Shown here piece after piece: positions 1 through 37,004 of a DNA stretch of 37,004 nucleotides (position 1 is its first letter; each line of letters begins with the position of its first letter). The stretch lies in the NCBI GenBank assembly GCA_002172625.1, contig NHEN01000075.1, positions 1 to 37,004 of the forward strand. The letters are read 5' to 3'. The position numbers and the translations under genes are program-made. The DNA comes from Verrucomicrobiaceae bacterium TMED86. GTDB lineage: Bacteria; Verrucomicrobiota; Verrucomicrobiia; Verrucomicrobiales; Akkermansiaceae. Under the pieces are notes generated by a model. It was not told the origin of the DNA. It saw only the letters and a list, made by a program, of their open reading frames with translations, and did no database searches.

Positions 1-1
1 A

Positions 2-910
2 CGGTTCGCCTCGGCTCAAGCCGACCACAACGAAATCAACGACGAACTTTACCCCTTCCTCCGCACCCGGCTCAAGCTACCCGACGGAGCGACCGGAAGC
101 GAAATCGCAGACAGCCTCCCGGCCAAGGACGGAGAACTATCGGAACTAATCCGCGAGCACGCCAAAACAGCCTTCACCCCGCGCGCCAATTCCACCGACC
201 TCAAATCACTTTCATCCTATCTCGCCAAGATCAGCTTTCTCTTCCTCCTCTGCCTGCAATCCCTGCAAGGAAGCACTCTGGAAGAAGCGAACAAAGCCTT
301 TGAAAATTCCCGCTTCAACGAGGCCATCGCGATTTACGACAAGCTCATCGAAGAAAACCCCGGCCACACCTCGCTGCACTTCAATCTCGCCCAGGCCTAT
401 CTCTCCGCCGACGACACCGGACGCGCCCGCGCCTCCTGCCACACCGCTCTGCTTCTCGATCCTCTTGACGCCGAAACCCGCGCCCTGATGGATGAAATCC
501 GCAACCGCCAGGGCCAGCCCGCCCTCCCGGGCACCTCACTCATCGCACTCAGACCCGACCAATGGGTCATGGTCGCCACCGCACTCTGGATTCTCGCCTT
601 CACCTACCTCGGCATCCGCCACTTTCGCGCTCTTCCCAAGTGGCCCGCCCTCGCCGTCATCACACTGGCGGCATTGCTCGCCCTCGCCGCCGCCTGGCGA
701 CAGCAAAACGCCTACTCCGACGATCAATACATGGTCCTCGTTGACGACCTCCCGCGCGAACCAACCGCCGGCACGCCCGACTGGAACTACTCACCCTTCC
801 GCGCCGGGCAAATTGTCAAGGTAGGCGAAACCACCGGAACCCACGCCAAGATCGCATCGGCTGAATCCTCATTCTGGCTCCCTTTGGAACACCTTCAACA
901 AGTTTGGTAA
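2..910 (+). CDS. BatD/BatE-like fused membrane protein, TPR plus SH3 (5' partial)
   Basis: The reading frame is open from base 2 to a TAA at 908-910, so the N-terminus lies outside the window. The visible part begins with about 70 soluble residues resembling the cytoplasmic tail of BatD proteins. A hydrophobic segment follows (ISFLFLLCLQ, near codon 75), then one or two TPR units (EEANKAFENSRFNEAIAIYDKLI and the next helix pair). Two closely spaced membrane helices come next (around WVMVATALWILAF and WPALAVITLAALL), and the C-terminus is an SH3-like domain ending in LQQVW. TPR, two helices and SH3 is the BatE layout. No ATG, GTG or TTG precedes the TPR part in frame until base 488, which lies inside it, so BatE appears fused to a BatD-like protein. 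Bat proteins accompany MoxR ATPases and VWA proteins in envelope or stress functions; that role is inferred. The next gene starts 1 nt after the stop. Confidence 0.75.
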   Translation, partial: RFASAQADHNEINDELYPFLRTRLKLPDGATGSEIADSLPAKDGELSELIREHAKTAFTPRANSTDLKSLSSYLAKISFLFLLCLQSLQGSTLEEANKAFENSRFNEAIAIYDKLIEENPGHTSLHFNLAQAYLSADDTGRARASCHTALLLDPLDAETRALMDEIRNRQGQPALPGTSLIALRPDQWVMVATALWILAFTYLGIRHFRALPKWPALAVITLAALLALAAAWRQQNAYSDDQYMVLVDDLPREPTAGTPDWNYSPFRAGQIVKVGETTGTHAKIASAESSFWLPLEHLQQVW

Positions 911-911
911 T

Positions 912-2573
912 ATGAAAGTTCTCGTCCTTCTCACCGCCCTCAGCTCCCTCGCTTCCGCCGTCACCTGGACCGATCAACACACCCGGACTCTCGACGAGCG
1001 TAGCCTCGCCTTCAGCCAACAACTCCCGAAAAGCACCGTCATTATCGGGCGCCTCGGCCGGGCCGACACCCGAACCGCAGTCGTAATCTCCACAGAAGGA
1101 CACCTTATCAGTCCCTACCTCGGAAGTATCGACGGAGAGCCCGCACCCTACCTCCTTTATCATCCCGATGGACGCCGTGAAGAACTCACCACCATTATTG
1201 AAAAAGACAAACTCAACTTCGCACTCCTCAAAACCGAATCCCCCGGCCTCGCACCGGTGCCCCTTTCTGAACGAAGTGACGACACCGTCTTCGTCACCGG
1301 TTGCGCTCCCATCACCAAACTTGGCGAGCAAGCTCACTTTCAGGTCTGCCACCTCCTCGCCCAACCAGCCGAAGACTCCAAGGTTTTTTCCCTCGATCTT
1401 CAAACCGTCGGACTCGGCGATGCCGTATTCAATCTCGACGGCTCCCTGACCGGCATCATTTCAAAATATACCAATAGCGGGCCCCAGGCCACACTCCTCT
1501 CCCGAATCATCGAAAAAGACGCCAAACTCAGCGAAGTTCTCCCCGAATTGGTAAAGTCCAGCCCCACGCAACTTCCGAAAGCTCCCAGCCTCACCAAAGA
1601 CGAACTCAAGGAACTCGAACAATCAGCCCTCCGCCTGGCACGGGAAAAAGAAGCCCTGAAGATCTTCCCCTCGCCCTTGCCCAGCGTCCTCATCTTCAAC
1701 GTCGACAAACAACTGACCCACTCGATCATCGGCACCATCGTTGATGCCAATGGCCTCATTCTCACCAAGGCGAGTGAGCTTGGACCCGACCTCACCGCCC
1801 GTTATAATGGCAAGACACATCCTGCCGTTCTCCTCTCGACCGACGAAAAAAGCGACCTCGCTCTCGTTGGCATCGAAGCTTCCAATATGCCGGTGATCCA
1901 GTGGCACGAGGATATTCCCTCCTCGGGCAGCCCACTGGCCGCACCAAAACTACTCAAGGAAACTACCTCTGAAATGCTCATCGAAGAATCCGCGCTTCTC
2001 GGGAACTTCATCGGCATTCAAAAATCAGGAACCCCCACCATTCATCAAACCAGCTCGGTCACCAGCCTGGGAGTCGTCACGGAACAGCTCGACAACGGCC
2101 TGCAAATCTCCGCCATCCGCTCCAAATCCTCCGCCAGCAAATCAGGCCTCACGGTTGGCGACACCATCGTCAATATTGACAAGACCAAAACCCCGACCCG
2201 ATCCACCCTCACCAGTTTCCTTAACAACAAAGCTGTCGGTGACGAAGTTCAGGTCAACATCTCCCGCGGCGGCTCGACGCAGACTTTCGCTGTCACGCTG
2301 GAGTCCCCCGACCTGATGCCTCCGACCACCGGAATCTCGGCCAACTCGTCTATCCCCGTCATTCCCAGCGTCCGCCGAAGCCCTTTCCCCGACTGCCTTG
2401 TCCACACCATCTCTCTCAATGCTTGGGACTGCGGATCACCCCTTTACGATCAAAACGGCAAGGCTATCGGCCTCAACATCGCCTCGGTCTCAGCCGGGAA
2501 AACCCTCGCTCTCACACCCAGGGAAATCCGCACCGCTCTCGAGCGCCTCCTCACAAACTCCCGCCAATTTTAA
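912..2573 (+). CDS. Exported HtrA-like pseudoprotease with PDZ domain
   Basis: 553 residues with a signal peptide (MKVLVLLTALSSLASA). Residues ~40-200 have the trypsin-like HtrA pattern but none of its catalytic residues: the His position reads SPYLG, the Asp position is Asn (KLNFALL) and the Ser motif has become GLGDAVF. A second protease-like region starts near 250. It has Ser288 where HtrA has His (LTKASEL) and keeps Asp315 (SDLALV). A PDZ domain occupies ~380-465 (SGLTVGDTIVNI). After it comes a strand pair containing DCGSPL, with Cys507 at the nucleophile position. The protein is therefore probably not a normal serine protease; peptide binding or a scaffold or regulatory role is inferred. 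It starts 1 nt after the Bat-like gene and ends 3 nt before the next, related gene, so all are likely co-transcribed. The assignment to the HtrA fold is by motif, and an independent fold check has not been done. Confidence 0.7.
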   Translation: MKVLVLLTALSSLASAVTWTDQHTRTLDERSLAFSQQLPKSTVIIGRLGRADTRTAVVISTEGHLISPYLGSIDGEPAPYLLYHPDGRREELTTIIEKDKLNFALLKTESPGLAPVPLSERSDDTVFVTGCAPITKLGEQAHFQVCHLLAQPAEDSKVFSLDLQTVGLGDAVFNLDGSLTGIISKYTNSGPQATLLSRIIEKDAKLSEVLPELVKSSPTQLPKAPSLTKDELKELEQSALRLAREKEALKIFPSPLPSVLIFNVDKQLTHSIIGTIVDANGLILTKASELGPDLTARYNGKTHPAVLLSTDEKSDLALVGIEASNMPVIQWHEDIPSSGSPLAAPKLLKETTSEMLIEESALLGNFIGIQKSGTPTIHQTSSVTSLGVVTEQLDNGLQISAIRSKSSASKSGLTVGDTIVNIDKTKTPTRSTLTSFLNNKAVGDEVQVNISRGGSTQTFAVTLESPDLMPPTTGISANSSIPVIPSVRRSPFPDCLVHTISLNAWDCGSPLYDQNGKAIGLNIASVSAGKTLALTPREIRTALERLLTNSRQF

Positions 2574-2576
2574 GCC

Positions 2577-4715
2577 ATGAAATTTCTCCTACCCTTTCTC
2601 TTTTCTCTCTCACTGGTATTGGGACAAACTCCCGAGGAACTCGACCGCACCCTCAAAAAACTCGCTCCCGACCTCGTTGCCTCCACTGTCGCCATCATGG
2701 TCGGACAAGGCTCTGGCTCCGGCGTCATCGTGACCGCCGATGGCCTTGTTATCACGGCTGCTCACGTCACATCGACCCCCGGAAAACAAATGAGCGTCCT
2801 CCTCTCCGATGGCCGCGAGCTTCCCGCCACCAGCCTCGGCGTCGATCACAATACCGATGGTGCCCTACTCAAAATCAACTCTCCCGGACCATTTCCCTTC
2901 CGCCCCTACATCAAGGAAAAGAACTACGAAGTCGGTGAATTCGCCATCGCCACTGGCCACCCCGGTGGACCGGTCGTCGGACGCCCCAGTCCGATCCGTC
3001 TCGGACGTATTATCGAAGCTGGTACTAAAAGTGGATTCAGCGACGCCATCACCACCACCGCCACCGTGATCTCCGGAGATTCGGGCGGCCCGCTCTACAA
3101 TCTCAAAGGAGAAGTCATCGGCATCAACAGCAACATCGGCATGCCTTGGTCGGTAAACAAACACGTTCCCCTCCCCGCCATCGTCGAAAAATGGGATGAG
3201 TTGATGAACAACGAAACCATCGGCGCAGCTCAGTCGATGACCCAGCAAACGGAATACTATTTCGACGAACCCTACGCTGGACTGCGCGAAAAATTTGAAG
3301 CCGCTCTCGAAGAAAATTCCGGGGACCCCTTCGCCGTCGAACTCCTCAAACACCCCCGGCTTCTCGACCCCCACCACATGCAGGACTTCCTCGACCGCAT
3401 CGTCACCGGGGAACAAGAGGAAGGACCTGTCCAAGAAATCCCCAAAGCACCGCGCTTTGGATTCACTCTCGATCTGAAAGCCTCTTCTCCGATAATTGCC
3501 TCCATCCAACCAGGCGGCCCGGCTGAAAAAGCAGGACTCGCCAGGGGTGACGTCATCACCAGCGCCAATAACCAGGCCGTAAAAAGCCCCATCAGCCTCG
3601 CACTAAAGCTAAAAGCCAATGCCCCGCTCACGCTTACCACCGCCAACAACAAAACAGCCACTCTTTCTCCCGTAGAAGTCCCCGCCCGACGCCACTTCCC
3701 GCAACCTGTCGCAGGACTCATCTCAATGATGATCACCAACGGCTCCGGTAAACAACCGGCCTCAATCCAGAAATCCAACCTCGAATTCCTCACCTCACTG
3801 AACGTGCTCCAGCAAGCATTGAAAAATTCCGTTCTCGAAATCAAACGCGGCGATAAAACAGTCATTCATGCCACCGTCGTTTCCCCCACCGGACGCCTGG
3901 TCACCAAAGCATCCGAGCTTTCCAAACCGGAAGAACTCCTCGCTCACTTCAAGGGGAAAACCTACCCCATCACCATCATCGGCACTGATAAGGCAACCGA
4001 CATCGCCTTGATCAGTATCAACGCCGACGGCCTGGTCTCCGTCCGATGGGAGGAGGACGAACCCTCACCCGCCACTCTGGTTTTCTCCCCGCTTCCCGAT
4101 GATATGGCTTATGGCGTCGTAACCCAACCTGCCCGTTCCGCCCCCAAGAAAGGATTTGAGAAGAACGTCTCCTCAAAAGAACCAAGCGCATACCTTGGTG
4201 TCAGTTTCTCGCCCGAAACCACTTCCGCTATCATCTCGGGTGTCGACCTCGACAGCCCGGCTGATAAGATCGGGTTCCTCGAGGGCGATGAAGTAATCAA
4301 GATGAATGGAAAATCCATCGACACTTCCGAGGAACTCGGCGAGGCCATCTCCAAACACGGGCCCGGAGAAAAAATCACCATCATCGTCAAACGTGGCGAC
4401 AAGGAAATCACGCTCAAACCAATCCTCGATGTTCGTCAGGCCAAAGCGATCGGAACCTTTGACCGAACAGCCGCCCGCCGGGACGATTCGCTCTCATCTC
4501 TCAGCGGACGGGGCGGAAAACTCAGCAAGCGTCGCAACGTCTTCCCCCGCACCCTTTACCACGACCAGGTCTTGAAACCACAAAACTGCGGCGCTCCCCT
4601 GATCAATCGCAAAGGAGAAGTCGTGGGACTCAATATCGCCCGCGCCCTTCGCCATCGCAGCCTCGCCATCCCCGCAAGGACGGTCAACGAAGTGGCGAAG
4701 AAGCTGCGAAGGTGA
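2577..4715 (+). CDS. Exported HtrA-like serine protease with PDZ domains and second degenerate protease domain
   Basis: 712 residues with a signal peptide (MKFLLPFLFSLSLVLG). The first domain is an intact S1C/HtrA protease: His63 in TAAHV, Asp94 in NTDGALL and Ser169 in GDSGGPL. A PDZ domain follows at ~285-375 (GGPAEKAGLARGDVI). The C-terminal half repeats the pattern in degenerate form: Ser446 replaces His (VTKASEL), Asp475 is kept (TDIALI), a PDZ domain lies at ~530-625 (DSPADKIGFLEGDEVI), and Cys671 in NCGAPL sits where the nucleophile should be. This half matches the C-terminal half of the upstream protein, so the two genes share ancestry. HtrA proteases handle misfolded periplasmic proteins; cleavage by the first domain is well supported, while the second half probably binds or regulates. 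The stop codon overlaps a possible GTG start of the next gene. Confidence 0.85.
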   Translation: MKFLLPFLFSLSLVLGQTPEELDRTLKKLAPDLVASTVAIMVGQGSGSGVIVTADGLVITAAHVTSTPGKQMSVLLSDGRELPATSLGVDHNTDGALLKINSPGPFPFRPYIKEKNYEVGEFAIATGHPGGPVVGRPSPIRLGRIIEAGTKSGFSDAITTTATVISGDSGGPLYNLKGEVIGINSNIGMPWSVNKHVPLPAIVEKWDELMNNETIGAAQSMTQQTEYYFDEPYAGLREKFEAALEENSGDPFAVELLKHPRLLDPHHMQDFLDRIVTGEQEEGPVQEIPKAPRFGFTLDLKASSPIIASIQPGGPAEKAGLARGDVITSANNQAVKSPISLALKLKANAPLTLTTANNKTATLSPVEVPARRHFPQPVAGLISMMITNGSGKQPASIQKSNLEFLTSLNVLQQALKNSVLEIKRGDKTVIHATVVSPTGRLVTKASELSKPEELLAHFKGKTYPITIIGTDKATDIALISINADGLVSVRWEEDEPSPATLVFSPLPDDMAYGVVTQPARSAPKKGFEKNVSSKEPSAYLGVSFSPETTSAIISGVDLDSPADKIGFLEGDEVIKMNGKSIDTSEELGEAISKHGPGEKITIIVKRGDKEITLKPILDVRQAKAIGTFDRTAARRDDSLSSLSGRGGKLSKRRNVFPRTLYHDQVLKPQNCGAPLINRKGEVVGLNIARALRHRSLAIPARTVNEVAKKLRR

Positions 4716-4717
4716 TC

Positions 4718-5914
4718 ATGTTGAAAGTCCTTTTACTTCTCCCTGGTCTTTTATGTGCCACTCCCGAGTGGAGCGTCTGGCGCGGACCGGCGAGCGAAGG
4801 GAACTACGACCACGAAACGACTTGGAAACACGACTGGCTACCGACCGGACCAAAAACGCTCTGGCAGACCAAGGTCCACACCGGCTACTCCGGTATCGCG
4901 GTCAGTGAAGGGCGAGCCTACACTATCGGGAATTCCGAAGGCGAAGACCTCATTCAATGCCTCAACATCGATACCGGAAAAATCATCTGGAACCAAAAGT
5001 ATCCTCAGGATCTCGTGCCGAAATATAATCCCGGCGGGCCCAATGCCCCACCCATTATCGAGGGTAAATGGCTCTATACTCTCAGCAAGCAAGGCCTCGT
5101 TTCCTGCCTCGACAAAGCAAGCGGAAAACCCAAGTGGCGTAACGATCTCGCCACCACTGCGATGGCACCCATGCCAACATGGGGATTTGCCTCCTGTCCT
5201 GTTCTCGTCGGGGAGCGACTCTTCCTCAACGTCAACGAATCGGGCGTCGCACTCGACAAGGAAACCGGAAAGCTCCTATGGAATTCTCCCCCCTCCCCCT
5301 GCGGATACGCTGCGGCCGTCCCATTCACCTGCCGCGACCGGGATGCCGCCGCGATCTTTGGCCACAAATCAATGCACGTCGTGTCCCAAGCCAGCGGCAA
5401 GGTTCTTTGGCAAGTGGATTGGCCCACCAAGTATGGCGAAAACTCCGCCGACCCGCTCATCATCGACAACAAACTGTATCTCTCCTCCTGGTGGGGCCAA
5501 GGAGCCGCTCTCTTCGACCCCAATAAAGATTCCACCGAGCCGATTTGGACGAACAAGGAATTTCAAAACCACATCCAACCACCTGTTCTCTTCGAAGGTC
5601 ATCTCTATGGCTTCGACGGCCCCGTTCACAAAAAGAAAATCAAAGGCTTCCTCCGTTGCGTCAATTTCGCCACCGGAAAAACCGTTTGGAGCAAACCCAA
5701 CCTCAAGGGCTCCCTCATCCTCTCCAATGGAAAACTCCTCATCCTCTCCAACGACGGCTCCATCATCGCAGCGAAGGCGCAAAGCGAAGGATACCAGGAA
5801 CTAGCCCGTCATTCCGGACTTGGCAAACGCACCTGGAGTCCCCCTGTCCTTCATCAAGGCCGCCTCTACGTCCGCGATGCCGATGGCACCGCAACTTGTC
5901 TCGACCTGCGGTAG
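4718..5914 (+). CDS. Exported PQQ-like beta-propeller repeat protein
   Basis: About 398 residues with a signal peptide (MLKVLLLLPGLLCA). The mature protein opens with WSVWRGP, typical of PQQ-repeat proteins of Planctomycetes and Verrucomicrobia. It then carries repeated beta-propeller blades of the pattern (L/C)D-x-(A/E)-(S/T)-G-K-x-x-W, for example near DKASGKPKWR, DKETGKLLWN and ASGKVLWQ. These blades resemble BamB and PQQ dehydrogenases, but I see no cofactor or catalytic signature, so the role is a binding or scaffold function in the envelope, not a proven enzyme. The ATG at 4718 is preferred because AAGG lies five bases upstream; a GTG at 4712 overlapping the previous stop would add two residues. 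The gene is directly coupled to the protease gene. Confidence 0.8.
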   Translation: MLKVLLLLPGLLCATPEWSVWRGPASEGNYDHETTWKHDWLPTGPKTLWQTKVHTGYSGIAVSEGRAYTIGNSEGEDLIQCLNIDTGKIIWNQKYPQDLVPKYNPGGPNAPPIIEGKWLYTLSKQGLVSCLDKASGKPKWRNDLATTAMAPMPTWGFASCPVLVGERLFLNVNESGVALDKETGKLLWNSPPSPCGYAAAVPFTCRDRDAAAIFGHKSMHVVSQASGKVLWQVDWPTKYGENSADPLIIDNKLYLSSWWGQGAALFDPNKDSTEPIWTNKEFQNHIQPPVLFEGHLYGFDGPVHKKKIKGFLRCVNFATGKTVWSKPNLKGSLILSNGKLLILSNDGSIIAAKAQSEGYQELARHSGLGKRTWSPPVLHQGRLYVRDADGTATCLDLR

Positions 5915-5977
5915 CGACGAGGCTGGAAAAACGTCTCCGTGAACGATTTGAACACAGGGCTGCGTAAATTAATCCCA

Positions 5978-6766
5978 ATGCTTCTTTTCAAAATTCTCCT
6001 CTCCTTCTCTCTTCTTGCTTCTGCATTCGCCGAACCTTTTCAGCCCAAGTTCTACGCCTTTCAAAACGGGGTCAACTTCAAGAACCCCGCAGCCACGCTC
6101 AAAGAGCTGGGCTTCGATGGCATCAGCCAGGTTCGAGCCCATCCCACCGGCTTGCCCAATCAAGTTCAGTCCTTCGAAGCAGCCGGACTAAAAGTCCTCA
6201 GCATCTATCTCAACGTCAACGATAAGCCCATTGAACCCGCCACCGTGCAAGCTCTCGCAAATCGTGACGCCCTCATTGAGCTCACCATTCAAAAAATGAC
6301 CCCGAAGACCGTCGAGGCTGTTCGCCAGACCGCGGCAATGGCGAAAAACTTGAAAATCAAAGTCGCTCTCTATCCTCACCACGGGTTCGCCGTCGCCACC
6401 ATGCCCCAGGCCATGGATCTCATCAAAAAGGTCAACCACCCCAATCTCGGCGTGATGTTCAACCTCTGCCATTTTCTGAAAAACGAAGATCCCAAAACTC
6501 TCGAAACAACGCTTGAAAAAACCGGCTCAAAACTCTTCGCAGTCAGCACATGCGGAGCTGACCTGGGGGGGGAAAGCTGGAACCAACTGATTCAGCCTCT
6601 GGACAAAGGCGATTTTCCCCAGGAACGGCTGTTCAGGGCTCTGAACAGCCTGAAATTCAGCGGCCCCGTCGGCTTGCAATGCTACGCAATTAAGGGCGAC
6701 AAGCATGATAACCTTCAGAAATCCATGGCCGCTTGGAAGACGATTATTAGGAACTTAGCCAAGTAA
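5978..6766 (+). CDS. Exported sugar-phosphate isomerase/epimerase-like TIM barrel
   Basis: About 262 residues with a signal peptide (MLLFKILLSFSLLASAFA). The body follows the xylose-isomerase-like/AP-endonuclease-2 TIM-barrel pattern: GFDGISQ after strand 1, YPHHGF near 132, GVMFNLCH near 158-165, and GPVGLQCYAI near 230. In metal-dependent members, acidic ligands stand near these places. Here the corresponding residues appear to be Tyr132, Asn162 and Gln234, with His165 kept, so a classical isomerase reaction is doubtful. The ATG at 5978 is chosen because it begins a clean signal peptide; a GTG at 5939 would add 13 charged residues in front of it. The gene lies 63 nt after the PQQ-repeat gene and is probably the last member of the same transcription unit. 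The substrate is unknown. Confidence 0.75.
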   Translation: MLLFKILLSFSLLASAFAEPFQPKFYAFQNGVNFKNPAATLKELGFDGISQVRAHPTGLPNQVQSFEAAGLKVLSIYLNVNDKPIEPATVQALANRDALIELTIQKMTPKTVEAVRQTAAMAKNLKIKVALYPHHGFAVATMPQAMDLIKKVNHPNLGVMFNLCHFLKNEDPKTLETTLEKTGSKLFAVSTCGADLGGESWNQLIQPLDKGDFPQERLFRALNSLKFSGPVGLQCYAIKGDKHDNLQKSMAAWKTIIRNLAK

Positions 6767-6979
6767 GCACCTCGGCCCTTCATCGCTCAGTTACCCCTTT
6801 GGGCCACTTCATCAAAATCAATTCGCACAAAAATCACGCCGATTTATGAAGCCTGACTACTTCTTATCGAGTTTTCATAGTTCAGATCTCATCAGTATCA
6901 TAGAGCTACGATCTGGGGGATTAATAACGTGTTCATCTGGGATTTTTCCAGCTATGTGCTTTTCGAAGAAAGCAGTCTT

Positions 6980-9900
6980 ATGAAGTCCGCTCTGATTATT
7001 CCATGCCTCTTGCTCCCCATGTTCGGCCAAGTTCGCATCAACGAATTCATGGCTTCCAACACCCGCTCGGTGCCTGACATCACCGATTTTGAGGACTATC
7101 CCGACTGGATTGAGCTCCACAACCCCGGGGCCTCCGCCGTTAGTCTCGACGGCTATTATTTAAGCGATAACCCAAATGATCGATTCAAGTGGGCCATTCC
7201 CGCCGGCGCGTCGATTCCAGCTGGTGGGTATCTAATGGTCATCGCCGATGGTCAGGATGCTGCTCCCGGCGAAGACTTTCCGCGCGGATACTGGCCGTGG
7301 AAGGATTTTACTGTCGAAAAATATCACACCAATTTTTCACTCTCCGCAGAAGGTGAATCCATCGTCCTGACTCAGGCTCTCGGAATCAATACAGGCAACT
7401 TAATCACCGAAGGTGCAACCTGGAAATATCTCGACGATGGCTCGGCCCAATCAACGCAATGGCGGGCCCGCACCTACAACGACGTCCCGTGGAAATCCGG
7501 TAACGCACCTCTCGGATACAGAAATAGACCGGCCACTGAGATCTCCTATGGTCCGGACAGCGACAATAAACACGTTACCAGCTACTTCCGGCATACTTTC
7601 AATCTCACCGATCCAACAATATTCACTGGCCTAACACTCCGCTTGCTCGTCGACGACGGCGCAGTGATTTACCTGAATGGCGAAGAGATCCTTCGACAAA
7701 ACATGCCCTCAGGCACCATCACCTCAACGACCCGCGCCCTCGACTCAATCGGAGGAAGTGATGAGACCGATTTCGACACATATCAAATTCCCCCTTCTCT
7801 CCTCGTGGCCGGAAACAATGTCATTGCCGCCGAGGTTCACCAAGTGTCCTCAAGCAGCTCCGATCTCGGTTTCGACCTCTCGCTCGATGCTTCCTCGTTC
7901 ACCAACACCAACGCGATCGACACGATTACCTATGGCAACTCCGTCACCGACATTTCCTATGGCCGCGATCTCACCACTCCGACCACCTGGCAACATTTCG
8001 TCGAACCCACTCCTGGCGCAGCCAATACCACCAACACCGTCGCCAATATTCGCCTGACCAGCCCGTCAGCTTCCATCACTCCCGCAGCCGGACTTTATAC
8101 CAATCCGGAAAACATAGTCCTGAGCACCTCGGCCGGAGACATTCACTACACTCTCGACGGAAGTGAGCCCAATAGTAGCTCGCCAATTTACACGACGCCC
8201 ATCGCCATTTCGACCACCACCATTGTGCGCGCCCGCGTCTTTGAATCCGGCAAAGTCCCCGGACCGATCGCTACATCAACCTACCTCTACGGAGAGGCAT
8301 TCAACGGTCTCCCCATCGTTTCGGTTGTCGCCGATCCCGAGACTCTATTCGGCAATGATATCGGCATTTACGAAAATACTCACGAGCCTGTTACATCTGG
8401 AATGAACGAAGTCTACAAGGGTAAGGACGCTCCAGGTCATGTGGAATTTTTCCCTCAAGACAGCAGTGAAGGATTCGCCGTCAATGGCGGTATCCGTATC
8501 GGCGGTGAAAACAATTGGGGCAGCCATGATCAAAAAGCTCTCAACATCTCTCTGCGCGGAAAATACGGCGACGACAATCTCAAATACGACCTCTTTCCCG
8601 GTAGCGGAATTCCGAACCACTCGGCCTTCACCCTGAGGGAAGGTGGTGACGACTGGGACGACGCGATGCTCCGCGACGGTATGTGGAACTCCATCGCCGA
8701 GGGATATCTCAATGCTGAGACGACAAATTTCCGTCCCTCGGTTGTCTTTCTCAACGGAGCCTACTGGGGCGTCTACAATATTCGATCCCGCTGGACCAAG
8801 GAATGGATCTTCGAAAAATACGGCGTTAGTAACGGCGAATATGACCATGTCGGATACGGCCGATTCACCAGTAGCGACACCACCCTCGGAGCAGAGGAAG
8901 GCGAAATCACAGAGTGGGTGGAGCTTCTCGACTTCATCGACAACAACGACATCAACACGCCCGCCGACTGGGTATTTGTCGAATCCCGCGTCGATCTTGA
9001 TAGCTTCATCGACTTCATCGTGAGCGAAAGCTTCGCCAACAACACCAGCTGGAAGCACAACCGGGAGTTTTGGAAAGCCCACGCTCCTGGAAGCAAGTGG
9101 CGCTGGTTCCTCCCCGACATGGATCGCACTTTCAAACTAGACGACATTGATGAAAACGAGTTCGACTCCATGCTCCGCAATGACGCTCTTCTTGATCGTA
9201 TCAAGAACCAACCAAAATTCCAGGCCCGCCTCGCCCAACGATACGCGGCCCATATTTCCGCCACCTTTAATCCCGCCCGCATCGCGGCTATCGTCGACGG
9301 ACTTGGAAATCTCATCACCCCGGAATTGGACCGGCACGAGGACCGCTGGCCCGACAGTATCGACGCGGCCCAACAAGCTCGCGATCTTCAGGAAATTAAA
9401 GACTATACCGCACAACGATCCACAAGCGTGCATGCCGAAATTTCATCGGAGCTCGACATCGGAACAGCGGTCGACATGACTCTTGCCGTGACCGGATCGG
9501 GATCCGTCCATCTTGCCGGAATCCCCCTGAGCCCCGGCGTCATTCCGATTTTCCCAAATCTGGATGCCACTCTCACTGCAATCCCCGCTCCAGGATTCCA
9601 GTTCGATTCCTGGGTTGGAATTTCGGGCGGAGAGACAACCACCCTGAATACCTCCGATGCCATCGCTATCACGGCCAACTTCATTCCTGCTACCGGATCG
9701 GTCGTCGGAGGCACCTTGGCCTCCGATACGACCTTCACTCTCGCAGGATCTCCCTACACCATCGACGATGATCTCGTTGTACCAGGTAGCATTACACTCA
9801 CCGTTGACGCCGGAGTAGAGATCAGAGTTAAAGCAAAGCGCAACATTCGCGTCATGGGCACCCTTAACATTCAGGGAACACTCGGATCGGAAATCACGCT

Positions 9901-12169
9901 CGATGGTTACAATGGACAAACTTGGGGAGGTGTCTCCTTCGAAGAACCCATCACGACATCCTCTCTTGCTCACCTCATTGTCAGAAATGCCTCCCGGGGC
10001 GCAGATTCCACCATCTACCCCGCTGCTATTTCCGGACTCAATGCCACCGTCAATCTTGACTTCATCGATCTCCGTGAATGCCGGGGACCACTCTTCTTCC
10101 GCGGTGGCTCGACCTACCTTCGCGACAGCGTCATCCACATCCCTATCACCGGAGATGGGATTAACATCAAAAAAGGCTACGCCGAAACCATCCGTACCAC
10201 CTTCCTTGGCAACAACGCCGTGGACACCGATGCGATCGACTACGATGGTGTTACCAACGGAATCATTCGTGATTGCTTCATTTACAATTTCCAGGGCTTC
10301 AACAGCGACGGGATTGATACCGGCGAGCAATGCGTCAACGTCCTGATCGAAGGAAACGGAATTTATTTTAACTCAGATAAAGGCATCTCCGTCGGCCAAG
10401 GTTCCTCGGTCATCCTTCGCAAGAATCTCATCGTGGGCTGCCCCCAGGGAGTTGGGGTCAAAGACTTCGGCTCCACCATTGAAATCGACCAAAACACCTT
10501 CGTCGATTGCACTGAAGCCATCGCAGTTTTCGAAAAGAACTTCGGTAATGGCGGAGGCCACGCCACCGTGACCAACAACATTATTTCCGGCTCCGATATT
10601 CCGGTGTCGGCTGATTCCTTTTCCACGGTCATCTCAGATTACAACCTGAGCGATACTCTCGCTATCTCCGGAACGGGCAATCTTTTAGCCAACCCTCTGT
10701 TTGTCGATTCAAACAGCCTCAACTTCCAGCTTCAACCCGGGTCACCTGCCATCGACACCGGAGATCCACTTCACGATCCCGACCCCGACACCACTCGTGC
10801 CGATATGGGCGCAGCTTATCTTTACCAGGCCAGCGACTACCCCTTCACGCTGGAACAAACCGTCGTAGTCAACGAAATCCTCTCTAACTCCGGGTCCAAC
10901 CCGGATTGGATTGAGCTTCACAACCGAACCAATGCTCCCATCGACATCGGGGGATGGTTCTTAAGCGACAGTGCTACTGACCTTGCCAAATACCGTATCC
11001 CGAGCGACACGATCATCCCAGCCAATGGTTTCCTAACCTACTATGAAGACGTCAACTTTGGAGCTGCCAGCCCCGACCCTAACCGCATCACCGGATTCGG
11101 ACTCAGCGACGACGGCGAGACAGTCTACCTCAGCTCGGCCGAAAACGACCAACTCACCGACTATCGTTTCAAGGAGGACTTCGGCGCCTCCCTTCCGGGG
11201 GAGACACAGGGCTACCACTACAAGGACAGCAGCAATAGTTACAACTTCCTGCCACTTATCACTCCAACTCCTAACGCACCCAATGACGGACCACGTATCG
11301 GGCCTATCGTGATCTCGGAAATCATGTATCAACCTGCTGGTAACGAAGATGCAGAATACCTCGAAATCCTCAATGTGAGCGACCAAGGAGTAACCTTATT
11401 CGATTCCGGCTCCAGCACGGCCTGGCAATTTACTTCCGGAATTGAATATGAATTCCCTGCCGAACTCACCGTGGCTCTCGCTCCCGGAGAACGGCTCATT
11501 CTCGCGCAAAACCTCACCGCATTTAACAGCGAGTTTACCGTGCCTGCAGGGACGCAATTATTGGAATGGACTACCGGAAAATTATCCAACGGCGGTGAAG
11601 CGATTCAACTCGGACGCCCTGGCCCCGTTGATTCGAACAACTTCGTCACTTACGTTCGGGTCGACCGCGTCAACTACGACAATAAAGCACCCTGGCGGAC
11701 TCAACCCGACGGTGCGGGCCCGGCGCTCACCAAGATTGCAGAGAAAGAATACGGAAACGATTTCATCAACTGGACCTCTGCGACTGCCTCGCCCGGAGAC
11801 ATCGCTCCCGGAGATCGCTACAATGATTGGGCCTCACTCAATGGCGTTTCGGATCAAGACGGCGACGATGATGGCGACGGGCTAACCAGTATGATGGAAT
11901 ACGCTTTGGGCACGAATCCCAATAGCGCGAATTTCACCCATCCGCTCACTGTGACTCCCTCCGGCGGTAGCTATTCGTTGAATTACAATCTCAACCTCCT
12001 TCGCCCCGACGTTGACCTTGAATTACAAAGCTCAACTAATCTTCAGGACTGGACTACTCTCACCACGACCCCCTCGATCATCAACGAAACCGAGCAAACG
12101 CGTGAGGCAAATCTCACAATGGATGGTCCGAGGCGCTTCCACCGCCTTCAAGTCAGCTTGAAGCCTTGA
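6980..12169 (+). CDS. Giant secreted lamin-tail/CotH/beta-helix protein (paralogue A)
   Basis: About 1,729 residues. The ATG at 6980 has GAAGAAAG upstream and begins a signal peptide (MKSALIIPCLLLPMFG); a GTG at 6929 would bury that signal. Visible order: lamin-tail domain (~15-105, INEFMASN and DWIELHN); a galactose-binding-like stretch (~130-330); a chitobiase C-terminal-type domain (~372-425, IHYTLDGSEP); a CotH kinase-like domain (~443-810, LREGGDDW, W-x-x-x-N-R-E-F-W, DMDRTF); a divergent InlB-type repeat (~839-906); a right-handed beta-helix (~911-1270); two more lamin-tail domains (~1295-1400 and ~1442-1530); a Ca-binding-like DQDGDDDGDG (~1626); and a terminal beta-sandwich. CotH proteins of Bacillus spore coats are protein kinases, but activity here is unproven. 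A surface or extracellular role is inferred. The 213 nt upstream show no convincing promoter. A paralogue with the same order lies at 14936-20113. Confidence 0.85.
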   Translation: MKSALIIPCLLLPMFGQVRINEFMASNTRSVPDITDFEDYPDWIELHNPGASAVSLDGYYLSDNPNDRFKWAIPAGASIPAGGYLMVIADGQDAAPGEDFPRGYWPWKDFTVEKYHTNFSLSAEGESIVLTQALGINTGNLITEGATWKYLDDGSAQSTQWRARTYNDVPWKSGNAPLGYRNRPATEISYGPDSDNKHVTSYFRHTFNLTDPTIFTGLTLRLLVDDGAVIYLNGEEILRQNMPSGTITSTTRALDSIGGSDETDFDTYQIPPSLLVAGNNVIAAEVHQVSSSSSDLGFDLSLDASSFTNTNAIDTITYGNSVTDISYGRDLTTPTTWQHFVEPTPGAANTTNTVANIRLTSPSASITPAAGLYTNPENIVLSTSAGDIHYTLDGSEPNSSSPIYTTPIAISTTTIVRARVFESGKVPGPIATSTYLYGEAFNGLPIVSVVADPETLFGNDIGIYENTHEPVTSGMNEVYKGKDAPGHVEFFPQDSSEGFAVNGGIRIGGENNWGSHDQKALNISLRGKYGDDNLKYDLFPGSGIPNHSAFTLREGGDDWDDAMLRDGMWNSIAEGYLNAETTNFRPSVVFLNGAYWGVYNIRSRWTKEWIFEKYGVSNGEYDHVGYGRFTSSDTTLGAEEGEITEWVELLDFIDNNDINTPADWVFVESRVDLDSFIDFIVSESFANNTSWKHNREFWKAHAPGSKWRWFLPDMDRTFKLDDIDENEFDSMLRNDALLDRIKNQPKFQARLAQRYAAHISATFNPARIAAIVDGLGNLITPELDRHEDRWPDSIDAAQQARDLQEIKDYTAQRSTSVHAEISSELDIGTAVDMTLAVTGSGSVHLAGIPLSPGVIPIFPNLDATLTAIPAPGFQFDSWVGISGGETTTLNTSDAIAITANFIPATGSVVGGTLASDTTFTLAGSPYTIDDDLVVPGSITLTVDAGVEIRVKAKRNIRVMGTLNIQGTLGSEITLDGYNGQTWGGVSFEEPITTSSLAHLIVRNASRGADSTIYPAAISGLNATVNLDFIDLRECRGPLFFRGGSTYLRDSVIHIPITGDGINIKKGYAETIRTTFLGNNAVDTDAIDYDGVTNGIIRDCFIYNFQGFNSDGIDTGEQCVNVLIEGNGIYFNSDKGISVGQGSSVILRKNLIVGCPQGVGVKDFGSTIEIDQNTFVDCTEAIAVFEKNFGNGGGHATVTNNIISGSDIPVSADSFSTVISDYNLSDTLAISGTGNLLANPLFVDSNSLNFQLQPGSPAIDTGDPLHDPDPDTTRADMGAAYLYQASDYPFTLEQTVVVNEILSNSGSNPDWIELHNRTNAPIDIGGWFLSDSATDLAKYRIPSDTIIPANGFLTYYEDVNFGAASPDPNRITGFGLSDDGETVYLSSAENDQLTDYRFKEDFGASLPGETQGYHYKDSSNSYNFLPLITPTPNAPNDGPRIGPIVISEIMYQPAGNEDAEYLEILNVSDQGVTLFDSGSSTAWQFTSGIEYEFPAELTVALAPGERLILAQNLTAFNSEFTVPAGTQLLEWTTGKLSNGGEAIQLGRPGPVDSNNFVTYVRVDRVNYDNKAPWRTQPDGAGPALTKIAEKEYGNDFINWTSATASPGDIAPGDRYNDWASLNGVSDQDGDDDGDGLTSMMEYALGTNPNSANFTHPLTVTPSGGSYSLNYNLNLLRPDVDLELQSSTNLQDWTTLTTTPSIINETEQTREANLTMDGPRRFHRLQVSLKP

Positions 12170-12210
12170 AGAGGAGAGGAACTTTGACCCATCCACGCTG
12201 ACGAGCTAGC

Positions 12211-12360
12211 GTGCCCTGCATAAAGATCTGCCTTCTCTTTCGGTGCACTCTCCTCGCACCAGCTTCTACCGTCATGATTACCAATCACAAAGATGGAGAG
12301 ACCATCCGCTACGAGGTTGCATTAATCAAAGGCTCTCTTACCAATGGCTCCCCCGCCAAA
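12211..12360 (+). pseudogene. Truncated start of an exported protein (gene remnant)
   Basis: A GTG at 12211 opens a frame reading like an exported protein: a hydrophobic leader (CLLFRCTLLAPAS) followed by a coherent stretch MITNHKDGETIRYEVALIKG. After about 50 codons the frame runs into the 3' end of the opposite-strand gene, where the residues become arbitrary. The frame could be read on to 12462, but only as antisense of a well-supported gene. I read this as the 5' end of a gene cut off by a rearrangement that brought in the minus-strand block ending at 12361. The ITxHxDGxTxRY opening reminds me of beta-sandwich domains at the start of some planctomycete/verrucomicrobial secreted proteins, but I cannot name the family. 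A 6-bp inverted repeat (CACGCT/AGCGTG, 12196-12215) overlaps its start and is too weak to call a terminator. Confidence 0.4.
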
Positions 12361-14931
12361 CTACTCTTCCGGAACAACCAAACGGTAATAACGATTCGCG
12401 TGCTCAATTCCCGGGGCCGAGTCAGTGCGCGGAGGACCGGCGTCGACCCATTGCAGGGTTGAGTTTGGACTCGAAATCACCTCCGGAATGAGTGTCCAAT
12501 CCAATAGATTCGACGAGAATTCCACCTGATACACCTGATCCGGAATGACCTGCCATTCGATAGAAAAAGATCCGGTAGGAAACACCTCCCGGCAATCAGT
12601 CGCCGCATCTCCAATTCGCAGAAGATAGAAGGCTGGCAAGTGCGCCTTCCGAGTCACTGCAATGTAAAATTCATTGCCCAACTCACCCGGAATGGTCACT
12701 GAAGACTCTGAGCTCATCACCAGCTCTTGACTCAAGTTATACACCTCAATATTCAACGGGATTGGTTGACCACTCTGCAAGATAGACACCGTCCTCACAT
12801 CCTCATCCGAAAAAATTATGCGGTAAAAATCAGGCAGATCATCTGAAACCCACCCCAAAGTTGACTCCCCCGCACTCACACTCATTGCAGCAGCTGGAAC
12901 CGCATGGAAAGGATCTTCCAGTCCAGCATTCAAAATCATAAGAAGGTCATAAGGCACGATAAGTTCGTTGCTCAATTTAACGATCAAAGATGTATCGGAA
13001 TCTGCGCGATACGTGAGAATTTGAGGAAGATCAAACCGGCTGTAAAACCCAACGGACAGAGGGTTTCCATTTTCAAAAACCTCAATCAAGGGATCATCTT
13101 GATAGCAGGCAAGGGTGAACAACTCCCCCTCAGCCAGATCGACGCGATAGTAATCATGCTGATCCGATTCGGGAACTACTTGCAACTGATGATGCGCCAA
13201 TGACACATGAAGCTCATAACGATCATTGTTCCTCAGGGTGCCATCCCCACCACCTCTACCCACTTCGATGAAATAGGTTCCAGGATTTCCCAGTTCAACA
13301 TCGATAAACGAATCATTTTGAGACCCACTGCCTCTGGCACCATCGCTGATTTCTGAATCATCGTTCTCGGCTATGAGATTCCCTTCGCCATCCAGGACCC
13401 GGACAAAACTGTCCAAGCTAAACGAGCGGTCAATATCGCAAATCAAGCGACTATTCGGAACACGGGATTTGACGCGATAAAGATCTTTGGATCCATCTCC
13501 TCCTCCTCGCATACTAGTATGCGGCAAGATAGTGGAATCGAGAATATCGCTACTGGCCTCAAGGGACCACTCCGCCACATCAAGATCCTGGGCTTCTTCC
13601 AAAGTATTATTGGGCTCCAGATCAAACCGATCACTCCCCAGCCCTACCTGCCCGGAAACTGTCAACAAGCGGGAACAACCGCCAATCTTCGTCCAACCAT
13701 AGGCAATTGGATACGCGGTAGCTTCGCTGTCATTTTTTACTGATGGCTCCATTAAGACATTAGTGGACAATTCAACTTGATAGGGAGCTAATGCTCCGTC
13801 CGTCGTTGCGATCGTCAAAAAATAATCGCCGGATTCCACGGCCGTGAAAGAAAGTCCGGTTTCCTGACCCACCGCTCCCACTCTCAAGGGATCACGTCCT
13901 GGCGACTCCAACAAATAGGAAACCGGGCCGCTACCCGACTTCGACATGATCAAGCTCACCGCTTGATTTCTCTCAAATGTCATCTGATAGGAATCGCGAG
14001 CAAAGCCCCCGGCATTCAACAACTCCCCAACAAGACTGACTTTCTGAATATTGGAGAACGGTCGCGACTCATCAACAATGAGACGCCCGACCGATGGTGG
14101 AGTCAATTCATCTTCTGGTGAAGAGATCGTAGCTACAAAGTCATAATCCCTCATTCTTGGATTCAAAATCTCAACAAAAAGCGATTGGTTTGCAGTCACA
14201 GAAAACCCGTCAATCAATGCAGTGAGTCCATTCACACCGGAACTGGAGGCCGCCAGCAATTCGCCCAAATTATTCCGCAATTTAATATCGAGCTGTTGGG
14301 CCTCGGCAGCCAATGAAAGACTCTCTCCAGCACCTAAATCAATCTGAAAAACTTCGATGGATTCTTCTGACTCTGATCGCAAGGTAATCGACCGATCATG
14401 GAATCCCGTGGGCATGAGACCTTGATCAATCAATTGGGCATTCGGAATTGATTCGTTTCCCGCCTCGTCAAGAATCAGATTCAAATTCGCAGAAAAATCA
14501 AACACCACTTCCTCGATTGTCAAAGGCTGCAACCTGACGAAATACCGTCCCGATTTTCCGGCAATCAATGAGACTCGATCAGACTCGCCATCGCCAAAAG
14601 AACGCTCTTGCAAGATCACTCCTTCGGGATCTTCAACTCTCGCCCGATATCGCCCCAAACCACTTGCCTCAAAATCAAAAAGCATGGCCTGCCCGGCAAT
14701 CACTTCCAATGAATACACCCCACCCGGGTTGGGCGCGGACGATGCCAGCGTTCCGGATCGAGTTGATTCAAGAGCATTCGAAAGCGGAACATCTGAAGAC
14801 GGCGAAAAGGGCTCCAAAGGAATGGTCTGGGAGTATATCACACCGCTTAATGAAAAAATCAAAGCGATCAGAGATAATAAAACTCCCCTGTAAGGAGTCA
14901 ATTGATCGGAATTGTTGGCATTCAAAAACAT
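12361..14931 (-). CDS. Secreted protein with several pre-peptidase C-terminal (PPC)-type domains
   Basis: 856 residues with an N-terminal hydrophobic export segment (VLLSLIALIFSLSGVIYS) after ~16 polar residues. Several beta-sandwich units resemble bacterial PPC domains (~50-135, ~155-255, ~290-375, ~425-575). The clearest has the signature DLEPNNTLEEAQDL, a GGGDGSKDLYRV core and GTYFIEVGRGGGDG. The C-terminus (YQVEFSSNLLDWTLI to RYYRLVVPEE) is a terminal beta-sandwich also seen on other secreted proteins here. No catalytic domain is visible, so it may be a binding or surface-layer component. It starts 4 nt after the stop of the paralogue B gene, so the two form an operon. The AAGG immediately abuts the ATG at 14931; a TTG two codons later has a better 6-nt spacing and may be the true start. 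Local GC looks lower than in neighbouring genes. Confidence 0.75.
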   Translation of the reverse strand: MFLNANNSDQLTPYRGVLLSLIALIFSLSGVIYSQTIPLEPFSPSSDVPLSNALESTRSGTLASSAPNPGGVYSLEVIAGQAMLFDFEASGLGRYRARVEDPEGVILQERSFGDGESDRVSLIAGKSGRYFVRLQPLTIEEVVFDFSANLNLILDEAGNESIPNAQLIDQGLMPTGFHDRSITLRSESEESIEVFQIDLGAGESLSLAAEAQQLDIKLRNNLGELLAASSSGVNGLTALIDGFSVTANQSLFVEILNPRMRDYDFVATISSPEDELTPPSVGRLIVDESRPFSNIQKVSLVGELLNAGGFARDSYQMTFERNQAVSLIMSKSGSGPVSYLLESPGRDPLRVGAVGQETGLSFTAVESGDYFLTIATTDGALAPYQVELSTNVLMEPSVKNDSEATAYPIAYGWTKIGGCSRLLTVSGQVGLGSDRFDLEPNNTLEEAQDLDVAEWSLEASSDILDSTILPHTSMRGGGDGSKDLYRVKSRVPNSRLICDIDRSFSLDSFVRVLDGEGNLIAENDDSEISDGARGSGSQNDSFIDVELGNPGTYFIEVGRGGGDGTLRNNDRYELHVSLAHHQLQVVPESDQHDYYRVDLAEGELFTLACYQDDPLIEVFENGNPLSVGFYSRFDLPQILTYRADSDTSLIVKLSNELIVPYDLLMILNAGLEDPFHAVPAAAMSVSAGESTLGWVSDDLPDFYRIIFSDEDVRTVSILQSGQPIPLNIEVYNLSQELVMSSESSVTIPGELGNEFYIAVTRKAHLPAFYLLRIGDAATDCREVFPTGSFSIEWQVIPDQVYQVEFSSNLLDWTLIPEVISSPNSTLQWVDAGPPRTDSAPGIEHANRYYRLVVPEE

Positions 14932-14935
14932 CCTT

Positions 14936-17900
14936 CTAAGGCTTTAAAGTTGCGTTAAGTCTGAAAAACCATCGCTCTCCTATTGGGAGGGAAATCTCCC
15001 GCACCTGAACCCTCCCGACAATCTCAGTCGGAGTAAGATCAACTCCCTGCCAGGTCTCGAGGTCCGATGATCGTTCAATGAGCAAATCAACGTCAGGAGC
15101 TTCGAGTGACACACCCAGCCCCAATCGGACTTCATGCCCCTCATTCTCATAGCTGAATCCCGGACCAGCATCCGCCACAATGGGGTCGGAGCCCAGGGCA
15201 TATTCAATCAAATTGGAACGACCATCTTCATCAGGATCAGCATAAACGCCTGAGACACCCCTGTCAGCCGACCAAAGAGCATAAGAATCTGCCCCAAAAA
15301 CGTTCCCCGGCGTTGGCTCGGAAGCGGTCCAATTAATGAAGTCGTTTCCATAGGATTTTTCAGAAATCTTTCTCAACGCCAACCCATCACCGCCAGCTTC
15401 AAGGGGCCAGGGGAAATCAGCGTCATAATTCACTCGATCAACCCGAACGTATGACCGGCTTCCATCACCTCTGCTCGGCCCCGGGCGGTTGAGCTGAACC
15501 ACCTCTCCTCCATCATTGAGCCTTCCTGAACTCCATTGATATTTCCTGATCGAAGGATTGAAACTATACGGACCCAATTTCGCCAAATCTTCTACAACCA
15601 AGATCCGCTCTCCGGGCTGAAGAACGACATTTGGCTGAAAAGCATAAACCACCCCATCCGCAAGCCACCAAGGTGCAGCCTTTTCGAAATCATACAGGCT
15701 TACCGGAGTATCGCTGATATTCAACAACTCGATATACTCGGAAGCATTCTCATCGGAAGGATGATACATAATCTCCGAAATCACGATCGGCCCCACCACC
15801 GGCGCCCCATTTTTTTGAGCCAAGGTCGCGTCTTGTTGAGCAATGAAGTTGTATGTCCCGCTGCTGGGTTTATAGTAATACCCCAAGGTCTGACCTTCTA
15901 ATGAAGGACCAAATTTTTCCTCGAACCGGTAGTCGGTCGAGATCACCCCATTCCCTGAAGAAAGATAGACTGTCTCTCCGGTATCGCTCAAGGAGAAGGG
16001 CACCAAACGCCCCGGGTCCGTGCTCTCCTCACCAAAATGAATATCCTCATAAAACACAATAAACCCACCAGCAGGAATCATCGTCCCATCCGGAATGCAG
16101 AATTTCGTCAAATCCCCGCCATCATCACTCAAAAACCATCCACTGATATCGGTCATTTCATTTGATCGATTATGAATTTCAATCCAATCGACCTGACCAG
16201 CCCCCGAGTTCGCCAACACTTCGTTAATCACGATCATGTTTTCAATAAGGAAGGGGTAATGATCTGAATCAAAAAGATAATACGCCCCCCGATCCGCAAC
16301 GGTGGCGTCGGGATCGAGAGCATGAAAAGGGTCTCCGCTATCTTTTGCAATGGAGTCACCCAGCAAAGAGAAATTCAATTTTGATGGTTCAACAAATCCA
16401 GGAAAGCCCAACAAATTATTCGCTCCGGGCAAGCCATCTGTATCGCTCAGGCTATAGCTGATCGAAACCGTGGAATAGGAATCCCAATCAACCGGAGCCA
16501 CCGATGAGTTGGAGAAGATGGAATTGGTGATCACAGCCTCACTTCCCCCAGCACCAAAATTTTTCTCATAGACCGACACTCCAATTCCACAATCCACAAA
16601 GGTATTCTGATCCACCGTGATTGTTGACCCCTGGTCTTTCACTCCGATCCCAAGAGGACAACCTACGATGAGGTTATTTCTGGAAATCACCGTTGATCCC
16701 TGACCAACTGAAATCCCTTTGTCGGAATTGTAATAAATCTGATTTCCCTCGATCAGCACATCAACACACTGTTCACCGATATCGATTCCATCGCTATTGA
16801 AACCATAGAAGCGATAGATCTGACAATCCCCAATAACCCCGTTAACCACGCCATCGTAGTCAATCGCATCAGTATCCGGGGCGTTGTTTCCCAGAAAAAC
16901 ACAACGCAGGGTTTGCGCCTGCCCCTGCTTCACATTTAGGCCATCACCCGTGATTGGGATATGAATGAAGCTATCGCGCAGAATCAAACTTCCACCCCGA
17001 AAGAACAAGGGGGCCAATCCTTCATCGATATTTAAAAACTCGATCACCACATCCGCATCCAGACCCGAAATCCCAGCGGGATAAACAAGCGGATCATAAC
17101 CCCGCCCGGCATGACGCACCGTAAGATGAGATAAGGTGGAAGTGGTTGAAGTTTCCTCAAAAGAAATCCCACCCCATTGCTCGCCATCGAGCCCCGCTAT
17201 CGTCACCGGGGCGTCTTCCGTCCCCTCAATATTCAATGTCCCATTCACACGAAGTTGCGCTCCTTGGGCCATCACCATCGAGACCCCCTCTTCTACAGTA
17301 AGAGTAAGCCCGATGGGGACCAATAGCTCCGTCTGAAAAATATAAGGCGATCCAGCCAACGTATAACGGGTATCACTATCCAAAACTCCTTCAACTACAG
17401 AGCCTAGACCTGACACAAACTTTGCGGTCAGGTTCGACTCTCCCGTGAGCACGGTATCCAGCTTCGCGCCACCTTCTGCCTCCACCCATCCGTCAAAACG
17501 GTATCCGGGCGCAGGGACAGCCTTGATCTCCACACCAATGTTGGGAAAAACTTTCAATGTCCCTTGCTCGATAGGCACGCCCTCGATCTCAAAGCTTCCA
17601 GGTCCTTGGGAAATCAGAGACAAATTCACCGCAGGATCCAATGAAAGGACAGTTTGAATCTCTTCGATCACATCCCCACTCCGGGCCGTCACGAAGTTTT
17701 TCATTCGCTGGATCGAAAACGGATAAGAAGTTTCACTCGGTACCCCACCCCATCGGTCGCGTTGGCGAGGAAGCTCGGGACTCATCAATCCGCTAAAGTG
17801 ATCGATCAATCCGTGCATTCTCGATTCATCGAACGTCGTCACCAAATGCGCCGCATATCGCTGCGCCAGAAGTTTCTTGAATTCAGCACTTCCTTGAATC

Positions 17901-20113
17901 CGGCGAATAATCTGATCACCCGACATTAACTGGCCCATTCTGCGAGAAAACGAGGTATTACCAAAGGTTCGATCCATATCAGGAATAAAGTAACGCCACT
18001 TCCCACCAGGCCGATGGTCACGCCAGATCTCCCGATTCCCGCTCCAACTGGAGTTTCTTGAATACCCTTCTGCAATGACGAAATCCACCGCGCTGACGAT
18101 ATCGATCCGACTTTCGATCACAGCCCAAACATTAGGGTCATTGAGATCCACCCCATCCAGGTATCGAATCAAATCGTTGTAATCATCTGTACTCCCATTA
18201 TCAGCTATCGCGCCATTTCCTAAATCGATTCGATCATACTCACCATCATTGGTCCCATAGTGTTGAAACAGCCAATTATCATTCCACCGGTCACGGATAT
18301 TATAGAGTCCCCAATATACCCCATTGATAAAGAGCACGGATGGGCGAAAGCGATTCGTCTCTACCTCCAATCGGCCCCTTACAATGGAATCAAAGAGAGC
18401 ATCAGTTAAATGCGCCCGCCCCCAATCGTCGCCACCTTCCCGCAAGGTAAGAGCGGTAAATGTGGGAATTCCGGAACCCGGGAAAAGATCAAAATTAATC
18501 CCGTCATCACCGTATTTCCCCCGGGTTGTGAAGTTCAGCGCACGCTGCCAATGGCTGGACCAATTATTCTCCCCTCCAATCCGGAATCCCCCATTCACCC
18601 CAAATCCTTCACCACCATCCTCGGGAAAAAACTCCAAATGCCCGGGCGCATCTTTACCTTTATATACCGAGGGACCCACTCCGACATTCCTCTCGTGCCT
18701 GTTAAGGTAAATACCAATCTCGTCACCAAAAAGAGTCTCAGGATCAGCAACAACCGACAAATACGGCAGGCCGGAAAACGACTCTCCCATGAAATAGCTC
18801 TTTGTCGCAATTGGCCCTGGAACCTTCCCGGCAGAAAAACACCGAGCCCGAACCACCGTGGTTTCAGATACTTCAATCGCTCCTTCGTAGAGCATCGAAT
18901 TCGGAGAAGTCGGGGAAGGATTACTTCCATCCAGAGAGTAATAAATCTCCCCATCGGAAGTATTCAACTCCACGGACACCGAAGCGTCCAACAAGCCACC
19001 CAACGGAGAAATATCTACCTCACTACTCTCGAAACGAGGATCATCAACCAAAGTTCCGCTATTCATTTCCCCCGGAGTCGACTCGGCAAAATTCACCCAG
19101 AGTTCCGGATCATTTTCATCACGACCTAAGGAGACATCTGTCACCTGTTGGGAGTAGCTCACCGATTCACGCAACTCGGGGCCAACAATCTTCATGCTCG
19201 CGAGAGACAGGTCAAAACGCAGATCCTGTGAGAGATTGTTGATCTGGTGCACTTCCACCGCCACGACATTTTCCCCCTCAAGCAACATGCCCTCGGGAAG
19301 AGTATATGAACTCACGAGTTCTTCCTCATCCTGAGTCACCGGCAAGAGCGCTGGCGTGAGAAAATTGATAAAGCCACCGGACATGTTCTGACTGGCAATC
19401 AGGTTGCCATTCAAATAAACCAAGGCCCCATCATCCACCACCAAATCGAGCGTCATTTCTTCAAAGTCAGCCAAATTCACAACCTGGAATGATTTCCGAT
19501 AATAGGACGTGATGTGGCGATTCTCGTCATCCGCCCCAAAAGACAGCACTGTCGAAACCGGGTCCCCGTAACCCAGAGGCGCCGCACCTGAACTCCAGGC
19601 TCCGTCATCAAAATCCGGTTCTCTCCAGGAAAGCCCCAGATCGGAACCATCGTCGAGATATTTCCAGGTATCCCCCATCGCGATATGAACCGCATTTTCA
19701 CGAATAACCTCGGTTAGCAAAATACTCTCGCCCGCGGATGAAAGAGAAAAGTTGGTATGGTGTTTCTCGGTCGTATACTTGGGACGACCATGGGAGGTCC
19801 GGCGCAATTCCACCCCGGCATACGTGTCATACCCGTCTGCAATCACCACCAGAAAGCCACCCGCCGGAATCATCGCCTCTTTGGGGAAGGGCCACTTCAA
19901 GGGAACCTCCGGATCATCACTCAGATGGTATCCCCTCAGGGACCGATCTTCAGCACTCGTATTGTGCAATTCAATCCAATCCGGATAGTCTTCGAAATCG
20001 GTGATATCGGGATAGGCCCGGGTATTCGAAGACATGAATTCGTTGATTCGAATCTCAGCGAAACTTACATGAATAAAAGCAACGGATATGGCGTAGATGA
20101 AACCCCAATTCAC
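14936..20113 (-). CDS. Giant secreted lamin-tail/CotH/beta-helix protein (paralogue B)
   Basis: 1,725 residues from a GTG start; no in-frame ATG precedes the mature region, and the leader (FIYAISVAFIHVSFA) is a plausible signal peptide. Domain order equals that of paralogue A: lamin-tail (~20-105), galactose-binding-like region, chitobiase-type domain (~375-430, IYYSLDGSNP), CotH kinase-like domain (~448-815, LREGGDDW, NREIW, DMDRTF), divergent InlB-type repeat (~834-901), beta-helix (~906-1260), lamin-tail domains at ~1293 and ~1438, DPDEDGRSN, and the terminal beta-sandwich ending in LKP. The two copies share long nearly identical stretches in the CotH region, such as VYKGKDAPGH and FRIGGENNW, yet differ throughout, so the duplication is old. 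It is followed on the same strand by the PPC-domain gene. The function is inferred to be extracellular or surface attachment and modification; kinase activity is not shown. Confidence 0.85.
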   Translation of the reverse strand: MNWGFIYAISVAFIHVSFAEIRINEFMSSNTRAYPDITDFEDYPDWIELHNTSAEDRSLRGYHLSDDPEVPLKWPFPKEAMIPAGGFLVVIADGYDTYAGVELRRTSHGRPKYTTEKHHTNFSLSSAGESILLTEVIRENAVHIAMGDTWKYLDDGSDLGLSWREPDFDDGAWSSGAAPLGYGDPVSTVLSFGADDENRHITSYYRKSFQVVNLADFEEMTLDLVVDDGALVYLNGNLIASQNMSGGFINFLTPALLPVTQDEEELVSSYTLPEGMLLEGENVVAVEVHQINNLSQDLRFDLSLASMKIVGPELRESVSYSQQVTDVSLGRDENDPELWVNFAESTPGEMNSGTLVDDPRFESSEVDISPLGGLLDASVSVELNTSDGEIYYSLDGSNPSPTSPNSMLYEGAIEVSETTVVRARCFSAGKVPGPIATKSYFMGESFSGLPYLSVVADPETLFGDEIGIYLNRHERNVGVGPSVYKGKDAPGHLEFFPEDGGEGFGVNGGFRIGGENNWSSHWQRALNFTTRGKYGDDGINFDLFPGSGIPTFTALTLREGGDDWGRAHLTDALFDSIVRGRLEVETNRFRPSVLFINGVYWGLYNIRDRWNDNWLFQHYGTNDGEYDRIDLGNGAIADNGSTDDYNDLIRYLDGVDLNDPNVWAVIESRIDIVSAVDFVIAEGYSRNSSWSGNREIWRDHRPGGKWRYFIPDMDRTFGNTSFSRRMGQLMSGDQIIRRIQGSAEFKKLLAQRYAAHLVTTFDESRMHGLIDHFSGLMSPELPRQRDRWGGVPSETSYPFSIQRMKNFVTARSGDVIEEIQTVLSLDPAVNLSLISQGPGSFEIEGVPIEQGTLKVFPNIGVEIKAVPAPGYRFDGWVEAEGGAKLDTVLTGESNLTAKFVSGLGSVVEGVLDSDTRYTLAGSPYIFQTELLVPIGLTLTVEEGVSMVMAQGAQLRVNGTLNIEGTEDAPVTIAGLDGEQWGGISFEETSTTSTLSHLTVRHAGRGYDPLVYPAGISGLDADVVIEFLNIDEGLAPLFFRGGSLILRDSFIHIPITGDGLNVKQGQAQTLRCVFLGNNAPDTDAIDYDGVVNGVIGDCQIYRFYGFNSDGIDIGEQCVDVLIEGNQIYYNSDKGISVGQGSTVISRNNLIVGCPLGIGVKDQGSTITVDQNTFVDCGIGVSVYEKNFGAGGSEAVITNSIFSNSSVAPVDWDSYSTVSISYSLSDTDGLPGANNLLGFPGFVEPSKLNFSLLGDSIAKDSGDPFHALDPDATVADRGAYYLFDSDHYPFLIENMIVINEVLANSGAGQVDWIEIHNRSNEMTDISGWFLSDDGGDLTKFCIPDGTMIPAGGFIVFYEDIHFGEESTDPGRLVPFSLSDTGETVYLSSGNGVISTDYRFEEKFGPSLEGQTLGYYYKPSSGTYNFIAQQDATLAQKNGAPVVGPIVISEIMYHPSDENASEYIELLNISDTPVSLYDFEKAAPWWLADGVVYAFQPNVVLQPGERILVVEDLAKLGPYSFNPSIRKYQWSSGRLNDGGEVVQLNRPGPSRGDGSRSYVRVDRVNYDADFPWPLEAGGDGLALRKISEKSYGNDFINWTASEPTPGNVFGADSYALWSADRGVSGVYADPDEDGRSNLIEYALGSDPIVADAGPGFSYENEGHEVRLGLGVSLEAPDVDLLIERSSDLETWQGVDLTPTEIVGRVQVREISLPIGERWFFRLNATLKP

Positions 20114-20121
20114 TCCCTAAA

Positions 20122-20148
20122 AGAATACGACGAAACCAATTCAGTCAA
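20122..20148 (-). promoter_or_regulatory. Possible promoter of the paralogue B / PPC operon
   Basis: On the minus strand TTGACT (20148-20143, five of six to the -35 consensus) is followed after 15 nt by TATTCT (20127-20122, four of six to the -10 consensus). Transcription would begin near 20115, giving an almost leaderless mRNA for the GTG at 20113; AGGGA directly abuts that GTG. The short spacer makes this a weak call. Confidence 0.25.
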
Positions 20149-20455
20149 ACAGCATTCTCAAATCCAAAAACTCTTTGCTGAGTCGACTATTCCGACACAA
20201 CCGGCGCCTGTCCCTAAGGCTAGGTCAGCAGTCGATTCACCGCAAATTTACGGAACTCCTCTTGATTCCCTGAAGGCCACACGACTTCCAATAACCCTAC
20301 CTACTCGCCCTGCCCAGCCGCAATCCGTGTCGTTTTCATTGTTGTTGTGCTGTTTTAGGCCCCCCTTCATCTTCCCAACCCGCCAAAAACCTTCATTCAG
20401 CATTTTTCCGATAAGCGATCTCGCCATTCCAGTCATCCTTTTCTAAAAAACAGCC
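20149..20455. other. Intergenic stretch without a recognised gene
   Basis: About 300 nt between the paralogue B gene and the tiny lipoprotein-like gene. I see no coding frame with protein-like content, no tRNA cloverleaf and no strong hairpin. It presumably holds upstream regulatory sequence for the divergent genes. A plus-strand frame remains open here until 20446, but its residues look like translated non-coding sequence, rich in Pro, Ser and Thr. Confidence 0.5.
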
Positions 20456-20527
20456 ATGATACGTTACATTGTCACCGCATTGACCGCTGCAGCCACTCTT
20501 CTCATGAGCTCTTGCTGCTGCTGGTAA
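20456..20527 (+). CDS. Tiny Cys-rich lipoprotein-like peptide, 23 residues
   Basis: The ATG at 20456 and TAA at 20525-20527 give a 23-residue product: a basic start (MIRY), a hydrophobic core (IVTALTAAATLLM) and the end SSCCCW. The LMSSC stretch fits a lipobox, so after processing only Cys-Cys-Cys-Trp would remain, making it one of the shortest possible lipoproteins. It recalls entericidin-like small lipoproteins, but the length and triple Cys are different, so I give no family. Support for being a real gene comes from the strong intrinsic terminator that begins 11 nt after the stop. No good Shine-Dalgarno sequence is visible (TAAAAAACAGCC precedes the ATG). Alternatively the region could be the 3' part of a small RNA. 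Confidence 0.5.
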   Translation: MIRYIVTALTAAATLLMSSCCCW

Positions 20528-20537
20528 AACTTCCAAG

Positions 20538-20570
20538 TCCCCGAATTCTCAGGAAATCGGGGGCTTTTTG
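20538..20570 (+). terminator. Intrinsic terminator after the tiny lipoprotein-like gene
   Basis: CCCCGA pairs with TCGGGG around a 12-nt loop, followed by GGCTTTTTG. It lies between the small gene and the sigma-54 promoter of the P-II gene, isolating the two transcription units. Confidence 0.7.
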
Positions 20571-20627
20571 TTTCCACCCCCATCCGATTAGCCTAAAAAA
20601 CCACTTAACGAAGAGTTTGAGAAAAAG

Positions 20628-20645
20628 CTGGCACGCGACTTGCTA
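20628..20645 (+). promoter_or_regulatory. Sigma-54 (RpoN) promoter of the P-II gene
   Basis: CTGGCACGCGACTTGCTA matches the sigma-54 consensus TGGCAC-N5-TTGC(A/T): the GG of the -24 element is at 20630-20631 and the GC of the -12 element at 20642-20643. The expected transcription start is near 20655, about 20 nt before the ATG. Sigma-54 needs an enhancer-binding activator such as NtrC; I found no clear NtrC-type palindrome (TGCAC...GTGCA) upstream, so the activator is unknown. Confidence 0.8.
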
Positions 20646-20668
20646 TTCAACTCTCAGACCAGCACTAA

Positions 20669-21022
<354 letters not shown>

Positions 21023-21052
21023 TTCTGCCCACTCCCATCAATTTGTTTTATT

Positions 21053-21088
21053 AAAAACCACCGGTTCCGCAAGGAACGGTGGTTTTTG
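21053..21088. terminator. Bidirectional terminator between P-II gene and zinc-ribbon gene
   Basis: The stems CCACC/GGTGG and GTTCC/GGAAC, with one bulged G and a GCAA tetraloop, are flanked by AAAAA on the left and TTTTT on the right. The element can end transcription of the plus-strand P-II gene and of the convergent minus-strand gene. Confidence 0.85.
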
Positions 21089-21105
21089 CTGTCCGGATCT
21101 ACGGT

Positions 21106-21336
21106 CTAGGTCAAATCCTCAGCCGTGACGCTCCGTTGCTCACGGGTTCCCAGCTCCACCGCCTGGTCCACCACCCGGTCGGGATCGTCGTCGAAGCGAT
21201 ATCCATGACAGTTGGGGCAAATAACCACCTCGGCCGTCACAATCGAATCACAACCTTCGCAAACCTTGTATGCGACAGGGTTGTTTGCGATCTCCTTCGC
21301 TTTCGCGAGACGGGCTTGTTGGGTCACATCAGGCAT
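21106..21336 (-). CDS. Small zinc-ribbon protein of unknown function
   Basis: 76 residues from the ATG at 21336. The core is CEGC...CPNC (two CxxC knuckles 15 residues apart), a zinc-ribbon arrangement, preceded by a helix rich in Ala and Lys and followed by an acidic tail (DDDPDRVVDQAVEL). The protein is too small for an enzyme; nucleic-acid or protein binding is inferred. An upstream TTG at 21354 would extend it by six residues, but that codon lies inside the rpsT terminator hairpin, so the ATG is preferred. No good ribosome-binding site is visible. It lies downstream of rpsT on the same strand, separated by the terminator, so it is expressed by read-through or from an unseen promoter. Confidence 0.7.
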   Translation of the reverse strand: MPDVTQQARLAKAKEIANNPVAYKVCEGCDSIVTAEVVICPNCHGYRFDDDPDRVVDQAVELGTREQRSVTAEDLT

Positions 21337-21340
21337 GGAC

Positions 21341-21374
21341 AAAAAAAGGGCCAAGAGGATTATCCTCTCGGCCC
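21341..21374 (-). terminator. Intrinsic terminator of rpsT
   Basis: On the minus strand, GGGCC pairs with GGCCC and AGAGG with CCTCT with one internal mismatch, followed by seven T residues. This is a strong rho-independent terminator 24 nt after the rpsT stop codon. Confidence 0.9.
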
Positions 21375-21397
21375 GATAAATCGTTCAAGAGAATTCT

Positions 21398-21658
21398 TTA
21401 GGCAGGCTTAATTGCCTTGTTCGTGCGGCTCTTAATGTTAGCCGCCTTGTTCTTCTGGAAAATGTTCTTCTTGGCCGCCTTATCGACAGCGGAGGTAAAT
21501 TCCACGAAGATCTTGCGGGCTCCCTCGTTGTCACCGGCTTCCGCAGCAGCGAATGCTTTTTTCTGAAGAGTCTTGATGCGGCTTTTAGCTGCACGGTTGT
21601 TTTCGGTGCGCTTCTCAATCTGACGCACACGTTTTTCTGCTGACTTGCTGTTGGCCAT
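21398..21658 (-). CDS. rpsT: 30S ribosomal protein S20
   Basis: 86 residues, the expected S20 length. It starts MANSKSAEKRVRQ, has the basic helix NNRAAKSRIKTL and ends with HN-like basic helices (KKNIFQKNKAANIKSRTNKAI). S20 binds 16S rRNA early in small-subunit assembly. It has its own sigma-70-like promoter and a strong terminator, as a monocistronic highly expressed gene should. No clear Shine-Dalgarno sequence precedes the ATG. Confidence 0.95.
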   Translation of the reverse strand: MANSKSAEKRVRQIEKRTENNRAAKSRIKTLQKKAFAAAEAGDNEGARKIFVEFTSAVDKAAKKNIFQKNKAANIKSRTNKAIKPA

Positions 21659-21688
21659 AGGTCGTTGCCGCTGTTTGGGCGGAGCGGG

Positions 21689-21716
21689 AAAATAGGGATT
21701 CCCGACCCACTGTCAA
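21689..21716 (-). promoter_or_regulatory. Sigma-70-type promoter of rpsT
   Basis: On the minus strand TTGACA (21716-21711, perfect -35) and TATTTT (21694-21689) are separated by 16 nt. Transcription would start near 21682, leaving a leader of about 24 nt before the rpsT ATG. Confidence 0.7.
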
Positions 21717-21753
21717 GTTCCAGTCTTCGAAAAAATTCCCGTCGCGCAAATCC

Positions 21754-21765
21754 CCCACATGTGGG
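21754..21765. repeat. 12-bp perfect palindrome in divergent promoter region
   Basis: CCCACATGTGGG at 21754-21765 lies 11 nt before the ATG of the exported protein gene (21777) and about 40 bp upstream of the rpsT -35 box. It could be an operator for either gene or a chance palindrome. Confidence 0.35.
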
Positions 21766-21776
21766 ATGCTTTCCCC

Positions 21777-22580
21777 ATGAAAGCTTCACTTGCCCTGATT
21801 ATCACCCTCGGCCTCGGGATCTCCTTGGCTCAGGAACGACCGGAAATCCCCGAAGACCTCCTCGACGACGAACATTTCCGAAACGAAAGCGGTCTCAACG
21901 AGTTCACCGTCCCCTCTATTGTCAAGGTATTCAATGAGTTAGAGAAAATATCTCCTCTAAGCTACACCAATAACCACCTCAAAAAACACGAAATTCTCCC
22001 CCTCGACCGCTCCCGCCTTGCCCTCCGCCTCGGAACTCTGATCGCCGACGGCTTCATCGCCGTGCAGACCGGAAATTCGGACGATGTCCCCGATATCGCA
22101 TCACATCTCTCTCGCTACGCCAAGGCCCTCGGTGCCGGACATCGCATCAAACGCCATGCCGCCGCACTTCTGGACCATGCAAAAGCCAAGGATCTCCCGG
22201 AACTCAAGAAAGCCCTCGCCGCCACCCAGCGCGATGTCGAACGAGAGCTTATCGGCCTCCGCGACCCCGATCTCTCCATCCTGATCTCTCTCGGAGGTTG
22301 GCTTCAGGCTCTCGAAGCCTCATCCGGTGCCGTCGAGGTCAAATTCACCCCCGAAAAGGCTAAAATCCTCTTCCGCGAAGATGTCGCTGACTACTATGCC
22401 GAGTCAATCGGCTCCCTGAACCCAAAAATCAGCGAGCAAGCGCACATCCTCAAGATGCGCATCCTCCTTCAAGGCCTCCGCAATGCCATGACCCTCACGC
22501 CTCGCAAAAATCCGACGGTGGAGGAAGTCAAGGAAATCTCCGGTGTGGCCAAACAGCTTGCCGAAATCGCTCGAAAATAA
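21777..22580 (+). CDS. Exported alpha-helical protein of unknown function
   Basis: About 267 residues with a signal peptide (MKASLALIITLGLGISLAQ); the ATG at 21777 is chosen because it starts that peptide, whereas the ATG at 21759 would place six extra residues before it. The mature protein is soluble and mostly helical, with long Lys/Glu/Ala-rich segments (HAKAKDLPELKKALAATQRDVEREL) and a repeated phase suggestive of helical bundles. I recognise no catalytic motif and no named family. It lies 12 nt before the dehydrogenase-YgfZ gene, so they are probably co-transcribed, but the fusion gives no direct hint of its role. Confidence 0.7.
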   Translation: MKASLALIITLGLGISLAQERPEIPEDLLDDEHFRNESGLNEFTVPSIVKVFNELEKISPLSYTNNHLKKHEILPLDRSRLALRLGTLIADGFIAVQTGNSDDVPDIASHLSRYAKALGAGHRIKRHAAALLDHAKAKDLPELKKALAATQRDVERELIGLRDPDLSILISLGGWLQALEASSGAVEVKFTPEKAKILFREDVADYYAESIGSLNPKISEQAHILKMRILLQGLRNAMTLTPRKNPTVEEVKEISGVAKQLAEIARK

Positions 22581-22592
22581 ATTCTCCCATTC

Positions 22593-24140
22593 ATGACTCT
22601 TCTTCTTGGACTCGGCATCATCGGCTCCCGCAGCGCAGACCAACTCATCGCCGCCGGACATTCTCTCAAGACCTGGAACCGCACCCCCAAGGATCGTCCC
22701 GAATCGGTCGACGATCCCGTCGAGGCTGCCCGTGAAAGCGACGTCATTATTTCCTACCTCCGCGACGACACCGCCGTCCGAGAGATCTTTACAAACATCC
22801 TCCCCGAGCTAACCGAAGGAACAGCCGTCATCAACCATTCCACCATTGATCCCGACACCACGGTCTGGCTTGATCAACAATGCCATGAAGCGGGTTGCCA
22901 CTTCCTCGATGCTCCTTTCACTGGCTCTCGCGACGCCGCCGCTGGGGGCAATCTCGTCTACTACGTTTCCGGCAAACCCGAGATCCTCGAGCAACACCGC
23001 GACCTCCTGGGAATCACATCAAAGGAAATCCTCTTCATGGGCCCCCCTCCCGCGGCCACCGTCGTCAAGATCACGACCAACCTCGCCACGGCCTCCGCAG
23101 TTCAGGCGCTCACCGAGGCACTCGAAATCGCCCGCCGTCATGGAGTCGATCCCCGCGACTGGCACAAGGCGGCCCAACTAAACGGTTGTTATGCCCCGGT
23201 CATGGGGATGAAGATCCCAACGCTTCTCGAAAGCGATTTCACCCCGCATTTCTCCACCGAGAACATGGCCAAAGACACCCTCTACGCTCTGCAACTCGCC
23301 GATGCCGCCGGAGTTACCGCCAATGGCAACCAGATTACCTGGAACAATCTCTTCGAAGCGGAAATGCGCGATGCCTCGGAAGACTTTTCCGCCACCGCCC
23401 GCCAACACCACACTCTCGACGCCGACCTCGACGAACCTGTCGAAAAATCCTGCAGCCGTATCCGCGTCCAAGGCCCCGATGCCGAACGCTATCTCAACGG
23501 CCAACTCTCCAACGATGTCACCCTCGCCACCGAGGAGGAAATGATCGATGCCTGCCTCCTCAACGCCAAAGGCCAACTCGAACTCTTCGTGCAAGTTCAC
23601 AAAGAGGGCGATGACTTTATCGTCGAAGGCCCCTACGAACTAGCCGCCGAACTCATGGCGCGCCTCGACAAATACCTCATCGCCGACGACGTGGAACTCA
23701 TCGACGAAAGCGAAGAAGACTCCGCATACACTCTCTGCCTAAATGAGACCCGACGCATCCTCGAAGGAATCCCAAAGTGGCCCAACGAGCTCTTCCCCGG
23801 CCTTCTTCCACCCGACGCCGGACTCGAGGAAACTGCCATCTCCTACACCAAGGGATGCTACACCGGACAAGAAGTCATCTCCCGCATGAAGCGTGCCGGA
23901 AAAACAAACAAACACCTCGTCCGACTCACCCTCGACAAGCCGCTCATCCCCACCAACGCCAAACTCATCGTTAATGGAAAAGAAGCCGGATGGATCACCT
24001 CGGTCGCCACCTTGGAAAGCGGGCAGGACATCGCCCTTGGGTATCGCCTGCGCAAATTCAAAGACTCCAACGAAGTCGAGGTCCACTCTCCCTCATCAGA
24101 CAAAGTCATCGGCACCGCCACGGTCCGCACCAACGACTAA
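22593..24140 (+). CDS. Beta-hydroxyacid dehydrogenase fused to a YgfZ/GcvT-like domain
   Basis: 515 residues in two parts. Residues 1 to ~275 form a 3-hydroxyisobutyrate/6-phosphogluconate dehydrogenase-type enzyme: the NAD(P) motif GLGIIGS, the substrate-binding stretch [14 protein letters not shown], and the conserved Lys159 (VVKITTNLA). Residues ~285-515 are a folate-binding YgfZ/GcvT-like domain with the YgfZ signature KGCYTGQE at 420-427 (Cys422). YgfZ-type proteins help iron-sulfur cluster assembly and repair in enzymes. Both halves keep their key residues, so both may be active; the substrate is unknown. The two activities are normally on separate proteins. The ATG at 22593 follows the previous gene by 12 nt, and the stop overlaps the convergent trpG stop by 3 nt. 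Confidence 0.85.
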
Positions 24141-24700
24141 AGATCGAGGAAGTTCTTCAACAACTGCTTTCCGGAATTCGTCAGAATCGACTCCGGGTGA
24201 AACTGCACCCCGTGGACGTTGAGATCCTTGTGTTTGAGGCCCATGATGATGCCATCTTCAGTCCTAGCGGTGACTTCAAGGCAATCAGGCAGCGTCTCCT
24301 TCTTCACGACCAGCGAGTGATAACGCGTCGCCTCAAAGGGATTCTCCAGGCCCTTGAAAACACTCTGGCCTTCGTGATGAATCAGCGAAGTCTTCCCGTG
24401 CATCAGCGTCTCCGCACGCACCACTTCCCCGCCATAAACCTGACCGATGGATTGGTGACCTAAACACACTCCGAACACCGGCAATTCAGCACCAAAGGCT
24501 TTGATCACATCACAGGAAATCCCCGCTTCGTTCGGCGTACACGGTCCAGGTGAAATACAGATTCGCGAAGGATTCAAATCCCGCAGTTCATCCACCGTTA
24601 CGGCATCATTACGTAAGACCTTCATCTGGGCTCCGAGTTCACCAAAATACTGCACCAGGTTGTAGGTAAACGAATCGTAGTTATCGATAACGACTAGCAT
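24137..24700 (-). CDS. trpG: Anthranilate synthase glutamine amidotransferase (component II)
   Basis: 187 residues, the normal length for a class I glutamine amidotransferase domain of the TrpG/PabA type. It begins [18 protein letters not shown] and has the oxyanion motif SPGPCTP. The nucleophile Cys79 is in GVCLGHQ, and His168 and Glu170 are in VQFHPES. It hydrolyses glutamine and passes ammonia to TrpE to make anthranilate, the first committed step of tryptophan synthesis; it may also serve folate synthesis as PabA. The ATG at 24700 lies inside the last codons of the upstream small gene (overlap of 7 nt), so translation is coupled. Confidence 0.93.
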
Positions 24701-25017
24701 GGCATTGATTGGTTGATAGGCTCGTGACAGCTAAAACAGACATCAAAATTACCGGGGTTCATTTCGCCACAGGAAGGGCGCCTTACCTGCACCTCCGCAC
24801 CCTTGCCCATTTTCTCATCGTGTTCGCCCAAAAGCTTCACCCCCTTGGAGAATTCCTCGCCATTAAAGACACAGAGATTTGGAAAGAACTCCGGGATGGG
24901 CGCATCGGTGACGCTAAGATTCTCGTTTCGGAGCAAGGTCTCAATCCCGTCATTCTCCAGAATATCCATAGAGCGGGTCACCTGATGCAACTCGCGATGT
25001 CTCAAGATTTCCTTCAT
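24694..25017 (-). CDS. DUF2007-like small protein with zinc-ribbon-like tail, between trpE and trpG
   Basis: 107 residues. The first ~70 resemble DUF2007, a ferredoxin-like fold also called putative prokaryotic signal-transducing protein: [20 protein letters not shown], then the [10 protein letters not shown] strand and a C-terminal LLGEH helix. The tail has [15 protein letters not shown], a zinc-ribbon-like pattern in which the first knuckle has a single Cys where two are usual. The ATG overlaps the trpE stop in ATGA (25014-25017), and its end overlaps the trpG start, so the three genes are translationally coupled. The position suggests a link to tryptophan synthesis or its control, but no role is known for this domain there. 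Confidence 0.7.
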
Positions 25018-26519
25018 ACTTTCGGAGCGAGGGTTTTGGCCAATCCAACTGCCCGCATCATGGCGGCAGCCTTGTTGACGGTTTCGTTGTATTCGTAGGT
25101 CGGCACGCTGTCGGCAACGACTCCGGCACCGGCTTGGATATACACCTTATCGTCTTTCACAAGACAGGTCCGCAAGGCGATACAGGAATCGTGATTTCCA
25201 TCCCAACCAAAATAGCCCACCGCTCCCGAGTAGGAGCCGCGTTTATTTTTCTCAAGCGAGTTGATAATCTGCATCGCGCGGATCTTGGGTGCGCCACTCA
25301 CCGTCCCGGCCGGGAAGGTCGAGCGCAGCACGTCGTAAGAACTGTGCTCGGGCGAAAGCTTTCCGCTGACATTGGAAACGATGTGCATCACGTGACTGTA
25401 CCGCTCCACGATCATCTGATCATCGACCGATACCGAGCCATGTTCGGAAATGCGTCCCACGTCATTGCGAGCGAGATCGATCAACATGACATGTTCCGCG
25501 CATTCTTTTTCGTCGGCGAGAAGTTCGGCAGCAAGCGCGTCATCTTCCTCTTTGGTCTTCCCTCTCCAACGCGTTCCGGCAATCGGACGAATATCAATTC
25601 GACCATCAATGGCCCGCACGTGGACTTCCGGCGAACTTCCCACGAGCGAAAAGTCAGGCGTTTCATAGACGAACATGTAAGGCGATGGATTGATGTGTCG
25701 CAGTGCGCGATAAAGATCAATCGGCGCTCCATTAAAGTCTGCTTCGAATCTCTGACTCGGCACGATTTGAAAGGCATCACCGGCCGTGATGTATTCCTTG
25801 GCCTGCACCACCATGCCCTCGTATTCCTCCTGCGTCGTATTGCTCCGCGGTTCGGGAGCTTCGATGTCAGCCAAACCATTGAGCGGAGACATATGAAGCG
25901 GACGATCCAGCATCTCGACCACCGCTTCGATCCGGCCCCGGGCATCAGCATAAGCCTCCTCCGGCGAATCCGCTTCATCGAGCATGGCATTGGCAATCAA
26001 GAGAAGGCGGCGCAACTTGTGATCAAAAACAACAAGAGTATCCGCAAGAAAGAAAATCGATTCCGGCAAACCCAAGTCGTCCTCCGGCGTCTGCGAAACC
26101 GAAGGCTCGAATTGCTGCACCGCATCGTAACCCACATAGCCCACCGCCCCGCCGAAGAAAGGTGGGGCATTGCCATGAGTCACGGGACGATAGCCTTCCA
26201 TGAGACGCTGTATTTCATCAAGGACATCACCTTCACGTTCACGCGACTCCACCTGGCCACCACGCTCGATGGTGACTTCATTCCCCCGGGAGGTGAATAC
26301 CCAGCGCGGCTGGCTTCCAACGATGGACCATCGTCCGCTGGCATCTGTGCTTTCCGCGCTCTCAAAGAGAAAGGCATTTTTGCCATCGCGGAGTTTCAGG
26401 AAAGCCGAGACCGGAGTCTCGAAGTCAGCAGCAAGCTGGGCATACACAGGCACGACGTTTCCGGCCTGTGATAACTCAGCAAACTCCTCTGCGCTTGGCT
26501 TGACGGGGACCTGATTCAC
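25014..26519 (-). CDS. trpE: Anthranilate synthase component I
   Basis: 501 residues, the typical TrpE length. It has FLFESAES in the N-terminal tryptophan-binding region, then IVPSQRFEADF, NPSPYMFVYE, PIAGTRWRG, the metal-binding EHVMLIDLARND, FPAGTVSGAPKIRAM and GAGVVADSVPTYEYNET, all standard chorismate-binding enzyme motifs. The enzyme converts chorismate and ammonia to anthranilate and is normally feedback-inhibited by tryptophan. Translation starts at a GTG with only weak Shine-Dalgarno pairing. The MBL-fold gene ends 45 nt upstream on the same strand; that gap shows no obvious leader peptide with tandem Trp codons. The stop overlaps the start of the small DUF2007-like gene. Confidence 0.93.
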   Translation of the reverse strand: MNQVPVKPSAEEFAELSQAGNVVPVYAQLAADFETPVSAFLKLRDGKNAFLFESAESTDASGRWSIVGSQPRWVFTSRGNEVTIERGGQVESREREGDVLDEIQRLMEGYRPVTHGNAPPFFGGAVGYVGYDAVQQFEPSVSQTPEDDLGLPESIFFLADTLVVFDHKLRRLLLIANAMLDEADSPEEAYADARGRIEAVVEMLDRPLHMSPLNGLADIEAPEPRSNTTQEEYEGMVVQAKEYITAGDAFQIVPSQRFEADFNGAPIDLYRALRHINPSPYMFVYETPDFSLVGSSPEVHVRAIDGRIDIRPIAGTRWRGKTKEEDDALAAELLADEKECAEHVMLIDLARNDVGRISEHGSVSVDDQMIVERYSHVMHIVSNVSGKLSPEHSSYDVLRSTFPAGTVSGAPKIRAMQIINSLEKNKRGSYSGAVGYFGWDGNHDSCIALRTCLVKDDKVYIQAGAGVVADSVPTYEYNETVNKAAAMMRAVGLAKTLAPKV

Positions 26520-26564
26520 TCGGCGCGTAGTTTGCTCATCATCACGACGCTGGCAACCCTGAAT

Positions 26565-27377
26565 CTAACCTCCGAACAACTCTCCGTAAAATGCCGGATC
26601 CACCTCGGGCTCCAGTGACTGCCAGGCCGTCACCTCGTTCTGGCTCGCAGCACAGATCTCGAGCTCATGACCGGAAATCCTTTCCCGCACGACCTCACAA
26701 GCCTTCACCGGGCAGTTACAATCGCTGCTCAGATGCCCCAGCACCACACGTTTCAAGCCCTCGGGAACCAATTCAGCGATCAAATCAGCCGCTTGATCAT
26801 TCGACAAATGCCCATGCTGTGAGGAAATCCGCTGCTTTGTGCTAAAAGGCCGCTTGGTGTCAGCCTCCAACATCCCCCACTCGTAATTAGCTTCCAACAC
26901 CAGGCCTTCAACTCCTTTCAGCGCCCGCAAGACCTGCGTATCAATATGCCCCAAATCCGTCGCCACGGCTACCCGGCGCTCTCCCTTCGAAATGACATAT
27001 CCAACCGGCTCCACCGCATCATGTGGCAGCGGAAAGGTCCCGATCTCAAATCCCTCCCACGAAAATTGCTGTCCGGCCTCAAAAGCGACCCATTCAGCTT
27101 GCTGCTTCAGGCCTTCTTGAACCACCCGTCCGGTCATCACACTCGCCACAATCGGCACCCGCCATTTCCGCAAAAAGACATCCAGCCCCCGAACATGATC
27201 ACCATGTTCATGCGTCAATAATATCCCGGTTAGCTTTTCCGGGCTCACCCCCAGCGCCTCCAGACGTAAGCCCAGCTGCTTCGCGCTCAGTCCGGCATCG
27301 ACGAGAAGGTATTTCCCCTCACTTTCCACCACGGTCGAATTTCCACCGCTACCACTTCCTAGAACTGCAAAACGCAT
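26565..27377 (-). CDS. MBL-fold metallo-hydrolase, WalJ/YycJ-like
   Basis: 270 residues with the metallo-beta-lactamase fold. It starts with SGSGGNST, has the di-zinc motif HEHGDH at 56-61, then PLPHDAVEPVGY, VATDLGHID, EANYEW and VLGHLSSDCN, all matching the WalJ/YycJ branch. That group includes Bacillus YycJ (WalJ), encoded with the WalKR two-component system and suggested to act on DNA or RNA. The substrate here is unknown. It is the first gene upstream of trpE on the same strand, with a 45-nt gap, and may be co-transcribed with it by chance of location. Confidence 0.85.
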   Translation of the reverse strand: MRFAVLGSGSGGNSTVVESEGKYLLVDAGLSAKQLGLRLEALGVSPEKLTGILLTHEHGDHVRGLDVFLRKWRVPIVASVMTGRVVQEGLKQQAEWVAFEAGQQFSWEGFEIGTFPLPHDAVEPVGYVISKGERRVAVATDLGHIDTQVLRALKGVEGLVLEANYEWGMLEADTKRPFSTKQRISSQHGHLSNDQAADLIAELVPEGLKRVVLGHLSSDCNCPVKACEVVRERISGHELEICAASQNEVTAWQSLEPEVDPAFYGELFGG

Positions 27378-27453
27378 CGCCTTGAGAATGCTCTAAATAC
27401 AGCCGTGAAGCAATCATTTGAAATAAGGAATGTTCATTCCCCTTACCCGTTTT

Positions 27454-27678
27454 TCACCAAGTCTCCTGGTTCCTCGCAATCGTATTCACAAGAGTTCCGG
27501 CCACGATGATAAGAACGATCGAAACACCCCCATCTATGATCGAGAGGTTTGGTGCTTCCTGGTATTCGGTAATGCTCTCTGCATTCATGTAGGCTTTTGT
27601 TGAAATCCGGGTCATGACTCCGGAAAACAGCCACACGGCCCACCACCAACCCAGCAATTGACCATCCGGGAGTAAACT
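27454..27678 (-). pseudogene. Remnant of a DUF4328-like membrane protein
   Basis: The minus-strand frame from 27678 to the stop at 27454 reads about 74 residues: LLGWWWAVWLF opens a first membrane helix, a polar loop follows (AYMNAESITEYQEA), and IVLIIVAGTLVNTI forms a second helix before RNQETW. This matches the C-terminal part of DUF4328 proteins as I remember them. An in-frame TGA at 27679-27681 precedes it, there is no ATG and no ribosome-binding site, and the family normally has more membrane helices. I therefore read it as an N-terminally truncated remnant; a TTG-started short gene (27657) is the alternative. Confidence 0.45.
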
Positions 27679-27753
27679 TCACCCCCGTTCAAAATCACCT
27701 CCGCATTCTATTTGCGCCCTCACGAAATCGTTCTTAGTATCTCTAAATCACCC

Positions 27754-28206
27754 ATGAAATTTCTTCTCCTACTTCCCTTCGTCGCTTTTTTCGCAATGAG
27801 CTGCACACACACCAGCAGCACGCCTGACGGACGCATCAGCAAGAATCCCCAATTCTACGACTCACTCGACGGTCGTGAGCAACTCATGGTCAAAACCGGC
27901 CAAATCGAAAACGGTATGTCCAAATCATCCGTCTGGCTCGCCTGGGGAGAACCAGCCGCCAGAAATCACGGTCAGAACGGCAGCGCTCGCACCGAGCAAT
28001 GGATCTACCGCAACTACCGCCCTATTTACACCCAGTCCGTCTTCGGAGGCTCGGGCTACAGACAACTCTACGGCCGCCGCCACTACAACTACGGGTATTA
28101 CGGAAGCGGCCTGGGACTGGGCGTCTCCTACGTCCCCTATCCCTCGGCCCGCGTCGATTTTGAAAACGATCGCGTCGTCCGGTGGACTCGGGGCAGCCGC
28201 CGCTAG
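27754..28206 (+). CDS. Lipoprotein with a BamE/SmpA-like core
   Basis: 150 residues. The ATG at 27754 begins a lipoprotein signal peptide with the lipobox FAMSC (MKFLLLLPFVAFFAMSC). The core GQIENGMSKSSVWLAWGEPA followed by EQWIYRNY resembles the short BamE/SmpA-type domain found in envelope lipoproteins: a GM-x-(3)-V-x-x-A-x-G-x-P motif before a W-x-Y strand. The rest is a Tyr/Gly-rich region (RQLYGRRHYNYGYYGSG) that may form a beta-structure or surface loops. The function is unknown; outer-membrane assembly or stability is inferred only from the similarity. It is convergent with gpmI, whose stop lies 3 nt away. Confidence 0.65.
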   Translation: MKFLLLLPFVAFFAMSCTHTSSTPDGRISKNPQFYDSLDGREQLMVKTGQIENGMSKSSVWLAWGEPAARNHGQNGSARTEQWIYRNYRPIYTQSVFGGSGYRQLYGRRHYNYGYYGSGLGLGVSYVPYPSARVDFENDRVVRWTRGSRR

Positions 28207-28208
28207 GT

Positions 28209-29744
28209 CTACTTCAGCAAACTCTTCCCGGTCATCTCCTTGGGAGCCTTGACCCCAAGCATATCCAGAAGAGTCGGAGCGACATCCGCAAGGATTCCGT
28301 CGGCGACCTTCCGCTTCTTTTCATCGTCGGCAACATACCAAAGATGCACCAAATTAGTGGTGTGCGCGGTGTGAGGCGAGCCATCGGCATTGCGCATGAA
28401 TTCGCAATTGCCATGATCCGCCGTGATGAGAAGCTTTCCTCCCAAACGCAAAGTCTCTTCAGTCACGGCCCTCACCGCATCATCAATCCGCGTCACTGCT
28501 TTCTTGGCAGCTTCCACCACGCCGGTGTGCCCCACCATATCAGGATTGGCGAAGTTGATAATGACGAGATCGTAATCCTTGAGGTGCGTCACGACGTATT
28601 CTTCGACCTCCTCCGAACTCATCTCCGGCTTGAGGTCATAAGTCGCGACATCCTTGGGCGAGGGAACGACCTTGCGATCCTCCCCCTTGTAATTTTTCTC
28701 CAAGCCGCCGTTGAAGAAATACGACACGTGCGGGTATTTCTCGGTTTCGGCAATTCGCAGCTGCGTCTTGCCTGCCTTCGACACCGCTTCACCGAGCGTC
28801 ATCTTGATCGTCTCCGGCGGGAATACCACCGGACAGTCGTAAGTCTCGTCATATTCCGTCAGCGTCAAAAAATCCACTCTGGGACGACGTCCCGCCTTGA
28901 ACTCCTTAAAGGTCGGACGAGTCAGGAACACCTCGCAAAGTTGACGCGCCCGGTCGGCCCGGAAGTTGAAGAATATCACGACGTCCTCATCACGCACCCG
29001 CTTTTGCTCGTGGCTGAAAAAGATCATCGGCATGAGAAATTCGTCGGTCTTATCCTGCGAGTATTTTTGCGCAATCGCCTCGCTGGCCAAAATATCGTGC
29101 TTCTCCCCTTTTCCCCAAACGATGGCATCCCAGGCCAATTTCGTCCGCTCCCAGCGACGATCACGGTCCATCGCGTAGTAACGACCAATCACGGTGGCGA
29201 TGCGGGCATTATACTTCGCCAATTCATCCTCAACATAACTCACATATCCCTGTCCACCGGTCGGCGAAGTGTCCCGTCCATCGGTGATGGCATGCACCAT
29301 CATGTCCTCGCAGCCGCTTTCGCGCGCCGCTTTGGCCAGGGCGATCAACTGGTCCTGGTGACTGTGCACTCCACCATCGGAAACCAATCCGATAAAGTGA
29401 ATCCGCTTCCCTTTCGCCTTCTTAAAGGCGGCTTTGAGAGTTTTAACGTCCTTCAGAGTATCCTCCTCGATCGATTTATTGATCCGGGTCAGGTCCTGAT
29501 AAACGATCCGTCCCGCGCCGAGATTCAAATGCCCCACTTCGGAGTTCCCCATCTGCCCGTCGGGAAGCCCCACATCCAGTCCGGACGCCGAGAGCGAACC
29601 TTTCGGGTAAAGTTTTTCCATTTCGTCGTGAAATGGCGTGGTCGCCAACTCCACGGCATTGCCGTCTTTCTTCGCCGTCTTCTTGCCACCGGGATTTACA
29701 CCCCAACCGTCACGAATAATCAAAACTACAGGTTTCTTGGCCAT
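28209..29744 (-). CDS. gpmI: Cofactor-independent phosphoglycerate mutase
   Basis: 511 residues, typical for iPGM. It opens LIIRDGWG at 9-15, carries the phosphorylated nucleophile Ser68 in MGNSEVGHLNLGAGR, and later has ITDGRDTSPTGG, HSHQDQ, the metal motif FFNFRADRARQL, FANPDMVGHTG and LITADHGNCEFM. The enzyme interconverts 3- and 2-phosphoglycerate in glycolysis and gluconeogenesis using two Mn ions. The ATG at 29744 starts MAKKPVV. It lies 182 nt downstream of the flavoprotein gene on the same strand and is probably transcribed from its own promoter, which I could not place. Confidence 0.95.
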   Translation of the reverse strand: MAKKPVVLIIRDGWGVNPGGKKTAKKDGNAVELATTPFHDEMEKLYPKGSLSASGLDVGLPDGQMGNSEVGHLNLGAGRIVYQDLTRINKSIEEDTLKDVKTLKAAFKKAKGKRIHFIGLVSDGGVHSHQDQLIALAKAARESGCEDMMVHAITDGRDTSPTGGQGYVSYVEDELAKYNARIATVIGRYYAMDRDRRWERTKLAWDAIVWGKGEKHDILASEAIAQKYSQDKTDEFLMPMIFFSHEQKRVRDEDVVIFFNFRADRARQLCEVFLTRPTFKEFKAGRRPRVDFLTLTEYDETYDCPVVFPPETIKMTLGEAVSKAGKTQLRIAETEKYPHVSYFFNGGLEKNYKGEDRKVVPSPKDVATYDLKPEMSSEEVEEYVVTHLKDYDLVIINFANPDMVGHTGVVEAAKKAVTRIDDAVRAVTEETLRLGGKLLITADHGNCEFMRNADGSPHTAHTTNLVHLWYVADDEKKRKVADGILADVAPTLLDMLGVKAPKEMTGKSLLK

Positions 29745-29897
29745 TGCAAGACCGTGTTAAGCCGATCAGCCAGCGACTAAAAGCTAAATCCCTTTCCCCT
29801 CGGTCCTCTGACCCTGTTTTTTCAAATTCACCAAGCCCATTTCTGATGAAATTTTCGCACCGCCCGATCTCGCATCCAAATCACATCAATCATCTTA

Positions 29898-29920
29898 AAC
29901 AACAACTCCGCCAATGGCGG
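29898..29920 (-). terminator. Possible terminator after the flavoprotein gene
   Basis: On the minus strand CCGCC pairs with GGCGG around a 3-nt loop, followed by AGTTGTTGTTT. It begins just after the stop codon at 29927. The T-rich tail is interrupted by G, so the call is moderate. Confidence 0.4.
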
Positions 29921-29926
29921 TGCCAC

Positions 29927-31756
29927 TCACCCCAATTCCTTGACAGCCCGATGCGCCATCAGGATTGCAGCCTTGGCGTCGGCTTCCGGAGCGGAGTCGG
30001 CATTGGCGATAGTAATTCGACCAAATGGCTGGCGACCAATCCTTGTCGAATTCCCCGGACCTCCGGTGGTATAGCCATGCGCCCAACGGTTCACCGCAAT
30101 ACTCTCAACATCTCTGTCGAAATCAAATAATTCCCCGTTAAGCATTCCGCCAAGGTGACTCCGAATCTCTTCTTCGTAATCGCTAAATTTCAAACCAAGC
30201 ATCCGATACCGGGCTTCTCGATACTGCTCGATCCGGGGCGTCCCATATTTTTCTCCGTAGGGACAGCTGATCATCTGAATCACGCAAGGGTCATCCGGTG
30301 ACTTCGTGAATTGATAGCCTCCCATACTTACCGGGAAATCCATGAGAACTGCCTGGTGCATATTCCCGGGCGACATGGCCAAACCAATACCCCTCTCTTT
30401 CATCGCTCTCCAATTCCGCAAACCCACCGTAGTATACTGCAACGGACTCTTCTCCTGCAGCCTTAATGCCGACGCCTGCGTCTTCGGGAGGTCCGGCACG
30501 ATGTGTGGGATCATCTTGTTATGGCAAGCCAGAACGACAGCTCCAGCCTTCACCCGAAAGGGCCTATCGCCCTGAATATAGGTCACGAAAACCTCACTGG
30601 AATCTTTGGGGGCACCACCATGCCGCACCTCAATCACAGTACTATTCAGCCTGATTCGCATAGCATTCCCGGATTGGTCCAATTCAGAGTAATCGAATCG
30701 CGAAAGCAGCAGCTCTTCGGCATTCTTCCCCTTTCCCACCTTGGGAATCATCTTCTTAACCAAGGCCCGTGCGACCCCTGCATTACCATCTGGAAAATGA
30801 TGAATATATGGATTCTCCTTATCGTAGACTGCCACTGGCGAGAATCCCAGTGCTCCGCAATCCTTGGCGGCCCGGATGCTCATCAAGTCGGTTCCCGTGC
30901 TGGCCCAGTCGAGGCCGGAATTCCTGGCCATCCTCAGCACACCCGGGTCATCAACACCCAGGACATTCTTCAAATAATCAAAGTACGATGTATTATCGAG
31001 ATAGCCTTTCAACTCACCCTTGGGGACCTTGATTGAATGTAATCCACTGTTGAGAACACGAAGCAATTGTTCTTTCCCCCGATCACTTAAAGCTGCCTCC
31101 TGGGCGGCTTCGGCACTTGACAGCCTGGCACCCTGCAAACCCTCGATGTAGTTCGGGTAATTGCAATACGGATGCCTAACTACCTTGTCTCGCCCGAAAA
31201 CCTGCTTGTTAAAATAGGTCACAGCCCCAAGATCGTGTCTCTTAAAAAAATCTCGATCATAGGCCGTTTTGAACAGCTCAAGATCAACCCCGATTTCCTT
31301 GAAAAGCTGGAGCACAACTTCACCACCTTCATGAGGCTTAACCAGAGTTTGCGAACCGCCGTAGGTGATTCGGGTATTCCCATCTATGGTATGTTCGTTA
31401 CGCTTGGCATGCCCCCCAAAATCGTCGTGGTTATCTAGAATTAAGACCCTCTTATCCCGCCCATGTTTCTGCTGATAAAAGTAGGCCGCTGAAAGCCCGC
31501 TGAGACCTCCACCAACAACGATCAGATCGTAGATTTCCGCCGACTCACTGACTTTTCCCCAGTCAGATTGCGGACCCCATGCCCGGCTGTGCGCGTGCTC
31601 ATTTGAACCTGGATGACTCCCTCTCAACCCGGTCCGCAAAGGAGGATAATATGATGAATCAAGCGCGCGCTGTGCGACCGCTTCATTGGGCAACAGGGAA
31701 CTTCCTGCAGCTAACAGGGACCCATTAATAAAGTCTCTTCTTGTGATCTCACTCAT
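29927..31756 (-). CDS. Tat-exported FAD oxidoreductase, spermidine dehydrogenase-like
   Basis: About 609 residues. A twin-arginine signal starts the protein (TRRDFINGSLLAAGSS, Arg6-Arg7). A conserved stretch YYPPLRTGLRGSHPGSNEHAH precedes the FAD-binding fold IVVGGGLSGLSAA (GGGLSG at 82-87) and LDNHDDFGGHAKRNE. These features, including the PPL-x-T-G-L-R-G-S-H-P-G pattern, match the SpdH (spermidine dehydrogenase) family as I know it. SpdH oxidises polyamines, so a periplasmic amine-oxidising role is inferred; the true substrate is unknown. The ATG at 31756 is preferred over a TTG at 31771 because GAGG lies nine bases before it. No polyamine genes are nearby. Confidence 0.8.
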   Translation of the reverse strand: MSEITRRDFINGSLLAAGSSLLPNEAVAQRALDSSYYPPLRTGLRGSHPGSNEHAHSRAWGPQSDWGKVSESAEIYDLIVVGGGLSGLSAAYFYQQKHGRDKRVLILDNHDDFGGHAKRNEHTIDGNTRITYGGSQTLVKPHEGGEVVLQLFKEIGVDLELFKTAYDRDFFKRHDLGAVTYFNKQVFGRDKVVRHPYCNYPNYIEGLQGARLSSAEAAQEAALSDRGKEQLLRVLNSGLHSIKVPKGELKGYLDNTSYFDYLKNVLGVDDPGVLRMARNSGLDWASTGTDLMSIRAAKDCGALGFSPVAVYDKENPYIHHFPDGNAGVARALVKKMIPKVGKGKNAEELLLSRFDYSELDQSGNAMRIRLNSTVIEVRHGGAPKDSSEVFVTYIQGDRPFRVKAGAVVLACHNKMIPHIVPDLPKTQASALRLQEKSPLQYTTVGLRNWRAMKERGIGLAMSPGNMHQAVLMDFPVSMGGYQFTKSPDDPCVIQMISCPYGEKYGTPRIEQYREARYRMLGLKFSDYEEEIRSHLGGMLNGELFDFDRDVESIAVNRWAHGYTTGGPGNSTRIGRQPFGRITIANADSAPEADAKAAILMAHRAVKELG

Positions 31757-31961
31757 ACCTTTTTTCCTCAAGCCAGCAATTTCTGCCGCCGGCTGGAGTT
31801 ACTCCATTTTGGCGATGGGACACAACGAATCTCAAACACTAATGTATTTTGAACGGCAGTCGCAGACCTTTGCAAGACCGAAGCTATCCTCTTAGCGAAT
31901 GACCGTCAATACGCCGCAAAAGGGAGGGTAATTGTCGTATCGAAATCTAGACAACCGAACA

Positions 31962-31987
31962 CCTATACGATAGGTTTTCGCTATAAT
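31962..31987 (+). promoter_or_regulatory. Candidate promoter with palindromic operator before the secreted protein gene
   Basis: A perfect -10 box TATAAT lies at 31982-31987. A small palindrome CCTAT-ACG-ATAGG (31962-31974) covers the spacer region just upstream. No clear -35 hexamer is present, which fits either an activator-dependent or a repressed promoter. The secreted-protein gene starts 58 nt downstream. The flanking 205 nt (31757-31961) back to the divergent flavoprotein gene hold no gene that I can see. Confidence 0.35.
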
Positions 31988-32044
31988 CGAACTTTGTAGC
32001 AGGCAACACTTGCACTTTTTCAGGCGAAGCAATCAATAATCCAA

Positions 32045-32920
32045 ATGAAAGAACACCAAATAGTATCCTGCTATAATTTCAATTTAGCAAAACGTCTCGG
32101 TGCCTACTCGGCTGTCGCCGCAGCGACCGCCTCGGTGGCAGATACAGCCGGAGCCGCCGAGGTGATATGGGATATTCCCGACATCGTAGTCGGGGATGAT
32201 CCCGGTCTTCTGTTCAACATGGTAACCGGCGAAACCGCCAGCGCCGCCAGCGATGAGGGAAACGCAACTCCGGGCTCGATGCGTTTGATCGGCAATTACG
32301 CTGCCCTGACAAGTTTTGCCGGAGCTTATATCTACACTCCTGCCTCAAGTACCTTCGGCGCCTTCGTAGGTGTTGGGTCAGACGCCACCCTGCTTGCAGC
32401 CGGTTCCCAAATCGGCGAGAACCAAACCTTCGGTAGGAACGCCGACTCCTCTTCACTTGGCAACTATGCGAACTTGAACAACTGGAACCTGGAGGGCACC
32501 CGGGGATTTGTTGGAATTCGTTTTAAACTCGACAATGCCACCCACTACGGCTGGGCCGACATCACTTACAATGACGCCCTGAATACCGCAACGCTTCACG
32601 CCTTTGGCTACAATGACACCCCCGAGGCCACATCCACTCCTCCCAGCGATTCAGCTCCTGCACCACTGGCCATCACCGAATTTGAACACGACACAGATGC
32701 CAACACGGTGACCCTGACCTGGCGAAAAACTACCGCCACCTCCTACATTCTCAAATACTCGACCGACATGAGCGACTGGAGTCAGGACCTGGATGACGGC
32801 ATCACCGCAGCCGATGACGAGAACCCCCAAGATACAGATCACATCACAGTGACCTTCCCCTTGTTCGAAACTCTGACAGAAGAACCTGATCTCTTTTTCC
32901 GTATCGAAGAGGAAATCTAA
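32045..32920 (+). CDS. Secreted protein of unknown function with C-terminal beta-sandwich
   Basis: 291 residues. A signal-like segment (LGAYSAVAAATASVADTAGA) follows a short polar start. The middle has a repeated Gly/Ser/Asn-rich beta pattern, including HYGWADITYN and TLHAFGYND. This resembles a short module in many verrucomicrobial secreted proteins. The C-terminal ~95 residues (AITEFEHD, then YILKYSTDMSDW) form the lineage-typical terminal beta-sandwich. No enzyme motif is visible. The ATG at 32045 has only a weak ribosome-binding site (AATCCAA). A promoter candidate lies 58 nt upstream. Confidence 0.65.
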   Translation: MKEHQIVSCYNFNLAKRLGAYSAVAAATASVADTAGAAEVIWDIPDIVVGDDPGLLFNMVTGETASAASDEGNATPGSMRLIGNYAALTSFAGAYIYTPASSTFGAFVGVGSDATLLAAGSQIGENQTFGRNADSSSLGNYANLNNWNLEGTRGFVGIRFKLDNATHYGWADITYNDALNTATLHAFGYNDTPEATSTPPSDSAPAPLAITEFEHDTDANTVTLTWRKTTATSYILKYSTDMSDWSQDLDDGITAADDENPQDTDHITVTFPLFETLTEEPDLFFRIEEEI

Positions 32921-33047
32921 TTTGAAACTCCCCGGGAAATCACTTATCTTGTTCCCCTGCCTGATAAGTTTCACAACCTAACCGGAGCATTCACACGGCG
33001 TGGCGATTATCAGTCACCACCCTCTCGTTTTTCAATCAGATCGACCG

Positions 33048-36026
33048 ATGATCGAACCAAAACGCCTCGCCAAACGTGTCCTATTGATCGGGTGGGACGC
33101 CGCGGACTGGAAGCTCATCGATAAATACCTCGCCGAGGGGGCAATGCCGAACATGCGGAGATTTCTGGACCGGGGAGCCCGGGGAAATCTAGCGACGCTC
33201 AAGCCCGTTCTCAGTCCGATGCTTTGGAATTCGATCGGAACCGGGAAACGGGCGTATAAACACGGAATCCATGGGTTTACCGAACCGATGCCGGATGGCA
33301 AGGGAGTGCGCCCTTCTTCTAGCACCACTCGTAAGTGCAAGGCGCTTTGGAATATCCTGACTCAGGAAGGAATGACCACCAACGTCGTCTCCTGGTTCGT
33401 GGGACATCCCGCCGAACCGATCAACGGAATCTGTATCTCCGACCTTTTTCAAAAAGTCCCCCTCGACAAAAAAAATCCTCAAGATTGCTCTCTCCCGCCC
33501 TTATCCGATGGCTGTATATTTCCCGGATCACAGCGCGAGAAATTGGCTGAACTAAGGGTTCACCCTCTAGAAGTGACCGCAGAGGCCATTAAGTTCTTCA
33601 TCCCCCAGGCCACGAAAATCGACCAGGAAAAAGACCCGCGATTGAAAATGTTCGCGAAGCTCTACGCAGAGATGCTCAGCGTCCACAACGCTGCCACCTA
33701 TGCCATCCAACAGAACGACTGGGACTTTATGGGGGTCTATTACGATTCCATCGATCACTTCGGCCACGGCTTCATGGAGTATCACCCGCCGCGCATGGCC
33801 CACGTTAGCGAGAAGGAGTTTGAAATCTATCGGGACGTGATGGCAGCTTGCTACAAGTTCCACGACCTTATGCTGGGGCGGCTGATAGAGCTTGCCGGGG
33901 AGGACACCACCCTCATTCTCTGTTCGGATCACGGATACCATTGCGACCATCTTCGTCCAAGGGAAACGCCAACAGAACCGGGCGGTCCGGCCATCTGGCA
34001 CCGGGATCAGGGAATCATCGCCATGGCCGGTCCTGGCATCAAAAAGGGCGAGAAAATCTACGGTGCCAACTTACTCGACATCGCCCCTACCGTTCTCAAT
34101 TTGCTTGGGCTTCCTGCGGGAGAGGACATGGATGGGAAGCCGATGGCGCACGTGATCGGCGACCAGTGGTGGCATCCTCCAAAGATGATCTCTAGCTGGG
34201 AAGACGTGCCCGGCGAAGCGGGAATGCATCCAAAGGACGAGCAACAGGACCCCTTCGCAACTCGGGAAGCCTTACGCCAACTGGTAGAACTCGGATACAT
34301 TGAGGCGCCCGACGAGAACCAGGAAAAGGCAGCCAGAGACGCTTCACGCGAAGCCAACTACAACCTCGCCCGTGCCTGTCAGGACGGAGGATTGCTGGAG
34401 AAGGCCGCCGGTCATCTGGAGAAACTCTACCAGGACTCCCCCGAACAAACTCGTTTCGGCCTCGAGCTTGCCCGGGTCTATCTGAAACAAGGTCGGTTCG
34501 AAGAAACCCGCTCGGTGGCCGAGGGCTTGCTCACAATGATCGAGAAGAGAAATCTCACAAAGATCGAACAGCTTAACGAGGCCTTACGCAAAATCGATGA
34601 GCAGCCCGGGGAGGTCATCGCCACCGCGAAAGAGCAACAGGAAAAGAGACACCGTAAGCAAGTGGATGCCGAGGAGGCCCAAACCAGGGAGGAGAAGCGC
34701 GAACCGCGAAACATCGAGCCTCTCACCCCGCTTGGTAAGGAGGAGTTTCTAGCGCAACGCAGAGGTCAATTACAAAGAACAGTCGATAAAATCCGCCATT
34801 ACAACGTGCGCGCCGCCCCGACAGTCTGCTTGCTGCTTGGGCGCTTGGAGGCGATGGATGGCAATTTTAAAAAAGCCCTCACTTATCTGGGCAAAGCGGA
34901 GCAAGCCGAGCCACGACTGCCCGGATTGCATCTACAGCTGGCCCAAACTTATCTCCGCATGCGTAGAAACGATGAAGCGGTGCGGGCCTGCGAGAAGGCC
35001 CTCGAGATTGATCCTGACAACGCTCAGGCCCATGAAGTGCTGGCGGCCGTCCTGGCGCGCCTGAAGCGCCACGAGGAGGCTGCCAACCACGCCCTGAGCG
35101 CGGTGGAACTGATCCACAACATGCCCCGAGCACACCTTCGACTCGGTGCGACGCTGACAAGACTTGGCCTATACGAAAAGGCCGTGGAGGCATTCCAAAC
35201 CTGCCTCAAATTGGCACCGAACACGCCAGCGGCCCATCGCTACCTCGCGATGATCTATCGCACCAAGCTTGGACGCCGGGATCTTGCGTCGACACATTCC
35301 TTCAAGCTTAAGATGCTACAGGATCAAAATAGAATGGGTCGTAATCCTGCTGCCGAACCCAAGAATTCACCGCTTTCCCACCCGAAGCCGGTCGCAAATA
35401 CGGTAGCGATATCTTCCAAGCCCGGATTATCGGTAGATCAAAGCGAGGTCATCACCATTGTAACAGGTCTGCCTCGATCGGGGACCTCGATGATGATGCA
35501 GATGCTGGTCGCTGGTGGAATGACACCGCTCACCGATGGAATTCGCGAAGCCGACACCTCAAACCCAAAGGGCTACTATGAATATGACAAAGCGAAGCAG
35601 CTTGGTAGCGACGCGGGTTGGATCAGCGAGGGAAAGGGCAAGGTCGTCAAGATTGTGGCGCAGCTCCTTCCGCTGCTCCCAAGCAAAATTGACGGCACGC
35701 CCGCTCACTATCGCATCGTGTTCATGGAGCGGGCTCTTGAAGAAGTCGTGTCCTCACAACGCGCCATGCTCGACCGCCAGCAACACAAAGGTGCCGAACT
35801 CGATCAAGCCCGCCTTGCCGAGGTCTTCTTCGGACAACTACAAAATATCCAGACCGCAATTACAGATCGCGGAATCCCCTGCATCAGAGTCCAGCACGCA
35901 GAGGCAATCCGCGATCCTCTTTCCGTGGCGAATCGCCTGAACCGCTTCTTTGACAAATCGCTCGACACGACCGCAATGGCCGTAGTCGTCGACCCGACGC
36001 TCTACCGGGAACGGGGAAAGGACTAA
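33048..36026 (+). CDS. Alkaline-phosphatase-superfamily protein fused to TPRs and a sulfotransferase-like domain
   Basis: About 992 residues. Residues ~8-390 form an alkaline phosphatase/nucleotide-pyrophosphatase-type domain: Asp17 in GWDAADW, Ser56 at the nucleophile position in LSPMLW, DSIDHFGHGF, Asp294-His295 in SDHGYHCDH, and His318 in WHRDQ, the expected metal ligands. Residues ~405-500 and ~600-790 carry TPR helices (LARVYLKQGRFEETRSVAEG, ALEIDPDNAQAHEVLAAVL). The last ~190 residues begin with TGLPRSGTSMMMQML, a sulfotransferase-type PAPS-binding loop near residue 809. The protein could cleave a phosphodiester or similar ester and transfer sulfate, but no substrate is shown. The ATG at 33048 is preferred; a GTG at 33000 adds 16 residues and neither has a strong ribosome-binding site. 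No signal peptide is seen, so the cytoplasm is likely. Confidence 0.8.
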   Translation: MIEPKRLAKRVLLIGWDAADWKLIDKYLAEGAMPNMRRFLDRGARGNLATLKPVLSPMLWNSIGTGKRAYKHGIHGFTEPMPDGKGVRPSSSTTRKCKALWNILTQEGMTTNVVSWFVGHPAEPINGICISDLFQKVPLDKKNPQDCSLPPLSDGCIFPGSQREKLAELRVHPLEVTAEAIKFFIPQATKIDQEKDPRLKMFAKLYAEMLSVHNAATYAIQQNDWDFMGVYYDSIDHFGHGFMEYHPPRMAHVSEKEFEIYRDVMAACYKFHDLMLGRLIELAGEDTTLILCSDHGYHCDHLRPRETPTEPGGPAIWHRDQGIIAMAGPGIKKGEKIYGANLLDIAPTVLNLLGLPAGEDMDGKPMAHVIGDQWWHPPKMISSWEDVPGEAGMHPKDEQQDPFATREALRQLVELGYIEAPDENQEKAARDASREANYNLARACQDGGLLEKAAGHLEKLYQDSPEQTRFGLELARVYLKQGRFEETRSVAEGLLTMIEKRNLTKIEQLNEALRKIDEQPGEVIATAKEQQEKRHRKQVDAEEAQTREEKREPRNIEPLTPLGKEEFLAQRRGQLQRTVDKIRHYNVRAAPTVCLLLGRLEAMDGNFKKALTYLGKAEQAEPRLPGLHLQLAQTYLRMRRNDEAVRACEKALEIDPDNAQAHEVLAAVLARLKRHEEAANHALSAVELIHNMPRAHLRLGATLTRLGLYEKAVEAFQTCLKLAPNTPAAHRYLAMIYRTKLGRRDLASTHSFKLKMLQDQNRMGRNPAAEPKNSPLSHPKPVANTVAISSKPGLSVDQSEVITIVTGLPRSGTSMMMQMLVAGGMTPLTDGIREADTSNPKGYYEYDKAKQLGSDAGWISEGKGKVVKIVAQLLPLLPSKIDGTPAHYRIVFMERALEEVVSSQRAMLDRQQHKGAELDQARLAEVFFGQLQNIQTAITDRGIPCIRVQHAEAIRDPLSVANRLNRFFDKSLDTTAMAVVVDPTLYRERGKD

Positions 36027-36229
36027 CGGGACGCATGCCCCCGCCGATGCCTTTGGCGAAATTACGTTGGAGAAACCCCTTCGACACGGACGGAGGTCTT
36101 GTAGGCCAGCTAGAACGTCCATGTTACAGCGATAGGCCCAATCCGTATTATCAAGCACAAGCGCCACCCTCTTTTTGCGCCTCGAGTTTTTCACTGGGTT
36201 CGGGGCATAGGGATGAGCAGATCGGGGTA

Positions 36230-37003
36230 TTAAGTTCGACTTCCTGATACGACTTCTAAAACCTTCTTGGCCGCATTGTGGCCGGGGACCCCGCTCACCG
36301 CACCTCCGCGCTTCGCGGACGAGCCACAAATGTAGATCTGTGGATAAACAGTCTCCACTCCCCAAGTGCCGACCTCATCCTCGGCGTCGGCAAATGGCCA
36401 AGTCAGGTCGCCGTGGAAAATATTACCTTTGGGCAAATGGATTGCCTTTTCGAGATCGACCGGGCTCATCGCCTCAATGCAAAGATCGCCATTGGCGTCT
36501 TTCGCCAAACAGGATTCGATCGGCTCGTCCAAGTGTTGGTTGATCCCCGACAAATATTTTGCCACCACCTCTCCCCGCACGCGTTCGTTGTCCTCCTCAA
36601 AAAGACGGTAGGGCATGTCGAGTCCGAATAAAGTCAAGGTGTGAAAACCGCGCTGTTTCAAGTCATCAGATAGAATGGAATCGTCGGTCAAGGTGTGGCA
36701 GTAGATCTCCCCCGGAGGCCTCTCGGGCACCTTACCGGACATACTCTGCCGATAGCTCTCCATCATCTGCTCATAGCCTTCGTCGATATGAACAGTTCCC
36801 GCGAAGGCCTCGCTGGCAGGATAAAGATCAGAGCGGAGCTGCGGAAGTCTCTCCAGCAACATGTTGATCTTAAATCCAGCTCCTTCGACAACATCCGTCC
36901 CCACGCTGCTACTAACGCCAGTCAACCGATCGAGAACTTGGGCGGAGGCATTGCACAGGACGAAGCGAGCATCGACCTCGCATTCATCGCCATCCATCTC
37001 ATA
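36230..37003 (-). CDS. CrtI-like FAD oxidoreductase, C-terminal part (5' partial)
   Basis: The minus-strand frame is open to the window edge, so the N-terminal FAD-binding part is not visible. The 258 residues seen end with YPQIYICGSSAKRGGAVSGVPGHNAAKKVLE, the C-terminal FAD-binding motif (C/G)G-x-(S/A)-x-x-x-GG-x-(V)-x-G-x-PG-x-NAA of phytoene-desaturase/CrtI-like amine-oxidase-superfamily proteins. Carotenoid work is possible, but many relatives act on other substrates, and no carotenoid genes are seen. The gene is convergent with the phosphatase-sulfotransferase gene, and the 203 nt between them hold no gene that I can support. Confidence 0.75.
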   Translation of the reverse strand, partial: YEMDGDECEVDARFVLCNASAQVLDRLTGVSSSVGTDVVEGAGFKINMLLERLPQLRSDLYPASEAFAGTVHIDEGYEQMMESYRQSMSGKVPERPPGEIYCHTLTDDSILSDDLKQRGFHTLTLFGLDMPYRLFEEDNERVRGEVVAKYLSGINQHLDEPIESCLAKDANGDLCIEAMSPVDLEKAIHLPKGNIFHGDLTWPFADAEDEVGTWGVETVYPQIYICGSSAKRGGAVSGVPGHNAAKKVLEVVSGSRT

Positions 37004-37004
37004 C

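Follow-up and report, generated by a model that had tools for sequence, protein, structure and literature searches.

Two adjacent genes of a Verrucomicrobiaceae bacterium (TMED86) encode HtrA-like proteins whose C-terminal modules are, judging from profile alignments, very probably nested pseudo-HtrAs, in which a PDZ domain interrupts a degenerate trypsin-like fold. Specifically, the PDZ domain is inserted in the HtrA sensor loop L3, straight after its Arg, in modules that have lost the catalytic His and the Ser nucleophile.

Gene and domain organization of the locus

The window, a stretch of 37,004 nucleotides, carries both genes as real open reading frames, arranged head to tail on the + strand (Table 1). 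Protein 1 starts one base past the stop of the upstream gene, and 3 bases separate its gene from that of protein 2. The N-termini of both proteins are hydrophobic and signal-peptide-like. The N-terminal domain of protein 2 is a regular HtrA/Deg (S1C) protease, being trypsin-like with an intact triad and followed by PDZ1, whereas protein 1 has another dead HtrA domain in this position, in addition to its C-terminal module. The two C-terminal modules are homologous over their full length (27% identity, E=6e-25). Near-identical loci occur in Verrucomicrobiales/Akkermansiaceae assemblies, and the source genome assembly is fragmented, with a size of 3.45 Mb.

A sequence-only reading of this DNA had assigned to both C-terminal modules the order Ser at the His site, Asp, PDZ domain and Cys at the nucleophile site. 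This order holds in each module; the residue numbers given for them and for the intact domain are exact, and the Asp–Cys spacings of 192 and 196 residues are confirmed.

Table 1. Parts of the two HtrA-like proteins and their positions in the window
Part	Residues	Positions	Strand	Sites and remarks	Basis
Protein 1	553 aa	912..2573	+	Signal peptide, then a dead HtrA-like domain and a pseudo-HtrA module that encloses a PDZ; lacks a catalytic module	
Protein 1, N-terminal dead HtrA-like domain	~25-215	984..1556	+	GDSGG motif absent; triad sites lack His and Asp	Pfam scan
Protein 1, pseudo-module, N-terminal part of trypsin fold	~255-370	1674..2021	+	Ser288 (nt 1773-1775), Asp315 (nt 1854-1856)	
Protein 1, nested PDZ	~383-466	2058..2309	+		Pfam PDZ_2 385-463
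Protein 1, pseudo-module, C-terminal strands	~485-553	2364..2570	+	Cys507 (nt 2430-2432)	
Protein 2	712 aa	2577..4715	+	Signal peptide, then an intact HtrA protease, PDZ1 and a pseudo-HtrA module that encloses PDZ2	
Protein 2, intact HtrA domain	~25-200	2649..3176	+	His63, Asp94, Ser169	
Protein 2, PDZ1	~292-368	3450..3680	+	Usual place behind the protease domain	Pfam scan
Protein 2, pseudo-module, N-terminal part of trypsin fold	~410-523	3804..4145	+	Ser446 (nt 3912-3914), Asp475 (nt 3999-4001), L3 Arg520 (nt 4134-4136)	
Protein 2, nested PDZ2	~537-616	4185..4424	+	Immediately behind the L3 Arg	Pfam PDZ_2 539-613
Protein 2, pseudo-module, C-terminal strands	~646-712	4512..4712	+	SKRRxxFP motif, Cys671 (nt 4587-4589), NIAR motif	

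The PDZ domain is nested within loop L3 of a trypsin-like fold

In both modules, the Pfam PDZ_2 match falls between the Asp and the Cys. So that the nesting test did not depend on the reading of motifs, the family profile was split into N-barrel, PDZ and C-barrel segments, each of which was searched alone. In 34/34 pseudo-modules the segments follow the order N<PDZ<C, and in 22/22 active HtrAs of the same bacterial order they run N<C<PDZ; the segment profiles derive from pseudo-modules, and the order test is independent for the active HtrAs only. Median segment scores in the active HtrAs are 33, 66 and 20 bits for N-barrel, PDZ and C-barrel, whereas no score exceeds 4.3 bits among 540 shuffled decoys, none of which has all three segments above 5 bits. 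The unsplit family profile had earlier given the same segment order.

Additionally, a profile built from 15 diverse modules with the PDZ domain excised matches human HTRA1 in the PDB at E=4.9e-29, collinearly to the last strands, and aligns with the neighbouring active HtrAs at an hhalign probability of 99.6%. Because the PDZ-excised profile is collinear with both HTRA1 and the active partners, the strands behind the PDZ domain can be matched to the end of the trypsin domain. These results bear out two further points of the sequence-only reading, namely that the PDZ domain sits inside a degenerate trypsin/HtrA fold and that the Cys-bearing strands complete this fold. The fold assignment comes from profile alignment and not from the AlphaFold2 model, which was computed on a 7-row alignment (effectively 2 diverse sequences) and was poor, with a pLDDT of 44 and a pTM of 0.31.

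The same alignments locate the insertion point. A near-invariant Arg of the modules, kept in 51/54 non-redundant members and missing from the C-terminal module of protein 1, aligns with the HTRA1 Arg that lies 26 residues ahead of the catalytic Ser. By this spacing, the HTRA1 residue is R302 of loop L3, the residue number being counted from the alignment, and the PDZ domain follows directly. Measured from the strand Gly to the Asp that precedes the nucleophile site, this stretch spans 129–151 residues in the modules versus 12–18 in the active partners. A loss of the L3 sensor Arg from the active partner was considered and dropped, as HMM alignments match the LGR conserved in it to the ALGR of DegQ/MucD. 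The active partners thus probably retain the L3 Arg, and what we claim for them is limited to a shortening of L3 after this Arg, to those 12–18 residues.

The nucleophile site varies among modules under purifying selection

Conservation was assessed in 54 non-redundant modules (<80% identity). Ser occupies the His site in 50/54 and His in none, the triad Asp is kept in 52/54, and the nucleophile site is occupied by Cys (15), Met (12), Thr (10), Val (10), Ala (4), Ile (2) and Ser (1); in the active partners, His, Asp and Ser are all kept (51/51). Conserved in the modules are instead TKASE, D(L/I/V)AL, the L3 Arg, RRxxFP behind the PDZ domain and NIAR...R. The modules thus lack the His-Asp-Ser catalytic triad of HtrA proteases as well as the Cys nucleophile and His general base of chymotrypsin-like cysteine proteases, there being no His and a variable Cys. 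By these residues the module is a pseudoprotease, and its presumed triad is, as the alignment indicates, two conserved structural residues plus one variable position.

The sequence-only reading had taken the shared substitutions of the two paralogues as a sign that the site is maintained and not simply decaying. This stands for the module as a whole, which is maintained (dN/dS ~0.1–0.2 over whole proteins), but not for the Ser/Asp/Cys site, whose Cys position is variable. Free variation of the Cys and Ser positions had been named as what would speak against that reading; the alignment revealed it at the Cys position, with Ser, like Asp, conserved. A role in enzymology or in redox sensing through Cys, which had been left open, is unlikely as the function of the family because the nucleophile site varies.

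Between near relatives, protein 1 has a whole-protein dN/dS of ~0.2 and protein 2 one of ~0.12, and segment values lie mostly between 0.02 and 0.35, so that the module is under purifying selection. Nested modules form a family that spans the order: in a whole-genome search that covered Verrucomicrobiota, the family was detected at E<1e-25 in 205/289 Verrucomicrobiales genomes, representing 41/50 genera, and elsewhere in the phylum in two genomes (E<1e-20). No relatives of the module were found in plasmids and viral contigs; viral contigs do carry HtrA domains.

The module is constantly paired with or fused to an active HtrA

Genomic context was analyzed for 47 modules with neighbourhoods, the loci being picked by module and not by partner. 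Thirteen modules share a chain with an intact HtrA as fusions, 12 of them lying behind it and one, in a reversed fusion, in front. A further 32 adjoin an active HtrA on the same strand, including five genes of the protein 1 type that lie immediately before a fused gene of the protein 2 type. The remaining two comprise one module at a contig end and one true orphan, which means that 45/46 assessable modules lie beside or are fused to an active HtrA. In five Akkermansia-like genomes, the genus of which appears to be Akkermansia, the active gene product is only ~250 aa long and has no PDZ domain, and the active half likewise has none in three fusions; in two pairs of the Akkermansia type, the pseudo-partner measures 350 aa. 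Since the active half is without a PDZ domain in these pairs and fusions, the nested PDZ is the only one that they possess; Pfam PDZ_2 is present in all modules tested. The distances of the two partners correlate at r=0.73, whereas 2000 shuffles reach 0.19 at most, and the true pairing ranks 2 of 384 within-genome paralogue re-pairings. Both results reveal a unit of inheritance and not contact, as linkage alone gives the same, and adjacency together with co-inheritance could reflect linkage alone.

A proposed regulatory role and its alternatives

We propose that the module, itself non-catalytic, probably acts as a regulatory protomer of an active HtrA, which is its operon neighbour or, for protein 2, its fusion partner. 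In this proposal, a dead HtrA (S1C trypsin-like) domain, with a PDZ domain accommodated in its opened L3, would assemble with active HtrA protease domains through a trimer-like interface, and the nested PDZ would sense a peptide ligand. The signal may then pass through L3 and its Arg to the LD/activation loops of the adjacent active protomer, switching degradation of exported proteins on or off. Signalling to an active neighbour would be a fitting role for a protomer that keeps the L3 Arg, is unable to cleave and carries a PDZ domain in L3. Allosteric signalling in trans within such a mixed oligomer is possible, though somewhat doubtful. Protein 1, with two dead domains and its L3 Arg lost, may act as an extra scaffold or adaptor in the same complex. 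The orphan module (G357) and the missing L3 Arg of protein 1 count against the regulatory-partner reading.

Several alternatives account for part of these data. The module might be a stand-alone periplasmic adaptor or chaperone, an inert dead HtrA scaffold that displays a PDZ domain, binds misfolded exported proteins and hands them over or holds them, with no L3 allostery. The good conservation of the nested PDZ, with PDZ_2 in every module tested, is in keeping with this, a PDZ-less active partner such as that of the Akkermansia-like genomes would need a substrate adaptor, and one orphan module does exist. However, an inert scaffold needs neither the conserved L3 Arg, RRxxFP and NIAR...R nor an insertion exactly in the sensor loop, and we regard this role as rather unlikely. 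Oligomerization as the main job, with the dead domain building a trimer or a higher shell and the PDZ domain as a passenger, has a precedent in DEG7 and would suit protein 2, where active and dead domains are fused; it is improbable given that the module is a separate gene in most genera and that active HtrA domains normally trimerize by themselves.

That Ser, Asp and Cys form a functional unit, either sensing redox state through Cys or serving as an atypical Cys-based active site, draws on the Cys shared by both proteins, which at position 671 is the sole cysteine of protein 2. The seven residue types at the nucleophile site, the lack of a general base at the His site and the Thr that most fused relatives of protein 2, its nearest, have in place of Cys671 leave it very improbable; the unit is largely refuted for the family, and a Cys redox sensor or Cys enzyme as a family trait was rejected. 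Simple decay would make the modules functionless remnants of duplicated HtrA genes, as the absence of catalytic residues and the degeneration of protein 1 in both halves might suggest. It is the least probable explanation, refuted by purifying selection, order-wide distribution and conserved non-catalytic motifs.

Returning to the regulatory-partner reading, we tentatively envisage an HtrA machine that is split across a bacterial order, in which an active subunit, sometimes PDZ-less, would perform catalysis, and a pseudo-HtrA with an L3-wired PDZ domain might provide sensing and the allosteric switch in a mixed oligomer. A central question of HtrA regulation is by what means the signal of a PDZ ligand travels via L3 and across protomers to the active site. 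A PDZ domain in L3 of a non-cleaving protomer would separate sending of the signal from catalysis, and the trans step would become directly testable by mixing two proteins. A widespread, unnamed Verrucomicrobiales protein family, including apparent members in the gut genus Akkermansia, would thereby gain a testable function.

Comparison with known systems

The modules share with HtrA/Deg S1C proteases (DegP, DegS and HTRA1) a homologous trypsin-like (chymotrypsin-fold) domain, a PDZ domain, export and the L3 Arg. Unlike these proteases, they are without the triad, and their PDZ domain lies inside L3 rather than C-terminal to the protease domain. S41 C-terminal processing proteases such as CtpB also carry a regulatory PDZ domain within the protease chain, but they adopt a different fold, and the Pfam scan of proteins 1 and 2 gave no S41 match.

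In magnetotactic bacteria, the active HtrA MamE is paired with the inactive trypsin-like protein MamO, and inactive MamE paralogues exist (PMC4794232). For 45/46 assessable modules, an active HtrA is likewise the neighbour or fusion partner of a degenerate trypsin-like protein, a likeness of description. MamO promotes MamE-dependent proteolysis via its transporter domain and not via its protease domain (PMC4794232), and so this precedent supports the pairing more than the mechanism. MamO differs further in its metal-binding role and in that no nested PDZ features in its description, and a MamO-type C-terminal transporter (TauE) domain is absent from the Pfam scan of proteins 1 and 2.

Plant DEG7 has the layout PD-PDZ-PDZ-PDia-PDZ-PDZ, and its inactive domain is involved in trimerization (PMC3473262). 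Like DEG7, protein 2 joins an active HtrA domain and then a degenerate one in a single chain. In DEG7, however, PDZ domains follow each protease domain, whereas the second PDZ of protein 2 is nested, and most Verrucomicrobiales relatives are two separate genes. As far as described, neither DEG7 nor MamO has a nested PDZ, and no published description of a PDZ domain nested in an HtrA fold was found in the open-access literature searched. Arabidopsis Deg5/Deg8 (PMC3640471) resemble the Akkermansia-like pair in placing a PDZ-less HtrA beside a PDZ-bearing relative, but both keep the triad and the PDZ domain of Deg8 is C-terminal.

Variation of the pseudo-module among Verrucomicrobiales

The catalytically dead HtrA domain with a nested PDZ domain (the pseudo-module) occurs in two further arrangements among its relatives, an orphan copy and a reversed-order fusion (table). 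In the reversed-order fusion, the nucleophile site of the pseudo-module is occupied by Ser, which appears to be the only Ser at this position in the module set; it lies within STSPI, and the GDSGG context is absent. In the Akkermansia-like genus g3, the module is wholly absent from about 20 genomes, mostly of 2.0–2.5 Mb (e.g. G002, G084 and G107), and the larger genomes carry two copies each.

Table. Additional module arrangements and a further protein of the window
Feature	Location	Genome
Orphan pseudo-module, active HtrA not adjacent	L088:3383-4441	G357
Reversed-order fusion, pseudo-module followed by active HtrA and PDZ	L086:2272-4182	G358
CotH kinase protein of 1746 aa that also has a beta-helix and three stretches of Lamin Tail Domain	window 6929-12169	

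Genomic neighbourhood

By sequence reading, one neighbour of the orphan module resembles an adenylate cyclase gene, and the others are a sensor kinase paired with a response regulator. At four other loci (L035, L038, L040 and L041), a gene that reads as rpoA lies directly downstream of the active/pseudo pair.

Immediately upstream of the protein 1/protein 2 pair lies a TPR protein of approximately 760–790 aa, a gene of this size being found at the equivalent position in all four loci looked at. Similarity of this TPR protein to BatD is weak and confined to the L010 copy, and at L010 a VWA protein precedes it. The protein 1/protein 2 pair would thus terminate an apparent Bat (aerotolerance-type) operon (window 1-910; L010:312-5204; L103; L107; L108).
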